Source: Afipia sp. GAS231 | GTDB lineage: Bacteria > Pseudomonadota > Alphaproteobacteria > Rhizobiales > Xanthobacteraceae | Length of the DNA: 64,000 bases | Direction: 5' to 3' | Assembly: GCF_900103365.1 (NCBI RefSeq) | Contig: NZ_LT629703.1 | Span: forward strand, 4,278,001-4,342,000 | Part shown: positions 1 to 64,000 of the stretch, in pieces | How the letters are laid out: every line of letters begins with the position of its first letter | Position numbering within the stretch: the first letter of the stretch is position 1 | The notes under the pieces: model-generated | What the model saw: only the letters and a program-made list of their open reading frames with translations | What the model was told of the DNA's origin: nothing | Databases searched by the model: none | Position numbers and translations under genes: made by a program

Positions 1-347
1 TTGGCGGCTGCGCGATCGGATCGTGGCTGCGCAACTGGGTGGTTTCGCGCAGCCAGCCTGCGGCCTGACGCCGATGCAGGGCAGGTCATGGCCCAACCCT
101 GCCGCCGTCCCGCGCTGTCAGCCGGTCCGTTTCCCGTACTGAAAGCTCATTTGGGGGGCGCCAAATGCAGCAAAACTGTGCTTCCGCTGTCATCTACCCG
201 GCCTAATATGTTGAAGAAGCGCGTTTTATTGTCGTTCGGCGAATTCCACTCTGGCCCAAAACGCGCTACCAGAGGGGTCGGGGAGCAGCGTGGCGCTGGC
301 GGCTTCGCTCCGTTGGCGCCGCCGCGGGATCGCAATTCGAGGTCTAG
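1..347. other. Window start, mostly non-coding; possible tail of an upstream gene
   Basis: This is the first stretch without a convincing complete gene. A short open frame at 3-68 on the plus strand ends in TGA and reads like a protein C-terminus (ending WVVSRSQPAA); it may be the 3' end of a gene lying before the window, but this is weak. The rest holds no recognisable RNA gene. A GAGGT ribosome-binding site lies just before the ATG at 348. Long frames crossing this stretch on either strand have no protein-like features. Confidence 0.35.
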
Positions 348-1403
348 ATGCTGGAAGCAATACGCAGGGCGATTTCGTTTCTGCGCCAGAAGCAAGTCCT
401 GCATAAGCTCGGGGTTGTGATTAGCGTCGCGGTCATCGCGATCGCGTGCTACGTGCTCTATCACATGCTGCGCGGCATCGACTCCAATGAGGTGATCGAG
501 GCCATCAAGGGCACGGAGCCGCGCCAGATATGGCTGGCGGCGCTGTTCGTGGCGGCGGGCTATTTCACGCTGACATTTTACGACTGGTTCGCGGTGCGCG
601 CGATCGGCCACGGACACATTCCCTATCGCGTCAACGCGCTCGCTGCCTTCACTTCCTATTCGATCGGCCACAATGTCGGCGCCAGCGTCTTCACCGGCGG
701 TGCGGTGCGCTACCGGATCTATTCGGCCTGGGGACTGAACGCGATCGACGTCGCCAAGATCTGCTTCCTCGCCGGGCTGACCTTCTGGCTCGGCAATGCC
801 GCGGTGCTGGGACTGGGCATCGCCTATCATCCCGAGGCCGCCGCCTCGATCGACCAGTTGCCGGCCTGGCTCAACCGCGTCGCGGCGTTCGCGATCATCG
901 TCGGCCTGGTGGGTTACGTGGTCTGGGTCTGGACCCAGCCGCGCGGCGTCGGCCGCGGACCGTGGACCGTCACGCTGCCGGGTGGCCCGCTGACCTTGCT
1001 GCAGATCGCGATCGGCATCGTCGATCTCGGGTTCTGCGCGCTGGCGATGTATGTGCTGGTGCCGGACGAGCCCAATTTGGGCTTCGTCGTCGTCGCCGTC
1101 ATATTCGTCTCGGCGACACTATTAGGCTTTGCCAGCCATTCGCCCGGCGGGCTCGGGGTGTTCGACGCCGCCATGCTGGTAGGCCTGTGGCAGATGGACC
1201 GGGAAGACCTGCTAGCCGGGATGCTATTGTTCCGCGTGCTCTATTATATTGCGCCCTTCGTCATATCTGTAATCTTGCTGACGTTTCGGGAGGTTATCAT
1301 CGGGGCGCGACTCAAGCGCCTGCGCCAGTTGACGCCTGGCCCGGACGCCGAGCCGAGACATGAGGCGGTCTATGTGCGCGAGCGCGGAGACTCCGGCGCC
1401 TGA
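348..1403 (+). CDS. LPG synthase TM-region family (UPF0104/YbhN-like) integral membrane protein
   Basis: A 351-residue protein with about eight hydrophobic membrane segments spread over residues 20-320 and short charged ends. The arrangement and motifs (SYSIGHNVGASVFTGGAVRYR near residue 105 and SHSPGGLGVFDA near 265) match the lysylphosphatidylglycerol synthase transmembrane domain family, which in MprF acts as a flippase-like domain. No aminoacyl-transferase domain follows, so a stand-alone transporter or flippase role is more likely than lipid lysylation. The ATG at 348 has a GAGGT site just upstream. It lies 60 bp before phoR on the same strand; a functional link to phosphate control is possible but not shown. 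Confidence 0.8.
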   Translation: MLEAIRRAISFLRQKQVLHKLGVVISVAVIAIACYVLYHMLRGIDSNEVIEAIKGTEPRQIWLAALFVAAGYFTLTFYDWFAVRAIGHGHIPYRVNALAAFTSYSIGHNVGASVFTGGAVRYRIYSAWGLNAIDVAKICFLAGLTFWLGNAAVLGLGIAYHPEAAASIDQLPAWLNRVAAFAIIVGLVGYVVWVWTQPRGVGRGPWTVTLPGGPLTLLQIAIGIVDLGFCALAMYVLVPDEPNLGFVVVAVIFVSATLLGFASHSPGGLGVFDAAMLVGLWQMDREDLLAGMLLFRVLYYIAPFVISVILLTFREVIIGARLKRLRQLTPGPDAEPRHEAVYVRERGDSGA

Positions 1404-1463
1404 GGACGCGGAAAGCGCCTCGATAAGACGCCTCGATAATTCAGAGGGAAGAAAGCCGGCGCG

Positions 1464-2765
1464 ATGGCGATAGACGATTCCTCCTCATCCACCTTCTTTG
1501 CGCCATGGCCGGACCGCCTGCGCCATGCGGCCATTATTTTGCTGGTCGCGGCGATCGCGCTTTCCGTGCTGGTGGTGCTGGCCGAACTCTCGGCGGCGCG
1601 CGCCGCTGCGGTGTTCCTCTGCATCGCTGCCGCAGCCCTGGTGCCGTGGCGGCTGCATAATGCGGTCACGTCCCGCGAGGACGTCCGCGGGGTCAATCCG
1701 GTCGAGGCCGCCGCCGTCAGCGCCGTCGTGGCCGGAATGCCGGATCCGGCGGTGCTGCTCGACCGCGCCGGCCGCGTCCTGCACCTCAACGCCGCGGCCG
1801 CCCAGCTCGCGCCGGCGCTGCGCAAGAACGAACTGGCCCAGTTCGCGCTGCGCTCGCCCGAGATCATCACGGCCTTGCGCGAGGCGATCGCGACCACCGA
1901 GCCGCGCCGTGCGACCTATCTCGACCACGTGCCGGTCGATCGCTGGATGGAACTGATCATTACGCCGGTGCCGGTGCCGACGCTGTTCGGCGGCACCGAC
2001 AAATGCATGCTGATGACCTTCCACGACCAGACGCCGCTGCGGCGGGTCGAAGAGATGCGCGCCGATTTCGTCGCCAATGCCAGCCACGAACTGCGGACGC
2101 CGCTCGCGGCTCTGTCGGGTTTCATCGATACGCTGCAGGGACCGGCCCGCGACGACGCCAAGGCGCGCGAGCGCTTTCTCGGCATCATGCACGCGCAGGC
2201 GACGCGGATGGCGCGGCTGATCGACGACCTGCTGTCGTTGTCGCGGGTCGAGTTGTCGGCCCATGTCCGCCCCGACACCTCGGTGGATCTGGTGCCGATC
2301 ATCCGCCAGGTCGCCGACGGGCTGGAACCGCTGGCGAGGGAGCGCCAGGTCGCGATCGAGATCGACCTGCCGGAAACGCCGGCGACGATCCCGGGCGACC
2401 GCGAGGAGTTGCTGCGGCTGTTCGAAAACCTGATCGAGAACGCGCTCAAATATGGTGCCTCCGGTGGCCGGGTGATCGTGTCGCTGGTCCAGGCCAACTC
2501 CGCCGAGGGCGCGCCGGAATTGCGCGTGCTGGTGCGCGATTTCGGCCCCGGCATCGCCCCGGAACATCTGCCGCGGCTGACCGAGCGCTTCTACCGGGTC
2601 GATGTCGGCGACAGCCGCGCGCAGGGTGGAACCGGGCTCGGTTTATCGCTGGTGAAACATATTGTTAACCGCCATCGCGGCCGGCTTTTGATCGAAAGCG
2701 TGCCCAAAAACGGGGCGACCTTTACCGCCTGTTTTCCCCAGGCGAAGACCTCGATACCGGCATAA
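1464..2765 (+). CDS. phoR: Phosphate regulon sensor histidine kinase PhoR
   Basis: A 433-residue membrane histidine kinase that should phosphorylate PhoB when phosphate is scarce. Two hydrophobic segments lie at about residues 23-65, a PAS-like region at about 85-185, then the H-box (NASHELRTPLAAL, phospho-acceptor His near 211) and the catalytic ATPase domain with the N-box (LIENALKYG), G1 (DFGPGIAP) and G2 (GGTGLGLSLVKHI) motifs. The order phoR-pstSCAB-phoU-phoB on one strand makes the assignment secure. The gene ends about 27 bp before the Pho box of pstS. The ATG at 1464 is a reasonable start; no strong ribosome-binding site is seen. Confidence 0.93.
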   Translation: MAIDDSSSSTFFAPWPDRLRHAAIILLVAAIALSVLVVLAELSAARAAAVFLCIAAAALVPWRLHNAVTSREDVRGVNPVEAAAVSAVVAGMPDPAVLLDRAGRVLHLNAAAAQLAPALRKNELAQFALRSPEIITALREAIATTEPRRATYLDHVPVDRWMELIITPVPVPTLFGGTDKCMLMTFHDQTPLRRVEEMRADFVANASHELRTPLAALSGFIDTLQGPARDDAKARERFLGIMHAQATRMARLIDDLLSLSRVELSAHVRPDTSVDLVPIIRQVADGLEPLARERQVAIEIDLPETPATIPGDREELLRLFENLIENALKYGASGGRVIVSLVQANSAEGAPELRVLVRDFGPGIAPEHLPRLTERFYRVDVGDSRAQGGTGLGLSLVKHIVNRHRGRLLIESVPKNGATFTACFPQAKTSIPA

Positions 2766-2791
2766 AGGCAAGCGATTTCAGTCGCTTGTGC

Positions 2792-2809
2792 CTGTCATCC
2801 AACTGTCAT
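2792..2809 (+). promoter_or_regulatory. Pho box (PhoB operator) upstream of pstS
   Basis: Two perfect CTGTCAT repeats (2792-2798 and 2803-2809) are separated by four bases, exactly the classical PhoB half-site layout. The box lies 97 bp before the pstS ATG, between phoR and pstS, so PhoB should activate pstSCAB-phoU-phoB from here. Confidence 0.93.
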
Positions 2810-2905
2810 CAAACCTTCGTAAAAGCTCTATCGACCGCACCTAAACGGGCGGCGTGAGCGCGATCGGGCGTATCAGACGCTTCGCTCACCAGATGGAGAC
2901 CAACC

Positions 2906-3916
2906 ATGAATTTCATCAAGACAATCGTCGCTGCCGGCCTGGTCGCCGCTTCGACGTCGGCCTTCGCGGCCGATATCACCGGCGCGGGCGCCACCTTCCC
3001 GTTCCCGATCTATTCGAAGTGGGCTGACGCCTACAAAAAGGAGACCGGCAACGGTCTGAACTACCAGTCGATCGGTTCCGGCGCCGGCATCAAGCAGATC
3101 CAGGCCAAGACCGTGACGTTCGGCGCCACCGACGCGCCGCTGAAGGCCGAAGTGCTCGAAAAGGACGGCCTGGTGCAGTGGCCGATGGTGATGGGCGCGA
3201 TCGTCCCCGTCGTGAACCTCGAAGGCATCAAGCCGGGCGAGCTGGTGCTGTCGGGCGAAGTGCTCGGCGACATCTATCTCGGCAAGATCACCAAGTGGAA
3301 CGACGCCGCGATTGCCAAGCTCAATCCGAGCCTGAAGCTGCCGACCGACGCCATCACCGTGGTGCGCCGCTCCGACGGTTCGGGAACCACCTTCAACTTC
3401 ACCGACTATCTCGCGAAGTCGAACGCCGAGTGGAAGACCAAGGTCGGCTCCGGCACCGCGGTTGAATGGCCGGCGGGCGTTGGCGCCAAGGGCAACGAAG
3501 GTGTTGCCGGCAACATCGGCCAGACCAAGAACGCGATCGGTTATGTCGAATACGCCTACGCCAAGCAGAACAAGCTGACCTACACCGCGCTGATCAACAA
3601 GGGCGGCAAGACCGTGCAGCCGACCATCGCAGCGTTCCAGGCGGCCGCTTCCAACGCCGACTGGGCCAAGGCGCCCGGCTACTACGTGATCCTGACCGAC
3701 CAGCCCGGCGATGCCTCCTGGCCGATCACTGCCGCGACCTTCATCCTGATGCACAAGGATGCGACCGACAAGGCAGCGTCCCAGGAAGCCATCAAGTTCT
3801 TCAAGTGGTCGTTCGAAAAGGGCGGCAAGATGGCTGAAGAACTCGACTACATCCCGATGCCGGACTCGGTCGTCAAGCTGATCGAAAAGACCTGGTCGGC
3901 CGACATCAAGAGCTAA
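2906..3916 (+). CDS. pstS: Phosphate ABC transporter periplasmic binding protein PstS
   Basis: A 336-residue high-affinity phosphate-binding protein that feeds PstCAB. Residues 1-21 form a Sec signal peptide ending in SAFA. The mature protein begins with the PstS hallmark [11 protein letters not shown] and carries phosphate-contacting motifs: [34 protein letters not shown] and GNEGVAG. A GGAG site sits upstream of the ATG. It is the first gene after the Pho box, and the hairpin downstream may set its expression above that of the membrane components. Confidence 0.97.
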
Positions 3917-3974
3917 GGTCCGTTTCGATCTTGCGATAACGAACTCACACGACAACGGGAGCCTGCTCCCTCCG

Positions 3975-4001
3975 CCCAACCCGGCTTCACCCCGGGTTGG
4001 G
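3975..4001 (+). terminator. Hairpin between pstS and pstC (probable attenuator or mRNA-end stabiliser)
   Basis: CCCAACCCGG at 3975-3984 pairs perfectly with CCGGGTTGGG at 3992-4001 across a seven-base loop. A short T run (TTT) follows, so it is at best a partial terminator. It sits about 60 bp after the pstS stop in a 221-bp gap, where differential expression of binding protein over permease is commonly set. Confidence 0.6.
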
Positions 4002-4137
4002 TTTCCCTCCCGGCGGGGCAGGGCAATAACAACACCAAGAACACAGCCGTAAGAACCAAGAACAATTCGCGGCCAAACCGGCTGCAAAACCCGTGCATCG
4101 GATTCGGGTCGATGGGTTATAAGTACAGGGGATTGGC

Positions 4138-5139
4138 GTGGCAGACATGGCGGTTCAAGGCGACGTAATGGAAGCTGCTGCTGGACCTTACGATCGTGCC
4201 CGGGCCCTCAGCGCCTTCAAACTCGGCGATGTCGCTTTCTACTGGATCACCCGCGCCTGCGCGATTTCGGTGCTCCTCATTCTCGGTGGCATCATCATCT
4301 CCCTGATCGTGGGCGCCTGGCCCGCGATGAAGGAATACGGTTTCGCCTTCCTGTTCACCTCGCGCTGGGCGCCATCGGCCGATCCGCCGGTGCTCGGCGC
4401 GCTCGGACCGATCTACGGCACGCTGGTCACCTCGGTGATCGCGATGATGATCGCCATTCCCGTCGGCCTCGGCATCGCGGTGTTCCTGACCGAAATCTGT
4501 CCGCTCTGGCTGCGCCGCCCGATCGGCCTCGCCATCGAACTGCTCGCCGGCATTCCCTCGATCATCTACGGCATGTGGGGCTTCTTCGTGCTCGGCCCGT
4601 TCCTGGCCAACACGTTCCAGCCCTTCATGATCAGCATCTTCGACGGCGTTCCCGTGCTGGGCACGATCTTCGCGGGTCCCCCGTCCTATCTCTCGCTGTT
4701 CAACGCCGCGCTGATTCTGGCGATCATGGTGCTGCCGTTCATCACCTCGATCTCGGTCGACGTGTTCAAGACGGTGCCGCCGGTCCTCAAGGAAGCCGCC
4801 TATGGCGTCGGCTGCACCACCTGGGAAGTCGTCCGCAACGTCGTCATTCCCTACACGAGGGTCGGCGTCATCGGCGGTATCATGCTGGCGCTCGGCCGCG
4901 CGCTCGGCGAGACCATGGCGGTCACCTTCATCATCGGCAACTCGTTCAAGATCTCGTCCTCGATCTTCGCGCCGGGCACCACGATCTCGGCGGCGATCGC
5001 ATCCGAATTCGCCGAGAGCGACGGGCTGCACCAGTCCGGCCTGATCCTGCTCGGGCTATTGCTGTTCGTGCTGACGTTCTTCGTGCTCTCGGCCGCGCGG
5101 CTGATGCTGATGCGGCTGGAAAAGAAGGCGGGGAACTGA
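4138..5139 (+). CDS. pstC: Phosphate ABC transporter permease PstC
   Basis: A 333-residue inner-membrane permease, one half of the PstCA channel. About six transmembrane helices are visible and the EAA-type loop that docks the ATPase appears as [20 protein letters not shown] near residue 220, followed by [10 protein letters not shown]. The GTG at 4138 is used as start; ATGs at codons 4 and 11 are alternatives, as the first dozen residues carry no conserved feature. pstA follows after one base. Confidence 0.93.
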
Positions 5140-5140
5140 G

Positions 5141-5986
5141 ATGAACCCGATTTATTCCTCGCGCAAACGCTTCGACATCGTCGTCCGGGCGCTATGCGTC
5201 GGTGCCGCTCTGTTCGGCGTCACCTGGCTCGCACTGATCCTGTTCACGCTGTTCTACAACGGCCTCGCCGGCATTAATTTCGCGGTGTTCTACCAGGACA
5301 CCCCGCCGCCCGGCTCGACCGAAGGCGGCCTGCGCAACGCCATCGTCGGCTCGATCATCATGACCGTGATCGGGGTCGGCATCGGCGCGCCGCTTGGCCT
5401 GTTTGCCGGGACCTATCTGGCCGAATACGGCAAGCACGACAAACTGACGTCGATCATCCGCTTCATCAACGACATCCTGCTCAGCGCGCCCTCGATCATC
5501 ATCGGCCTGTTCGTCTATGGCGCCATCGTGGTTCCGATGGGCGGCTTCTCGGCCTTTGCCGGCTGTCTGGCGCTCGCCGTGATCGTCATCCCCGTGGTGG
5601 TGCGCACCACCGAGGACATGCTGGGGCTGGTGCCCAATCCGTTGCGTGAAGCCGCCTCCGCGCTCGGCCTGCCGCGTTCGCTGGTGATCCGCCGCATCGC
5701 CTACCGCGCGGCGCGCTCGGGCCTCATCACCGGCGTGCTGCTCGCCACCGCCCGCGTCGCCGGCGAAACCGCGCCGCTGCTGTTCACAGCACTGTCGAAC
5801 CAGTTCTTCAGCCTCAACCTGACCAAGACGATGGCGAACCTGCCGGTGACCATCAACAACTTCGTGCAAAGCCCCTACGTCTACTGGAAACAGCTCGCCT
5901 GGAGCGGGGCTCTGCTCATCACCCTGACCGTTCTTGCCCTGAATATTGGCGCGCGCATCCTCGGCGCCGAGAGGACAGCAAAATGA
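5141..5986 (+). CDS. pstA: Phosphate ABC transporter permease PstA
   Basis: A 281-residue permease partner of PstC. It has about six membrane helices, a periplasmic loop containing [19 protein letters not shown], and the cytoplasmic EAA loop ([20 protein letters not shown]) near residue 165, followed by [14 protein letters not shown], a typical PstA signature. The ATG lies one base after the pstC stop and the 3' end overlaps pstB by four bases (ATGA), so the genes should be translationally coupled. Confidence 0.95.
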
Positions 5987-6810
5987 CCGACGTATCCGTA
6001 TCATCGATGAGTGCTGCCGGCGGCCTTCCTCCCGCGGCATCGGCGCTGCCGGAAGCGCCCCCGAAGGTGACCGCGCGCGGCCTGAATTTTTACTATGGCG
6101 AACACCACGCGCTGAAGAACATCAACCTCACGCTCGGCACCAACCGCGTCACCGCCTTCATCGGCCCGTCCGGTTGCGGCAAGTCGACCTTGCTGCGGAT
6201 CTTCAACCGGATGTACGATCTCTATCCGGGCCAGAAGGCCGTTGGCCAGCTGATGCTCGACCAGACCAACATTCTCGACCCCAAGCTCGATCTCAACCTG
6301 TTGCGGGCCCGCGTCGGTATGGTGTTCCAGAAGCCGACCCCGTTCCCGATGACGATTTACGAAAATATCGCCTTCGGCATCCGCCTCTATGAAAAGATCT
6401 CCAAATCCGAGATGGACGGCCGGGTCGAGAAGGCGCTGCGTGGCGGCGCGCTGTGGAACGAGGTCAAGGACAAGCTCAACGCATCCGGCCTCAGCCTGTC
6501 CGGCGGCCAGCAGCAGCGGCTCTGCATCGCCCGCACGGTCGCGGTGCGGCCCGAAGTGATCCTGTTCGACGAACCCTGCTCGGCGCTCGATCCGATCTCG
6601 ACCGCCAAGGTCGAGGAACTGATCCAGGAACTGGCGGAGGACTACACCATCGCCATCGTTACCCATAATATGCAGCAGGCAGCGCGCGTCTCCGACAAGA
6701 CCGCCTTCATGTATCTCGGGGAACTGATCGAATTCGACGACACCAACAGGATTTTCACCTCGCCGAGCGATCGACGAACCCAGGACTACATCACCGGCCG
6801 GTTCGGCTGA
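5983..6810 (+). CDS. pstB: Phosphate ABC transporter ATP-binding protein PstB
   Basis: A 275-residue ATPase that powers the PstSCA importer. Walker A is GPSGCGKST (near residue 59), the Q-loop is [13 protein letters not shown], the ABC signature is [16 protein letters not shown], Walker B is [13 protein letters not shown] and the switch His is in IVTHNMQQA. The length fits PstB. The first 25 residues (Ser/Ala-rich) are a variable extension. The stop codon is the first part of a palindromic repeat, so that repeat inserted or arose directly at the gene end. Confidence 0.96.
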
Positions 6811-6859
6811 GCATGATCCGGAAAAGTGGGACCCGGTTTTCCGAAGAGATCGTGCTCAA
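6809..6859. repeat. REP-like palindrome, copy 1 (GAGCATGATCCGGAAAA family)
   Basis: An imperfect inverted repeat: the left arm (GAGCATGATCCGGAAAA) is mirrored by TTTTCCGAAGAGATCGTGCTC. A close second copy lies at 9483-9533, before argD. It begins inside the pstB stop codon and fills the pstB-phoU gap, where a transcript hairpin could form. Confidence 0.85.
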
Positions 6860-6915
6860 AAGGGAAATTCAAATCATGCTCCGATCCGATCGGATCATGA
6901 TTGAGGAGAGATCAA

Positions 6916-7632
6916 ATGGCTTCTGAACATACCGCCAAGGCGTTTGACGGCGATCTGCAGGAACTCACCCGTCTCGTTGCCGAGATGGGCGGCCTTGCCG
7001 AACGCATGATCACCGAATCCGTCGATGCGCTGGTCCGCCGCGACATCGCGCTGGGCAACCGCGTCGTCACCTCCGACCTCGAGATCGACCGCCTGCAGCA
7101 CATCATCGAGGAACGCGCGGTGCTGACCATCGCGCGGCGCCAGCCGATGGCGATCGACTTGCGCGAGATCGTCGGCGCGATGCGCGTCGCCACCGATCTG
7201 GAGCGGATCGGCGACCTCGCCAAGAACATGGGCAAGCGGGTCGCGGCGCTGGAGAACGATTTCCAGCCCTTGAAGCTGATCCGCGGCCTCGAGCACATGA
7301 CCGATCTGGTGCAGTCGCAGGTCAAGTCGGTGCTGGACGCCTATGCCGCGCACGACCTGCCGGCGGCGATGGCGGTGTGGAAGGGCGACGAGGAAGTCGA
7401 CGCCATCTGCACCTCGCTGTTCCGCGAACTCCTGACCTACATGATGGAAGATCCGCGCAACATCTCGTTCTGCATTCATTTGATGTTCTGCGCCAAGAAT
7501 ATCGAGCGGATCGGCGACCACGCCACTAACATTGCCGAAACCGTGTTCTACATGATCGAGGGTCAGCAGATTCTCGACAAGCGCCCGAAGGGCGACATGA
7601 CGACGTTCGCCACGACAGTACCCGGTAACTGA
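6916..7632 (+). CDS. phoU: Phosphate transport system regulatory protein PhoU
   Basis: A 238-residue helical cytoplasmic protein that links the Pst transporter to PhoR and keeps the Pho response off in high phosphate. The two tandem PhoU domains are visible (about residues 10-110 and 115-220), each with the metal-binding E/DxxxD-type pattern (ATDLERIGDLAKNM and CAKNIERIGDHATNIAE). I start at the ATG at 6916 rather than a TTG five codons upstream because GAGGAGAG sits at the right distance before it. Confidence 0.95.
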   Translation: MASEHTAKAFDGDLQELTRLVAEMGGLAERMITESVDALVRRDIALGNRVVTSDLEIDRLQHIIEERAVLTIARRQPMAIDLREIVGAMRVATDLERIGDLAKNMGKRVAALENDFQPLKLIRGLEHMTDLVQSQVKSVLDAYAAHDLPAAMAVWKGDEEVDAICTSLFRELLTYMMEDPRNISFCIHLMFCAKNIERIGDHATNIAETVFYMIEGQQILDKRPKGDMTTFATTVPGN

Positions 7633-7661
7633 CGCGTCAGAACGATAGGGAAGCCAAATCG

Positions 7662-8366
7662 ATGAACGCACGCATTCTGGTGGTTGAAGACGAGGAAGCG
7701 CTGACCACGCTGCTGCGCTACAACCTTGATGCCGAAGGCTACGAAGTCGAGACCGTCGGCCGCGGCGATGATGCCGATACGCGGCTGAAGGAGCGGGTGC
7801 CCGACCTGATCGTGCTCGACTGGATGCTGCCGGGCCTGTCCGGCATCGAACTGTGCCGGCGCCTGCGGGCGCGGCCGGAGACCAAGCAACTGCCGATCAT
7901 CATGCTGACCGCGCGCGGCGAGGAAAGCGAGCGCGTCCGGGGCCTGGCCACCGGCGCCGACGACTACATCGTCAAGCCGTTCTCGGTGCCGGAATTGCTG
8001 GCGCGGGTAAAAGGCCTGTTGCGGCGCGCCAGCCCCGAGCGGCTCGCCACCGTGCTGACCTACGGCGATATCGAGCTCGACCGCGAGAAACGCCGCGTCG
8101 CCCGCTCCGGCCGCCAGATCGATCTCGGCCCGACCGAGTATCGCCTGCTCGAGTTCTTCCTCGAGCATCCTGGCCGCGTGTTCTCGCGCGAGCAGTTGCT
8201 GGACAGCGTCTGGGGCCGCGACATCTATATCGACGAGCGCACCGTCGACGTTCACATCGGCCGCCTGCGCAAGCTGCTCAACCCCGGCCGCGAGCAGGAC
8301 CCGATCCGCACCGTGCGCGGCGCCGGCTACGCGCTGGATGATCGCTTCGCGAAGGCGGAGCCGTAG
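7662..8366 (+). CDS. phoB: Phosphate regulon response regulator PhoB
   Basis: A 234-residue OmpR-class response regulator that binds Pho boxes. The receiver domain (residues 1-120) has the acidic pair (EDEE), the phospho-acceptor Asp in LIVLDWMLPG (about residue 54), Thr in MLTARGEE and Lys in DDYIVKPFS. The winged-helix domain (about 130-228) has the recognition helix region DERTVDVHIGRLRKLL. It is the last gene of the cluster and a likely partner of the PhoR kinase at its start. Confidence 0.95.
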   Translation: MNARILVVEDEEALTTLLRYNLDAEGYEVETVGRGDDADTRLKERVPDLIVLDWMLPGLSGIELCRRLRARPETKQLPIIMLTARGEESERVRGLATGADDYIVKPFSVPELLARVKGLLRRASPERLATVLTYGDIELDREKRRVARSGRQIDLGPTEYRLLEFFLEHPGRVFSREQLLDSVWGRDIYIDERTVDVHIGRLRKLLNPGREQDPIRTVRGAGYALDDRFAKAEP

Positions 8367-8403
8367 GGCTCTTGTAGGGGCAGGCGGAGCAACAAACTCC
8401 GCC

Positions 8404-8547
8404 GTCGTCCCGGCCTTGAGCCGGGACCCATAACCACAAAATGTAATTGTTAGAAAAGAGCTGAAGCTCCAGCTCGGCATAACCGCGATCCATCGGCGGT
8501 TATGGGTCCCGGCCCCCGTGCGCAATTGCGCACTAGGCCGGGACGAC
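8404..8547. repeat. Palindromic intergenic repeat (GTCGTCCCGGC family)
   Basis: Outer arms GTCGTCCCGGCCT and its mirror AGGCCGGGACGAC bracket inner arms GGGACCCATAACC and GGTTATGGGTCCC, giving a large nested hairpin after phoB. It abuts another palindrome at 8555. It may also serve as a transcript end for the convergent phoB and gcrA genes. Confidence 0.85.
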
Positions 8548-8554
8548 GAAGCTT

Positions 8555-8637
8555 CGTCATTGCGAGGAGCGTAGCGACGAAGCAATCCATCCGTCAGCGA
8601 AGCAAGTCTGGATTGCTTCGCTCCGCTCGCAATGACG
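8555..8637. repeat. Palindromic repeat family A (CGTCATTGCGAGGAGC), copy 1
   Basis: CGTCATTGCGAGGAGCG at the left mirrors CGCTCGCAATGACG at the right, with inner arms AAGCAATCCA and TGGATTGCTT. Related copies are at 19415, 29954, 31588 and 43618, always between genes. Confidence 0.9.
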
Positions 8638-8642
8638 GAGAA

Positions 8643-9152
8643 TTACCTTGTCGGCTTCGGCGCCGGGCGACGGCGATCGGAGGCCGGCTGGTAGGCGACG
8701 CGCGAGTGGTGCGCGCAGTAGGGCAGGCCGGCGAGCGCCTTGCCGCCGCAGAAGAAGAAGTCCGCGGTCGAGGGATCTCCGACCGGCCAGTGGCAGGTCG
8801 CCTCGTTCAATTCCAGGAGCGTCAGCCGCTGGCTCATCGGCACGACATTGTCGAAGGCGATCGGATCCGGCTCCATCTCGACTTCGAACGCATGCGCAAG
8901 CGCGGTGTTGCCGCGCGACACCGGACGCGCCACCCGCATCATGTGCTGGGCGGGGCGGGCCTTGCGCTGGCGCGGTGCTGCCGAAGAGGGGCTCTTGGCG
9001 CGGCCGGACAGGCCGAGCCGGTGCACTTTGCCGATCACCGCGTTGCGCGTCACATTCCCGAGTTCCGCGGCGATCTGGCTGGCGGACAGGCCGCCTTCCC
9101 AGAGCTTCTTAAGCTGCTCGACGCGATCGTCGGACCATGTCAATACCGTCAT
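8643..9152 (-). CDS. gcrA: GcrA-family cell cycle regulator
   Basis: A 169-residue DNA-binding cofactor of sigma-70. In Caulobacter GcrA reads CcrM-methylated GANTC sites and activates cell-cycle genes. The N-terminal HTH (TWSDDRVEQLKKLWEGGLSA, then ASQIAAELG and RNAVIGKVHRLGL) is the family signature; the C-terminal cysteine-containing part (CHWPVGDP, FFFCGGKALAGLPYCAHHSR) also fits. I start at the ATG at 9152, preceded by GAAGGGAAG, rather than an upstream ATG with no family similarity. Four GANTC sites occur upstream. Confidence 0.93.
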   Translation of the reverse strand: MTVLTWSDDRVEQLKKLWEGGLSASQIAAELGNVTRNAVIGKVHRLGLSGRAKSPSSAAPRQRKARPAQHMMRVARPVSRGNTALAHAFEVEMEPDPIAFDNVVPMSQRLTLLELNEATCHWPVGDPSTADFFFCGGKALAGLPYCAHHSRVAYQPASDRRRPAPKPTR

Positions 9153-9482
9153 CGCATTCTTCCCTTCGCTTCGCGCTGGCCTATCGGGGGCAGCGCTGGC
9201 GATGCCAAATCTCAAATATCCCTGCGGTCAGAATCCCTTAGCCCTCGCCGGGCGCGAAAGCCGTGCCCGAACGTGAACGCCGTACAAATAGACTCTTGAG
9301 ATCAGAACTGCCGCACGAGATGTCGTACCCGACAGCCCAGACGCTACAATATGGCGTGACTCTGGCGCAAGAGTCCGGGGCAGCGCGTCCACATGTTCCG
9401 ACATCTAGGCATTGCAATGTGAGTTTTCCACCACACCGGAAATGTACGGATTGCCTTTTCTTGCAGTGCACGAGAGCGGCTG
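9153..9482. promoter_or_regulatory. gcrA upstream region with four GANTC (CcrM) sites
   Basis: This 330-bp stretch between divergent gcrA and argD holds no convincing gene. GANTC sites lie at 9231-9235, 9291-9295, 9358-9362 and 9371-9375. GACTCTTG (9291-9298) and CAAGAGTC (9368-9375) form an eight-base inverted repeat that includes two of the sites. A role in methylation-dependent control of gcrA is inferred. Confidence 0.55.
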
Positions 9483-9533
9483 GAGCATGATCCGGAAAAA
9501 TGGACACCGGTTTTCCGAAAAGATCATGCTCAA
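9483..9533. repeat. REP-like palindrome, copy 2 (GAGCATGATCCGGAAAA family)
   Basis: Second copy of the 51-bp element seen after pstB. Here the arms are closer to perfect: GAGCATGATCCGGAAAA against TTTTCCGAAAAGATCATGCTC. Confidence 0.87.
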
Positions 9534-9574
9534 ACAAGAAGATTAACGGGCCTGCAAGCAGGCCCTACGGCATG

Positions 9575-9602
9575 TTGACAGCCTTGGCCGCCAGCATAGA
9601 AT
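9575..9602 (+). promoter_or_regulatory. Sigma-70-type promoter upstream of argD
   Basis: TTGACA (9575-9580) and TAGAAT (9597-9602) are separated by 16 bp and point towards argD. The predicted start of transcription is about 9608, only a few bases before the hairpin at 9611. A compact GC hairpin (GGGCCTGC/GCAGGCCC, 9548-9565) lies just upstream. Confidence 0.65.
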
Positions 9603-9610
9603 GCCTCTCA

Positions 9611-9643
9611 CGTGCCGCCTCAAAAGGCGGCACGTTTTGTTTT
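9611..9643 (+). terminator. Terminator-like hairpin in the argD leader
   Basis: CGTGCCGCC (9611-9619) pairs perfectly with GGCGGCACG (9626-9634), followed by TTTTGTTTT. It has the shape of an intrinsic terminator but lies within about 35 nt of the predicted transcription start. It could end transcripts arriving from upstream, release a tiny leader RNA, or protect the argD mRNA 5' end. Confidence 0.7.
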
Positions 9644-9719
9644 CGGATGACTGACCACAGCCGTGAGTGCACCAATACGGGTGTTCTCTGCGGCCGGTCT
9701 CAACCCTTCAGTGATCGCC

Positions 9720-10928
9720 ATGACCAACAGCGCCGCGTCGCATCTGCTCCCCGTTTTCGCCAGGGTCGATCTCGGCTTCGATCGCGGCGAGGGCGCGTGG
9801 CTGGTCGCCACCAACGGCGATCGCTATCTCGATTTCACCTCAGGCGTCGCGGTCAATGCGCTCGGCCATTGCCATCCGCATCTGGTCTCTGCGCTGCAGG
9901 AGCAGGCCACCAAGCTGTGGCACATGTCGAACCTGTTCAAGTCGCCCGACGGCGACAAGCTCGCCGCGCGGCTGTGCGAGCAGAGCTTTGCCGACTTCGT
10001 GTTCTTCTGCAATTCCGGCGCCGAGGCGCTGGAATGCGTGATCAAGGTGACGCGCAAGTATCACGCCGCCAAGGGTCATCCCGAGCGCTATCGCATCATC
10101 ACCTTCGAAGGCGCGTTCCACGGCCGCACGCTGGCGACCCTGGCCGCGACCGGCTCGGCCAAATATCTCGAAGGTTTCGGTCCGCCGATGGACGGCTTCG
10201 ACCAGGTGCCGCATGGCGATCTCGAAGCGGTGAAGAAGGCGATCGGCCCGCACACCGCCGGCATCCTGATCGAGCCGGTGCAGGGCGAGGGCGGCGTCCG
10301 CTCGGCGCCGAACGCGTTCTTCAAGGCGTTGCGCGAATTGTGCGACAAGCACGGCCTGCTGCTGGCGTTCGACGAGGTGCAGACCGGCATGGGCCGCACC
10401 GGCGATCTCTTCGCCTACAAGCGCCTCGGCGTCACCCCCGACGTGATGTCGCTGGCGAAAGCGCTCGGCGGCGGTTTCCCGATCGGCGCCTGTCTCGCCA
10501 CCGCGGAAGCCGCCTCCGGCATGACGCCGGGCTCGCATGGCTCGACCTTCGGCGGCAATCCGCTGGCGATCGCGGCGGCGAATGCCGTGCTCGACGTGAT
10601 GCTGAAGCCCGGCTTCTTCGATCATGTGCAGAAGATGTCGCTGCTGTTGAAGCAGAAGCTGGCCTCGGTGGTCGATCGCTATCCGAACGTGCTGGCGGAA
10701 GTGCGCGGCGAGGGGCTTCTGGTCGGCGTCAAGGCCGTGGTGCCCTCGGGCGATCTCGTCAATGCGCTGCGCGATCAGAAGCTGCTCACGGTGGGCGCCG
10801 GCGACAATGTGGTGCGCTTCCTCGCGCCGTTGATCGTGAATGAATCCGAGATCGAGCAATCCGTGCAGATGCTCGAACGCGCCTGTGTCGCGCTGTCGGG
10901 CGCAACGTTAAAGAAGGCGGCGGGGTGA
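9720..10928 (+). CDS. argD: Acetylornithine aminotransferase ArgD
   Basis: A PLP-dependent class III aminotransferase of about 402 residues that converts N-acetylglutamate semialdehyde to N-acetylornithine in arginine synthesis. Visible motifs are [15 protein letters not shown], the cofactor-binding Asp in [15 protein letters not shown], the Schiff-base Lys in [16 protein letters not shown] and the conserved [14 protein letters not shown] choose the ATG at 9720 ([13 protein letters not shown]), where similarity to the family starts; a GTG at 9663 would add 19 residues. It overlaps argF by one base (TGATG), so the two should be co-translated. Confidence 0.94.
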
Positions 10929-11854
10929 TGAGCAAGCCCGTCCGTCACTTCCTCGACATCTCGGAACTGCCGCTGGCCGAGCTGCGCAACATGCTCGACG
11001 CCAGCGCCGCCATGAAGGCGAAGCTGAAGGCGCATGAAAAGAACCAGAAGCCGCTCGAAGGCAAGACGCTGGCGATGATCTTCGAACGGCCGTCGACCCG
11101 CACCCGCGTCTCGTTCGACGTCGGCATGCGCCAGCTCGGCGGCGAGTCCATCATGCTGACCGGCGCGGAGATGCAACTCGGCCGCGGCGAGACCATCGCC
11201 GATACCGCGCGCGTGCTGTCGCGCTATGTCGACGCCATCATGATCCGCATCCTCAACCACGAGGCGCTGCTGGAACTGGCCGCGCACGCCACCGTGCCCG
11301 TCATCAACGGGCTGACACGGCGCTCGCATCCCTGCCAGGTGATGGCCGACCTGATGACCTTCGAGGAGCATCGCGGGCCGATCGAGGGCCGCACCGTGGC
11401 CTGGACCGGCGACGACAACAACGTGCTGGCCTCGTGGGCGCATGCGGCCGAGCGCTTCAAGTTCAAGCTCAATGTCGCGACCCCGCCGCAGTTCGCGCCG
11501 AACAAGGCGATGAAGGACTGGATCAAGGCAACGCAAGCCCCGATCGTGCTCGGCGCCGATCCGGAGGAAGCCGTGCGCGGCGCCGATTGCGTCGTCACCG
11601 ACACCTGGGTCTCGATGGGCGACAAGGAAGGCGAACATCGCCACAACGTGCTGAAGCCCTATCAGGTCAATGCCAAGCTGATGTCGCTGGCCAGCAAGGA
11701 CGCGATCTTCATGCACTGCCTGCCGGCCCATCGCGGCGAGGAAGTCACCGACGAGGTGATCGACGGCCCGCAATCGGTGGTGTTCGACGAAGCCGAAAAT
11801 CGCCTGCACGCGCAAAAGGGCATTCTGGCCTGGTGCTTTGGGACAGTGGCTTAG
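10928..11854 (+). CDS. argF: Ornithine carbamoyltransferase ArgF
   Basis: A 308-residue enzyme that makes citrulline from ornithine and carbamoyl phosphate. The carbamoyl-phosphate loop [15 protein letters not shown], the HPCQ motif ([14 protein letters not shown]), the ornithine-side DTWVSMG and the catalytic [11 protein letters not shown] are all present. The ATG at 10928 overlaps the argD stop; a GTG one codon upstream is less likely. The argD-argF pair is a common alphaproteobacterial arginine operon. Confidence 0.96.
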
Positions 11855-11868
11855 GGTTGCCTCTTTAT

Positions 11869-12016
11869 CCCTCCCCCTTGTGGGGAGGGTGGCGCGAAGC
11901 GCCGGGTGGGGGTAGCGCACGGCAGTGCGCGAAGAATCCCTTTGTTGAAGCAGCCCCCCACCCGTCACATCGTTCGCTACGCTCACGATGTGCCACCCTC
12001 CCCACGAGGGGGAGGA
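11869..12016. repeat. Palindromic repeat family C (CCTCCCCCTTGTGGGGAGG)
   Basis: CCCTCCCCCTTGTGGGGAGGG at the left is mirrored by CCCTCCCCACGAGGGGGAGG at the right, around an internal segment rich in GCG/CGC. It separates argF from hslO. The same family occurs at 50539-50672 and inside two coding regions near 57.7 and 62.0 kb. Confidence 0.87.
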
Positions 12017-12064
12017 ACAAAATACCCCTTTCTTTCCACCTCCGCCGACCCCAGATAAAGCGCC

Positions 12065-13063
12065 ATGTCCCAATCCCCAGATATCAAAATCACGGCCGAG
12101 GCCCCCATCCGCGCGCCATCGTCGGTTCCCGTCGATGACGCGGTGCTGCCGTTCGAGGTCAGTGAGCTCGACCTGCGCGGCCGGCTGACGCGCATGGGCC
12201 CCGCGCTCGACGACATCCTGACCAAGCACGATTATCCCGCCCCGGTCGGCAAGCTGCTCGGCGAAGCCATCGTGCTGACGACGCTGTTGGGCTCGTCGCT
12301 GAAGTTCGACGGCCGCTTCATCCTGCAGACCCAGACCGACGGCCCGGTGTCGTTCCTGATCGTGGATTTCCAGGCGCCGGATCGTTTACGTGCGTATGCG
12401 CGCTATGATGCCACGCAACTGAAGGACGGCCAGGATTCCGGCGCCCTGCTCGGCAAGGGCCACCTGGCGATGACCGTCGACCAGGGCCCGGACATGAGCC
12501 GCTACCAGGGCCTGGTCGCGCTCGACGGCGGCAATCTCGAAGACGCCGCGCATGAATACTTCCTGCGCTCCGAGCAGATCCCGACCCGGGTGCGGCTCGC
12601 CGTCGGCGAGGAGTGGCGCGGTGGCGGCGATGGCCCGAAGCATCGCTGGCGCGCCGGCGGCATGCTGCTGCAGTTTCTGCCCAAGGCCCCCGAACGGGCG
12701 CAACATGATCTCGATCCCGGTGACGTGCCCGAAGGCGTGGCGAAGCCCGAGATCGAGGAAGACGACGCCTGGGTCGAAGGCCAGTCGCTGATCGCAACCG
12801 TCGAGGACGTCGAGTTGATCGATCCGGATCTGTCCGGCGAGCGCCTGCTGTATCGTCTGTTCCATGAACGCGGCGTGCGGGTGTTTTCGCCGCTGTCGCT
12901 GCGCGCGCAATGCTCCTGCTCGCGCGACGCGGTCTCGTCGATGCTGAAAAGCTTTGCCGCGAAGGATCGCGCCGAGATGGTCAAGGACAACAAGGTGGTC
13001 GTGACCTGCGAGTTCTGCTCGTCGGTGTATGAGTTCACGCCGGAAGAAGCGGGCGTGGAGTAG
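12065..13063 (+). CDS. hslO: Redox-regulated chaperone Hsp33
   Basis: A 332-residue cytoplasmic holdase that becomes active on oxidation. The C-terminal zinc switch is intact: CSC (RAQCSCSRD, about residue 281) and CxxC (VTCEFCSSVYEF, about 316). The N-terminal domain has the typical GEAIVLTTLLGSSLKFDGRF and DGPVSFLIVDFQ segments. The N-terminus is about 25 residues longer than in E. coli Hsp33. Placement directly after argF is common in this group, though a large palindrome separates them here. Confidence 0.95.
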   Translation: MSQSPDIKITAEAPIRAPSSVPVDDAVLPFEVSELDLRGRLTRMGPALDDILTKHDYPAPVGKLLGEAIVLTTLLGSSLKFDGRFILQTQTDGPVSFLIVDFQAPDRLRAYARYDATQLKDGQDSGALLGKGHLAMTVDQGPDMSRYQGLVALDGGNLEDAAHEYFLRSEQIPTRVRLAVGEEWRGGGDGPKHRWRAGGMLLQFLPKAPERAQHDLDPGDVPEGVAKPEIEEDDAWVEGQSLIATVEDVELIDPDLSGERLLYRLFHERGVRVFSPLSLRAQCSCSRDAVSSMLKSFAAKDRAEMVKDNKVVVTCEFCSSVYEFTPEEAGVE

Positions 13064-13150
13064 GGCAAAAGCCTCTCGACGAAACGCAATTGCTGCGTGT
13101 AGATTTCCCCACCGTCGCCTGACGGGCCGATGCGCTGGGGGAAATCAAAA

Positions 13151-13524
13151 ATGCGAACTGTATGTGTTGCTCTCGGACTCCTGTTGTCCGTCGTGCCCGC
13201 ACGGGCGGACAAGGTCGTGGCCTCCGGCCGGCCGTTGATGCTTTATCAGGCTGCTGCGGCCAATCCCGATTGTTCGTCGGCCGGAGCGGTGGTTCTCCGG
13301 GTGGCGCAGCCGCCCGAGCATGGTCGGGCATCCGGCAGACCGGTGTGTTTCCGTCATTCTCCGAAGCCAATCCCCGAAGCGTGTGCAACCGCCGCCGCGT
13401 TTCGGGCGTGGTGGCGACCTATGTTTCGCAGCGCGGTTATCTCGGCCCGGATTTCGTCGTGCTCGAAGCGCTGTTTCCGGCCGGACGCGGCGTTCGCGTC
13501 CGGTTTCCGATCCGGGTCATGTAA
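13151..13524 (+). pseudogene. Small secreted hypothetical protein, frameshifted
   Basis: From the ATG at 13151 the first frame encodes a signal peptide (MRTVCVALGLLLSVVPARA) and a short mature part ending near PEHGRAS. The rest of a plausible protein (IRQTGVFPSFSEANPRSVC, then VSGVVATYVSQRGYLGPDF, to stop at 13524) continues in the next frame. The two halves join near 13327-13333, consistent with loss of one base. It is either a recent pseudogene or a sequencing error. The function is unknown; the short, secreted, cysteine-bearing layout suggests a periplasmic protein. Confidence 0.6.
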
Positions 13525-13863
13525 GGCTCGCCTGCAGCCGATTGCGATCGCAAGCCTCAATCGGCCTTACTAATCTTTGTCAAATCAATGCGACGGGCAA
13601 ATCATTTCTGATTATCGGAAATGGTGTCAATCCCTCGAATCAAAAATAAATCTCTAGCCACGTCGGGCAAATCAGAAGTAGGAATCCCGCCATCCTGTCC
13701 CACCAGAGCAACTGTGCTGGTAGACCGGCGATCGGCCGGGGCTCAAGACTGGCGCTGCCGCGCCCCCGCCTTCGGCGGCTGACGGCCTTGACCCCGTCCG
13801 CTCACCGGTCTTTGAGGTCGACCATGCGCTCGGTCGCAGACCGAGCGCGAGAGGATGCACTCG
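13525..13863. other. Non-coding stretch with direct repeats and 3' flank of the IS110 element
   Basis: CGGGCAAATCA occurs twice (13594-13604 and 13664-13674) as a direct repeat 70 bp apart. Closer to the transposase, GCGCTCGGT (13826-13834) pairs with ACCGAGCGC (13840-13848), a nine-base hairpin just beyond the transposase stop. The exact end of the insertion element within this stretch cannot be fixed by eye. Confidence 0.5.
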
Positions 13864-13864
13864 C

Positions 13865-14827
13865 TCAACTCAGCGCGTAACGGCTGGGGTCCCATTTCTG
13901 CCGTCGCGCGATCAGCGTGTTGCAGATGACGATCAGCTTGCGCATGCAGGCAATGAGCGCGACTTTCGGCTTCTTGCCCTTGGCGATCAGGCGTCGATAG
14001 AAGGCCTTGAGCGCCGGGTTGTTCTGCGTGACGGCCCCGAGACAGGGCATGTAGATCGCAGTGCGAATCCAGCGGCGGCCACCCTTGATATGACGCTCGC
14101 CGCGCCGTTGGCCACTATCGTCATCGTAAGGAGCCGCACCCAATAATGCGGCGGCGACCTCGTTGCTAACCTGCCCAAGCTCCGGCATGCCCGCGACGAG
14201 GTTCGCGGCGCTCGTCGCGGCGAAGCCAGGCACGCTCGCGATGATCTCGGCACGCTCGGCAAGGTGTGGCGTGGCCTTGATCTTGGCCGCAATGGCAGCC
14301 TCTAGCCCAGCAATTTCGCGGGCCAGGTCCTTCAAGATGCGGGCATGGGCTTTCTGAACCAATCCTGGTGCAGCATGCTCATTCTGGCTCTGCAAGCGGG
14401 TCTTCAACTCAACCAGTGCGATACGCGCCTTCACCAGCGCCAGCATCTCCTCATGCGCGGCATCGTAGCTCTGCTCCGGTGCCTCGTTGAATGTCTCGGC
14501 GAACCAAGCGATCATCTCCGCGTCGATCGCATCGTTCTTGGCCAGGCGTCCGGCCGATCGGGCGAAGCTGCGCACCCGCTTGGGGTCGACAATCCGCACC
14601 GCGATGCCGGCCTGACGCAGTACCTTGGCCCAGTCCCGCTCATAGCCGCCACTGGCCTCCATGACGGCCTTGTTCACCTTGTGCTTGCGCAGCCAGGCAA
14701 CCAACCGGCGATGCCCCTGCGCGCTGCTCGGGTACGGTTGCCGCAGTGCCAGCACGCGAATGCATGCATCAATCTTGTCCTTGGCGACATCGATGCCCAC
14801 GACGATGAGACCGTTTTGTGCCATCAT
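13865..14827 (-). mobile_element. IS110-family transposase (DEDD recombinase)
   Basis: A 320-residue transposase. The N-terminal RuvC-like DEDD domain shows VVGIDVAKDKIDACI (first Asp), VMEASGGYE (Glu) and LAKNDAIDAEMIAWF (Asp pair). The C-terminal Transposase_20 domain has IIASVPGFAATSAANLVAGM and LLGAAPYDDDSGQRRG, with the region expected to carry the catalytic Ser. The start at 14827 (or the adjacent ATG at 14824) is preceded by AAGGGAG. The frame is intact, so the element may be active. Such elements lack classical terminal repeats and use an RNA from their non-coding end as guide; hairpins are seen on both sides. Confidence 0.92.
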
Positions 14828-15407
14828 CCACTCCCTTCCTTGCTCGTGCGGGCTCGAAGCCCATGCAACTGTTCGGGTTGAGGAAGACACCGGAGCTGTC
14901 CCTCGCTCTGATACAGGCTCTGTCGCCTTAGGGCGTTGCGGGCTCAGTTCCAGCGAACGGGCGGTTGGTAGGCAACCGCCCGTTCGCACATTCTGGCAGA
15001 TCTCGCGGACACAAGGGGCGTAGGCCATCGTCGCAAACGAGGGACAGGGAGCGGTGGACGTGAGGTCGCGACTGACGAGCGCGGTCCTTGCGTACGGCGA
15101 AATCGTTTGGGTCCGACGCCCCGGTGCTGGCGTCAAGTTGGCGGAAGCGAAAGCTGAAGCCGGCGATGGTGGCAAGAAAGCCGGTCACCAGGACGATCTC
15201 GTATAAGCCGTAAAGCCATTGCGTGGGGGAGGCCGGATGTTCTCCGCTGAACCTGTATGCTCGTGGGCAGCATATTCCTATGCAACACGCCTGCGAGACC
15301 GCGGGTGCAGCGCGCATCCGGTCTTCCCCGCGCCCTCTTCTCTTTCGGAGGGCCAACGAAATGCAAAACTTCGGGCAGATGATGCCGCGAGATCGCGAAA
15401 GTGTGTT
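14828..15407. other. Non-coding 5' flank of the IS110 transposase, highly structured
   Basis: This 580-bp region upstream of the transposase (read on the minus strand) has no convincing gene; the long frame running through it in phase with the transposase lacks protein-like features. It holds a perfect 15-bp hairpin, a 10-bp long-range inverted repeat around it, and GGGCT-AGCCC just before the start codon. The outer end of the element lies somewhere within it. Confidence 0.6.
14896..15047 (-). ncRNA. Candidate structured guide (bridge) RNA region of the IS110 element
   Basis: CTGTCCCTCG (14896-14905) and CGAGGGACAG (15038-15047) are perfect 10-base complements. Between them lies the 15-bp hairpin GCGAACGGGCGGTTG / CAACCGCCCGTTCGC (14953-14967 and 14973-14987, five-base loop). 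IS110-type elements are known to encode a bridge RNA in the non-coding end before the transposase. That this is one is an inference from position and folding; loops matching donor or target DNA were not identified. Confidence 0.45.
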
Positions 15408-15485
15408 GTAGGGCGGATTAGCCGGAGGCGTAATCCGCCATCTCGCTCTCCACTCGGCGGATTACGCTTCGCTAATCCGCCCTAC
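15408..15485. repeat. Palindromic repeat family B (GTAGGGCGGATTAG), copy 1
   Basis: GTAGGGCGGATTAGC at the left mirrors GCTAATCCGCCCTAC at the right, with inner arms GCGTAATCCGCC and GGCGGATTACGC. Related copies at 38204 and 40038. Confidence 0.88.
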
Positions 15486-15510
15486 GAAGGCAACGATGGA
15501 GTCACGACCG

Positions 15511-15903
15511 TCAGTTCAACACCCGCTTGCCTTCCGGGCTGTCCAGCGAGAACGTCGGCACGTCGATCTCAAAACGTTCGCCGCTTTCGGTGACCATCTG
15601 GTAGCGGCCGGTCATGAAGCCGGAGGCGGTCGGCAGCGGCACGCCGGAGGTGTATTCGAAGCGTTCGCCAGGCGCGAGCACGGGCTGTTCGCCGACAACG
15701 CCTTCGCCGCGGACTTCCTGCTTGCGCCCGGTGGCGTCGGTGATGACCCAGTGCCGGGTGCGGAGCTGCACGGTCTCGGCGCCGGTATTGACGATCACGA
15801 TGGTGTAGGACCAGAAATACTGGCCCTTCTCGGTCGCCGAGCGTTCCGGCATGAAGTTCGGTTCGACGGTAACTTCGATTTGACGGGTGACGGCGCGGTA
15901 CAT
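15511..15903 (-). CDS. apaG: ApaG protein (Co2+/Mg2+ efflux-associated, FN3-like domain)
   Basis: A 130-residue protein made of a single ApaG/DUF525 beta-sandwich domain. Typical segments are VEPNFMPERS, FWSYTIVIVNTGAETVQLRTRHW, ITDATGRKQEVRGEGVVGEQP and YTSGVPLPTASGFMTGRYQMV. The ATG at 15903 (MYRAVTRQIEV) is chosen; upstream codons in frame are not conserved. ApaG is linked to metal efflux and diadenosine tetraphosphate metabolism in enterobacteria; its role here is not evident from context. Confidence 0.93.
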   Translation of the reverse strand: MYRAVTRQIEVTVEPNFMPERSATEKGQYFWSYTIVIVNTGAETVQLRTRHWVITDATGRKQEVRGEGVVGEQPVLAPGERFEYTSGVPLPTASGFMTGRYQMVTESGERFEIDVPTFSLDSPEGKRVLN

Positions 15904-16151
15904 GCAAAAAAGCTTTCGAAAATCCTGTCGCACATCATACCTAACAAAGCTGGCGGAACCAATCGCCGGGCGGGCCGGCAGGGCCAATCGACGCAGGTTT
16001 CATCGCGGTTTCAACATAGTTCCGTTCTATAGCGCACCCCGCGTGCGGCCGGCCCGTATCTCGATGCGTACCTTGTGTGCAACTTGCGGGCCGATATGAT
16101 CGATTTCGGTCAGTGCCAGCGTAAAATTGCCAACTGTCCAGACGGTGCCTG

Positions 16152-17405
16152 ATGACGTCCATTGCCGATCCCATTGCCGTTGACGGTGCCAAAGCCGCGT
16201 CCGCGACCGGCGACGCGGCGGCCGTCGCTGCAGCACCGGCGATCGCGTTCCCGGCCGCCGGCGAGCGCGAATTGCGGCTCGACCTGTTTCGCGGGTTGGC
16301 GCTCTGGCTGATCTTCATCGATCATCTGCCGCCGAACATCCTGACCTGGTTCACGATCCGCAATTACGGATTTTCCGACGCCACCGAGATCTTCATCTTC
16401 ATCTCCGGCTACACCGCGGCCTTCGTCTATGGCCGGGCGATGCTGCAGGCCGGCTTTGTGGTGGCGACCGCGCGGATCCTGCGGCGGGTCTGGCAGATCT
16501 ATGTCGCGCACGTGTTCCTGTTCACGATCTTCCTGGCCGAGATTTCCTACGTCGCCACCAGCTTCGAGAACCCGCTCTACAGCGAAGAGATGGGCATCAT
16601 GGATTTTCTCAAGCAGCCGGATGTCACCATCGTCCAGGCGCTGCTGCTGCGATTCCGCCCCGTCAACATGGACGTGCTGCCGCTTTATATTGTCCTGATG
16701 CTGTTCCTGCCGCTGATCCTGTGGCTGATGAAATGGAAGGCCGACGTCGCACTGGCGCTGTCGGCGCTGATCTATGTGCTGACCTGGCACTTCGACTGGT
16801 ATCTCACCGCCTATCCGAACGGCTTCTGGTTCTTCAACCCGCTGGCCTGGCAGTTGCTGTTCGTGTTCGGGGCCTGGTGCGCGATGGGCGGGGCGCAGCG
16901 GATGTCGCGGCTGCTGTCGTCGCCGGTGACGATGTGGATTTGCTTCGTCTATCTGTTTGCCGCTTTCTGCGTCGCCCTGACCTGGTCTGTGCCTCAACTC
17001 GGCCGCCTGCCCCGCATCGTCGAGCAGTGGATGTATCCGATCGACAAGACCGATCTGGACGTATTGCGCTTCGCCCATTTCCTGGCGCTGGCGGCGATCA
17101 CCGTGCGCTTCCTGCCCAGGGATTGGCCAGGGCTGAAATCGCCCTGGCTGCGACCATTGATCCTGTGCGGCCAGCATTCGCTTGAGATATTCTGCCTCGG
17201 TGTCTTCCTGGCTTTCGCAGGGCATTTCGTGCTGGCCGAAGTCTCCGGCGGTGCTGCAATGCACTTGCTGGTCAGCATCTCCGGAATCCTCATCATGTGG
17301 GGAATGGCGTGGGTGATTTCGTGGTACAAGCACTCCGCCGACAAGGGTGCGTCGAAAACAAAAAGCGCCGCCGGCAACGCCGATATGGCCGGAGGGGGCG
17401 CATGA
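16152..17405 (+). CDS. opgC: OpgC-family membrane protein (osmoregulated periplasmic glucan modification)
   Basis: A 417-residue integral membrane protein with about ten hydrophobic helices. The first helix region (RELRLDLFRGLALWLIFIDH) is the OpgC/acyltransferase-3-like signature, followed by FSDATEIFIFISGYTAAFVYG. OpgC in Rhodobacter adds succinyl groups to osmoregulated periplasmic glucans. The N-terminal 35 residues are a low-complexity Ala-rich extension. It overlaps the next gene by four bases (ATGA). The two SGNH proteins downstream suggest an acyl-transfer or deacylation module; the exact substrate is inferred. Confidence 0.82.
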   Translation: MTSIADPIAVDGAKAASATGDAAAVAAAPAIAFPAAGERELRLDLFRGLALWLIFIDHLPPNILTWFTIRNYGFSDATEIFIFISGYTAAFVYGRAMLQAGFVVATARILRRVWQIYVAHVFLFTIFLAEISYVATSFENPLYSEEMGIMDFLKQPDVTIVQALLLRFRPVNMDVLPLYIVLMLFLPLILWLMKWKADVALALSALIYVLTWHFDWYLTAYPNGFWFFNPLAWQLLFVFGAWCAMGGAQRMSRLLSSPVTMWICFVYLFAAFCVALTWSVPQLGRLPRIVEQWMYPIDKTDLDVLRFAHFLALAAITVRFLPRDWPGLKSPWLRPLILCGQHSLEIFCLGVFLAFAGHFVLAEVSGGAAMHLLVSISGILIMWGMAWVISWYKHSADKGASKTKSAAGNADMAGGGA

Positions 17406-18160
17406 GGTCCGCTGTCAGGACTCTGCTGGGTGTGACGCTGCTCGCCGGCCTGGCGGCCACCGGCTTCGCGCGCGCCGAGGATGCGCCCCAGCCCTGCGAT
17501 GTGCCGGCCTATCTCCTGACCAGCGAAAGCTCGCTGCCGAAAGTCACCGAGGCCGTGAAAAAAGGCCAGCCGCTGACCATCCTGGTGGTCGGCAGCCGTT
17601 CCTCCTCGATCCCCTCCGCGGAAGCCAGCGCCTACCCCGCAAGGTTGCAGGCGGCGCTGAAAGAGCGGCTGCCGACGCTGCCGATCAACCTATCCGTAGA
17701 ACTACAGAGCGCGAAAACCGCCGATGAGGCGGCCGCCACGCTCGTTAAGCTGGTGGAAGCAAAAAAGCCTACTTTGGTTATCTGGCAGACCGGCACCGTC
17801 GATGCTATGCGATCCGTCGATCCCGACGAGTTTCGCAGCGCCTTGGACGAAGGTGTTGTTGCGCTGCAAACCGCCGGAACCGATGTGGTCTTGGTCAATC
17901 TGCAATACAGTCCGCGCACGGAGACGATGATTTCAGCGCCGCCTTATCTGGATAATATGCGGGTGGTGGCGCAGCAGCACGACGTTCCGCTGTTCGACCG
18001 GTTTGCGATCATGCGCCACTGGAACGACGCCGGCGATTTCGACCTGTTTAGTACCGCGCACGGCCTGGATCTGGTCGAGCGCGTTCACGCCTGTCTCGGC
18101 CGCGCGCTGTCGAAATTCGTGATCGATAGCGCCCACCTTGATGCGGCGCAGCAGAATTAA
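17402..18160 (+). CDS. SGNH-hydrolase-like periplasmic protein, probably catalytically impaired
   Basis: A 252-residue exported protein with a signal peptide (residues 1-22, cleaved near FARA). It aligns by eye with the neighbour at 18175 (WQTGTVDAMRSVDPDEF against WQVGTNAVLRNLDPGET; VLVNLQYSPR against VLVDPQYSPR). It keeps a Ser in block I (VVGSRSSS) but lacks the block II Gly, has GTV instead of GTN in block III, and lacks the Asp three residues before His in block V (FSTAH instead of SDGLH). It therefore looks like a non-catalytic partner. Its start overlaps the opgC stop. Confidence 0.75.
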   Translation: MRSAVRTLLGVTLLAGLAATGFARAEDAPQPCDVPAYLLTSESSLPKVTEAVKKGQPLTILVVGSRSSSIPSAEASAYPARLQAALKERLPTLPINLSVELQSAKTADEAAATLVKLVEAKKPTLVIWQTGTVDAMRSVDPDEFRSALDEGVVALQTAGTDVVLVNLQYSPRTETMISAPPYLDNMRVVAQQHDVPLFDRFAIMRHWNDAGDFDLFSTAHGLDLVERVHACLGRALSKFVIDSAHLDAAQQN

Positions 18161-18174
18161 GGGAACTAGCGTTA

Positions 18175-19251
18175 ATGAGTTGTCACTACCCTTTTCGTTT
18201 GACCACATTTGCCGTCGCCGTTTTTGCGCTGCTGGCGCCTGCCTGCATTTTGCCGCTGCACGCGGAAGTTGCCCAGCCGCAGGTGGCACAGCAGGCCGCA
18301 CTCGGCGGCAACGCCAAGCCTGAAGCTACCAAGCCTGAAGCCGCCAAGCCTGAAGCCGTCAAACCGCAGGCTGCGCCGACGACGGGCGGTTCAGCGACCA
18401 CGGGTGCCGCCGGCGCCGGCAATGTCGTGGCCGTCGATCCGGCCAATCCGGCGGCGCAAAAGGGCATCGCCGGCCGGGCGATCGACAAGGTGAGGGAGGT
18501 CGCGAAATCGGCGTCCGATATCTTCAGCCGCGTGCCGTGTCTGTCGCCGAAGGGCGGTGCAAAATCGATGGGCTCGCTGCCGCATGTCGCGAGCAAACTC
18601 GCCGCGGGGCAGCCGGTCGTGATCGTCGCGTTCGGTTCGTCGTCGACCGACGGTTACGGCGCGTCGTCGCCGGAATTCAAATATCCCAACCGGCTCGCCG
18701 CGCAGTTGCGCCGGCACTATCCGACCGCCGACATCACCGTCGTCAACCGTGGCAAGGGCGGCGAGGACGCGCCCGAAATGATGAAGCGGTTGCAGGCCGA
18801 AGTGATCGACATGCATCCGGATATGGTGATCTGGCAGGTCGGCACCAACGCGGTGCTGCGCAACCTCGATCCGGGCGAGACCGCCACCATGGTCGAGGCG
18901 GGCGTCAAACGGATTCAGGAAGCGGGAGCAGACCTGGTGCTGGTCGATCCGCAATATTCGCCGCGCGTCAACGAGCACCCCGAGAGCACCGGCAAGATGG
19001 TCAAGCTGCTCGGCAGGGTCGCCGAACTCCGTCACGTCGGCGTGTTTCCGCGCTTCGAGGTGATGCGCGACTGGCACGAGAGGCAGGCGATCCCGATCGA
19101 CAGCTTCGTCATCTCCGACGGCCTGCACATGAACGATTGGGGCTACGCCTGCTTCGCCCAACTGCTCGGCGACGACATCATCAAGTCGGTCGGCCAGATC
19201 AAGCTCGGCGTCAACGTGCCGTCCGACGTGCGGACCTACCGGCCGATGTAG
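18175..19251 (+). CDS. SGNH/GDSL hydrolase family periplasmic protein
   Basis: A 358-residue exported protein: a signal peptide (about 1-30), a Lys/Pro/Glu/Ala-rich linker with near repeats of KPEAA (about 42-62), then the SGNH domain from about residue 145. Blocks are complete: Ser in VAFGSSSTDGYG, Gly in VNRGKGGED, Asn in WQVGTNA, and the Asp-His pair in ISDGLHMNDWGY. It follows the divergent paralogue by 14 bp. With OpgC upstream, removal or transfer of acyl groups on a periplasmic glucan is a reasonable guess. Confidence 0.82.
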   Translation: MSCHYPFRLTTFAVAVFALLAPACILPLHAEVAQPQVAQQAALGGNAKPEATKPEAAKPEAVKPQAAPTTGGSATTGAAGAGNVVAVDPANPAAQKGIAGRAIDKVREVAKSASDIFSRVPCLSPKGGAKSMGSLPHVASKLAAGQPVVIVAFGSSSTDGYGASSPEFKYPNRLAAQLRRHYPTADITVVNRGKGGEDAPEMMKRLQAEVIDMHPDMVIWQVGTNAVLRNLDPGETATMVEAGVKRIQEAGADLVLVDPQYSPRVNEHPESTGKMVKLLGRVAELRHVGVFPRFEVMRDWHERQAIPIDSFVISDGLHMNDWGYACFAQLLGDDIIKSVGQIKLGVNVPSDVRTYRPM

Positions 19252-19253
19252 CT

Positions 19254-19401
19254 GTCGTCCCTGCGAACGCAGGGACCCATACGCCGCGGCGGATATAATG
19301 AACGGCGGCTTCGTAGGGTGGGCAAAGGCGCACTTGCGCCGTGCCCACCAACAGTCTTTGTGATACGCGAGGGTGGGCACGCTTCGCTTTGCCCACCCTA
19401 C
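19254..19401. repeat. Composite palindromic repeats (GTCGTCCCTGCG half copy, then GTAGGGTGGGCAAAG family)
   Basis: A half copy of the GTCGTCCCTGCGAACGCAGG repeat (from 19254) is followed by a full palindrome 19313-19401, with GTAGGGTGGGCAAAG mirrored by CTTTGCCCACCCTAC and inner GTGCCCACC/GGGTGGGCAC arms. It lies between convergent genes and may act as a shared transcript end. Confidence 0.82.
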
Positions 19402-19414
19402 GTACTCCATCCGC

Positions 19415-19497
19415 CGTCATTGCGAGGAGCGAAGCGACGAAGCAATCCAGACTTGCTTCAAGCGAGACTGGATTGCTTCGCTTCGCTCGCAATGACG
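19415..19497. repeat. Palindromic repeat family A, copy 2
   Basis: CGTCATTGCGAGGAGCG mirrored by CGCTCGCAATGACG, with AAGCAATCCA/TGGATTGCTT inner arms. It lies 12 bp beyond the metZ stop codon. Confidence 0.9.
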
Positions 19498-19508
19498 GTG
19501 AATGCGCC

Positions 19509-20702
19509 TCACGCCTTCTCCAGCGCCGCCGCAAAGTCCTCGATCAGATCATCGGCATGCTCGAGCCCGGCGGAGAAGCGAATAAAGCCTTCGCTGATGC
19601 CGAGTTCGGCGCGCGCCTCCGGCGCCAGCCGCTGGTGCGTCGTGGTGGCGGGATGGGTGACGAGGCTCTTGGCGTCGCCGAGATTGTTCGAGATGCGCGA
19701 GATCTTCAACCCGTTGAGGCAGCGGAACGCGCCGGCCTTGCCGCCCTTGACCTCGAAGCCGATCAGGGTCGAACCGGCGCGCATCTGCTTCTTCACCAAT
19801 GCAGCCTGCGGATGATCGGCGCGGCCGGGATAGATCAGCCGCGAGATCTTCGGATGGCTGGCGAGCGCATCCGCCACCTTCGCGGCGGTCTCGGTCTGCG
19901 CGCGCACGCGCACGGCCAGCGTCTCCAGCCCCTTCAGCAGCACCCAGGCATTGAACGGCGACATCGACGGGCCGGTCTGGCGCATGAAGTTGTGGATGTG
20001 CTCGGCGATGAAGGCTTCCGACGACAAAATGATGCCGCCGAGACAGCGGCCCTGGCCGTCGATGTGCTTGGTGGCGGAATAGACCACGACGTCGGCGCCG
20101 AGCGACAACGGGCTCTGCCAGATCGGGGTCGCGAACACGTTGTCGACGATCAGCCGCGCGCCGCCCTGATGCGCGATCTCGGCGATCGCCGAAATGTCCA
20201 TCACGTCGAGCGTCGGATTGGTCGGGCTTTCGAGGAAGCACGTCTTGGTGTTCGGCCGCATCGCCTTCTTCCACTGGTCGAGGTCGAGACCGTCGACGAG
20301 GGTGGACTGGATGCCGTAGCGCGGCAGCAGGTCTTCCACCACATAGCGGCAGGACCCGAACATCGCCTTCGCCGCCACCACGTGGTCGCCGGCTTTCAGC
20401 GGCGCCAGGATCGCGGTGGTCACCGCGGCCATGCCGGTGGCGGTCGCGCGGGCGGCTTCGGCGCCTTCGAGCTCGATCATGCGGCGCTCGAACATCGAGA
20501 TGTTGGGATTGGAAAACCGCGAATAGAGAAAGCCGGGATCCTCGCCCTTGAACCGCGCCTCGCATTGCTCGGCGCTGTCGTAAATGAACCCCTGGGTCAG
20601 AAACAGCGCCTCGGAGGTCTCGCCGTATTGCGAACGTAGGGTGCCGGAATGGACCAGCTTGGTTTCGGGACGATAGCGGGTGGTAGAATTAGCCTCAGAC
20701 AT
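19509..20702 (-). CDS. metZ: O-succinylhomoserine sulfhydrylase MetZ
   Basis: A 397-residue PLP enzyme of the Cys/Met metabolism family that makes homocysteine from O-succinylhomoserine and sulfide. Motifs: YSRFSNPNISMFERRM, ATATGMAAV, LESPTNPTLDVMD, and the cofactor Lys in VVVYSATKHIDGQGRCLGG. Close relatives with the same fold (cystathionine synthases) cannot be fully excluded, but the SAM-II riboswitch upstream fits MetZ. GGAGGT lies just before the ATG. Confidence 0.92.
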   Translation of the reverse strand: MSEANSTTRYRPETKLVHSGTLRSQYGETSEALFLTQGFIYDSAEQCEARFKGEDPGFLYSRFSNPNISMFERRMIELEGAEAARATATGMAAVTTAILAPLKAGDHVVAAKAMFGSCRYVVEDLLPRYGIQSTLVDGLDLDQWKKAMRPNTKTCFLESPTNPTLDVMDISAIAEIAHQGGARLIVDNVFATPIWQSPLSLGADVVVYSATKHIDGQGRCLGGIILSSEAFIAEHIHNFMRQTGPSMSPFNAWVLLKGLETLAVRVRAQTETAAKVADALASHPKISRLIYPGRADHPQAALVKKQMRAGSTLIGFEVKGGKAGAFRCLNGLKISRISNNLGDAKSLVTHPATTTHQRLAPEARAELGISEGFIRFSAGLEHADDLIEDFAAALEKA

Positions 20703-20739
20703 GTGACCTCCGTCGTGACCATCCTTCGAAAATGGTCAC

Positions 20740-20774
20740 AAAAAAACCGGCCTGGAAAAATTTCCACAAGCCGG
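20740..20774 (-). terminator. Intrinsic terminator in the metZ leader
   Basis: Read on the minus strand, CCGGCTTGTGGAAA pairs with TTTCCAGGCCGG, followed by seven T. It lies between the riboswitch and metZ. An upstream CCGGG/CCCGG pairing that uses part of the same stem offers an alternative antiterminator, so binding of SAM could control read-through. Confidence 0.85.
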
Positions 20775-20793
20775 GATCACACGCGTCCCCGGC

Positions 20794-20851
20794 CTGTTTA
20801 GCGACTTATTTAACGTGGCTGCAAGCCGGCCGGCTCAAATCACCACGGGAT
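20794..20851 (-). ncRNA. SAM-II riboswitch (metA/metZ type)
   Basis: On the minus strand the leader shows the SAM-II core: GTGGTGATTTGAGCCGGC, then CTTGCAGCCACGTTAAATAA and GTCGCTAAA, the invariant blocks of this pseudoknot aptamer. SAM-II riboswitches are known from alphaproteobacteria before methionine genes and respond to S-adenosylmethionine. Here the aptamer is followed by a terminator, so control by premature transcription end is likely. Confidence 0.95.
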
Positions 20852-20978
20852 AAGTCATGCTGATATTCCCTCGCGCCCTTTTCGTCAAGGCGGCCATCGG
20901 ATAACCCGTAAAAGCCCTTATTTATGAGGTCTGGATGGCATTTGGGCCATCCGACGGGCCGCCTCAGAGGACCACGCC

Positions 20979-22085
20979 GTGTCGTTTTCGCTGCCGCCCG
21001 ACGCCAATGGAATTCTGCCCGACCGCATGATCGCAGCGATGGCGGATGCGGGTCTCATCCTGCCCGAATACCCCTTTGTCGAAAGCCAGATCCAGCCGGC
21101 GAGCCTCGATTTGCGCCTCGGCGATATCGCCTACCGGGTGCGCGCGAGCTTCCTGCCCGGGCCGGGCGCGACGGTGGCCGAGCGCATCGACGAATTGAAG
21201 CTGCATGAAATAGATCTAAGCGACGGCGCGGTGCTGGAGACGAATTGCGTCTACATCGTCCCGCTGTTGGAAAGCCTTGCGCTGCCGCGCGAGATCGTTG
21301 CGGCTGCGAACCCCAAGAGTTCGACCGGGCGGCTCGACGTGTTCACCCGCGTGATCGCCGACGGCACGCGCCGCTTCGACATGATCGGCGCCGGCTATCA
21401 CGGCCCGCTCTATGCCGAGATCAGCCCGAAGACGTTCCCGGTGCTGCTGCGCGAGGGTTCGCGGCTCTCACAGGTGCGTTTCCGCACCGGCGACGCGATC
21501 CTCAATGCCGACGAACTCGATGCGCTGCACGCGGCCGAGCGGCTGGTCGATATCGACGATGCAGATTTGGCCAACGGCGTCGCGCTGTCGGTCGATCTGT
21601 CCGGCGAGAACGCAAACGGCTTTGTCGGCTACCGCGCCAAGCGCCACACCGGCGTGGTCGATATCGATCGCCGCGGCGGCTATGCAGTCGGCGAATTCTG
21701 GGAGCCGATCGAGGCGCGGCCCGACGGCAGTCTCATTCTCGATCCCGGCGAGTTCTACATTCTGGCGTCGAAAGAGGCCGTGCAGGTGCCCCCGGATTAT
21801 GCGGCGGAAATGGTGCCGTTCGATCCCCTGGTCGGCGAATTCCGCGTCCACTATGCCGGATTCTTCGATCCTGGCTTCGGCTATGCCGGCGCCGGCGGGC
21901 AGGGCTCGCGCGCCGTGCTGGAGGTGCGCTCGCGCGAGGTGCCGTTCATCCTCGAACACGGCCAGATCGTCGGCCGCCTCGTCTACGAGAAAATGCTGGC
22001 GCGGCCCGACGCGATGTACGGCCAGAAGATCGGCTCGAACTATCAGGCGCAGGGCCTGAAGCTCTCCAAGCATTTCAAGGTCTGA
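20979..22085 (+). CDS. dcd: 2'-deoxycytidine 5'-triphosphate deaminase, double-domain Dcd family
   Basis: A 368-residue protein about twice the length of E. coli Dcd, with two dUTPase/Dcd-type beta-barrel halves. The first half holds QPASLDLRLGDIAYRV and the substrate-loop motif AANPKSSTGRLDVFTRVI; the second repeats the fold (LDPGEFYILASKEAVQVPPDYAAEMVP by segments, and GQIVGRLVYEKM). The expected role is dCTP deamination to dUTP for thymidylate synthesis. The GTG at 20979 is used, with AGAGGA upstream. The catalytic residues of the second half are not obvious. Confidence 0.85.
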   Translation: MSFSLPPDANGILPDRMIAAMADAGLILPEYPFVESQIQPASLDLRLGDIAYRVRASFLPGPGATVAERIDELKLHEIDLSDGAVLETNCVYIVPLLESLALPREIVAAANPKSSTGRLDVFTRVIADGTRRFDMIGAGYHGPLYAEISPKTFPVLLREGSRLSQVRFRTGDAILNADELDALHAAERLVDIDDADLANGVALSVDLSGENANGFVGYRAKRHTGVVDIDRRGGYAVGEFWEPIEARPDGSLILDPGEFYILASKEAVQVPPDYAAEMVPFDPLVGEFRVHYAGFFDPGFGYAGAGGQGSRAVLEVRSREVPFILEHGQIVGRLVYEKMLARPDAMYGQKIGSNYQAQGLKLSKHFKV

Positions 22086-22100
22086 GTCCGGACATCTTGT

Positions 22101-23702
22101 TCAATGCGCCGCGGCCGCGGCCGTCTTCGCTTTCCGCGTCAGCGCAACCGCCAGGGCTGCGATCACAAGCACCACGCCGATCACCGCAAAGGTGTCGCTG
22201 AAGCCCATCACCAGCGCCTGATGCTTCACGGTCTTGCCGAGCGCGATGATCGCCTGCTGATGCGCGGCGGCCGGATCGGGCACGCCATGCGCCATGAAAT
22301 AGTCGGTCGTCTGGGCGATCCGGTTGCGCACTTCCTCGCGGCCGAGCGTCACCGACTGGCCGATGATGTTGGAATGAAACTGCTCGCGCTTGGTGATCAC
22401 GGTGGCGAGCACGGCGGTGCCGATCGCGCCGCCGAGGTTGCGCAGCATGTTGCTGATACCCGACGCGGCCGCGGCGTCCTGCGGCGCGGTGGCGCTTGTC
22501 GATACCGAGGTCAACGGGGTCAGCACCATGGCCTGGCCGATGGCGCGCACGATGTTGGGAATCCAGAGCTGGTCGCCGGCATAGTCGGGCGACATCGCCG
22601 TGTTCATGAAACAGCTATAAGCGAAGATCAGGAGGCCGGTGATGGCGATATAACGGGCGTCGAGGCGTTGCATCAGCCTTGGGATCAGCGGAATCAGCAG
22701 CAATTGCGGCAGACCGGTCCACGCCAGCACGGCGCCGATCTGCTCGGCATTGTAGCCCTGCGCCTGGCCGAGATAGGCCGGCAGGATATAGACCGATCCG
22801 AACAGCGCAAAGCCGAGCAGCGTCACCGCGATGGTGCCGAACCCGAAATTGCGCCGCTTCAGGAGCCGCAGCCGGATCAGCGGCTTTTCGACCGTCAGTT
22901 CGATCCAGACGAACAGCGACAGGCTTACCAGCGCGATAACAGCCAGTCGCAGGATGAAGGGGGAGGCGAACCAGTCGTCCTTGTTACCTTCCTCAAGCAC
23001 GGTCTGGAAGGCGGACAATCCGATAGCCATGGTGAAGATGCCGGCCCAGTCGCCCTCTCTCAAGAGCTTGAACTGCATCGGCTGCCGCTCCAGCGTGAAA
23101 TAGAGCGCGGTCACCATCACGATGGTCGGCACCACGTTGACGAAGAAGATGGTTCGCCAGCCGTAATTCTCGGTGAGATAGCCGCCGATGGTCGGCCCGA
23201 TCGCAGGTGCAAAGGTGACCGACAGGGCGAAGATGGCGAGGCCCACCGGCTGCTGCGGCTTCGGCAGCTTGGTCAGCACCAGCGTGAACGCCATCGGGAT
23301 CAGCACGCCGCCGGCAAAACCCTGCAGGCCGCGCATCGCGATCATCGAAGGCAGATCGTGGGTGAAGGCACACGCCACCGAGAAGGCCGCAAACAATGCG
23401 GCGCTGGCCAGCATGTAGCGGCGGAACGAGAACACGCGGCTGAGATAGTCGGTCAGGGGAATGACGACGATCTCGCCGATCAGGTAGGAGGTCGAGATCC
23501 ACGAGCCGTTGTCGACGCCGGTGCCGATGCCGCCTTCGATGTTGAGCAGCGAGGCGTTGGTGATCTGGATGTTCAGGATCGCCATGAACGAGCCGATCAT
23601 GGCGGCGAGCACGGCGATCCAGGTGGTGGCGCTGGCGCGATCAGATGTTGTGGGCGAGGTCGGAAGCGCTGATGTCGAGGCGGACGGGCTGAGATTTGAC
23701 AT
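22101..23702 (-). CDS. DHA2-family (EmrB/QacA-like) MFS drug efflux transporter
   Basis: A 533-residue transporter with about 14 membrane helices. Signature segments are FMAILNIQITNASLLNIEGG (motif D1 region), WISTSYLIGEIVVIPLTDYL, RGLQGFAGGVLIPMA and APAIGPTIGGYLTENYGWR (motif C). It is the inner-membrane pump of a tripartite exporter with the fusion protein encoded just upstream. The start ATG at 23702, preceded by GGGAGC, lies inside the 3' end of the fusion-protein gene, so the two are translationally coupled. Confidence 0.93.
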   Translation of the reverse strand: MSNLSPSASTSALPTSPTTSDRASATTWIAVLAAMIGSFMAILNIQITNASLLNIEGGIGTGVDNGSWISTSYLIGEIVVIPLTDYLSRVFSFRRYMLASAALFAAFSVACAFTHDLPSMIAMRGLQGFAGGVLIPMAFTLVLTKLPKPQQPVGLAIFALSVTFAPAIGPTIGGYLTENYGWRTIFFVNVVPTIVMVTALYFTLERQPMQFKLLREGDWAGIFTMAIGLSAFQTVLEEGNKDDWFASPFILRLAVIALVSLSLFVWIELTVEKPLIRLRLLKRRNFGFGTIAVTLLGFALFGSVYILPAYLGQAQGYNAEQIGAVLAWTGLPQLLLIPLIPRLMQRLDARYIAITGLLIFAYSCFMNTAMSPDYAGDQLWIPNIVRAIGQAMVLTPLTSVSTSATAPQDAAAASGISNMLRNLGGAIGTAVLATVITKREQFHSNIIGQSVTLGREEVRNRIAQTTDYFMAHGVPDPAAAHQQAIIALGKTVKHQALVMGFSDTFAVIGVVLVIAALAVALTRKAKTAAAAAH

Positions 23703-24912
23703 GGCACGATGCTCCCTGAACAGAATTCGAAACCTTGGTTGCGGCCCCCGCCTGGCGGATCGGCGCCTTGGCGCGGGTCTCGATGGTCGGGATCACGGAC
23801 ATGCCCGGCCGCAGCTCCACGAGCGAAGCGTTGCCGCGGTCGAGCGCGATCTTCACGGGAATGCGCTGCACGACCTTGGTGAAGTTGCCGGTGGCGTTGT
23901 CCGGCGGCAGCAGCGCGAATTCCTGGCCGCTGGCCGGTGCGATGCTGTCGACATGGCCGTGCACGATCTGGCCGGGGAACATGTCGACGGCGATGTCCAC
24001 CGCCTGTCCCTCATGCACGTCGGTGAGCTGCGTCTCCTTGTAGTTGGCAACCACATAGGCGCCGCTGGCCGGCACCACCGACATCAACTGCGTGCCAGCC
24101 TGCACGAACTGGCCGACCCGCAGCGTGCGGTTGCCGACCACGCCGTCGATCGGAGCTGTAATGGTGGTGTAGCCGAGATTGAGTTCGGCCTGATTCTGGA
24201 TCGCCTGAGCCCGCGACAATGCAGCATTGGCCTGCACGATCTCGGCCTTGAGCAGGTCGACCTGCTTTTGCGCCGACGTCAGGTTGGCGGTATCGCGCGC
24301 CAACGCGGCCTGTGCGCCGCCGTTGCGCGATTGCGCCTGCTGCGCATTCTGCACGCTGCCGTATCCGGTGGTCGCAAGATCGGAATAGCGCTTGTTTTCC
24401 TGAACTGCGAAAGTCAGCGTAGCCCGGTCGACTTCGAGCGTGGCCTCGGCTGCGGCGATGACGGCCTGCTGGACTTCGAGTTGCGCCTGCTTGCTCGTAA
24501 TCGCCGCTTGCGCCGCGGCGACATCAGCCTTGGCCTGGTCGAGCGCGACCTTGAAATCCCGGTCGTCGATCCGCGCCAGGACCTGTCCGGCCTTGACGCG
24601 CTCGTTGTCGCCGACGAGCACCTGATGCAGGTAGCCCGAAACCTTCGGCGCGATCGTGGTGTTATCGGCCTTCACGTAGGCGTCGTCGGTGGAGACCAGG
24701 TATTGCCCGACCGTCCAGTAATCCCACCCATACCACACGCCACCGGCCAGTACGGCCAGCGCCGCACCGGTCAGCAAGGCCTTGCGAAAATTAAACTTTC
24801 TGACTGCCGGCTGGGCCGGGGCCGTCGTTTCGGTGAGGCCGGGCAGCAAGTCCTTGCTGATGTCGGCTGGAACCGGGCTCTCGATCTCGAAGGAGGTGGA
24901 ATGGCGGGTCAT
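23641..24912 (-). CDS. HlyD/EmrA-family membrane fusion protein
   Basis: A 423-residue periplasmic adaptor anchored by one N-terminal helix (about residues 45-65). The barrel-sandwich half-motifs (STDDAYVKADNTTIAPKVSG near 75 and APIDGVVGNRTLRVGQFV near 265) flank a long Ala/Gln-rich coiled coil (about 115-245). The ATG at 24912 with GAGGG upstream is chosen over a TTG at 24927. It overlaps the pump gene by 62 bp, an unusually long overlap that also encodes its last 20 residues. Confidence 0.92.
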   Translation of the reverse strand: MTRHSTSFEIESPVPADISKDLLPGLTETTAPAQPAVRKFNFRKALLTGAALAVLAGGVWYGWDYWTVGQYLVSTDDAYVKADNTTIAPKVSGYLHQVLVGDNERVKAGQVLARIDDRDFKVALDQAKADVAAAQAAITSKQAQLEVQQAVIAAAEATLEVDRATLTFAVQENKRYSDLATTGYGSVQNAQQAQSRNGGAQAALARDTANLTSAQKQVDLLKAEIVQANAALSRAQAIQNQAELNLGYTTITAPIDGVVGNRTLRVGQFVQAGTQLMSVVPASGAYVVANYKETQLTDVHEGQAVDIAVDMFPGQIVHGHVDSIAPASGQEFALLPPDNATGNFTKVVQRIPVKIALDRGNASLVELRPGMSVIPTIETRAKAPIRQAGAATKVSNSVQGASCHVKSQPVRLDISASDLAHNI

Positions 24913-24948
24913 GGGTGTCGCCCTCAATTAGGAAACTTGATATTTTCC

Positions 24949-24987
24949 AAAATAGACCCTACCTTTGAACTGTCAATAGAATGACAG
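24949..24987 (-). promoter_or_regulatory. emrAB-type promoter with embedded TetR operator
   Basis: On the minus strand TTGACA (plus-strand 24971-24976) and TATTTT (24949-24954) are 16 bp apart and point to the efflux operon. The -35 lies inside the inverted repeat CTGTCA-N6-TGACAG (24970-24987), midway to the divergent TetR gene. Repressor binding there would block both directions. Confidence 0.72.
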
Positions 24988-25002
24988 GCATCATTTAATC
25001 AC

Positions 25003-25686
25003 ATGGCTGAGATCAAGATCACCCGAGCCCCCGACCAGAGCGGGGATCCCTGCGAAGAGCGCCGCCTCCGGGGGCGACCACGGGTTCGCCCCGACGACGA
25101 AACGCGCCAGGTCATCTACGAAGCGGCACGGCACGAGTTCTCAAACAATGGCTATGCCGCGACCAGTATCGAGAGCGTGGCGCGCCGCGCCGGGGTCTCG
25201 ACCAAAACGCTCTACCGTTTAATCCCGAACAAAGCGGCGCTGTTCGAAGGCATGACGTCGGATCGGATCGATCGGTTTCTGTCCGAAATCAATCTGGAGG
25301 CGATCGATCATGCCGAGATCGACGAAGCGCTGTTCGCGGCGCTGATGGCCTGCGCCGATCTCGCGCTCGACAAGGAGGTCGTTGCGCTTCAGAGCATGGT
25401 GCTGCAGGAGGCCGGAAAATTCTCCGATCTGGCCGGAGCGTTCTACCGCAACGGAATCCAGCGGGCCGTCAAGGCGCTGGCCGACTGGCTGACCACGCAG
25501 GAGAAACGCGGGTTGATCAGGCTCGACGATGCCGAAGAAGCCGCCGGGATGTTGCTTGGCATGGTCGCGGATGCGCCACGGCGCGCCACCATGTTCGGTG
25601 GCCTTCCATTGCCATCGCGCCCGCAAATCGAAGCACGAGTCCGGAAATGCGTCGGCGTATTCCTCAGGGGATATCGAGCGGCGTGA
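25003..25686 (+). CDS. TetR-family transcriptional regulator (likely repressor of the efflux pair)
   Basis: A 227-residue regulator. The TetR HTH lies at about residues 32-80 (VIYEAARHEFSNNGYAATSI, then VARRAGVSTKTLYRLIPNKAALF). The C-terminal half is the variable ligand-binding domain. It is transcribed divergently from the HlyD/MFS operon with a 90-bp gap holding a palindromic operator, the usual arrangement for a local drug-responsive repressor. The ligand is unknown. It ends one base before the stop of the convergent amidase gene. Confidence 0.9.
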   Translation: MAEIKITRAPDQSGDPCEERRLRGRPRVRPDDETRQVIYEAARHEFSNNGYAATSIESVARRAGVSTKTLYRLIPNKAALFEGMTSDRIDRFLSEINLEAIDHAEIDEALFAALMACADLALDKEVVALQSMVLQEAGKFSDLAGAFYRNGIQRAVKALADWLTTQEKRGLIRLDDAEEAAGMLLGMVADAPRRATMFGGLPLPSRPQIEARVRKCVGVFLRGYRAA

Positions 25687-25687
25687 G

Positions 25688-27163
25688 TTAACTGCCCGTT
25701 ACGTGCACGCCGGGCCGCTCGCCCGCATTCCATTTGCCATCGATGGCCCGCTCGATCTGGGCCGCGAGCTGAAGCAGCAGGCCGTCATTGGCCTGCTTCG
25801 CCTGCGCCTGGATGCCGAGCGGCAATCCGTGTTCATGTGTCGCCATCGGCAGCGAGATCGCGGGGATGCCGCAGAGGTTCGCCAGCGGCGTGAACGCGAA
25901 ATTGCGCCAGAGATTGCCGAACCAGTCCGCTACCGACGGATTGTCGCTGATCGTGAGGTACTCCGTGGTGCCGACCTTCGGCGTCGGCAGCGCGGTGATC
26001 GGCGTCAGGATAATATCCCAACGCTCGAAGAAATCGCCGAAGCCGCGCGACGTGGTGTTGAACACCGCCTGCATCCGCGCGCGTTCGGTAAAGCTGGTGT
26101 GCCGGCCGGCTTCCCAGATCCGGATGTTGACGGGCTCGATGAGGTCGGCCGGCGGCCGGTCGAGCCCGCGCGCGGCCAGCATGTTGCCGATCACCTGGGC
26201 GAAGTTGCTGACATAGCAGGTCGTCTGCGCCTCGAAGGCTGCGGGAAAGTCCAGTTCCGGCAGCGCGTAATCGACGTGATGGCCGAGGCCTTCGAGGAAT
26301 TTTCCGACCCGCGCGAGTTCGGCCGCGATCTGCGGCGTCGCGCGATACGCGCCCCATTGGTGCGAGAGCGCGATGCGGAGCCGGCCCGGATCGCGCTTGA
26401 TCATTTCGGTATAAGGCTCCGGCGTGGTCCAGAACGGCATGAACTCGCCGGGCGCGGGCCCGCGGCAGGCGTCGACGAAAGCGGCAGTGTCGCGCACCGA
26501 ACGCGACTGGCAGCCCTGAATCGAGACCAGCCCGGTCAGATCGGACAGATGCGGCGCGAGCGAGAACACGCCGCGCGACACCTTCAGCCCTATATTGCCG
26601 TTGACGCCGGCCGGAATCCGGATCGAGCCGCCGCCGTCGGTCGCATGCGCGATCGGCAACGCACCGGCCGCAACCATCGCGGCGCTGCCGGCCGACGATC
26701 CGCAGGTGGTGTAGTCGGTGTTCCAGGGATTGCGCGTGACATAGACGGCGGGATTTTCCGCCGAACTGCAGACCCCGAACTCCGGCGTGGTGGTGCGCCC
26801 GATGAGATTGAGTCCCGCCTGACGAAATTTTCCGGTCAGGAACGTATCTGCGGTCGCGCGGTTGCCGCGCATGATCAGTGAACCCATTTCCTGCAGCCGG
26901 CCCTTCATGGTCGGGCCGAGATCCTTCATCAGGAACGGCAGACCTGCGAAGGGCCCGTCGGGGTTGGCGCCGTTGCTGACGGGATCGGCGATCGCGTCCT
27001 CGAACACTTCGACGACGGCCGACAGCGCGGGATTGACCTTGGCGATCCCGGCCGCCGCCTGCTTCGCCAATTCCTTTGCCGTGAGTTCGCCCTTGCGGAC
27101 GCGTGCGGCCAACGCCGTGCCGTCGTGTCGCGTCCACTCGTCCCAGCTCATCGGTAGTGTCAT
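25688..27163 (-). CDS. Amidase signature family hydrolase
   Basis: A 491-residue amidase. The Ser-cisSer-Lys triad can be placed: Lys in GLPFLMKDLGP, the cis-Ser in TCGSSAGSAAMVAAG and the nucleophile Ser in ATDGGGSIRIPAG. The substrate cannot be told; GatA is less likely as no gatB/gatC lie nearby. The ATG at 27163 (MTLPMSWDEW) is chosen over an upstream ATG in a low-similarity stretch; MSWDEW four codons later is possible. It is transcribed towards the TetR gene. Confidence 0.88.
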   Translation of the reverse strand: MTLPMSWDEWTRHDGTALAARVRKGELTAKELAKQAAAGIAKVNPALSAVVEVFEDAIADPVSNGANPDGPFAGLPFLMKDLGPTMKGRLQEMGSLIMRGNRATADTFLTGKFRQAGLNLIGRTTTPEFGVCSSAENPAVYVTRNPWNTDYTTCGSSAGSAAMVAAGALPIAHATDGGGSIRIPAGVNGNIGLKVSRGVFSLAPHLSDLTGLVSIQGCQSRSVRDTAAFVDACRGPAPGEFMPFWTTPEPYTEMIKRDPGRLRIALSHQWGAYRATPQIAAELARVGKFLEGLGHHVDYALPELDFPAAFEAQTTCYVSNFAQVIGNMLAARGLDRPPADLIEPVNIRIWEAGRHTSFTERARMQAVFNTTSRGFGDFFERWDIILTPITALPTPKVGTTEYLTISDNPSVADWFGNLWRNFAFTPLANLCGIPAISLPMATHEHGLPLGIQAQAKQANDGLLLQLAAQIERAIDGKWNAGERPGVHVTGS

Positions 27164-27300
27164 GCAATCGATCCCTTCGGCGTTGCTTCGGACCTTAGTT
27201 TCGCAAGCGTCCGCGTCAAGGCAATCCAGCCTCGCGCGCGGCGCATTGCGCCGCCTCGCGCGCGATGACAATGTGCTTCCACAAAAATGGGAGTGAAGCG

Positions 27301-28362
27301 ATGGCAGGGCAGGATGGCGAACGCGAAGCGCAATGGACGAAATGGCGCAGCGTCGCCGATCTCTACCATGCGTTTTTCACCGGCCTCATTCTCATCGTGG
27401 TCTCCAGGCGCGGCACCGCGGATGCCGCCGAATTCGTATTCCGGGTGTTCCGCCGCCAGCAGCAGGAGCGCTTCCTGCCGGGGTTGGTCAAACTCGGCCT
27501 CGATCATCTGCCGCCGGCGGTCGCGGCCGCGCGATATCACTATCTCTCGAACTGGATCGGCGGCGTCCATGTCGAATACATGCACGAGACCGATCGCAAG
27601 GCCTGGATCCGCTATCCACCGCCGCGCTGGATCTGGCGGGGGACTGCGATCTGCGGCGTGCCCGGCGAAGTCTCGCGCGCGATGCTGCGCGGCTGGCACG
27701 CCAACAACGGTGTGGCGCTCGGCAACCTCAATCTCGGCTTCGTCTGTACCAAGCAGAGCGTTGACGGCCAGGACGGGCTCGAAGGCTACTATTGCGAATA
27801 CGACCATCCGCTCGAGCTCGACGCGCGGCTGGTGTTCGCGCGGCACCTCGAAGCGCCCTTGTTCGATCCGGCCACCGCGCCGGCGCTGCCGGTCGATAGC
27901 TGGCCGAAGCCGCGGCTGGAGAAGGCCTATCGCAACTACGCGATGGAATATGTGAAGACCGCGGCTCCGGTGATGGTGCAGGTGTTCGGGCCGGAAGACG
28001 CCGGCTATCTGCTGCACCTCACCGGAAAGCTGATCGGCATGCAGTATTTCCACGAGATCGCGAACAGCTTTGCGATGGGTCAGGATGCAGCGAAAGGCTC
28101 GTCGAAGGATTTCGTCGCGTTCCTGCGCGTGCTGTTCGAGTCGCAGGACGATGTCGCCGAGATCAGCACCTCGGAGGGCGCCTTCGAAGTGCGGCAGCAG
28201 AGCTGGAAGCTGATGGCCGATGTCGGCGATTATCACCCGGCCTGCGCCAACGTTCTCACAGGTCTGTTCGAGGGCCTGGCGGCCGGCTGCGGCCGCCACA
28301 TTCCAGTGCACTTGAAGCCGCCGGTCGGTGGCAAGGCGCCGTTTGTCTGGTCGATCGGGTAG
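27301..28362 (+). CDS. Hypothetical protein, 353 residues
   Basis: I do not recognise this protein with confidence. It is soluble-looking apart from one hydrophobic stretch (AFFTGLILIVV, about residues 23-33), rich in aromatic residues (WIWRGTAICGVPGEVSRAML; YYCEYDHPLELDARLVF) and ends with an extended domain containing CGRHIPVHLKPPVGG. Several Cys and His residues (EYDHPLE, CGRH) could bind a ligand or metal; a resemblance to L-2-amino-thiazoline-4-carboxylate hydrolase-like proteins is only a weak impression. GGGAGTG precedes the ATG. It lies divergent from the amidase and upstream of the MATE transporter. Confidence 0.7.
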   Translation: MAGQDGEREAQWTKWRSVADLYHAFFTGLILIVVSRRGTADAAEFVFRVFRRQQQERFLPGLVKLGLDHLPPAVAAARYHYLSNWIGGVHVEYMHETDRKAWIRYPPPRWIWRGTAICGVPGEVSRAMLRGWHANNGVALGNLNLGFVCTKQSVDGQDGLEGYYCEYDHPLELDARLVFARHLEAPLFDPATAPALPVDSWPKPRLEKAYRNYAMEYVKTAAPVMVQVFGPEDAGYLLHLTGKLIGMQYFHEIANSFAMGQDAAKGSSKDFVAFLRVLFESQDDVAEISTSEGAFEVRQQSWKLMADVGDYHPACANVLTGLFEGLAAGCGRHIPVHLKPPVGGKAPFVWSIG

Positions 28363-28482
28363 AAGAACCCGCTCGCCTGCAATCGTGCAGGCCCCCCTTG
28401 CGCCCCGTGCACAGGGAATCCGGCCCGGTCGTGGTAGGACAACCCCGCGGCGCAGCAATCAGACTGCGCGGCGGGAGACGAA

Positions 28483-29925
28483 ATGCCCGATATTGCCGTC
28501 GCCGAACTGCCCGTAGACGAGGACGAGCGTCCGCTTCCGCCGCCGGAAGCGCCGGCGAAGAACGCGCTGCTCGATCGCCCGATTCTGCCGACATTGCTGT
28601 GGCTCGCATGGCCCAACGTGATCGCGCTCAGCGCCAGCACTTGCGTGGTCATCGCCGAGACCTCCTATATCGGCCGGCTTGGCGTCGAGTCGCTGGCTGC
28701 GATGGCGCTGGTGTTTCCCTGCGTGATCCTGACCATGACGATGTCGGGCGGCGCCATGGGCGGCGGCGTCGCCTCCGCCATCGCGCGTGCGCTCGGCGCC
28801 GGCGATGTCGAGCGCGCCTCGACGCTGGCCGCCCACGCGCTGCTGATAGGCGTCTGCTTCGGGCTGACTTTCATGCTGGGCATGCTGATCTTCGGTCCGA
28901 AGCTGCTGGAACTGCTCGGTGGCCGCGGCAACGTGCTGACGCAGGCGATCGCCTATACGCAAATCTTCTTCGGTGGCGCGGTGGCGCCGTGGCTGATGAA
29001 CACGATGGCCGGCGTGCTGCGCGGCACCGGCAACATGAAACTGCCGTCGCTGATGATGCTGTCATCAGCGGTCTGCCAGATCATTCTCGGCGGCACGCTC
29101 GGCCTCGGTCTCGGTCCGATCCCGCAATTCGGCATGCGCGGCGTCGCCGCCGGCTCGCTGACCGCCTATCTCATCAGCATCTCCGTGATGTCCTGGTACC
29201 TGTTTTCAGGACGGTCGCGCGTGATTCCAAAACTCTTCGGCCTCAAGATTCAAGGGGCGATGTTCTTCGACATCCTCAAGGTCGGCGCCATCTCCTGCTT
29301 CTCGCCGCTGCAATCGGTGCTGACCATCAGCATCTTCACCCACATGCTGGCGAGCTTCGGCACCGAAATTCTTGCCGGCTACGGCATCGGCGCGCGGCTC
29401 GAATTCCTGCTGACGTCGGTATCGTTCGCGGTCGGCATCGCTTCGGTGCCGATGATCGGCATGTCGGTCGGCGCGGGACGCATCGCGCGGGCCCGGCGCG
29501 TGGCATGGACCGCGGGGTTCGTTTCGTTCCTCGCGGTCGGCACCATCGCGACCTTGATCGCGATCTTCCCCGACGTCTGGGTCAACCTGTTCACCAAGGA
29601 TGCCAGCGTGCGTGCCGCGAGCCATCAATATCTGTCGACGGCGGCGCCGATGTACGCCTTCATTGGTCTCGCGTCGTCGATGTATTTTTCATCGCAGGGC
29701 GCGGCCAAGGTGATCGGCCCGGTCATGGCGCAGAGCGCGCGGCTGTTGTTCATCGGCACCGGCGGCTGGTGGCTGTCGACCCACAATGCCACCGCGCAGG
29801 ACTTCTTCATGCTGGCGGCCGCCTCAATGGTGGTGCTCGGCGTGTTGTCCTGCGCCAGCGTTGTGCTGACGCGGTGGGGGCCGAAGCAGGCCGAGGTGCC
29901 GGCCGCACGGCCGGCGTTGTCGTAA
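28483..29925 (+). CDS. MATE-family efflux transporter
   Basis: A 480-residue transporter with about 12 helices in two homologous halves (starting near residues 35 and 260). The first half has LAWPNVIALSASTCVVIAE and GGAMGGGVASAIARALGAG; the second has LQSVLTISIFTHMLASFGTE and GIASVPMIGMSVGAGRIARA. MATE proteins export cationic compounds in exchange for Na+ or H+. The N-terminal 30 residues are acidic and Pro-rich. Whether it works with the unknown protein 120 bp upstream is not clear. Confidence 0.92.
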   Translation: MPDIAVAELPVDEDERPLPPPEAPAKNALLDRPILPTLLWLAWPNVIALSASTCVVIAETSYIGRLGVESLAAMALVFPCVILTMTMSGGAMGGGVASAIARALGAGDVERASTLAAHALLIGVCFGLTFMLGMLIFGPKLLELLGGRGNVLTQAIAYTQIFFGGAVAPWLMNTMAGVLRGTGNMKLPSLMMLSSAVCQIILGGTLGLGLGPIPQFGMRGVAAGSLTAYLISISVMSWYLFSGRSRVIPKLFGLKIQGAMFFDILKVGAISCFSPLQSVLTISIFTHMLASFGTEILAGYGIGARLEFLLTSVSFAVGIASVPMIGMSVGAGRIARARRVAWTAGFVSFLAVGTIATLIAIFPDVWVNLFTKDASVRAASHQYLSTAAPMYAFIGLASSMYFSSQGAAKVIGPVMAQSARLLFIGTGGWWLSTHNATAQDFFMLAAASMVVLGVLSCASVVLTRWGPKQAEVPAARPALS

Positions 29926-29953
29926 TGTCGGGACCAGCGTCGTCGTTTGAGAT

Positions 29954-30037
29954 CGTCATTGCGAGCGAAGCGAAGCAATCCATCTAGCCGCAAAGTAAGT
30001 CTGGATTGCTTCGTCGCTTTCGCTCCTCGCAATGACG
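29954..30037. repeat. Palindromic repeat family A, copy 3
   Basis: CGTCATTGCGAGCGAAG mirrored by CTCGCAATGACG, inner AAGCAATCCA/TGGATTGCTTCG. It sits between the convergent MATE gene and the Gly/Met-rich gene. Confidence 0.88.
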
Positions 30038-30050
30038 GCGAGGGCGGTAA

Positions 30051-30500
30051 CTACCTTCGCCGATGCCTTCGCCCGTGCCTGCCGCCGCCGACATTGGCCA
30101 TGCGCATCAGTTGCGGCACCATACCCATCAGGTCGCCGCCACCGCCGCCGAGCATGCCCATGAAATCGCTGCCGCCGTAGCCGCCGATGCCGGCGCCGTA
30201 ACCTTCGGGCGCGTATCCGCCGCCATAGCCGCCGGGGATCATTCCGCCGAAACCGCCGGGAATTCCACCGCCGCCTTCCATCATGCGGCCCATCATCGGC
30301 CCCATGGTCTGCATCATCATGGCGAAGCGGCGCTTGCCCATCCTCGCCTTCATCATTTCCAGCATCGGCGCCATCTGCGTCATCATGTCTTCGCCGCCGC
30401 CTCCGCCGCCCACAAACTGCGCGTTGGCCGGCATCGACGTGAGCGTAAACAGCAGCAGCAGCGTCGCCGCCTGGCACACCACCTTGTCAGCTCCGGTCAT
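30051..30500 (-). CDS. Gly/Met-rich secreted low-complexity protein
   Basis: A 149-residue protein with a signal peptide (hydrophobic ATLLLLFTLTS, cleavage near PANA). The mature part is dominated by Gly and Met: 22 of roughly 120 residues are Met (clusters such as MMM and MMGRMM), followed by GGYGGGYAPEGYGAGIGGYG and a basic tail (GRHGRRHRRR). Met clusters can bind copper or absorb oxidants; no experimental relative is recognised. The ATG at 30500 is chosen because the signal peptide starts there. Confidence 0.65.
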   Translation of the reverse strand: MTGADKVVCQAATLLLLFTLTSMPANAQFVGGGGGGEDMMTQMAPMLEMMKARMGKRRFAMMMQTMGPMMGRMMEGGGGIPGGFGGMIPGGYGGGYAPEGYGAGIGGYGGSDFMGMLGGGGGDLMGMVPQLMRMANVGGGRHGRRHRRR

Positions 30501-30601
30501 GGTTCGACTCCCCGTGCGGCTCGCAATGCCCGCGGACGCGGCGCCATTCGAACGCACGGGGCGAGGCTAGGAGAGGGTGGTCGGCCGATCTGTGAGAAAG
30601 A

Positions 30602-31147
30602 TCACGCTAGCGCATGATCGCGAGCGCTTCGCCGGGCGGTGAACTCGGTGTTGATGCGCCAGGTCGCGCCCTGATCGGCGGAGACCTCGCCGCGCCAGAG
30701 AAAGGAGTCAGGGGTGATCTCCGAAAAACTCCACCGCATCAATTTTCCGTCCGGCCCATTTCCAAGCTGAACGATCTCGTCGCCCTCGGCGCGGCCGATC
30801 ATCTGCAGAAAATTCCGGGTCACCGGGTCTGTCCACTGGATGCGCCAGGCGTCGATATCGGGATCATAGACCCGCAGCGTGGTGCCATAGGAATTGACGT
30901 TGGCCGCGGCATCGCCGCGACGCAATTCGCCGCGCTTTGGGACGATCCAGACGTCCTGAACCGCACGCCCTTCCAGCGCCCAGCCGAAATGCCACTCGCC
31001 GGCGCGTCGGAGTTCTCTGCCGTCTTCAGAGTATTGCCGGACATCGAGATCCCAGGATCCGACAAAGCGTCCGTACAGATCCATCTGGCCGGCGCGGTCG
31101 GCCGCAGGGCCATCCGCGCCGAGCGCGTTGAGAAACGGCGAGATCAT
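30602..31147 (-). CDS. DUF1579-like (lipocalin-type barrel) protein
   Basis: A 181-residue protein with no signal peptide, rich in Trp (FVGSWDLDVRQYSEDGRELR; GEWHFGWALEGRAVQDVWIVP; WRIQWTDPVTRNF; LMRWSFSEIT), the pattern of the DUF1579/lipocalin-like family. The ATG at 31147 overlaps the stop of the SRPBCC gene by four bases, so the two form an operon; the longer upstream frame overlaps that gene and is not used. Function unknown; such proteins probably bind small hydrophobic molecules. Confidence 0.7.
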   Translation of the reverse strand: MISPFLNALGADGPAADRAGQMDLYGRFVGSWDLDVRQYSEDGRELRRAGEWHFGWALEGRAVQDVWIVPKRGELRRGDAAANVNSYGTTLRVYDPDIDAWRIQWTDPVTRNFLQMIGRAEGDEIVQLGNGPDGKLMRWSFSEITPDSFLWRGEVSADQGATWRINTEFTARRSARDHALA

Positions 31148-31548
31148 GCCGCACTGCGCCTCAGTTGCTTCTGCATGGCCAGCACCCCCTGGTCCATCTG
31201 CGCGGATATGTAGGGCGCGATCTCGTTCGGCAGCAGGTCGACGATCCAGATCACCCGGGTGCGTGAGGCGCCGTCGGCGAGCACCTGGACCGACCCGGCG
31301 TAATGCTTCACGCGCTCGTTGGCGGCGATGGCGTAGGCCAGCCGTCGGTGCTGATCGTCGCAATCGACCAGCAGTTCACGCGCCACCGTTCCGCTGGCGA
31401 AGGTAACGATGCGCGCATCGCCGTCGAGTTTGGTATCGGTGACGAAGCCCGGCACCAGCCGTGTATGCAGCGCGCCGAAATCGCGCACCGCGTCCCAGAC
31501 GTCGTCAGGGGTGGCGTCGATGGAGATGTCTTTCTGGATGGAAGCCAT
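31144..31548 (-). CDS. SRPBCC (START-like) family protein
   Basis: A 134-residue single-domain protein of the polyketide-cyclase/START fold. It starts IQKDISIDATPDDVWDAVRD, the standard first strand and helix, and ends with the long C-terminal helix (AQMDQGVLAMQKQLRR). Members bind hydrophobic ligands; this one pairs with the DUF1579-like gene it overlaps. A family A palindrome lies just upstream. Confidence 0.85.
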   Translation of the reverse strand: MASIQKDISIDATPDDVWDAVRDFGALHTRLVPGFVTDTKLDGDARIVTFASGTVARELLVDCDDQHRRLAYAIAANERVKHYAGSVQVLADGASRTRVIWIVDLLPNEIAPYISAQMDQGVLAMQKQLRRSAA

Positions 31549-31587
31549 GATTCAAGTCTTTCTTGGACAGGGATGATTGAGTTGAGC

Positions 31588-31672
31588 CGTCATTGCGAGG
31601 AGCGAAGCGACGAAGCAATCCATTCTTTCTTTGCGCGACGAGATGGATTGCTTCGCTGCGCTCGCAATGACG
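31588..31672. repeat. Palindromic repeat family A, copy 4
   Basis: CGTCATTGCGAGGAGCG mirrored by CGCTCGCAATGACG, between the VOC gene and the SRPBCC gene. Confidence 0.9.
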
Positions 31673-31693
31673 GTGGATAAGTAACGGCGCGCC

Positions 31694-32053
31694 CTACGTA
31701 CACACCGCCTCGACGTTGTTGCCGTCGGGGTCGGTCAAAAACGCCGCGTAGTAGGTCGGGCTGTAATCGGCGCGTGGTCCGGCGCCGCCATTGTCGCGTC
31801 CGCCGGCTTTCAGGCCCTCTGCGTGGAATTTTCCGATCGCCGCATGATCGGGCGCGCGGAACGCGACATGCGCGCCGGTACCTGAATTGCCTTTGTGCAG
31901 ATGCAGCCAGAATGCGGGCTCACCCTTCGGGCCAAAGCCCGCGCCGCTATCGTCGCGCGAGCAGAGCACAAAGCCCAAGGGGGCGAGGGCTGCGGTGTAG
32001 AAGCGAACGCTGGCGTCGAGGTTGCCGACGCGCAATCCGATGTGGTCGTACAT
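31694..32053 (-). CDS. VOC-family (glyoxalase/bleomycin resistance-like) protein
   Basis: A 119-residue protein with paired beta-alpha-beta-beta-beta units of the vicinal oxygen chelate fold. Likely metal ligands are His in YDHIGLRV, His in TGAHVAFRAPD and Glu in DPDGNNVEAVC. The ATG at 32053 with GGAG upstream is used rather than the TTG six codons earlier. It lies 55 bp downstream of the AraC gene and may be its target, but the substrate is unknown. Confidence 0.87.
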   Translation of the reverse strand: MYDHIGLRVGNLDASVRFYTAALAPLGFVLCSRDDSGAGFGPKGEPAFWLHLHKGNSGTGAHVAFRAPDHAAIGKFHAEGLKAGGRDNGGAGPRADYSPTYYAAFLTDPDGNNVEAVCT

Positions 32054-32108
32054 GGTGTTCTCCAGTGACAAGCGCGCGGGATTGCCGCGCGGCCTGGAGC
32101 AACCCTAG

Positions 32109-32948
32109 TCAGTTGAGGGCAAGTCGTTCTTGGAAAATCTTGCGGTCGCCCCGCGAGGCTTGGCGGAATTTTAAAGGCGAGGCGCCGGCGGCGCGGTGGA
32201 AGGTGCGCACGAAATTGGAGAGGTCGCCGAAGCCGACGTCATAGGCAATGTCGGTGATGGCGCTGTCGTCGTCCGCCAGCCGCCGCGCCGCGTGGCGCAG
32301 CCGCGAGCGCACCAGATATTGGTGCGGGGTGACGCCGAGCGTGTCCGAAAAAAGCCGCAGGAAATGGAACGGGCTGATGCCGGCCTGATCGGCGGCGTCT
32401 TCCAGGCCGATGGCATGGTGCGAATGCGCATCGATCCACAAGGCGGTTTCCACCGCGCGGCGGCGGTCGCGGGCGGCGAGGGAACCAGCCTTGCGCGGCT
32501 TGCCGGAAACAACCTCGGCAAAGCGGCTCGCCAGCAGCTGGCCGATTTCATCGAGGCCGATGTCGCTGTTGCCATCTGCCGCCGATTGCGCCAGTTCGCC
32601 GAGCACCACCAGTTCCGGCAGCGGCGGCGCACAGCCGGCCTGCCAGATCGTCTTGCTGTCGCCGAGCGTCTCGACCAGTTCCGGCTTGAGGAAAAACGAC
32701 AGGCACTCGTCGCGGCAGACGTGCTCGTGGGTGCAGGTATACTCGTCGCCGGGATGGCCGATCAGCACCGATCCCGCCACCAACTCATGGGACTTGCCGC
32801 GGCAGTGCAGGCCGAAACTGCCCTTGCGCACATAGGAGATCGAGTGACAGCGATGCTGCTCGACGAACGGCCTGTCACCGGGGCCGGCCTCGCAGCGGAA
32901 GTCGGATACCGAGATGGATGGGCGATCGAGCAGCGTGGTTGCGGTCAT
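32109..32948 (-). CDS. AraC-family transcriptional regulator
   Basis: A 279-residue regulator with the ligand-sensing half N-terminal (about 1-150; Cys-rich segment [17 protein letters not shown]) and two HTH motifs C-terminal ([20 protein letters not shown] and [20 protein letters not shown]). The cysteines and His around residues 70-80 could sense metal or oxidant; this is a guess. It lies between the VOC gene and ogt, all on the minus strand with short gaps, consistent with a small stress-related cluster. Confidence 0.88.
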
Positions 32949-32957
32949 CCCGCCAAT

Positions 32958-33536
32958 TTAGGTAGGCGCCCGGGGTGGCGCAACCGGCAGCAGCACGTCG
33001 AACAGGGTCTTGCTGGTGGTCGGGTGTGCGCCCTCGATCGAGAGCAGCCGCCGCTTGGAAATGGCGCCGCCGTTCGGCGAGATCTTGTCGGCATAGTTAC
33101 CCGCCTCGAGCACGCGGTGGCACGGCACGATGATCATGAAGGGGTTGCGGGCAATCGCCTGCGCCACCGAATAGACCGCGCCCGAGGCGCGCAGGCCGGA
33201 GGCGATCTCGGCATAGGTGCGGGTTTCTCCGCGCGGGATCTGGCGGGCGAAGGCGTAGACACGCTGGTTGAAGGCCGGGATGCCGGTCATGTCGAGGGTG
33301 ACGTCGGAGAAGTCGCTGTCGCCGCCACGCAGCAGCGCTGCAATGCCTTCGATCGCGATCTCGGCATTCAGCGGCGGGCGCAGTTCGCGGGCGTCGGGAT
33401 AGATCTGGAACAGCCGCCGCCTGGTGTCGATCTCGCGGGCCTCGGGAAGCTGTACGCCAATAATGCCGGATGGACCCCATGCGATGCCGCAGCGGCCGAT
33501 TCCGGTGTCGAATATCGTGTACCCAAGCCCCGCCAT
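32958..33536 (-). CDS. ogt: Methylated-DNA--[protein]-cysteine S-methyltransferase
   Basis: A 192-residue suicide enzyme that takes alkyl groups from O6-alkylguanine. The active-site motif IVPCHRVLEAG is intact, preceded by the helix-turn-helix segment RGETRTYAEIASGLRASGA and the Asn hinge (ARNPFMI). The ATG at 33536 (MAGLGYTIFDT) is preferred over a start 16 codons upstream. It lacks the Ada N-terminal domain. The AraC regulator follows ten bases downstream on the same strand. Confidence 0.92.
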   Translation of the reverse strand: MAGLGYTIFDTGIGRCGIAWGPSGIIGVQLPEAREIDTRRRLFQIYPDARELRPPLNAEIAIEGIAALLRGGDSDFSDVTLDMTGIPAFNQRVYAFARQIPRGETRTYAEIASGLRASGAVYSVAQAIARNPFMIIVPCHRVLEAGNYADKISPNGGAISKRRLLSIEGAHPTTSKTLFDVLLPVAPPRAPT

Positions 33537-33676
33537 ACGCCACTTCCCCGGCGGGCACCATAACACCGTCACAGACCGGCGCATCTGGAATCTTTAACGT
33601 CGGTTAAGGGCGGGGGCGGAGCGGCGGGAACCGCTTGGCGGATCGTGCGGGGTCGGCTAATCATGGGCGACCATTC

Positions 33677-33750
33677 GCGGGCGTAGTTCAATGGTAGAAC
33701 GGCAGCTTCCCAAGCTGCATACGAGGGTTCGATTCCCTTCGCCCGCTCCA
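33677..33750 (+). tRNA. tRNA-Gly (anticodon CCC)
   Basis: A 74-base cloverleaf including CCA: acceptor stem GCGGGCG/CGCCCGC, D-stem GTTC/GAAC, anticodon stem GCAGC/GCTGC with loop TTCCCAA (anticodon CCC, reading GGG), and a T-loop TTCGATT. All stems pair. Confidence 0.96.
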
Positions 33751-33923
33751 GATTTTCCGGACCTGCGACCGTCCGATGCATTGAGCCCGGCTCAACCCAT
33801 CCCAGAAGCTTCCTGCAAAAATATGCGCGACGTGTCGGTCCGGCACCATCCGGGCCGTCTTGTAAGGAGGCGGCCCATCGACGTGCCGCTTCACGAGCGG
33901 TTCAAGCAAAGGAGGTCGCTGCG

Positions 33924-34196
33924 ATGGTTGTTCTGAACAAGGAGTTCAAAGCCCGGCTTCAGAAGAGTCCAAAAAAGGGCGGCTGGACGTATGTCATATG
34001 GCCGAAGTCCGCAGCGTTCTTTGCTACAAAGGGCTTGGTAAAGGTAAGTTGTACGGTCGATGATTACCCGCTACGCACGGCATTCATGGCGATAGGCGGC
34101 GGTGTCCATAAATTGCCTATCAAAGCGGACCTGCGGGCTGCTATCGGAAAGAAGGCTGGAGACACGGTGACGATCCGGCTTTTGGAACGCCGGTGA
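33924..34196 (+). CDS. DUF1905 domain-containing protein
   Basis: A 90-residue single-domain protein of the DUF1905 family (GGWTYVIWPKSAAFFATKGL, SCTVDDYPLRTAFMAIGGG, HKLPIKADLRAAIGKKAGDT). The function is unknown; a small beta-barrel fold is assumed for the family. AAAGGAGGT gives it a very strong ribosome-binding site. It lies between tRNA-Gly and the tmRNA gene. Confidence 0.88.
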   Translation: MVVLNKEFKARLQKSPKKGGWTYVIWPKSAAFFATKGLVKVSCTVDDYPLRTAFMAIGGGVHKLPIKADLRAAIGKKAGDTVTIRLLERR

Positions 34197-34349
34197 CCGC
34201 CCTGTGGCACTTTTCGGGAGTGTCACCCTCACGGAGCGATGTCCGCTTCTGCGGTGATACCGTTGAAAACCGGCGCAGAAGCGGTGCTTCGATGCCGTTC
34301 GGCTCAACAGCGGCCTATCTTTCGACAGCGATCACGCCTACTATCCGCG

Positions 34350-34670
34350 GGTCGCAAGACGATGGCGCTGAACCTTAGAGTGGACTGCGGGCAGACCCGG
34401 GGGCAGTACCCGGCGCCTCCACCTTAGCAGCTTGAGCTTAAAGGTCTCATCACGGTGAGATCGATTTGGCCGCAAGGCTAGATTCCAAAGCTGCTAGGGC
34501 GGGGGCGAACCAGGATCGATGGTCGCAATGAAGCTCTGAATTGTGCTCGGCATGATACCGCCGTTATCGGGTCAAAAACCTAAATGCAAACGATAACGTT
34601 GCATTGAACGAAGTGCGCCTCGCGGCGTAACCTGTTCGGGGTTGGTCCACCTGGCAACAGAACGGCCATC
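34350..34670 (+). ncRNA. ssrA: Two-piece (permuted) tmRNA precursor, ssrA
   Basis: Rescues stalled ribosomes by trans-translation. The gene is circularly permuted, as in other alphaproteobacteria: the acceptor piece comes first and ends at about 34423 (T-stem CCGGG/CCCGG at 34397-34413, acceptor strand CGCCTCC at 34414-34420, then ACC). A spacer follows, then the coding piece starting with GGGGGCG at 34501. GGGGGCG pairs with CGCCTCC over seven bases (one G-U), and GTGGAC (34380-34385) pairs with GTCCAC (34645-34650), joining the two pieces. The 5' end is approximate. Short frames predicted across this locus are spurious. Confidence 0.94.
34586..34630 (+). other. tmRNA tag reading frame
   Basis: Resume codon GCA at 34586, preceded by an A-rich run; translation reads ANDNVALNEVRLAA and stops at TAA (34628-34630). 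The ending LAA is the usual degradation signal for ClpXP. Confidence 0.93.
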
Positions 34671-34706
34671 GCCGCGTCAACCTTCGGGTTGGCGCGGCTT
34701 TATTTT
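34671..34706 (+). terminator. Intrinsic terminator of ssrA
   Basis: GCCGCGTCAACC pairs with GGTTGGCGCGGC (one T-G pair) around a TTCG tetraloop, followed by TTTATTTT. Confidence 0.93.
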
Positions 34707-34880
34707 GTGGTGCACAAGCCGGAACGAGATTACGGCGGATTGCGCGACGCTCATCAGCCCGTCCCACGGTCTTCAGAGGAGCATTTTCGACCCATTGTAT
34801 CGGTCAAATTGCAAATCTAGAGTCGAGCTGAATGGTATTCACGCGGCTCGAACAGGGAAGCTAGAACGGCGGATTATTCC

Positions 34881-35492
34881 ATGATGACAAAAAGAGAGCC
34901 TCCTGTAACTGCAGCTGAACTGGCCGCCAGATTGCAGGCAAGTCCCGAGTTTATTGCAAGACAACAAGAGCGCGAGCTTGCGTTGGCTAAGCGAGTTGCG
35001 CGTCATCGTGAAGAGCAAGCTCCAATTGTGTCGGAGCTTCAGGAGGCGGGCATACAGCTTCGTTTTCTGCGCGACCTTCTTACGAGGTCGGTTCCCTATC
35101 CAACTGCCGTTCCGATCCTCCTGAAACATCTCGCGCTGCCCTATTCAGATGTTACGCGGGAGACTCTGGCTAGAGCCCTCGCCGTTCGCGATGCGCGGTA
35201 CGCATGGTCTATACTTGCGGCGGAGTATCGCAAAGCTCCTACAGGCGAAGAGAACGGCATTCGATTGGGTGCAAAGAGCGGTCTTGCCGCGGCGCTAGCC
35301 GCGATAGCGACCGAAAACGTGATGGACGAACTGATAGCAATCGCCAAGGATCGGTCACACGGTAGTAGTCGCCTGCTGCTGCTGAGGGTCTTGAAGAAAT
35401 CCAAGAGTGCGGCAGCCAAACAAGCGATCGAGGAATTGGCTTCTGATCCCGATTTGAAGAAGGAAATCGCTTCGTGGCGCGGAGGAAGATGA
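34881..35492 (+). CDS. Hypothetical helical (HEAT-like) protein
   Basis: A 203-residue soluble protein made of short helices resembling HEAT-type repeats from about residue 55 (VPYPTAVPILLKHLALPYSD, then LARALAVRDARYAWSILAAEY, and SSRLLLLRVLKKSKSAAAKQ). The N-terminal 50 residues look like a coiled coil (QQERELALAKRVARHREEQ). Base composition and codon use are clearly more AT-rich than in the neighbours, and it lies just beyond ssrA, a frequent integration site, so horizontal transfer is likely. Start is the first of two adjacent ATGs. Confidence 0.7.
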   Translation: MMTKREPPVTAAELAARLQASPEFIARQQERELALAKRVARHREEQAPIVSELQEAGIQLRFLRDLLTRSVPYPTAVPILLKHLALPYSDVTRETLARALAVRDARYAWSILAAEYRKAPTGEENGIRLGAKSGLAAALAAIATENVMDELIAIAKDRSHGSSRLLLLRVLKKSKSAAAKQAIEELASDPDLKKEIASWRGGR

Positions 35493-35634
35493 AAAGCTAT
35501 AGCAGCCTGCAGGGGCGTGGTGACTTCTCCTTCGTATCTTTTGATCGTCACGGAGTAAATTCTAACTTCTCAACTTTCATAGGAAGGGTTAGCTTCCGTT
35601 TGATCGCTCCAAGTGCTTTGAAACGAGGTGCGTA

Positions 35635-36204
35635 TTGACCCAGGCGATCGCTTCGGCTGACACCTCTCGCAATTTGCTTGTTGTGGCAGGCTGCGGCCTG
35701 CTGTCCGGCATTCTCACCCCGCTGTTGCCGACGTTGCTCGACAAGATCGCGGGCGTGCCCGCCGACATCCGCCTCGCGCTGGTCGCCATCCCCTTCGCCG
35801 TTCTGGTCTTCTTCGTGGTCCGCCGCTTCAGCGCCAACCCGCCATGGGCGGCGGTGCTGGCCGCCGTGCTCACGATGGTGGCTTTTGTCTGCGCAGTGAA
35901 CGCCGCCGTCTTCATCGACGGCCAGAGCAACGGCGCCGACAAGATGATGCGAAACATCCTGGCGGGCCTCGCCGGCGGTTTCACCGGCAGCGCCCTGATG
36001 GCGCTCGGGATCGCGCTGCTGCCGGCGGGCCCGCGCGATGCGGTGACATGGATACGGATGGTTTTGACCGGCACCTTGGCCGGCACGTTGCTGGCGCTCG
36101 ACAATGCGCTCGGCCTCGACCAGACCTCGTTCCTCTATCCGGTCTGGCAGGCGGCGGTGGCGGTCCGGCTGGCGATGGCCTTGCGCCGGCGCCGGCTTTC
36201 CTGA
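35635..36204 (+). CDS. Hypothetical integral membrane protein
   Basis: A 189-residue protein with about five to six hydrophobic helices (for example LLVVAGCGLLSGILTPLLP, LVAIPFAVLVFFVV, VLAAVLTMVAFVCAVNAAVF). It is not recognised. The TTG at 35635 is taken as start because GAGGTG lies upstream and the frame has no better option. Composition returns to the high-GC norm here, marking the right edge of the AT-richer segment. Confidence 0.6.
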   Translation: MTQAIASADTSRNLLVVAGCGLLSGILTPLLPTLLDKIAGVPADIRLALVAIPFAVLVFFVVRRFSANPPWAAVLAAVLTMVAFVCAVNAAVFIDGQSNGADKMMRNILAGLAGGFTGSALMALGIALLPAGPRDAVTWIRMVLTGTLAGTLLALDNALGLDQTSFLYPVWQAAVAVRLAMALRRRRLS

Positions 36205-36266
36205 CAATGATTGCCTGACAGAGCAAACCGACGGTCTCCGCAGCGGGAGCGCGGGTAAAAAGACAA

Positions 36267-36295
36267 TCAAGGCAAAAAACGTCAAGGCAAAAAAC
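36267..36295 (+). repeat. Short tandem repeat (TCAAGGCAAAAAAC twice)
   Basis: Two 14-base copies at 36267-36280 and 36282-36295 in the A-rich leader just before the monooxygenase start. Confidence 0.85.
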
Positions 36296-36310
36296 CTCCA
36301 GGGAAGATTC

Positions 36311-38005
36311 GTGAACCGCCCGTTCAAGCCCTATCCGTTTACGGCGAAGCAATATCCGGCGTCGCTGCCGCCGCTGGACGGCGGCGTCGATCAAGCGCGG
36401 CATCCCGTCGTGGTGGTCGGTGGCGGTCCGGTCGGCTATTGCGCGGCGCTTGGGCTCGCCAGCCACGGCGTGCCGGTCGTTCTGCTGGAGGCGGATGATT
36501 CCGTCTGCTTCGGCAGCCGCGCGATCTGCATCTCGCGGCGCAGCCTGGAGATCATCGCCCGCCTCGGCGCGGCCGAGGGCTTTCTGAAGCAGGGCCTGCC
36601 CTGGACCGGCGGCCGCAGCTTCTATCGCGACGACGAAGTGCTGCACTTCAAAATGCCGATGGATGAAAACCAGAAGCATCCGCCGATGATCAATCTGGCG
36701 CAATATTCGATCGAGCAGTTGCTGCTCGACGCCGCCGAGCAACGCCGCGACCTGGTCGAGGTGCGCTGGCAGAATCGCGTCACCGCAATCGATGCGCGCG
36801 AGGACGGCACGCGGCTCTCCATTGAAACGCCCGCCGGGGCCTACACCATGGAGGCCGACTGGGTCGTGGCCGCGGACGGCGGCCGCAGCTTTCTCCGCGA
36901 AACGCTCGGACTGAAGTTGAAGGGCACCAGCTACGAGGGCCGCTATGTCATCGTCGACATCGTGCTGGACAGCGCGCGCCCGGCGGAGCGGCTGGCTTAT
37001 TTCGATCCGCCCTGCAATCCCGGCTCGACGGTGCTGGTGCACAAGCAGCCGTCAGGTGTCTGGCGCGTCGACTATCAGTTGCGCGACGGCGAAGACCCCG
37101 ACGAGGCGATCAAGCCCGAGAATGTCATGCCGCGCGTCGAGAGCCTGCTCGGGATGATGGGCGAGACGGGCGCGTGGAGCCCGGTCTGGATCGGCATCTA
37201 CAAGGCCAACGCGCTGACGCTCGACGACTACCGCCACCGCCGCGTGTTGTTTGCCGGCGACGCCGCGCATCTGCTGCCGATCTTCGGCGTGCGCGGCGCC
37301 AATTCCGGCATTGATGACGCCGACAACCTCGCCTGGAAACTCGCTTTCGTGGTCAAGGGGCTCGCGTCGCCGCGGCTGCTCGACAGCTACTCGGCCGAGC
37401 GGGTCGTCGCCGCACGGGAAAACCTCAGCTATGGCACCAAGAGCACCGAGTTCATGGCGCCGCCTTCGTTCGCGTTCGAACTGATGCGAAAGGCCGTACT
37501 CGGCCTCGCCGTGAAATTTCCCGAATTGCGCTCGCTGATCAATCCGCGACAGTCTTCCGCGATCGCCTACACGCATTCGCCGCTCAACGTGGCCGCGCAG
37601 GAAACAGAATTCCGCGCCGGTCCCGGTCCCGGCCAGGTGCTGCCGGAGTGTCCACTCGGAATTATCGAGAGTGGCCTCACGCGCAATGGCCATCTCACCG
37701 ACCTGATCGGCCCTGTGATCACGGCGCTGTATTTCAGTGACGACGGCGTCGTGCCGGAAGAACTGTCGAAGCTGGACACGGCGATGCGCGCCGGTGGCGT
37801 GCCGTTTGCCGTCGTGCCGCTGGCGAATCGCGCCGGCGCGACCGCGGCGCGCGGCTGGGACGAGTCCGGCCAAATGTATCCGATGTATGATGCCGCGCCC
37901 GCCGCGCTCTATCTGGTCCGGCCCGACGGCCATGTGATCGGACGCTGGCGCCGGTTCGACGCCGCGACCGTGACCGAAGCGATCGATCATTTGCTGCAAC
38001 CATGA
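36311..38005 (+). CDS. FAD-dependent monooxygenase (MhpA/PheA-like aromatic hydroxylase)
   Basis: A 564-residue flavoprotein of the FAD_binding_3 family. The Rossmann motif VVVVGGGPVGYCAALGLASH lies near residue 35, the second FAD motif RVLFAGDAAHLLPIFGVRGA near 310 with NSGIDDADNLAWKL, and a thioredoxin-like C-terminal domain is probable. Relatives hydroxylate phenolic compounds. I use the GTG at 36311 (AGGGAAG upstream) instead of a much longer frame that would overlap the preceding gene. Its stop overlaps the start of the small gene that follows. Confidence 0.88.
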   Translation: MNRPFKPYPFTAKQYPASLPPLDGGVDQARHPVVVVGGGPVGYCAALGLASHGVPVVLLEADDSVCFGSRAICISRRSLEIIARLGAAEGFLKQGLPWTGGRSFYRDDEVLHFKMPMDENQKHPPMINLAQYSIEQLLLDAAEQRRDLVEVRWQNRVTAIDAREDGTRLSIETPAGAYTMEADWVVAADGGRSFLRETLGLKLKGTSYEGRYVIVDIVLDSARPAERLAYFDPPCNPGSTVLVHKQPSGVWRVDYQLRDGEDPDEAIKPENVMPRVESLLGMMGETGAWSPVWIGIYKANALTLDDYRHRRVLFAGDAAHLLPIFGVRGANSGIDDADNLAWKLAFVVKGLASPRLLDSYSAERVVAARENLSYGTKSTEFMAPPSFAFELMRKAVLGLAVKFPELRSLINPRQSSAIAYTHSPLNVAAQETEFRAGPGPGQVLPECPLGIIESGLTRNGHLTDLIGPVITALYFSDDGVVPEELSKLDTAMRAGGVPFAVVPLANRAGATAARGWDESGQMYPMYDAAPAALYLVRPDGHVIGRWRRFDAATVTEAIDHLLQP

Positions 38006-38199
38006 CAAGTGCGCCAACCATGACCGAAGCCGAACTCGACGCCGCCTATACCCATCTGTGCAAGACCATGACAGAGCTCGGCGAAGCCCGCGCGCCGCTG
38101 TTCCTGGCGCGTTTTGCGCTGCTGGCGATGGTGCGGATCGGCGATACCGCCGTGGTGCAGCGCCTGACCGATGCCGCCGCGGCCGACATTGCTTCGTAG
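38002..38199 (+). CDS. Small DUF2783-like protein coupled to the monooxygenase
   Basis: A 65-residue helical protein (MTEAELDAAYTHLCKTMTEL, then RFALLAMVRIGDTAVVQRL). It overlaps the monooxygenase by four bases (ATGA), so the two are co-translated. Small DUF2783 proteins are found next to such monooxygenases; the family assignment is by pattern only. Confidence 0.7.
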   Translation: MTSAPTMTEAELDAAYTHLCKTMTELGEARAPLFLARFALLAMVRIGDTAVVQRLTDAAAADIAS

Positions 38200-38203
38200 C
38201 TTC

Positions 38204-38286
38204 GTAGGGTGGGTTAGCGAAGCGTAACCCACCGTGATGCGTGCAAGAAAGTTGGTGGGTTACGGCTTACGCCTAACCCACCCTAC
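38204..38286. repeat. Palindromic repeat family B, copy 2
   Basis: GTAGGGTGGGTTAGCG mirrored by GCCTAACCCACCCTAC, with inner AAGCGTAACCCACC/GGTGGGTTACGGCTT arms. It separates convergent genes. Confidence 0.9.
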
Positions 38287-38305
38287 GCAGTGATGCTGCG
38301 GGCCG

Positions 38306-38620
38306 TTACGGCGCGATCTTCAGCACCGCCTTCATGTTGGGATGATAGCGGCAGTAATATTCGACCATGCCGGCCTTGTTCAGCACCGATGTCACGGTCT
38401 TCTTCGGCGGCATGGTGATGTCGAAGTCGCCGTTTCGCGCCGTCGCTGTGTGCACGAACATGTCCTTGTTGATCCATTCGATGGTGTCGCCGACCTTGGC
38501 CGAGACTTCGGCCGGCGACACCACGAGATTTTCCATCACGACTTGAATCGTCGCCGCATGCGCCGGGACGGCCATTGCGCCGAGCGCCAGTGCGGTTAGA
38601 AGAATGCGTCTCGGCAGCAT
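38306..38620 (-). CDS. Cupredoxin-domain periplasmic protein
   Basis: A 104-residue exported blue-copper-type protein. The signal peptide ends near residue 22 (AHA). The type-1 copper ligands are visible as His57 (MFVHTATA), Cys90 and His93 (YYCRYHP) and Met96 (NMKA), spaced as in amicyanin/pseudoazurin-like proteins. It lies 23 bp after the DUF4142 gene and probably belongs to the same ECF-driven operon, so electron transfer or copper buffering under stress is likely. Confidence 0.88.
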   Translation of the reverse strand: MLPRRILLTALALGAMAVPAHAATIQVVMENLVVSPAEVSAKVGDTIEWINKDMFVHTATARNGDFDITMPPKKTVTSVLNKAGMVEYYCRYHPNMKAVLKIAP

Positions 38621-38643
38621 GGCAGGTTCCTTTACTTCTAGGT

Positions 38644-39165
38644 CTACTTCAGCGCCGCGGCGACGTGTTCGGCGTGCTGCTGGTGGCCCTGAAAGATCTT
38701 CAGGCCGGTCTGCAGCAGGCTCTTCAGCTCGGCGTTGCTGGCCGAGGGGATCAGTTGCGTCTCCAGTGCACCGTTGACCGCCTTGTGATAGGCGACCTCG
38801 TTGGCGACATAGGCCTTGTCGTAGGCAGCGCCGCTGAGCTTCGCGAGTTCGGCGAGCTTGTCGGCGGCCTGCTTCGACAGCGCCTTGCTGGTGTCGTTGT
38901 CCTCCGGCGTCACCTTCAGCTTCTTGACGAGGTCGAGCGCCTGCTTGTTCACGGCCTCATGGTCGCGCACCATGTCTTCCGCGAACACCTTGACGTCCTT
39001 GCTGCCGGCTTTCGAAATGGCCTGTTTCGCCGCAGTGATGTCGATCACCCCTGCGGTGTAGGCGATATGCGCGATCTGCGGATCGGTGGGTTTTGTGGCC
39101 TGCGCCAGCGCTGCGCCGGTGAGCAGGCTCAACGCGGCGACCGCCGCGCTCAGTCGAATGAACAT
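38644..39165 (-). CDS. DUF4142 exported protein
   Basis: A 173-residue exported protein: signal peptide to about residue 21 (ALAQ), then a DUF4142 four-helix domain (ferritin-like), with FAEDMVRDHEAVNKQALDLV and FQGHQQHAEHVAAALK, whose His and Glu residues may bind metal. It is preceded by the motif GGGAACC-N18-CCAAC, identical in layout to that before the sigma gene, and followed closely by the cupredoxin. Confidence 0.9.
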   Translation of the reverse strand: MFIRLSAAVAALSLLTGAALAQATKPTDPQIAHIAYTAGVIDITAAKQAISKAGSKDVKVFAEDMVRDHEAVNKQALDLVKKLKVTPEDNDTSKALSKQAADKLAELAKLSGAAYDKAYVANEVAYHKAVNGALETQLIPSASNAELKSLLQTGLKIFQGHQQHAEHVAAALK

Positions 39166-39221
39166 GGTTTGATACTCCTGTGGCGCCGGCCCCGGGGCCG
39201 CGCGCGTGGTTGGTCACAGGA

Positions 39222-39251
39222 GTTGGATGACGCCCGGGCGCGGAGGTTCCC
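39222..39251 (-). promoter_or_regulatory. ECF-type promoter of the DUF4142-cupredoxin operon
   Basis: On the minus strand GGGAACC and CCAAC are separated by 18 bp. The same two blocks with the same spacing precede the ECF sigma gene (39989-40018). The predicted transcript start is about 50 bp before the DUF4142 ATG. Confidence 0.75.
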
Positions 39252-39270
39252 GGAAAAATGATATACAAAA

Positions 39271-39963
39271 CTAAAACGGCATACCCAGCCGCTTCAGCAC
39301 GGCCTCCGTCAGCCGTTCGCAACGCTTGCCGGCGAACGGAAACGCTTCCATCACGACAGGGCCGATCTTCTTCTCGACGTTGTCGCGCAACATCGTCCGG
39401 GCGCGGTGCAGCCGGGTTTTGACGGTCTCCGGCTTCAGCCCGAGAATGTCAGCGGTCTCCTCCACATTCATCCCCTCGATCACGCGGGTGATGAAGACGA
39501 GACGAAACGCCTCCGGCAATTCGTCGATGGCATGCTCGACGACATGCTGAATTTCGCGCTGGGCCATGGATTTTTCCGGATCCTCAGTGGCGGCAAGGGG
39601 AAACTGGATGATCTGGGCTTCGAGCACACCTTGCGGCAGCGAGTCGATGTCTACGCCGGGCCGCTGGCGGCGTAGCCGGCCCAGCGCCTCGTTCATGGCG
39701 ATCCGCGACAGCCAGGTCGCCAGACTGGAGTCGCCGCGAAAGCTTTCCAGATGGGTGAAGGCGCGGACATAGGTTTCCTGCACCACGTCCTCGGCCTCGC
39801 CGTCGTTGCGCAGCACGCCGCGGGCGAGTCGGTACAGCCTGCGGTTATTGGCCTGCATGATGACGCGTACCGCCGCCTCGTCGCGGGCCAGCGCCCGACG
39901 TACCAGTTCGCCGTCGCCGGTGGCGGCGGCCGCAATTTGCGGGGTATGAGCCTGACGCATCAT
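39271..39963 (-). CDS. ECF-type RNA polymerase sigma factor
   Basis: A 230-residue ECF sigma factor. Region 2 (LYRLARGVLRNDGEAEDVVQ, ETYVRAFTHLESF, then RIAMNEALGRLRRQRP) and region 4 (LPEAFRLVFITRVIEGMNVE, ETADILGLKPETVKTRLHRA) are clear. The C-terminal extension ends FPFAGKRCERLTEAVLKRLG, seen in some alphaproteobacterial ECF groups. No anti-sigma gene is adjacent. It is followed by DUF4142 and cupredoxin genes and its own promoter matches theirs, suggesting autoregulation. The signal is unknown. Confidence 0.92.
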   Translation of the reverse strand: MMRQAHTPQIAAAATGDGELVRRALARDEAAVRVIMQANNRRLYRLARGVLRNDGEAEDVVQETYVRAFTHLESFRGDSSLATWLSRIAMNEALGRLRRQRPGVDIDSLPQGVLEAQIIQFPLAATEDPEKSMAQREIQHVVEHAIDELPEAFRLVFITRVIEGMNVEETADILGLKPETVKTRLHRARTMLRDNVEKKIGPVVMEAFPFAGKRCERLTEAVLKRLGMPF

Positions 39964-39988
39964 GGTTCACCAATAACAGGGTATTGGG

Positions 39989-40018
39989 GTTGGATGCCGC
40001 AAAGGCGGGAAGGTTCCC
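39989..40018 (-). promoter_or_regulatory. ECF-type promoter of the sigma factor gene
   Basis: Minus-strand GGGAACC (plus 40012-40018) and CCAAC (plus 39989-39993) with an 18-bp spacer; the three bases before CCAAC are also shared (CAT). It lies about 26 bp before the first ATG. Confidence 0.75.
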
Positions 40019-40037
40019 GAAATAATTGGGTCCTTTG

Positions 40038-40116
40038 TAGGGTGGATTAGCGAAGCGTAATCCACCGGCTTCTTTGCCGTAATGGTGGGTTACGGCTTAC
40101 GCCTAACCCACCCTAC
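40038..40116. repeat. Palindromic repeat family B, copy 3 (hybrid)
   Basis: The left half reads GTAGGGTGGATTAGCG with TAATCCACC, the right half GGTGGGTTACGG with CCTAACCCACCCTAC, so the two halves come from different subtypes and the outer stem has mismatches. Confidence 0.85.
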
Positions 40117-40129
40117 GCAGCGATATTTC

Positions 40130-40495
40130 TCACGCCCCCTGCGGCACCTGGTCGAGGAACCCGGTGATGCTGCGGATGCGGCCCTCCTTGAGTACCGCGA
40201 AATCCGTGCCCTTGATCGGGCTGTCGGCGCCATCGGGGCCGAGGCCCCAGGAGAAACGGACATGATCGCCGAAGCCGTTGGGCTGGCCGATCAGCGAGAA
40301 CTTGAAGTCCGGGAACTTCTGCTGAACGCCGGCGATCAGGGCGTCAACGCCGTCAAGGCCGTCGCCCGACATCAGCGGGTCGACATAGCGGGCATCGCTG
40401 GTCCAGTTGGTGGCCAGGATCTCGCGGCGGCGGCTTGGCGTCCGCTCGTTCCACAGATCGATATAGTTGCGGGCGATCGTCGTAATGTCGGTCAT
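40130..40495 (-). CDS. NTF2/SnoaL-like protein
   Basis: A 121-residue single-domain protein of the NTF2-like fold (ARNYIDLWNERTPSRRREIL, WTSDARYVDPLMSGDGLDGV, IKGTDFAVLKEGRIRSITGF). Members include small isomerases and hydrolases; no function can be given. Three ATG codons are in a row; AGGAG abuts the first, so the third (40495) has the best spacing. Confidence 0.85.
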   Translation of the reverse strand: MTDITTIARNYIDLWNERTPSRRREILATNWTSDARYVDPLMSGDGLDGVDALIAGVQQKFPDFKFSLIGQPNGFGDHVRFSWGLGPDGADSPIKGTDFAVLKEGRIRSITGFLDQVPQGA

Positions 40496-40592
40496 CATCA
40501 TCTCCTTAGGTGGCGCCGAATGGATCGGCTGACCGACTATCGGACAATGCCGCGCGCCAATCGATTACCTCGGAGGTCAAGGATTTGGCCGT

Positions 40593-41504
40593 TCACGGAA
40601 ATCGTTTGAAGAACGCCCAGATCGTTTCGGCGCCGTCGATGTCGTGGTTTTGCGGACCGAAAAACGCGGTGGCGATGCGCGGAAAGCGCGCGTCGGAGAA
40701 CATGCTGGGCATGCGGTGGCCGCCGCCGTTGACGCGGTAGAGCACGACGTCGCGGGCCGGCGGGCAGCGCGACTCGATCCGTGTCACCGTGCTCTGGTCT
40801 TCGTGATCGCGATCCCCAAGATCGGTCACCGCGCCATCCCCGATTTCGCAGCCATTGAGCTTCCGCCAGAACGCCAGCGTTTTCATCGCCGGCCAGAAGC
40901 CGTCCACCGCGAAGCGGCTGCTGCCCTTGCCACCCTCGAACGGGATCAGGGGATCGGCGGTGCCGTTCATCATGAGCATCGGCATCGGTCGCGAAGGGTG
41001 ACACGCGGCGGCCGCTTCGTCGGTAAGGTTGATGATGACACTGGCGGCGGCCGCGAACAGCTCGGCGCGAGCACACACCAGCGCGATCGTCATGGCGCCG
41101 CCGTTCGACAGGCCGGTGACATAGATGCGCTTCGGATCGGCCGAACCGTCGGCGACATATTTTTCAACCAGCTTGACGATGAAGCTGACATCGTCGGTCC
41201 CCTTGGGCGGCACGCGGCCGGCGCGCTTGGCATCCGGCCGCAAATCGGCCCAGGCGCGGTTGAGCCCGTCGGGAAAGATCACGCCGAAGCGCTCGCGGTT
41301 CGCGACCAGGGGCCAGGAGGTGCGCGTCTTGATGTCGGCGCCGGTCTGGGTGTTGCCATGGAGTACGATGACGAGCGGCGCCGGTTTTAAGTCCGGAAAC
41401 TGGGTGAGGAATGTGCGCGCCACGCCGCCGATCTCGATCGTCTCGGCGGCGGCCGGGCCGGCGGCGAACGCGAGCGCAGCCACGATGGCAACGATCCGGA
41501 TCAT
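40593..41504 (-). CDS. Secreted PHB depolymerase/LpqC-type esterase
   Basis: A 303-residue exported alpha/beta hydrolase with a signal peptide (MIRIVAIVAALAFAAGPAAA). The nucleophile elbow GLSNG (VTGLSNGGAM), the oxyanion region VIVLHGNTQTG, an Asp in NGTADPLIPF and a His in NGGGHRMP form a complete triad. Relatives are feruloyl esterases and poly(hydroxybutyrate) depolymerases. The ATG at 41504 overlaps the stop of the LysR gene by four bases, so the regulator and esterase are co-transcribed. Confidence 0.85.
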   Translation of the reverse strand: MIRIVAIVAALAFAAGPAAAETIEIGGVARTFLTQFPDLKPAPLVIVLHGNTQTGADIKTRTSWPLVANRERFGVIFPDGLNRAWADLRPDAKRAGRVPPKGTDDVSFIVKLVEKYVADGSADPKRIYVTGLSNGGAMTIALVCARAELFAAAASVIINLTDEAAAACHPSRPMPMLMMNGTADPLIPFEGGKGSSRFAVDGFWPAMKTLAFWRKLNGCEIGDGAVTDLGDRDHEDQSTVTRIESRCPPARDVVLYRVNGGGHRMPSMFSDARFPRIATAFFGPQNHDIDGAETIWAFFKRFP

Positions 41505-42403
41505 GCTTCCTCCAGTCCGCCTCCGCGGCCATGGGCTTCCAGTGCATCCAGAAAACAACGCACCTTGGCCGGGACGAACTGGCGGGCCGGCAGCAAAGCG
41601 TGCACGTTGAGCGGCTCGCAGACATGATCCGGCAGCAGCCGCCGCAACAGTCCCGCCGCGACCGCAGCATTGGTAAAGCTCGCCGTCACCCGCAACACGC
41701 CGAGCCCGGCCAGCGCCGCCTGCAATCTGATGTCCGCATTCGAACTGACCAGCCGCGCTTTCTGCAAAGCGAGATGTTCGGTGCCGCCATCAGGCGTGGT
41801 GAGCGCCCAAGGCGCGTCATTCGGGGCGGTCAGCATCGGCAGCTTTGCCAGTTCAGCCAGCGTGCGCGGCTCGCCGAATTTTTCCAGCAGCCGGGGTGAG
41901 GCATAGAGGCCACGTTCCAGCGACGACACCCGGCGGATGACGATCCCGGTCGGGGGCAGCGGCGCCTCCAGCATCGCAAACACGATGTCGTAATTCTCGG
42001 CGACCGGGCTCACGATCTCGTGCTCGACGTCGATCCGGACCGCCAGATCCGGATAGCGGTTCATCAGTTCGCAGGCCACGGGTCCGGCATGGTTCGCGCC
42101 GAATTCGTAAGGCGACTTGATCCGCAAGGTGCCCGAGATGGCGCTGCTCATCGCCAGCGCCTCGCCATGGGTATCGTGCAGCGCCGTGAACAGCGGCTTG
42201 ACCCGCTGATAGATGGTGTCGCCGGCATCGGTCAGGCGCAGATGCCGCGTGGTGCGCTCGATCAGCCGCAGCCCGAGATTGCTTTCCAGTCGCTGCACTG
42301 CAGCACTGAGGCTCGACTTCGGATGTCCGAGCACGCGCGCGGCGGCGCTAAAGCCGCCGTGCTGAACAACCTCGCAAAACAGCTCCCAATCGCGCCAGTC
42401 CAT
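41501..42403 (-). CDS. LysR-family transcriptional regulator
   Basis: A 300-residue regulator with an N-terminal winged HTH (WELFCEVVQHGGFSAAARVL, KSSLSAAVQRLESNLGLRLI) and a substrate-binding domain. Start chosen at MDWRDW (42403); MDDCP five codons earlier (42418) is possible. It is divergent from the Rieske oxygenase gene with a 130-bp gap, and overlaps the esterase, so control of an aromatic degradation step in both directions is plausible. Confidence 0.87.
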   Translation of the reverse strand: MDWRDWELFCEVVQHGGFSAAARVLGHPKSSLSAAVQRLESNLGLRLIERTTRHLRLTDAGDTIYQRVKPLFTALHDTHGEALAMSSAISGTLRIKSPYEFGANHAGPVACELMNRYPDLAVRIDVEHEIVSPVAENYDIVFAMLEAPLPPTGIVIRRVSSLERGLYASPRLLEKFGEPRTLAELAKLPMLTAPNDAPWALTTPDGGTEHLALQKARLVSSNADIRLQAALAGLGVLRVTASFTNAAVAAGLLRRLLPDHVCEPLNVHALLPARQFVPAKVRCFLDALEAHGRGGGLEEA

Positions 42404-42533
42404 CGGGCAATCGTCCATGTGGCGGGACAGTGTGTCCAGGGAATTCGGATATCCCGGCCAATCCCGATGACATAGAAGATGACCGTAACGAAAAAGAAAA
42501 GCGCTTACGCAAACCACATATAGGGAGGGTGTC

Positions 42534-43598
42534 ATGTCGGACGACGGAATCTTTCTTCGCAATTCCTGGTACGTCGCGGCCTGGAATCACGAACTGATCG
42601 ACGGCGCGAAGCTCGCCCGCACCCTCCTGGAACGCCCCGTCGTGATCTATCGCGGCGCCAGCGGAAAAGTCGTCGCGCTCGACGACCGCTGCTGCCATCG
42701 CGCCGCGCCGCTATCGATGGGCCGCATCGAGGGCGATGATATCAGGTGCATGTATCACGGCATGAAATTCGAGCCGGGCGGGAAGTGCATTCAGATCCCC
42801 GGCCAGGACGCCATCCCGCCGAAACTCGGCGTCCGCAGCTATCCGGTTGTCGAGCGTTACAATCTGATCTGGATCTGGATGGGGGACGTCGAGAAAGCCG
42901 ATCCGAACCTGATCGTGGACTACCCGCCGCTCGCCGATGCCAAATGGCGCGGCCTGCCGGGCTATATGCACTACAAGGCGAACTGGCTCCTGATCGTCGA
43001 CAATTTGAGCGACTTCGCGCATCTCGCCTTCGTGCATACCCATACGCTCGGCGGCTCCGAGGAATATGCCTACAAGACCAAGCCGGTCGCGATCGAGAAG
43101 CTGGACGACGGCTTTCGCGTCGAGCGCTGGCACATGGGCGCCGAGCCGCCGCCCTATCTCTGCAAGGTGATATCAAACAAGACCGACAAGGTCGATCGCC
43201 GCAATATCGGGCGCATGCTGGTGCCCGGCACCTTCCTGCTCGACACGATGTTCGCGCCGGCAGGGCAGGGTGCGGAGAAAGGCGTACAGGTTCCGGGCAC
43301 GCGGCAGTTTCGCAACGCCCAGTTCATGACGCCGGAAACGCGCAGCACCACGCACTTCTTCTGGAACTACCTGCACGATTTCGATCTCGACAATCCGAAC
43401 ATCGTGCTGTCGCTGCGCAACAGCCTCGAAGAGGCATTCAACGAGGACCTGGCGATCATCGAGGCGCAGCAGAAGGTGTTCGACGCCGATCCGAACTATC
43501 AGTTGCTCGCGATCGGCGCCGATGCGGCGCTGACGTATTTCAGGTGGGTGCTGGCAAGAAAGATCGAGGCGGAACGCAACGCGGCGAAAGCGGCGTGA
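42534..43598 (+). CDS. Rieske [2Fe-2S] aromatic oxygenase, alpha subunit (VanA-like)
   Basis: A 354-residue oxygenase. The Rieske cluster ligands are CxH (DDRCCHRAAPL) and CxxH (IRCMYHGMKF). The mononuclear iron site is in VDNLSDFAHLAFVHTHTLGG (Asp and two His). Similar proteins are vanillate O-demethylase and related phenyl-ether or aromatic oxygenases. No ferredoxin or reductase gene is adjacent, so electrons must come from elsewhere. Regulation by the divergent LysR protein is likely. Confidence 0.9.
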   Translation: MSDDGIFLRNSWYVAAWNHELIDGAKLARTLLERPVVIYRGASGKVVALDDRCCHRAAPLSMGRIEGDDIRCMYHGMKFEPGGKCIQIPGQDAIPPKLGVRSYPVVERYNLIWIWMGDVEKADPNLIVDYPPLADAKWRGLPGYMHYKANWLLIVDNLSDFAHLAFVHTHTLGGSEEYAYKTKPVAIEKLDDGFRVERWHMGAEPPPYLCKVISNKTDKVDRRNIGRMLVPGTFLLDTMFAPAGQGAEKGVQVPGTRQFRNAQFMTPETRSTTHFFWNYLHDFDLDNPNIVLSLRNSLEEAFNEDLAIIEAQQKVFDADPNYQLLAIGADAALTYFRWVLARKIEAERNAAKAA

Positions 43599-43617
43599 CG
43601 TAGCTAATCGGGCTCCT

Positions 43618-43729
43618 CGTCATTGCGAGGAGCGCAGCGACGAAGCAATCCAGTCTTGCTTGTTAAAAGCTGGATTGCTTCGCTTCGCTCGCATGCACAA
43701 ACGCTTCGCGTTTGTTGCAGACAATGACG
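43618..43729. repeat. Palindromic repeat family A, copy 5, with a nested hairpin in the right arm
   Basis: The left arm CGTCATTGCGAGGAGCG is normal. The right arm CGCTCGCA...ATGACG is split by about 29 bases (43694-43722) that themselves fold: CAAACGC (43698-43704) pairs with GCGTTTG (43708-43714). Confidence 0.82.
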
Positions 43730-43736
43730 GTGGAAA

Positions 43737-44087
43737 TTACTTCGCCGCGATCACCATGATCTCGACATTGTACTGCGGCGCCGCCAGCTTGGCTTCGACC
43801 GTAGCGCGGGCGGGCGTGTTGCCGGCGGAAACCCAGCCGTCCCACGCCGCGTTCATCTCGGGAAAGGTCTTCATGTCGGTGATGTAGATCGTCGCCGACA
43901 GCAGCTTGGTCTTGTCGGTGCCGGCCTTGGCGAGATGGCCGTCGATGATGCCGAGAATATCCTGCGTTTGCTCGGTCACGCTTTTCCCGGCCGCCTTGCC
44001 GGCGACGACACCCGCGAGATAGACGGTGTTGCCGTGAACCACGACCTGGCTCATGCGAGGTCCGACTTCGAAACGCTGGATGGTCAT
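43737..44087 (-). CDS. RidA/YjgF family enamine/imine deaminase
   Basis: A 116-residue member of the RidA family (RMSQVVVHGNTVYLAGVVAG; TQDILGIIDGHLAKAGTDKT; PARATVEAKLAAPQYNVEIM). The catalytic Arg is in PARATVEA and the C-terminal Glu in NVEIMVIAA. Proteins of this type hydrolyse reactive enamines from PLP enzymes. The ATG has AGGAGAG upstream. Confidence 0.92.
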   Translation of the reverse strand: MTIQRFEVGPRMSQVVVHGNTVYLAGVVAGKAAGKSVTEQTQDILGIIDGHLAKAGTDKTKLLSATIYITDMKTFPEMNAAWDGWVSAGNTPARATVEAKLAAPQYNVEIMVIAAK

Positions 44088-44176
44088 ACTGCTCTCCTGA
44101 TCTGTGAGGCCGGTTACTTAGCGCGCCGATGCGGCCCGCGCCACTGCGTTATTGCACCGACAGTCGTAAGATAGCT

Positions 44177-44260
44177 GTCATGCCCGGGCTTGATCCGGGC
44201 ATCCACGACTTGCTTGTAAGCAAGAAAGACGTGGATGGCCGGGACAAGCCCGGCCATGAC
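44177..44260. repeat. Palindromic repeat family E (GTCATGCCCGGGCTTG), copy 1
   Basis: GTCATGCCCGGGCTTGATCC mirrored by GGACAAGCCCGGCCATGAC, with inner ATCCACG/CGTGGAT arms. Confidence 0.88.
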
Positions 44261-44268
44261 GAAATCTA

Positions 44269-45927
44269 TTAAGACGCCGCCTTCGCCGCTGCTCTGCCGG
44301 CATTTCTTCCGGAGAACAGGCAGCCGCCGAGGAAGGTGCCTTCCAGCGAGCGATAGCCGTGCACGCCGCCGCCACCGAAGCCGGCGGCTTCGCCCGCGGC
44401 GTAAAGCCCCTTGATGATCTGGCCGTGATTGCCGAACACGCGGGAGTCGAGATCGGTCTCGAAGCCGCCCAGCGTCTTGCGGGTCAGGATGTTGAGTTTG
44501 ACCGCGATCAGCGGGCCGTGTTCGGGATCGAGAATTTTGTGCGGTTTGGCGGTGCGGATCAGTTTGTCGCCGATGTAACGACGCGCATTGTGGATGTTCA
44601 TCACCTGCGCGTCCTTGACGAAGGCGTTGTCCATCTCGCGGTCGCGGGCGTCGATCTGCGCCTTGATGTGATCGTGCTGCAAGAGGTTGTCGCCGGACAG
44701 CGCGTTCATGGCGCTGACGAGATCGGCGAGGTTGTCGCGCACGATGAAGTCGGCGCCGTGCTGCTTGAACGCCTCGACCGGCGCCGGTGCGCCCTTGTTG
44801 GTGGCGCGCTTGATGGTCATGCGCCAGCTTTTTCCCGTGAGGTCCGGATTCTGTTCGGAGCCGGCGAGCGCGAATTCCTTCTTGATGATGCTCTGGGTCA
44901 GGATGAACCAGGAATAATCGTGGCCGGTTGACATGATGTAGTCGAGCTGGCCGAGCGTATCGGAGCCGGGGAATAGCGGCGCGGGCAGACGCTTGCCCGT
45001 GGCGTCGAACCACATCGAGGACGGGCCGGGCAGGATGCGGATGCCGTGGCGCGGCCAGATCGGGTTCCAGTTTCGGATGCCCTCGACATAGTGCCACATC
45101 CGGTCGCGGTTGATCAGTCGCGCGCCGGCGGCCTCGGTGATCCCGATCATGCGGCCGTCGACATGTTCGGGCACGCCCGAGATCATGAACTTCGGCGGCG
45201 TGCCGAGGCGCTTCGGCCAGTTCTGCCGGACCAGGTCGTGATTGCCGCCGATGCCGCCGGAGGCGACGATGACCGCTTGTGCACGAAGCGTGAAATCGCC
45301 GACCACCTTGCGCGAAGAACTCTTGCCGCGCTCGATGGCATCGGGTTCTAGGATCGCGCCGCTGACGCCTTCGACCGTGCCATTGGTCACGATCAGCGCA
45401 TCGACGCGGTGACGGAACTTGAAAATGAGCCGGCCGCTCTTGTTGGCCTCGCGCGCGCGGCGTTCGAACGGCTCGACGATCCCGGGACCGGTGCCCCAGG
45501 TGACATGAAAACGCGGCACCGAGTTGCCGTGGCCCATGGCGTCATAGCCGCCGCGTTCGGCCCAGCCGACGACCGGGAAGATGCGATGGCCCATCGCGCG
45601 CAGCCAGTCGCGCTTTTCGCCGGCGGCAAAGGCCACATAGGCTTCGGCCCATTTCCTTGGCCACAGGTCTTCCTCGCGGTCGAAGCCGGCGGTGCCCATC
45701 CAGTCCTGAAGCGCCAGATCGTGGGAGTCTTTGATACCCAGCCGGCGCTGTTCGGGGCTGTCGACCAGGAACAACCCGCCAAACGACCAGAACGCCTGGC
45801 CGCCGAGGTTTTGCTCGCCTTCCTGGTCCAGCAAAATGACGCGTTTACCGGCATCGGCGATTTCGGTCGCGGCGACCAGCCCCGCCAGCCCGCCGCCGAC
45901 CACGATTACGTCTGTGTCCTCAGCCAT
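44269..45927 (-). CDS. FAD-dependent oxidoreductase, KstD/flavocytochrome-c-like
   Basis: A 552-residue flavoprotein of the FAD_binding_2 family. It starts VIVVGGGLAGLVAATEIADA and has the typical QNLGGQAFWSFGGLFLVD, VIVASGGIGGNHDLV and C-terminal GLYAAGEAAGFGGGGVHGYR motifs, placing it with 3-ketosteroid dehydrogenase-like proteins. The substrate is unknown. GGGGGAGG lies before the ATG. Neighbouring genes give no pathway. Confidence 0.9.
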   Translation of the reverse strand: MAEDTDVIVVGGGLAGLVAATEIADAGKRVILLDQEGEQNLGGQAFWSFGGLFLVDSPEQRRLGIKDSHDLALQDWMGTAGFDREEDLWPRKWAEAYVAFAAGEKRDWLRAMGHRIFPVVGWAERGGYDAMGHGNSVPRFHVTWGTGPGIVEPFERRAREANKSGRLIFKFRHRVDALIVTNGTVEGVSGAILEPDAIERGKSSSRKVVGDFTLRAQAVIVASGGIGGNHDLVRQNWPKRLGTPPKFMISGVPEHVDGRMIGITEAAGARLINRDRMWHYVEGIRNWNPIWPRHGIRILPGPSSMWFDATGKRLPAPLFPGSDTLGQLDYIMSTGHDYSWFILTQSIIKKEFALAGSEQNPDLTGKSWRMTIKRATNKGAPAPVEAFKQHGADFIVRDNLADLVSAMNALSGDNLLQHDHIKAQIDARDREMDNAFVKDAQVMNIHNARRYIGDKLIRTAKPHKILDPEHGPLIAVKLNILTRKTLGGFETDLDSRVFGNHGQIIKGLYAAGEAAGFGGGGVHGYRSLEGTFLGGCLFSGRNAGRAAAKAAS

Positions 45928-46212
45928 CGCGTCCTCCCCCGTTTACGTTTGATTCAAGACTGCGCCATCGGGCGCGGTCAACGGCAAATGGCGCTTGCCT
46001 GTGGCCGTGCGGCCACCGGCGGAGCCGCAACCTGTTTCAGTTTGGGATTTTTTTGGGCACCGGGTGCAGCGCGCCAGCAACACTTGATTTGAATTGCTTT
46101 TGAACGGCCTCCGCCTCCTAGACAAAATCACGATCTCGAAAGACCTTGTCGTCAGTCTTGCATCACCAAGACAGTCAGATTCGGTTTCGACATTTTCGAC
46201 TGGGGCTGGGAC

Positions 46213-46698
46213 ATGAAGCTGTTGACGGGGTTGCTCGCAGCGGTGCTGCTGCTGGCAGGGGTTGGGGCGAGCCATGCGGTGGTTCGGATTGCCGACGATC
46301 GCGGCGGACGGATCGGAACCTATGTCGACAAGTATCAGGGCCTGCGTACTTCGGGCGAGACGGTGATCATCGACGGCCTGTGCGCCTCGGCCTGCACCAT
46401 CGTTCTCGGCGCGATTTCGCCCGACAAGATCTGCGTGACCTCGCACGCCAATCTCGGTTTCCATGCCGCCTGGGATTTCGGCGCCAACGGCCGCGCGGTG
46501 ACCAATACCGAAGCGACACAGATGCTGTATTCGATGTATCCGCAGGCGGTGAAGCGGTGGATCTCGGCGCGCGGCGGCCTGACCCCGCGCATGATCTTCC
46601 TGAAGGGCAAGCAATTGCAGGCGCTCTATAAACCCTGCTACCTCGACGCCCAGGCCGCGATGCCCGCGCCCAAGCCGGCCGCTGCTTCCTCGCGCTGA
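46213..46698 (+). CDS. Small periplasmic ClpP/crotonase-fold-like protein
   Basis: A 161-residue protein with a signal peptide (about 1-22, cut near SHA). The core (GLRTSGETVIIDGLCASACT, ICVTSHANLGFHAAWDFGAN) looks like the periplasmic ClpP-fold proteins. Ser59 in CASAC and His84 in GFHAAW are 25 residues apart, the same spacing as the catalytic Ser-His in ClpP; Cys57 and Cys61 flank the Ser. Enzymatic activity is therefore possible but not shown. An inverted repeat GTCTTG-N6-CAAGAC (46155-46172) lies 40 bp upstream. Confidence 0.65.
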   Translation: MKLLTGLLAAVLLLAGVGASHAVVRIADDRGGRIGTYVDKYQGLRTSGETVIIDGLCASACTIVLGAISPDKICVTSHANLGFHAAWDFGANGRAVTNTEATQMLYSMYPQAVKRWISARGGLTPRMIFLKGKQLQALYKPCYLDAQAAMPAPKPAAASSR

Positions 46699-46717
46699 TT
46701 TCGGCTATTCAATCAGT

Positions 46718-46806
46718 CGTCATGGCCGGGCTTGACCCGGCCATCCACGTCTTTGCAGCCACGAACCCTTAAGACGTGGATGCCCGGGTCAAGCCCGGGC
46801 ATGACG
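46718..46806. repeat. Palindromic repeat family E, copy 2
   Basis: CGTCATGGCCGGGCTTGACC mirrored by GGTCAAGCCCGGGCATGACG, with CATCCACGTCTT/AAGACGTGGATG inside. The rest of the gap to 47040 (46807-47040) shows no clear gene or signal. Confidence 0.9.
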
Positions 46807-47040
46807 AGGAGAGAGGCTCTCCGTATGACGTGATCCGCGACGCCCGGCCTTTTTTCATGTCCCGTTCTACTTTGCATGGGGTTGTTTTCGCGATTTTGTG
46901 TCTGGCCCCTCCAGAGCGCCCGGAAGTGCCGATTCCCTCCGCATGACGTGATCGGCGCCGCGGCCATTGTGCTTGCCTGCCCGGAAAATGGGCCCTATCT
47001 CCCTGTTATGGTTCAGCCGATATCCACCCAGCAGGGCGTG

Positions 47041-47202
47041 ATGGCGACAACCCGGCCGCAGGGCAGGGTGGCTTCCGTCATCGTTTGGGCCGCCGCCGGC
47101 CTCGGCGCGGTGGCCCTGCTCGGTGCGCTGTCGCTGTGGTTCCACTACGGCACCACGGTGTTTTTTGAGATGATCGCCGCCGGCATCTCGGCCTGCTTCT
47201 GA
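47041..47202 (+). CDS. Small single-pass membrane protein upstream of Sco1
   Basis: A 53-residue protein (from the ATG at 47041; 47008 is an alternative) with a single hydrophobic helix (VIVWAAAGLGAVALLGALSL) and a short periplasmic tail ending SACF. It lies 22 bp before the Sco1 gene and may be part of a small cytochrome-oxidase-linked operon. Too short for a family assignment. Confidence 0.5.
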   Translation: MATTRPQGRVASVIVWAAAGLGAVALLGALSLWFHYGTTVFFEMIAAGISACF

Positions 47203-47224
47203 TCCGGCAAAAGGGAATTCCATC

Positions 47225-47815
47225 ATGGACCGGACCACCCGCCCGCTGGTGATTTTTGCGGCCTTTGCCGGCAGCCTCGTGGTCGGGCTCGTGATCATGC
47301 TGTGGGCGCTGGGCGGCTTGCGCAGCGTGACCGCTCCGGCCGCGATCGGCGGCCCCTTTCAACTGACCAACCAGGCCGGCCAGGTCGTGACCGACACCAG
47401 CCTCAAGGGCAAGCCGACGCTGGTTTTCTTCGGCTTCACCCATTGCCCGGACGTCTGCCCGACCTCGCTGTTCGAGATTTCCGAGGTGCTGAAGGCGATG
47501 GGCAAGGACGCCGACCGCGTGAATGCCTATTTTGTCTCGGTCGATCCGGAGCGCGACACCACGGCCGCCATGAAGGACTACCTCTCCAGTTTCGATCCGC
47601 ATCTGCAGGGCCTGACCGGCGATCCGGAGGCGGTGGCCAAGGTGCTTTCGGCCTACCGGGTCTATTCCAAGAAAGTCCCGCTCAAGGACGGCGACTACAC
47701 CATGGACCATACCGCGCTGATTTACCTGATGGATCGCGACGGCCATTTCGTCTCGCCGTTCAACCTGAAACGGACGCCCGAGGAAGCAGCTAGCGACCTG
47801 AAGCGGTATCTTTAA
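47225..47815 (+). CDS. SCO1/SenC-family copper chaperone
   Basis: A 196-residue membrane-anchored thioredoxin-fold protein that delivers copper to cytochrome oxidase CuA. One N-terminal helix (about residues 9-30), then the copper motif CPDVC (FTHCPDVCPTSL) and the third ligand His in YTMDHTALIYLMD. Proteins of this family are involved in oxidase assembly. A small membrane protein precedes it. Confidence 0.93.
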   Translation: MDRTTRPLVIFAAFAGSLVVGLVIMLWALGGLRSVTAPAAIGGPFQLTNQAGQVVTDTSLKGKPTLVFFGFTHCPDVCPTSLFEISEVLKAMGKDADRVNAYFVSVDPERDTTAAMKDYLSSFDPHLQGLTGDPEAVAKVLSAYRVYSKKVPLKDGDYTMDHTALIYLMDRDGHFVSPFNLKRTPEEAASDLKRYL

Positions 47816-47906
47816 TCCGCATCCGACCGGTAAACGCCGCAAAACGGCCCTCGCATCGGGGGCCGGATGGTCTATAAGGCCGTCAAATCCCTGATAATTC
47901 CCGGCC

Positions 47907-48827
47907 ATGCCCCATCTGACCGCGCTGTTGTCCCACGTTAGCCTGTCCCGTACCGTCCGCGCCGCTTGGGCCGGATGGGCGACCGTGGCTGGGCTGGCAG
48001 TGCTGCTGAGCTTCGGACCGGCGCAGGCCCAAACCCCGGCGCGGCCGGCGGTCGAGGCGGCCCCGCAGGCGGTGCCCGGGTTCTGGGACCCGCGGCGGCG
48101 CCCGGATCGGCCGGACCTGTCGCGCCTTACCGTGATCCGGTTCCTGACCGAGACCGACTATCCGCCGTTCAACTTTACCGGCCCCGACGGCAACCCGGCC
48201 GGCTTCAATGTCGATCTGGCGCGCTCGCTGTGCGACGAGATCAAGGTCACCTGCACCATCCAGATGCGCCGGTTCGAGACGCTGGTGGATGCCATCACCT
48301 CGAACCGCGGCGACGCCATCATCGCCTCATTGGCGGTGACGCCGCAATTGCGCGCCCGGCTCGATTTCACCGATCCCTATTACCGCGCGCCGGCCCGCTT
48401 CGTGTCGCGCCGCGACGCCGTGATGCCGGAAATCCGGCCCGAATATCTCGAAGGCAAGAAGATCGGCGTGATCGCCGGCACCTCGCACGAGGCCTATCTG
48501 AAGGCGATGTTCACCGACGCCGAAATCAAGTCCTACGCCAATGACGACGCGCTGCGGCTGGCGCTGCGGCGGAGCGAGGTCGACTTCATCTTCGGCGACG
48601 CGATCGCGCTGGCGTTCTGGATCAACGGCACCGATTCGGCTGAGTGCTGCGCGTTCTCCGGCGGCCCGTTCGTCGAGAGCCGCTATTTCGGCGAGGGCAT
48701 CGGCATCGGCGTTCGCAAGGGCAACGATTTGCTGCGGCAGTCGCTGAACTGGGCGCTGTTCCGGATCTGGGAAAAGGGCCGCTTCACCGATCTGTGGCTG
48801 CGCTATTTTTCCATCAGCCCGTTCTGA
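47907..48827 (+). CDS. Family 3 periplasmic solute-binding protein (amino-acid type)
   Basis: A 306-residue exported binding protein: a signal peptide reaching about residue 45 (GPAQAQ), then RFLTETDYPPFNFTGPDGNP and AGFNVDLARSLCDEI, typical of bacterial extracellular solute-binding protein family 3. The substrate loop and C-terminus (VRKGNDLLRQSLNWALFRIW) fit. No permease or ATPase gene is adjacent, so it is an orphan or works in signalling. A terminator overlaps its stop codon. Confidence 0.85.
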   Translation: MPHLTALLSHVSLSRTVRAAWAGWATVAGLAVLLSFGPAQAQTPARPAVEAAPQAVPGFWDPRRRPDRPDLSRLTVIRFLTETDYPPFNFTGPDGNPAGFNVDLARSLCDEIKVTCTIQMRRFETLVDAITSNRGDAIIASLAVTPQLRARLDFTDPYYRAPARFVSRRDAVMPEIRPEYLEGKKIGVIAGTSHEAYLKAMFTDAEIKSYANDDALRLALRRSEVDFIFGDAIALAFWINGTDSAECCAFSGGPFVESRYFGEGIGIGVRKGNDLLRQSLNWALFRIWEKGRFTDLWLRYFSISPF

Positions 48828-48852
48828 CGGCTTCGCCGTCATTTTGCATTTT
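48826..48852 (+). terminator. Intrinsic terminator after the solute-binding protein gene
   Basis: GACGGC (48826-48831) pairs with GCCGTC (48835-48840) around TTC, then ATTTTGCATTTT. The stem begins inside the TGA stop codon (48825-48827). Confidence 0.75.
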
Positions 48853-48868
48853 GACGCGGAAGCGCTAG

Positions 48869-50515
<1,647 letters not shown>

Positions 50516-50538
50516 ACCTCTCCGCTGTCCCCTTCTTC

Positions 50539-50672
50539 CTTCTCCCCTTGTGGGAGAAGGTGGATCGCTGGCGCGAAGCGTCAGCGAGCCGGATGAGGGG
50601 TCTGTCTCCGCGGATAGAGACCCCTCATCCGCCTCCGCTTCGCTCCGGCACCTTCTCCCACAAGGGGAGAAG
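50539..50672. repeat. Palindromic repeat family C, copy 2
   Basis: CTTCTCCCCTTGTGGGAGAAGG is mirrored by CCTTCTCCCACAAGGGGAGAAG (each given here in part of the arm), with CTCATCCG/CGGATGAG inside. The remaining bases up to the aldolase gene (50673-50829) show only its ribosome-binding site. Confidence 0.87.
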
Positions 50673-50829
50673 GAAAGATCATTGCCCGCTGCGACGGAGA
50701 GCCGCAAATCGAGATAGCAGGCCCCCGCCAATTTCAGCCGTGGCCGGCCTGAATTGCGCTACACTGCGGGCTCGCAGTCCTCTTCCGCAGAGGGGCCGGC
50801 CACATCGCTAGCTCAGCAGGAGGATGCCT

Positions 50830-51612
50830 ATGCACGACAGGGTTTCGCCGAAGGCGCTCGATAACTCCAGCGCCGAGGAGTGGCAGGCGCGGGTCGATCT
50901 CGCCGCCGCGCATCGCCTGGCCTTCAACCAGGGTTTTTCCGAAGGCATCTTCAACCACCTGACCTTCACGGTGCCCGGCCGCACCGACCGCTACTACCAG
51001 ATTCCGTTCGGCACGCACTGGTCGGAAGTCACCGCTTCCTGCTTCATGGAAGTCGGCATCGACGACGGCGAGGTCAAGCGCGGCGAGGGTGAGGTCGAGC
51101 GCTCCTGCTATTGCATCCACGCGCCGATCCACAAGGCGCTGCCGCAGGCCAAAGCGGTGTTTCACACCCACATGCCCTATGCGAGCGCGCTGACGCGGCT
51201 CGAGGACCCGCGCATCAAGGAGATCGGCCAGACCGAGGTCGGACTTTCCGGCGCCATTGCCTATGACGAAGAATATACCGGGCCGGCGCTCGATCCGGCC
51301 GAAGGCGCGCGGCTCGCCGGCGTGATCGGCGACAAGCGAGTGCTGTTCATGGCCAACCACGGTATCTCGACGGTCGGGTCCACCGTCGCCGACGCCTATG
51401 ACATGCTCTATTATGTCGAGCGCGCTGCCCAGGTGCAGATCTACGCGATGTGGACCGGGCAGCGGTTGAAGCAGCTTCCGGCGCCCGTGGTCGCAAAGAC
51501 CCAGCGCGACTATAGCGACGATCATCTCTACCAGGGCCCGACCCCGGCGCAGCGGCACTTCGATGCGCTGAAGCGGATGCTGGACCGGAAAGAGCCGGAC
51601 TACGCGACGTAA
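50830..51612 (+). CDS. Class II aldolase/adducin family protein
   Basis: A 260-residue metal-dependent aldolase-type enzyme (fuculose-1-phosphate aldolase fold). Zinc ligands are the His pair in VFHTHMPYAS and His in FMANHGISTVG; Glu of the family is likely in NQGFSEGIFNHL. The substrate is unknown. The start is set at the ATG at 50830 because AGGAGG ends one base before the upstream ATG at 50824, leaving no room for initiation there, while it lies six bases before 50830. Confidence 0.9.
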   Translation: MHDRVSPKALDNSSAEEWQARVDLAAAHRLAFNQGFSEGIFNHLTFTVPGRTDRYYQIPFGTHWSEVTASCFMEVGIDDGEVKRGEGEVERSCYCIHAPIHKALPQAKAVFHTHMPYASALTRLEDPRIKEIGQTEVGLSGAIAYDEEYTGPALDPAEGARLAGVIGDKRVLFMANHGISTVGSTVADAYDMLYYVERAAQVQIYAMWTGQRLKQLPAPVVAKTQRDYSDDHLYQGPTPAQRHFDALKRMLDRKEPDYAT

Positions 51613-51615
51613 TCC

Positions 51616-51733
51616 GTCGTCGCCCCTGCGAACGCAGGGGCCCATACGCCGTGCCGTTGCGATTAAACGGTGTCGACACCTGATCACGATAAGGGCGGCC
51701 GGTGGCTATGGGTCCCTGCGTTCGCAGGGACGA
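51616..51733. repeat. Palindromic repeat (GTCGTCCCTGCGAACGCAGG family)
   Basis: CGCCCCTGCGAACGCAGGGG at the left matches CCCTGCGTTCGCAGGGACG at the right, around a spacer of about 80 bp. A half copy lies at 19254. It separates convergent genes. Confidence 0.85.
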
Positions 51734-51746
51734 CACCGGCTTCTTG

Positions 51747-52253
51747 TCATCGAAAGTCTCTTTTCACCTCATCCGCAAACCGGTGCCAGACTTCCGGCCG
51801 CCAGCTTCCGTTCGCAGCGCCTGACGTCGACGGCAAAATCCAGATTCGCGTCTCGCCGATCCGCTCGGCCTGCTCGCCGTAATCGCGTTTGCTGCCGAAG
51901 AATTTCTGTCCCGCTGTCTTGCTGGTGAACGCCAGGAATTTTGGACGAAACGTCATGATCGATTCGCGCAGGCGACTGCGATCCTCTGCCGTCAATTTTG
52001 GCAGTACTGCGCGGTCCATCCCTGCACCAGCCTTCACCAGGTCGGTCAGGCCGATGCGGTGTTGCAGCAGGTCGCGGTACTGGTTCGGTTGCAACTGCTC
52101 CGGGGTCAGTCCGGTCGCATGCAAAATCTTCCAGAACTTGTTTTGCTTGTGTGCATAGTAGGCCCGGGCTGCCGCTGACGTCGTCCCCGCGGCGGTTCCG
52201 CATAACACGACCAGAAGCTGTTCCCGCAGCAGGTCGTGCAGGACGTCCGTCAT
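51747..52253 (-). CDS. Uracil-DNA glycosylase superfamily protein (MUG/TDG-like)
   Basis: A 168-residue protein with the superfamily motif near the N-terminus (VVLCGTAAGTTSAAARAYYA, then HKQNKFWKILHATGL). MUG enzymes have Asn in this loop (GINPG); here it is CGTAAG, so a typical catalytic residue appears replaced and specificity may differ. The ending SGAANGSWRPEVWHRF fits the family. Starts eight bases after the stop of the S24-type repressor gene, which implies a repair/regulation operon. Confidence 0.78.
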   Translation of the reverse strand: MTDVLHDLLREQLLVVLCGTAAGTTSAAARAYYAHKQNKFWKILHATGLTPEQLQPNQYRDLLQHRIGLTDLVKAGAGMDRAVLPKLTAEDRSRLRESIMTFRPKFLAFTSKTAGQKFFGSKRDYGEQAERIGETRIWILPSTSGAANGSWRPEVWHRFADEVKRDFR

Positions 52254-52261
52254 CGTGACAA

Positions 52262-52912
52262 CTACTGGCTCGCCCACACGATCCGCGCGATCCAGGCGAC
52301 GTCATCGGCATCCAGCGTGCGGTCGGCATGAACTGGATTGAGCGACTGCAATTCCAGCTGTTTCGCGGTGCGGCGCTTCAATTCCTTGACCATCACCTCG
52401 CCACCTGACGTCTTCAACACCACACGGTCGCCGCGCCGGATCGCGGTGCCGGGCGAGACGATGACGATGTCGCCGTCGCGATAGACGGGCTTCATCGAAT
52501 CACCCGAAATCTCCAGCGCATAGGCGTGCTCGTCGCCGGACGACGGCAGCGCTACCTCGTCCCAGCCCTTGCCGGCGGGAAAGCCTGAGTCGTCGAAATG
52601 GCCGCCGTTGCCGGCTTGCGCCAGTCCCAGCAGTGGCACTGATTGCGCGCCGCGCGCGCCGTCGCCGATCAGCTGCACGAAGGTTTCGATCGACGAATTG
52701 GTGGCGGCGAGCGCCTTGGAAACCGATTCGGTCGACGGCCAGCGGTCGCGGCCGTCGCCGGTGACGCGTTTGGATTTATTGAAGGTGGTGGCGTCGAGGC
52801 CGCTGCGCTTGGCGAGCCCCGAGGCCGACATGCCGGCGCGCTCGGCCAGCCGGTCGAGGGCGGTCCAGACCTGGGCGTGGGTGAGAATGCGGTTTGATTT
52901 CTGCTTGGCCAT
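52262..52912 (-). CDS. XRE/S24-family self-cleaving transcriptional repressor
   Basis: A 216-residue repressor: HTH at about 15-75 (LAERAGMSASGLAKRSGLDA, TTFNKSK) and a LexA/S24 peptidase domain at 90-215. The Ser-Lys dyad is Ser139 (EISGDSMKPVYRDGD) and Lys176 (EVMVKELK), spaced 37 residues as in LexA. A likely autocleavage bond is Ala100-Gly101 (GLAQAGNGG). No phage genes flank it, so it is probably a chromosomal stress regulator that controls the adjacent glycosylase gene; this is an inference. Confidence 0.88.
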   Translation of the reverse strand: MAKQKSNRILTHAQVWTALDRLAERAGMSASGLAKRSGLDATTFNKSKRVTGDGRDRWPSTESVSKALAATNSSIETFVQLIGDGARGAQSVPLLGLAQAGNGGHFDDSGFPAGKGWDEVALPSSGDEHAYALEISGDSMKPVYRDGDIVIVSPGTAIRRGDRVVLKTSGGEVMVKELKRRTAKQLELQSLNPVHADRTLDADDVAWIARIVWASQ

Positions 52913-53084
52913 TGAAAACCCCCAACCGATCTAGGAATTATTGCCTCATTCGGCGGCTCTGCGCAAATCCCGTCTCGGCGGCGCTTGAGTTAGCGGCCTG
53001 CCGCCATTACGGTCTGCGCCTGCCCCGGGGCATTTCCGGGAAAATCCCAAGAGTAACAACAACAAGCAGGGAATCCGCAACGCC

Positions 53085-53429
53085 GTGCCCACGATCTACA
53101 AAATCAGTCCCGCCTCGGCCTGGCGCGAGGCCGAACGGCAGGGCGTCTACCGGGGTAGTGCGGACGACCTGCGCGATGGCTTCATTCACTTCTCCACCGC
53201 CGCCCAGGTCGCGGAAACGGCGCGGAAGCATTATTTCGGGCAGACCGGCCTGTTTCTGATCGCGGTCGATGCCGACGCGCTCGGCGACGCCTTGCGCTGG
53301 GAGCGCTCGCGCAACGACGAGCTGTTCCCGCATCTCTATGGCGAACTCGACATCGGCGCGGTTACCGCGATCCTCGACATGCGGGCACAGTCCGACGGCA
53401 ATCACGACATTCCGGAGTTGAAGCCGTGA
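53085..53429 (+). CDS. DUF952 protein
   Basis: A 114-residue DUF952 protein (IYKISPASAWREAERQGVYR, DGFIHFSTAAQVAETARKHY, FPHLYGELDIGAVTAI). The fold may resemble an ADP-ribosyltransferase-like domain in the family, but the function is unknown. It uses a GTG start at 53085. Its stop overlaps the GTG start of pyrD by four bases, so the two are translationally coupled. Confidence 0.87.
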   Translation: MPTIYKISPASAWREAERQGVYRGSADDLRDGFIHFSTAAQVAETARKHYFGQTGLFLIAVDADALGDALRWERSRNDELFPHLYGELDIGAVTAILDMRAQSDGNHDIPELKP

Positions 53430-54523
53430 TCCGCGCCTTCGACGCCTTCTCGCTGCCGCTGCTGCGCTGGTTCGATCCGGAAGACGCGCACCGCATGGCG
53501 ATCCACGGCCTGCGGCTGCTGCCGCCGACCAAGCCGCGCACCGACGATCCGAAACTGGCGGTGCGGGCGTTCGGGCTGAATTTTCCGAACCCGATCGGCA
53601 TGGCCGCGGGTTTCGACAAGAGCGCGGAGGCGCCCGATGCGCTGCTGCGGCTGGGATTTGGTTTCGTCGAGATCGGCACCGTGACGCCGAAGCCGCAAGC
53701 CGGCAATCCACGGCCGCGGCTGTTTCGCTTGGAGCGCGATGAAGCGGTGATCAACCGCATGGGCTTTAACAATGACGGCGCGGAAGTAGCGCTGCGTCGG
53801 CTCGCCGCGCGCGCGCATCTGGGCGGCATCGTCGGCGTCAATGTCGGGGCGAACAAGGATTCGCCGGATCGTGTTGCCGATTACGTCAAGCTGATCGAGA
53901 CCTTTGCACCGGTCGCGAGCTATTTCACCGTCAACGTCTCCTCGCCCAACACGCCAGGGCTGCGCAACCTGCAGCAATCGGCGGCGCTCGACGATCTCCT
54001 CGCCAAGGTGATCGATGCCCGCGAGCGGGTGCGCAAGAACGCCGGCGATTCGCCGGTGCTGCTGAAGATCGCGCCGGATCTCAGTTTGAACGAACTCGAC
54101 GACGTCGTTCACATCGCCCGTTCGCGCCGGGTCGATGGCATGATCGTTGCCAACACCACGTTGGCGCGGCCTTCCAGCCTGCGCGAGACCAACCGCGCCA
54201 AGGAGCAGGGCGGCCTGTCGGGACGGCCGCTGTTTCGATTGTCGACCCGCATGGTGGCGGAGACCTATGTGCGGGCCGAAGGTGCGTTTCCGCTGATCGG
54301 CGTCGGCGGCATCGATAGTGGCGGCGCGGCGCTGACAAAAATTCGCGCCGGCGCCAGCCTGATCCAGTTGTATTCGTCGCTGGTCTACAAGGGTCTCGGC
54401 CTGGTCGAGGACATCAAGAGCGATCTGGCTTCGACATTGCTGCGTACGGGCCGAGATTCGCTCTCCGAAATCGTCGGTGCCGATGCGGCGACGATCACGG
54501 CCGAAGACTGGCCGGTGAAGTAG
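53426..54523 (+). CDS. pyrD: Dihydroorotate dehydrogenase (quinone), class 2
   Basis: A 365-residue membrane-associated flavoenzyme of pyrimidine synthesis. Class 2 features are the N-terminal amphipathic region (residues 1-40), NPIGMAAGFDKSAEAPDALL, VNVSSPNTPGLRNLQ (catalytic Ser), IVANTTLARPSSL, IGVGGIDSGGAALTKIRAGA and LYSSLVYKGLGLV. The start GTG at 53426 overlaps the DUF952 gene. Confidence 0.96.
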   Translation: MIRAFDAFSLPLLRWFDPEDAHRMAIHGLRLLPPTKPRTDDPKLAVRAFGLNFPNPIGMAAGFDKSAEAPDALLRLGFGFVEIGTVTPKPQAGNPRPRLFRLERDEAVINRMGFNNDGAEVALRRLAARAHLGGIVGVNVGANKDSPDRVADYVKLIETFAPVASYFTVNVSSPNTPGLRNLQQSAALDDLLAKVIDARERVRKNAGDSPVLLKIAPDLSLNELDDVVHIARSRRVDGMIVANTTLARPSSLRETNRAKEQGGLSGRPLFRLSTRMVAETYVRAEGAFPLIGVGGIDSGGAALTKIRAGASLIQLYSSLVYKGLGLVEDIKSDLASTLLRTGRDSLSEIVGADAATITAEDWPVK

Positions 54524-54533
54524 CGGGCTACGA

Positions 54534-55850
54534 TCACGTCCCAAACGACTTCCGCAACAACACTGGATACCTCAGCGCCTCCAGCCCGCCGCGGGCGGCG
54601 TAGTGCGCCAGCAGCGCGCCCCACAGTCCGGCATTGCCGAACGATCGTAGCGCGAACCAGGCGGTGAGGAAGACCAGCAGCGACAGCACCATCAGGTTAC
54701 GCATATCGCGCGCCCAGGTGGCGCCGATATAGACGCCGTCATAGGCAAAGGCGAACACGCCGAGCAGGGGTGCAAGCACCACGAACGGCAGATAGTCGCG
54801 GGCGATGCGCCGGACTTCGGTGTTGGCGCTCATCACGTCGATGAACGAGGTTCCGAACAGCGCGAAGGCAGCGGCCACCGCAACGGCAAAGGCAAAGCCC
54901 CAGATCAGCACCAGACGTACCGCGCCGGCGAAAGCGCTTCGATCACGGGCGCCATAGGCGCGGCCGCAAAGCTGTTCGGCGGCGTTGGCGAGGCCGTCGA
55001 GGAAGAACGCGCTGATCAGGAGAAAATTGTTCAGCACGGCATTGGCGGCCAGCGTCATGTCGCCGGCGCGGGCGCCCTGCGCGGTAAAGAACAGAAACGC
55101 CGTGATCAGCGACGCGGTACGGATCATGATGTCGCGGTTGACCGCGAGCATGCGCATCAGCTTGGCGCGGTCGAACAGCGTCGCGCGCGGTACCGCCAGT
55201 TGCCCCTGCAGGCACCGCGCGATCATGACGCCGAGCAGCAGCCCTGCCGCCTCCGCGATTAAGGCTGCGATCGCGGCCCCTGCGATGCCGAAGTCGAACA
55301 CCAGCACCAGCAGCATCGTCGCCGCCATGTTGATGACGTTGATGGTGATCTGGGTACCGAGCGCCAGTCTGGCGCGAGCCTGTCCGATCAGCCAGCCGAG
55401 CACGACATAATTGCCGAGCGCCAGCGGCGCCGACCAGATCCGGATCGTGAAATAGGTTTTGGCGGCGCGGGTAACGCCCTCGCTGCCGCCCATCGCGCCG
55501 AGCAATACGGTGGCCAGCGGGATTTGCAGCACGATGAGGCCCGTGCCGATCAATGCTGCGACGATGAAGCCGCGCACCAGGATCGCGCGCAACTCGCTTA
55601 TCTCTCCAGCGCCCAGCGACTGCGCCGTGAAGGCGACCGTGCTCATGCGCAAGAACGCAAACAGCCAGAACATGCAGTCGAACAATACCGACGCCATCGC
55701 CACGCCGCCGAGCAGCGTGGCGTCGCCGAGCCGCCCGATCGCCGTGGTCGAGACGATGCCGATCAGCGGCGTGGTCAGGTTGGCGACCATCGCCGGACCG
55801 GCGATGGCGAACACCTGCGCCGTCGTTACTTTCGATGGGGGAGGCGACAC
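54534..55850 (-). CDS. MATE-family efflux transporter, DinF-like
   Basis: A 438-residue transporter with about 12 helices. Segments such as FAIAGPAMVANLTTPLIGIV (N-terminal half) and IMIRTASLITAFLFFTAQGA (second half) follow the MATE pattern and the closest type is DinF. It is unlike the MATE protein at 28.5 kb in sequence. A GTG start at 55850 is used. It is convergent with pyrD, ten bases apart. Confidence 0.9.
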   Translation of the reverse strand: MSPPPSKVTTAQVFAIAGPAMVANLTTPLIGIVSTTAIGRLGDATLLGGVAMASVLFDCMFWLFAFLRMSTVAFTAQSLGAGEISELRAILVRGFIVAALIGTGLIVLQIPLATVLLGAMGGSEGVTRAAKTYFTIRIWSAPLALGNYVVLGWLIGQARARLALGTQITINVINMAATMLLVLVFDFGIAGAAIAALIAEAAGLLLGVMIARCLQGQLAVPRATLFDRAKLMRMLAVNRDIMIRTASLITAFLFFTAQGARAGDMTLAANAVLNNFLLISAFFLDGLANAAEQLCGRAYGARDRSAFAGAVRLVLIWGFAFAVAVAAAFALFGTSFIDVMSANTEVRRIARDYLPFVVLAPLLGVFAFAYDGVYIGATWARDMRNLMVLSLLVFLTAWFALRSFGNAGLWGALLAHYAARGGLEALRYPVLLRKSFGT

Positions 55851-55870
55851 TGCAGCGTCGCTGGCTCAGC

Positions 55871-56179
55871 CTATTGTCGTCCGCGCGGGGAGCCGAACAT
55901 CCGGGACAGCAGCCAGACCGGAATCACGATCACGGCGCCGAGCAGGAAGTAACGCCACAGCCAGTTGACGGCGTCGAAGCCGAGATCCCAGATTCGCCGG
56001 AACAGGGTCTGGATGCTGTGCAGGATATTCCAGGGATCGAACCCGATCACCGAAAGCACCACGCCGACCAGCACCGACAGCAGGATCAGCCGGAACGCCA
56101 CCGACAGCGGCGAGCCGCCGAGAAATCGATAGAGGCCGTCATTGCTGCTGGCCGGCAAATCTCTCACGTCGTTGGGCAT
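55871..56179 (-). CDS. Small membrane protein (DUF6460-like)
   Basis: A 102-residue protein with two hydrophobic helices (FRLILLSVLVGVVLSVIGF and YFLLGAVIVIPVWLLSRMF) separated by an amphipathic helix (WNILHSIQTLFRRIWDLGFD). The function is unknown; the resemblance to DUF6460 is by pattern. It is followed 20 bp later by the MATE gene on the same strand and may be co-transcribed. Confidence 0.7.
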   Translation of the reverse strand: MPNDVRDLPASSNDGLYRFLGGSPLSVAFRLILLSVLVGVVLSVIGFDPWNILHSIQTLFRRIWDLGFDAVNWLWRYFLLGAVIVIPVWLLSRMFGSPRGRQ

Positions 56180-56279
56180 CGATCTCTCCAGCGGTCTTAT
56201 GCCGCACAGTATAGGTCACGGCAGGGCACATGGGGAACCCGCATATGGGCGTCAATGGCAGCCATGCGCCGCTTGCACC

Positions 56280-58145
56280 TTAATTTGTTGTCACATTCTT
56301 TAACATCCGCTCCAGCGTCTCCAGCCGGTCGGCCTCACGTGGCGGTTTGTCCCAGCGCAGCCGGTTGATACGCGGAAACCGCATCGCGACCCCGGATTTG
56401 TGCCGTGGCGAGCGGGCGAGCCCCTCAAAAGCCACTTCCAGCACCAGGCCCTGGTCCGGCTCGTGCACGACATGGCGGACCGGGCCGAATTTTTCGGTGG
56501 TGTTGCGGCGGACGAAACGGTCGATCTGCAGCAGTTCCTCGTCGGTGAAGCCGAAATAGGCCTTGCCGACCGGCACCAGTTCGTTGCCATCGGTCCAGAC
56601 GCCAAACGTGTAGTCCGAATAATAGGACGAGCGCTTGCCGTGGCCGCGCTGCGCATACATCAGCACGGCGTCGATCAGATGCGGGTCGCGCTTCCACTTC
56701 CACCACTGGCCCTTGGGACGGCCCGGCAGATAGAGCGCGTCGCGGCGCTTCAGCATCACGCCCTCGACGGCCTCGGCGTCCTCGTCCGCACCGGCGCTGG
56801 CGGGATCGGCACGTGCCGCCGTCAGCGCGTCCCAACTGTCGAACGCGACCGTCGGCGAGAGATCAATACGCGGGTCGTCGAGTTTTTTGATGAACGCTTC
56901 CAGCCGGGCGCGACGCTCGACAAACGGCAGTTCGCGCAGATCGGATTCATCGTCGGCCAGCAAGTCGTAAGCGCGCAGATGGATCGGATACTCTTTCATC
57001 AGCTTGGGCGAAACGATTTTGCGATTGAGGCGCTGCTGCAGCACGTTAAACGTCTGCACACGACCGTCGCGCAGCACCAACAGCTCGCCGTCAATGGCGC
57101 CCGGTAGATGTAGCGACGGCGTCAGGTCCGGAAAGCTCGTGGTGATGTCCTCGCCGGTTCGCGAATAGAGCCGCGCCTGCATGTGGCCGCGCGCGTCGCG
57201 GCCCGCGACCGCCTGGACGCGAATGCCGTCCCATTTCCATTCGGCGATGAAGTCCGCCGGATCGAGATTGGCGAAATCCGAATCCTCGATCGCATGCGCC
57301 AGCATCACCGGACGGAACGGCGTCGGATCGCGATTGACCGGCTTGTCGGCCTTGCCTTCCAGCCAGGCGAAGAGGTCGAGATAGGGCGGGGTCAGTCCCG
57401 GCCACATCAGTTCGACCTCGTGCGGGTCTTTGTTCCCGAGCGCCGCCGCCGCGGTTTTCGCCAGCCGCGCCGAAACCCCGATCCGCATCGCGCCGGTGAC
57501 GAGTTTTAGCAGCGCCCAGCGGCCGGTCTCGTCGAGCTCATCGAGCCAGCGCGCGAGCTGTTTCGGCAGTTCGGTCTTGCCGAGCGTGCGCAGGGTGGTG
57601 ACGACCTCGGTGAGGGTGGGGGGAGGCGGGTTGTTGTGGCGTGGGCCGTGGCCATCATGAGCATCGGACTCGCGGTACCCCCCTCCCTGGCCTCGAGAGC
57701 GAGCTTCGCTCGCCTCGGACCCCGCAAGGGGGGAGGGAACGGTTAGAATTGTGGTCGTGGCTTTGGATGTGGATCGAGCTGACAGCCCAGCATTCCGCTC
57801 GGCTCCCTCCCCCCTTGCGGGGGAGGGTTGGGGAGAGGGGTAGCCCAGCAAAGACTCGCTGCGATCAACCGCCGCCTTCGGCCACATCAACGCGACCGTC
57901 TCCGAGAGGTCGCCGACGTAATCATACGACAGCCCGAACAACACCGGATCGGTGCGATCCGTGATCAGGTCACGGATCAGCCCGGCCTTGGCGTGTTTGA
58001 ACGACAGTGCGCCGGTCAGCGCCGCCAGCGCGTAGCCGCGATCGGGATCGGCGGTCTCGCGAAAATATCCCGTGATCAGCCGCAGCTTGTTGTTGCGGCC
58101 GGGCTCGTAGGCGAGGCGGTCCAGCAGTTCGGCGAAACGATTCAT
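56280..58145 (-). CDS. ATP-dependent DNA ligase (ligase-associated repair set) with in-frame repeat insertion
   Basis: A 621-residue ATP-dependent ligase. The nucleotidyl Lys is Lys304 in EWKWDGIRV, followed by YSRTGEDITTSFPDL, DGELLV and the C-terminal OB fold (VEGVMLKRRDALYLPGRPKG, WWKWKRDPHLIDAVLMYAQ). The N-terminal domain is interrupted at about residues 99-160 by a palindromic repeat read in frame (PSPQPSPARGEGA...), a low-complexity tail absent from typical ligases. The gene overlaps the exonuclease gene by four bases. The insertion probably forms an exposed loop. Confidence 0.92.
   Translation of the reverse strand: MNRFAELLDRLAYEPGRNNKLRLITGYFRETADPDRGYALAALTGALSFKHAKAGLIRDLITDRTDPVLFGLSYDYVGDLSETVALMWPKAAVDRSESLLGYPSPQPSPARGEGAERNAGLSARSTSKATTTILTVPSPLAGSEASEARSRGQGGGYRESDAHDGHGPRHNNPPPPTLTEVVTTLRTLGKTELPKQLARWLDELDETGRWALLKLVTGAMRIGVSARLAKTAAAALGNKDPHEVELMWPGLTPPYLDLFAWLEGKADKPVNRDPTPFRPVMLAHAIEDSDFANLDPADFIAEWKWDGIRVQAVAGRDARGHMQARLYSRTGEDITTSFPDLTPSLHLPGAIDGELLVLRDGRVQTFNVLQQRLNRKIVSPKLMKEYPIHLRAYDLLADDESDLRELPFVERRARLEAFIKKLDDPRIDLSPTVAFDSWDALTAARADPASAGADEDAEAVEGVMLKRRDALYLPGRPKGQWWKWKRDPHLIDAVLMYAQRGHGKRSSYYSDYTFGVWTDGNELVPVGKAYFGFTDEELLQIDRFVRRNTTEKFGPVRHVVHEPDQGLVLEVAFEGLARSPRHKSGVAMRFPRINRLRWDKPPREADRLETLERMLKNVTTN
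57666..57851. repeat. Palindromic repeat family C inside the ligase gene
   Basis: CCTCCCTGGCCT and CGCAAGGGGGGAGGG-type arms form a nested palindrome ending at about 57841. The insertion keeps the reading frame (about 62 codons) and lies between the N-terminal helical parts of the ligase. Confidence 0.82.
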
Positions 58146-59200
58146 GCGTCGGTCTCGCAGGCGGCCTCGTCGGGCGCGGCCGTTTCGTGCTCATCCTCAT
58201 CGCCATAGCCGACCAGCGCAAGCGGCCGCGCCGCGAGGCCGCGTGTCTGGCACCAATGCACCAGCGCGTCTTCCTGCCCATGCGTGACCCAGATCTCGCC
58301 GGCGCCGGTGGCTGCGATGGTCGCGGTCAGCCCGTCCCAGTCGGCGTGGTCGGAAATCACCAACGGCAATTCGACGCCGCGCTGCCGGGCGCGCGCCCGC
58401 ACCCGCATCCAGCCCGAGGCAAACGCCGTCACCGGGTCGGGAAACCGTCTGGTCCAGATGTCTGATGTGGCCGATGGCGGCGCCAGTGTGATGGTGCCGG
58501 CAAGATCGGCCTTCTTCATGCCCTTGACCGGACGCAACTCACCGAGTGCGACACCCCGGCTCTGATAGTAGGACGTGATCGCCTCCATCGCGCCATGCAG
58601 ATAGATCGGCGCGTCGTAGCCGGCCAAACGCAGCAGCGCGATCACGCGTTGCGCCTTGCCGAGCGAATAGGCGCCGACCAGATGCGCACGCTCCGGAAAC
58701 AGCGCCACCGACGCCAGCAGCTTCTTCACCTCATCCGCCGCGTTGCGATGGCGGAACACCGGCAAACCAAAGGTGGCTTCGGTGATGAAGACGTCGCACG
58801 GTACCACCTCGAACGGCGTGCAGGTCGGATCGGGCGCGTCCTTGTAGTCGCCGGACGCGACGATGCAGGTGTCCTTGCAGGACACGGCGATTTGTGCCGA
58901 GCCCAGCACATGGCCGGCCGGGTGAAATTTGATCGTGACGTCGCCGAGCCGCAGTTCCTCGCCGTAAGCAATCGCCTGCGTGGAGCGCGCGAAATTGTCG
59001 CCATAGCGCAGCCGCATCATGTCGAGCGTCTCTTGCGTCGCCAGCACCGCGCCATGGCCCGATCGGGCGTGGTCGGAATGGCCGTGGGTAATGACGGCGC
59101 GCTCGACGGGGCGAACCGGGTCGATATGGAAGCCGCCCGGCTTGCAGCACAGGCCGGCGGGAGCTGGCAGCAGGATGTCTTGTGGACGCATGTACGGCAT
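58142..59200 (-). CDS. Ligase-associated MBL-fold DNA exonuclease
   Basis: A 352-residue metallo-beta-lactamase-fold nuclease of the beta-CASP type. Metal motif HxHxDH is HGHSDHARSGHG (His39, His41, Asp43, His44), followed by HPAGHVLGSAQIAV, VASGDYKDAPDPT and VISDHADWDGLT. Homologues accompany ATP-dependent ligase and Lhr helicase as a DNA-damage response set. It overlaps the ligase start by four bases. The acidic C-terminal tail (DEDEHETAAPDEAACETDA) is variable. Confidence 0.9.
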   Translation of the reverse strand: MPYMRPQDILLPAPAGLCCKPGGFHIDPVRPVERAVITHGHSDHARSGHGAVLATQETLDMMRLRYGDNFARSTQAIAYGEELRLGDVTIKFHPAGHVLGSAQIAVSCKDTCIVASGDYKDAPDPTCTPFEVVPCDVFITEATFGLPVFRHRNAADEVKKLLASVALFPERAHLVGAYSLGKAQRVIALLRLAGYDAPIYLHGAMEAITSYYQSRGVALGELRPVKGMKKADLAGTITLAPPSATSDIWTRRFPDPVTAFASGWMRVRARARQRGVELPLVISDHADWDGLTATIAATGAGEIWVTHGQEDALVHWCQTRGLAARPLALVGYGDEDEHETAAPDEAACETDA

Positions 59201-59336
59201 ATAGGGCCTCTAGCTGAGACTTTTAGTCATCCAGTGCGGGCTTGACCTGTGCCCAGGTCTTCCGGAAAAATCCGGGATCGATGGCCGGGCATGCAGGCGG
59301 GTTTACGCCGTTGGCACAAGCGACTAAGCCCCGGCG

Positions 59337-60281
59337 ATGACGAATGTGGTTCCAATGCCCGCGCGACTGTTTTTCTCCTCCGGCGATCTGATGGCCGACC
59401 GCCGGTTCGAATTTGCGCGCGACCTGCAATTGAAGGGCGATCTCGCCGCCGCCGCCGACCTGCTCTTGCAGGCGATCGAACTGGCGCCGAATTTCACCTC
59501 GGCCTGGTTCACGCTCGGCGAACTCCGCCAACAACTCGGCGAACGCGCCGCAGCCATCGAAGCCTTTCGCGCGGCGCAGGCCAGCAATGCCGATGACCGC
59601 CACGGCGCCGGTCTGCGGCTGATGCGGCTCGGCGCAGCACCGGTGGCCGGCATGCCGGAGGCTTATGTGCGGGCGCTGTTCGATCAATATGCGCCGCGGT
59701 TTGAATCCTCGCTGGTCGACGATCTCGGCTATCGCGGCCCGGCCATCCTTTTCAAGGCGGTGTTGTGGGTCCATGCGGTTGCCAGGAAGCCCGCGTTCTT
59801 CAAGCGCGCGATCGATCTTGGATGCGGCACGGGGTTGGCTGCCGCGGCCTTCGCCAGAAATGTCGATCGCTTCGCGGGCATCGATCTGTCGCCGCGCATG
59901 ATCGAGAAGTCACGCGCTACCGACCTCTATGCGGAGCTCGATGTCGCCGACATGCTGCAGGGCCTGCGCGGCCGGAGTGATGCCAGCGCCGATCTCATTC
60001 TGGCCGCGGATGCGATGGTTTATGTCGCCGATATTGTGCCGGTGCTGGTCGAGGCCGCGCGGGTGCTGGCCGCCGGTGGTCTGCTCGCCTTTACCACCGA
60101 GACCCATGGCGGCGAGGGCGTCATCCTCGGCGCGGGGCTGCGCTATGCCCACGCGGCGGAATATGTACGTGCGGCCGTTGCGGCCGCCGGGCTCACGTTG
60201 TCGCTGCTCGAGGATCGCTCCGCCCGCAACGAAGACAACGTTCCCGTGCCGGGCCTGGTCGTCGTCGCCGCGAAAACTTGA
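59337..60281 (+). CDS. TPR-containing SAM-dependent methyltransferase
   Basis: A 314-residue protein: a TPR-like N-terminal part (about residues 22-85: RRFEFARDLQLKGDLAAAAD and SAWFTLGELRQQLGERAAAI) and a class I methyltransferase domain (about 120-310) with motif I AIDLGCGTGLAAAAF and acidic residue in FAGIDLSPRMI. The substrate is unknown. It sits between the exonuclease gene and the binding-protein gene and may be unrelated to DNA repair. Confidence 0.87.
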   Translation: MTNVVPMPARLFFSSGDLMADRRFEFARDLQLKGDLAAAADLLLQAIELAPNFTSAWFTLGELRQQLGERAAAIEAFRAAQASNADDRHGAGLRLMRLGAAPVAGMPEAYVRALFDQYAPRFESSLVDDLGYRGPAILFKAVLWVHAVARKPAFFKRAIDLGCGTGLAAAAFARNVDRFAGIDLSPRMIEKSRATDLYAELDVADMLQGLRGRSDASADLILAADAMVYVADIVPVLVEAARVLAAGGLLAFTTETHGGEGVILGAGLRYAHAAEYVRAAVAAAGLTLSLLEDRSARNEDNVPVPGLVVVAAKT

Positions 60282-60385
60282 GTTTAGGCGCTACGCGGGG
60301 CGCCCGATGGCGGCATTGCGGCAAATTCACTATTGCCGATGCGTTCGGAATGTTCATCATGCGCGTAACCTAGGGAGAAACAATA

Positions 60386-61615
60386 ATGAACAAGAAACAG
60401 ACGCGGCGCGAGTTTGGCGCCACCGTAGTTGCCGCCGCCGCCGCATCCATCCTGCCCGCGCCGTTCGTCTCGGCCGCAGAGAAGAAATACGATGCCGGCG
60501 CCAGCGACACCGAGATCAAGATCGGACAGACCGTGCCGCATTCCGGCCCCGGCTCGATCTATGGCGTGCTCGGGCGGATCGGCGAAGCCTATTTCCAGAG
60601 TTTGAACGAGAAGGGCGGCATCAACGGCCGCAAGGTCACGTTCCTCACCATGGATGATGGCTACAGCCCGCCGAAATGCGTCGAGGCGACGCGGCGGCTG
60701 GTCGAGCAGGACGAAGTGCTGGCGCTGTACGGCTCGCTCGGCACCGCGCCGCAGACCGCCGTGCACAAATATCTCAATTCGCGGGGCGTGCCGCAGCTGC
60801 TGCTCAACACCGGCGCGTCGAAGTGGAACGATCCGAAGAACAACAAATGGACCATGGCGGGTCTGCCGCTGTATCCGACCGAAGCGCGCATTCTCGCCAA
60901 GCACGTCGTTGCCACCAGACCGAACGGCAAGATCGGCATCCTCTATCAGAACGACGATTTCGGCCGCGACTTCCTTGGCCCCTTCAAGAAGGTGCTGGCG
61001 GATGCCGGCGGCACGGCGCAAGTGATCATGGAGCAGACCTACGACCTGACCGAGCCAACGGTCGACAGCCAGCTCATCAACCTCTCGAAATCGGGCGCGG
61101 ATGTTTTCTACAACATCACGACGGGCAAGGCGACGTCGCAGTCGATCCGCAAGGTGGCCGAGCTCGGCTGGAAGCCGCTGCAACTGTTGTCCGCGGGATC
61201 GACCGGGCTTTCGATTCTCAAGGCCGCGGGCGTCGAGAACGCCAAGGACATCGTTGCCATCCGCTATTCCAAGGAGGCCGGTCCCGGCCGATGGGAAAAA
61301 GACAAGGACGTGATGGCGTTCGAGGCGTTGCGCGCCAAATATCTGCCGACCGTCGATCCCGACAACACCATCGCCTATGCCGGCTATGGCCAGGCGGTGT
61401 CGATGGGCGAAATCCTGCGCCGCTGCGGCGACGACCTGACCCGCGCCAACGTGCTGAAGCAGGCGACGACGCTGGCCGGCTTCCACTCGCCGTTCTTCCT
61501 CGACGACATCAATTTCAGCTACACGCCCGACGACTACTCGCCGATGAAGACGCTGCACATCTCGATCTTCGACGGCAAGGAATGGCAGATTTCGGAGAAG
61601 GCGGTGTCGGAGTAA
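60386..61615 (+). CDS. LivK-type ABC transporter substrate-binding protein
   Basis: A 409-residue exported binding protein of the branched-chain amino acid/aromatic-compound type (periplasmic binding protein family 6). It begins MNKKQTRREFGATVVAAAAA (a Tat-like twin-Arg, RREF) with cleavage near VSAAEK, then KIGQTVPHSGPGSIYGVLGR, LNEKGGINGRKVTFLTMDD and a GPKWNDPKN-like region. No permease genes follow, so it is orphaned here. AGGGAG lies before the ATG. Confidence 0.9.
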   Translation: MNKKQTRREFGATVVAAAAASILPAPFVSAAEKKYDAGASDTEIKIGQTVPHSGPGSIYGVLGRIGEAYFQSLNEKGGINGRKVTFLTMDDGYSPPKCVEATRRLVEQDEVLALYGSLGTAPQTAVHKYLNSRGVPQLLLNTGASKWNDPKNNKWTMAGLPLYPTEARILAKHVVATRPNGKIGILYQNDDFGRDFLGPFKKVLADAGGTAQVIMEQTYDLTEPTVDSQLINLSKSGADVFYNITTGKATSQSIRKVAELGWKPLQLLSAGSTGLSILKAAGVENAKDIVAIRYSKEAGPGRWEKDKDVMAFEALRAKYLPTVDPDNTIAYAGYGQAVSMGEILRRCGDDLTRANVLKQATTLAGFHSPFFLDDINFSYTPDDYSPMKTLHISIFDGKEWQISEKAVSE

Positions 61616-61629
61616 AGTCCCGCGGCGTT

Positions 61630-61733
61630 CCCCGGATGCAGCGCAGCACGAAGTGGTGCGCTGCTGTTCCGGGGTCCATGGGTCCCGGCTCTGCGGAGCA
61701 GCGTTTGCACGCTGCACCGCGTCCGGGACACGA
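61630..61733. repeat. Palindromic repeat (CCCCGGATGCAGCGCAGC family)
   Basis: A hairpin with arms CCCCGGATGCAGCGCAGCAC and TGGTGCGCTGCTGTTCCGGGG (61630-61674) is followed by a GTCCCGG/CCGGGAC pair to about 61733. It lies between the binding-protein gene and the helicase. Confidence 0.8.
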
Positions 61734-61802
61734 GGGGCGTACAAGCGATTCGGTCCCTCGCCGCCCTCGACGAAGCGGCCCTGACCGCTTACCTCTTGGG
61801 GC

Positions 61803-64000
61803 GTGCCGTCAACCGATCCCTTGCCCCTTACGCCGCTTGAAACGGCTGCGCTGCTGCCGGACCGTTTTCGCCGGTGGTTCGCCTCGCGCGGCTGGTCGCC
61901 GCGTGAACATCAGCTCGCTTTACTGGCCAAGGCCCGCGACGACCGTTCGGCGCTGCTGATTGCGCCCACCGGCGCCGGCAAGACGCTCGCGGGATTTCTG
62001 CCGACGCTGGTGGAATTGTCGTCGTCGCCTGCAAGGGGAGAAGGGGAGAAGAAGAGCGTCATCTCCACCGGCCGCGGCGTCAAGCGCAGTGGCGGCCTCC
62101 ACACCCTCTACATCTCGCCGCTGAAGGCGCTCGCGGTCGACATCGCGCGCAATCTGGAGACGCCGATTGCCGAGATGGGCCTGCCGGTCAAGGTCGAGAC
62201 CCGCACCGGCGACACGCCGGTGTCGCGGCGGCAGCGGCAGCGGCGTTATCCGCCGGACATCCTCCTCACCACGCCCGAGCAACTGGCGCTGCTGTTGTCG
62301 TCCGACGATGCGCCGTTCCTGTTTGGCTCGCTGAAAAGGATCGTGCTCGACGAACTGCATGCGCTGGTCACCTCCAAGCGTGGCGATCTATTGTCACTCG
62401 GTCTGGCGCGGCTGTGGCAACTGGCGCCTGACATGCGCGGCATCGGTCTGTCGGCAACCGTCGCCGAGCCGGAATCGCTGGCGCGGTTCCTGGTGCCGCA
62501 GCGCGACGGCAATGAAGTATCCGCCGACATCGTGGTGGCGGGCGGCGCCGCGGCGCCAATCGTCGAAATGCTCGATACCAAGGAGCGGCTCCCTTGGGCC
62601 GGCCACAGCGCGCGCCACGCGCTCGGCGAAATGTACGAACTGATCAAGCGCAACAAGACCACGCTGATCTTCGTCAACACCCGCAGCCAGGCCGAAATGC
62701 TGTTCCAGGATTTCTGGCGCATGAACGAGGAGGGCCTCGCGATCGCGCTGCATCACGGTTCGCTCGACGTCGCCCAGCGCCGCAAGGTCGAGGACGCGAT
62801 GTCGGCCGGCAAATTGCGCGGCGTGGTCTGCACCTCGTCGCTGGACCTCGGCGTCGACTGGGGCGACGTCGATCTCGTCATCAATGTCGGCGCACCCAAG
62901 GGCGCGTCGCGGCTGATGCAACGGATCGGCCGCGCCAATCACCGCATCGACGAAGCCTCGCGGGCGGTGCTGGTGCCGGCCAATCGTTTCGAGGTGCTGG
63001 AATGCGCGGTCGCGATCGACGCCATCGCCGACAATGCGCAGGATACACCACCTTTGCGAATCGGCGCGCTCGACGTGCTGGCGCAGCATGTGCTCGGCTG
63101 CGCCTGCGGCGAACCATTTTTGTCCGACGAACTCTATCAGGAGGTGCTGACGGCGGCGCCTTACTCCGGCCTGACGCGTACGGATTTCGACGACGTGGTC
63201 GATTTCGTCGCCACCGGCGGCTACGCGCTGAAATCTTATGAGCGTTTCGCGCGCATCAAGCAGGACAAGAACGGCCGCTGGCGCGTCGCCAATCCAAGGG
63301 TGCGGCAAAGCTATCGCCTCAACGTCGGCACCATCGTCGAAGACACCATGCTGAAGGTGAAGCTGGTGCGCTCGCGCGGCGGCGGCTCGGGTTCGACGGG
63401 TGCGCTCGGCCGCGGCGGCCGCATGCTCGGCGAAATCGAGGAAGCCTTTATCGAAGGCCTCGTGATCGGCGACACTTTTGTATTCGGCGGCGAGGTCGTG
63501 CGTTACGAAGCCCTCGCCGAAGACAATGTCTACGTTTCCCGCGCCAACGACAAAGACGCCAAGGTGCCGTCCTATATGGGCGGCAAGTTTCCGCTCTCGA
63601 CGTACCTCGCCGAACGCGTCCGCAGACTGCTCGACGACAAGCGGCAGTGGAACGCGTTGCCGGATCAGGTGCGCGACTGGCTGTCGCTGCAGAAGGACTT
63701 TTCGAAGGTGCCGGCGGTGCGCGAACTGCTGATCGAAACCTTTCCACGCGGCAACAAGCATTACCTCGTCTGTTATCCCTTCGAAGGCCGGCTGGCGCAC
63801 CAGACGCTCGGTATGCTCTTGACGCGGCGGATGGAGCGGATGCGGGTGCGGCCGCTCGGTTTCGTCGCCAACGAATATGCGCTGGCGGTGTGGGGGCTCG
63901 GCGACATGTCGTTCATGATCCGCCACGGCAAGCTCGATCTCAACGCGCTGTTCGATCCGGACATGCTGGGCGACGACCTCGAGGCCTGGCTCGCCGAATC
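61803..64000 (+). CDS. lhr: Lhr-type ligase-associated DEXH-box helicase (3' end beyond window)
   Basis: The visible part is about 732 codons. Motif I is APTGAGKTLAG, motif Ia LYISPLKALAVDI, motif II DELHAL, motif III LSATVAEPE, with the C-terminal RecA domain motifs (TLIFVNTRSQAE, VCTSSLDLGVDWG, QRIGRANHR) and the start of the winged-helix/beta-barrel region characteristic of Lhr. The GTG at 61803 is taken as start. A stretch between motifs I and Ia (about 62022-62058) reads SPARGEGEKK and derives from the family C repeat. The gene is the helicase partner of the ligase and exonuclease, here on the other strand. Confidence 0.92.
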   Translation, partial: MPSTDPLPLTPLETAALLPDRFRRWFASRGWSPREHQLALLAKARDDRSALLIAPTGAGKTLAGFLPTLVELSSSPARGEGEKKSVISTGRGVKRSGGLHTLYISPLKALAVDIARNLETPIAEMGLPVKVETRTGDTPVSRRQRQRRYPPDILLTTPEQLALLLSSDDAPFLFGSLKRIVLDELHALVTSKRGDLLSLGLARLWQLAPDMRGIGLSATVAEPESLARFLVPQRDGNEVSADIVVAGGAAAPIVEMLDTKERLPWAGHSARHALGEMYELIKRNKTTLIFVNTRSQAEMLFQDFWRMNEEGLAIALHHGSLDVAQRRKVEDAMSAGKLRGVVCTSSLDLGVDWGDVDLVINVGAPKGASRLMQRIGRANHRIDEASRAVLVPANRFEVLECAVAIDAIADNAQDTPPLRIGALDVLAQHVLGCACGEPFLSDELYQEVLTAAPYSGLTRTDFDDVVDFVATGGYALKSYERFARIKQDKNGRWRVANPRVRQSYRLNVGTIVEDTMLKVKLVRSRGGGSGSTGALGRGGRMLGEIEEAFIEGLVIGDTFVFGGEVVRYEALAEDNVYVSRANDKDAKVPSYMGGKFPLSTYLAERVRRLLDDKRQWNALPDQVRDWLSLQKDFSKVPAVRELLIETFPRGNKHYLVCYPFEGRLAHQTLGMLLTRRMERMRVRPLGFVANEYALAVWGLGDMSFMIRHGKLDLNALFDPDMLGDDLEAWLAE
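62022..62058. repeat. Remnant of palindromic repeat family C inside the helicase gene
   Basis: GCCTGCAAGGGGAGAAGGGG resembles the arm of the repeat family that also sits in the ligase gene; it encodes SPARGEGEKK in frame, between helicase motifs I and Ia. It is short and lacks its other arm, so it is less certain than the ligase copy. Confidence 0.6.

Follow-up and report, generated by a model that had tools for sequence, protein, structure and literature searches.

In-frame palindromic insertions at a recurrent loop of an ATP-dependent DNA ligase in Bradyrhizobium and related genera

Introduction

Palindromic repeats carried in frame inside protein-coding genes have been described in several bacteria. 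Di Nocera (2013, PMC3733652) reports such palindromes for RPE-4, RPE-6, and other REPs, and finds that many of the genes involved function in DNA synthesis or repair, including DnaE2 and an O. terrae DNA ligase. The same paper places REPs at approximately the same site of two Xanthomonas recB genes, with other REPs of the category at different sites; characterizes GTAG/CGTC REPs as palindromes of 20–40 bp that bear the tag GTAG or CGTC at their foot; and describes RAYT elements as sometimes missing, the CGTC REPs apparently being without one (PMC3733652). Bradyrhizobium has its own palindromes, the Br-REPs, which are reported from 3'-UTRs and intergenic regions rather than from within genes (Hahn 2016, PMC5082802). 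QMITE1 and QMITE2 of Coxiella are presented in PMC5896051 as non-autonomous inverted-repeat elements that sometimes lie in frame in ORFs. The principle of in-frame palindromes in repair genes is already known (PMC3733652).

Here, we analyze a palindromic segment in an ATP-dependent DNA ligase of Afipia sp. GAS231, located in a window of 64,000 nucleotides (contig NZ_LT629703.1, positions 4,278,001 to 4,342,000), and compare its site across the Bradyrhizobium group and other genera of the family. No report of this ligase site was found in the open-access literature with the search terms used. As far as the literature searched extends, what is new is that palindromes of several types have filled one loop time and again in several genera, that they are nested, and that conservation, when measured, differs between the DNA and the protein level.

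The Palindromic Segment of the Ligase

The host ligase (Table 1) scores 806 bits against the TIGR04120 cut-off of 400, and its ORF continues without a break through the palindromic segment, as judged from the sequence and its translation. Inside the segment, two inverted arms of 19 nt each (57720–57738 and 57804–57822) are 100% complementary and enclose a spacer of 65 nt. Folded as DNA, the palindrome stretch gives z = −5.6, with equally stable shuffles in 0/200; folded as RNA, it gives z −6.0 against shuffles. At Rfam, nine weak matches to the stretch are listed, none at gathering score. Across its own genome of 7.58 Mb, the stretch 57666–57851 is matched at least 55 times, itself included; this is a lower bound, as 40 of 59 candidates were scored. 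Because of the perfect arms, the folding z, and the 55 genomic matches, the palindrome is real and not a chance arrangement, and the reading of a palindromic repeat in frame within an open ligase gene, put forward in a preliminary description of this DNA, is confirmed.

Table 1. Features of the ligase locus, in positions of the window
Feature	Position	Strand	Basis
ATP-dependent DNA ligase, 'cisplatin damage response' type, 621 aa, host gene	56280..58145	minus	TIGR04120 E 1.7e-242; PF01068/PF04679
Ligase-associated exonuclease, adjoins ligase gene	58142..59200	minus	TIGR04122
Filled segment, residues 91-169, in place of ~5 residues of empty orthologues	57639..57875	minus	Orthologue comparison; model pLDDT
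Palindrome A upstream arm, reads GYPSPQPSPARGEGA	57802..57845	minus	Sequence; inverted repeat
Variable core between arms of palindrome A	57743..57801	minus	Alignment of 45 type-A inserts
Palindrome A downstream arm, reads VPSPLAG...GQGGGY, nested hairpin included	57674..57742	minus	Sequence; alignment; inverted repeat
Small hairpin GAGAGCGAGCTTCGCTCGCCTCGG nested in downstream arm	57695..57718	.	Pattern count in genome

That description had estimated an addition of about 62 codons. The in-frame addition stands, but its size does not: by comparison with empty orthologues (e.g., WPK-AALAA-HNNPPPP), the segment measures 79 codons against about five. Similarly, the bounds it gave to the element, 57666..57851, enclose a genuine repeat but not its whole extent, as the mobile part is longer and has outer ends beyond the inner block. 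Dispersed copies consist of an inner block of ~160 nt plus further, partly conserved outer ends, which are alike but not identical to those of the ligase copy. The ligase segment is flanked by ES(L/F)xGH and Y.GRD; residues 93–170 have pLDDT <50 in the model, and the filled segment is predicted to be disordered. The small nested hairpin occurs in four genome copies at ≤2 mismatches, the other three lying within type-A match clusters, while the reversed control pattern occurs in none.

A Dispersed Family and Its Described Relatives

With 55 genomic matches, type A is a dispersed family. Among 41 clusters, counting the ligase, a type-A copy lies within a domain-supported protein body only in the ligase and in an ImuB-like polymerase of the same genome (L149:1397-3316). 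Three further copies are N-terminal to the Pfam domains BPD_transp_2, CcmB, and NicO; in these ORFs, the true start may lie downstream of the copy. In total, 32 ORFs of the genome span a type-A cluster; 20 were scanned, four having a Pfam match and 16 none, the latter being treated as spurious, and the remaining 12, all short, were outside the scan. The earlier proposal that a dispersed family has supplied a gene with a new in-frame protein segment is supported by the at least 55 matches and by the 54 of 111 orthologues that are empty (see below); its wider form, that the family spreads into genes, holds for the ligase and ImuB, but the cases are few (2/41 clusters). An intergenic type-A copy of the same genome (C1:5067579-5068349) has flanks that are nearly contiguous in several relatives; the gap is 10 nt in genome G006 versus 274 nt here, and no target duplication was resolved.

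Type A is a dispersed palindrome that lies in frame at a site left empty in orthologues, as expected of an in-frame palindromic element. It resembles the Rickettsia palindromic elements (RPE-1, RPE-4, and RPE-6), which PMC3733652 describes as dispersed palindromes in frame in genes. The likeness to Rickettsia, already drawn in principle in the preliminary description, agrees with what that paper says of RPE-4, RPE-6, and other REPs; it is a likeness of principle, and the elements here differ in being G+C-rich, with several types in one loop and in several genera. Like type A, GTAG/CGTC REPs are found inside genes for DNA synthesis or repair (PMC3733652), but they measure 20–40 bp versus ~160–235 nt, and type A falls outside their definition in size and tag: at its outer left end, 9/45 rows have GGCTACCC, which gives GTAG on the opposite strand, and 24/45 have GGCCACCC. 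Apart from the two Xanthomonas recB genes, the REPs also occupy differing sites in repair genes (PMC3733652), whereas the site here is recurrent. A search for the Y1/RAYT tyrosine transposase with PF01797 gave no match in the own genome, with a positive control in 5/14 genomes, and a Y1/RAYT mobiliser of type A encoded in this genome was rejected on this profile. Br-REP1 and Br-REP2 are likewise Bradyrhizobium palindromes, but differ from type A in sequence by eye. MITEs of the QMITE1/2 kind share with type A the inverted-repeat structure and, in some cases, the in-frame position in ORFs (PMC5896051), and the terminal inverted repeats of MITEs have a counterpart in the long arms of type A and its outer ends, roughly matching by eye; the difference is that for type A no target-site duplication was established and the PF01797 search found no parent transposase.

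The Ligase Site across the Bradyrhizobium Group and Other Genera

The genus search covered 117 genomes, all of which were matched, with the best match in G035 (E 3.7e-5) too weak for this ligase. We read 120 ligase loci, whose nearest named records are Bradyrhizobium, and both flanks were readable in 111. Nine loci were left out as contig-end pieces or as unrecognised by the script (L051, L053, L069, L074, L106, L108, L117, L118, and L120); by eye, L106 has a type-C filling, and L117, L118, and L120 have the start of a type-A filling. With the empty state defined as ≤11 residues between W and H, the loop is filled in 57/111 ligases and empty in 54/111. The loop is filled in B. retamae, B. australiense, B. 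macuxiense, and B. nitroreducens, is empty in B. yuanmingense and B. manausense, and holds a type-C filling in B. pachyrhizi. Alignment of the orthologues, which the preliminary description had proposed as the check, supports an insertion, with flanking residues contiguous in the 54 empty ligases. Nor do all orthologues have the same segment at equal length, since fillings range from 28 to 112 residues and differ in sequence. In-frame stops are absent from all 57 filled rows, and occur in 20/57 and 56/57 rows in the other two sense frames. A ligase record of 691 aa (P0002) has an empty loop and an internal duplication of ~140 residues.

Among the 56 filled rows of the tree set, 47 are of type A, with the layout PSPQPSPARGEG...SPLAGEGQGGGY; four are of type B (L044–L047), SPLPPRSGGEGSGVGG...PPTPDPSPP...; and one is of type C (L048), SPSPACGGGSGWG...PTSPASGRGEE. 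The other rows are mixed (two A+B and one A+C) or a scar (L090). L047, labelled type B, also ends with the right half of A, and in L055 and L067 roughly a single hairpin is left after collapse. The layout of the filling separates types A, B, and C; compared with one row per type, local similarity in each pair exceeds 200/200 shuffles. At least three types are therefore distinguishable but not unrelated; judging from their sequences, a common mobiliser and some preference for the same site may lie behind them. The junctions vary from type to type and from row to row (WPK/SSPLPP, WPRAA/SSPLPP, and WPSPFHART/SPLPP).

At family level, 128/149 genomes were matched at E 0.001, some weakly, and 68 loci were read, of which 59 were parsed by script and 55 of those are from outside the genus. 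The nine unparsed loci are L133, L138, L139, L191, L195, L211, L216, L218, and L221, several with fillers by eye. A long segment (≥25 codons) is present at the site in 28/55 ligases from other genera, and in 17 of these 28 its inverted repeat is longer than in all 15 same-base shuffles; the 11 long segments that fail this stem test may be decayed or unrelated. Rhodopseudomonas and Afipia records have palindrome-like fillers of other sequences in the same loop, and short loop forms similar to the group's empty form also occur in other genera.

Age of the Insertion and Scatter of Its States

Of 60 genomes, 11 contain the left-junction motif of the ligase copy, once each and always within the ligase interval. 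For 45 type-A inserts, distances between inserts rise with those between the genes (Mantel rho 0.75, and 0.53 in a large clade of 24). Together, these observations point to a single old insertion of type A, common to many species, and not to a fresh event.

Filled and empty states have almost no phylogenetic signal. On the ligase tree (109 rows, L116 and L119 having been dropped as short), they require 34 changes versus a mean of 36.4 (range 28–45) in 300 label shuffles. On a second tree, built from the adjoining exonuclease gene, they require 30 versus a mean of 36.4 (range 26–44), with 7/300 shuffles as low. The empty form is uniform (7 residues in 46/54), resembles that of other genera, and is unlike the scars of partial deletion in L055, L067, and L090; for this reason, we infer that old filled and empty alleles were moved between species by homologous recombination. 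Scans for a recombination tract around the site, over all pairs, close pairs, and per-site association, gave no linkage peak; nearest neighbours have the same state in 56/109 rows by distant sites and 68/109 by near sites, which proves no recombination tract. The pair L014/L070 is suggestive of a tract (p 0.0008), but same-state pairs cluster as strongly, so it is not special.

Constraint on the Segment

As protein, the segment evolves near-neutrally: over 40 rows, dN/dS is 0.63 in the left flank, 0.80 in the core, and 0.81 in the right flank, versus 0.12–0.14 in the ligase body. Over the same rows, synonymous divergence of the arms is very low (pS 0.065 and 0.142 versus 0.38). A single variable position was compared between the arms, which correspond there in 31/35 rows (G/C in 20, A/T in 11, and mismatched in 4), with a Fisher p of 9e-6 that is not corrected for phylogeny; a looser pattern gives 37/41, and 9 of 50 type-A rows do not fit it. 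With phylogenetic pairing, the coupling is not significant (five contrasts, 3.2 with and 0.1 against; p ~0.25). Paired changes in the arms mean that two amino acids change together. The arms seem to behave as a DNA palindrome rather than as protein, whether their slow change reflects selection on the hairpin or copying between arms. In the insert of L034, a similar extra hairpin (TCCGCCGAAGCTTC...) is present in both arms at mirrored places, which suggests arm-to-arm copying.

Comparable Loops in ImuB and DnaE2

The palindrome site of ImuB, between LPRLPIDRI and VVxK, is a second recurrent in-frame site (L149, L225–L254). The sample comprised the 30 loci with the best scores among 60 genomes, and 26 of these loci were parsed. 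The loop is filled by various palindromes or short: it has at least 48 codons in 17/26, of which 14 have a perfect stem of ≥9 nt, and 12–36 codons in 9/26; of the four unparsed loci, L225 and L239 are also filled. A third such loop lies in DnaE2, from LKxxQxxF to DWA, with 14–94 codons and stems of 7 to 22 nt in 20/20 loci of a non-random sample (L375–L394). Its in-frame repeats precede DWADRIVAAR, and, by eye, some rows are Br-REP1-like, with ESRDS or EPRDS, the reading expected from the Br-REP1 consensus, while others resemble other palindromes. The ImuB and DnaE2 sites differ in sequence from the ligase site. A separate recurrent coding repeat, AFSSEVDxGSREENASK, forms the ligase C-terminus in P0097 and part of the ImuB loop in L253. 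The loop survey comprised the ligase, ImuB, and DnaE2, and repair-gene enrichment was assessed over the type-A copies of the own genome only.

Discussion

An old in-frame palindromic insertion at a recurrent hotspot is real, and it is most likely selfish DNA that is tolerated as long as the frame is kept, and not a functional domain. In our view, type A is probably a selfish palindromic element that entered the ligase a single time, long ago; its target would have been the loop between two helices of the DNA-binding domain. This loop would tolerate almost any in-frame, stop-free filler, so that selection would have removed frame-breaking copies only; other palindrome types would later have used it in related species and genera; and the peptide would be a disordered by-product, with arms evolving as a DNA palindrome. 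Transposition as the route of entry and separate insertion of the non-A types are both steps that we infer.

The alternative that survives best, unlikely as we judge it, is that the target DNA of the loop itself attracts palindromes, perhaps through one mobiliser serving several related types. It would explain why several types share one loop in several genera and are locally similar beyond shuffles, but it fits poorly with junctions that vary among types and rows, with the other sequence of the ImuB and DnaE2 sites, and with a genome that has no Y1 transposase by PF01797. Less probable again is domestication, in which a P/G-rich linker is kept for use, e.g., because it adjusts how the ligase, ImuB, and DnaE2 bind DNA or contact their partners. 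That such sites recur in three damage-response proteins could be a sign of function, and both the like filler in these proteins and the retention of the filled type-A allele across the group speak for it; however, the dN/dS of flanks and core, the spread of filling lengths and sequences, the absence of the segment from nearly half of the orthologues (54/111), and its predicted disorder all argue the other way.

We give lower credence still to empty alleles having arisen through many losses of the insert, without any transfer among species. Such losses would find precedent in the partial deletions of L055, L067, and L090, but these retain flank residues, whereas the same short form prevails group-wide and has its like in other genera. 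Finally, G+C-rich P/G codons are frequent in such genomes, but an ordinary or convergent low-complexity coding sequence with no relation to the repeat has practically no chance of being correct, given the perfect inverted arms and folding z, and is refuted by the 55 genomic matches.

Beyond tolerated insertion into the ligase, a bolder idea, possible rather than probable, is that damage-response genes of the family (the ligase, ImuB, and DnaE2) offer preferred landing places in a few disordered loops, refilled repeatedly by many kinds of palindrome; hairpin processing or stress-induced synthesis would possibly ease targeting, or the linkers would be useful under damage. If so, repair proteins would bear lineage-specific linkers supplied by selfish hairpins.

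In the ligase loop, palindromes are gained, nested, collapsed, or missing, and the filter that can be seen is the reading frame; conservation of the DNA in the arms stands apart from near-neutrality of the protein. It amounts to a natural experiment, run in many species, on how selfish DNA becomes protein, and it narrows an observation dating from 2013, that intragenic palindromes often lie in repair genes, to specific, testable loops in three proteins.
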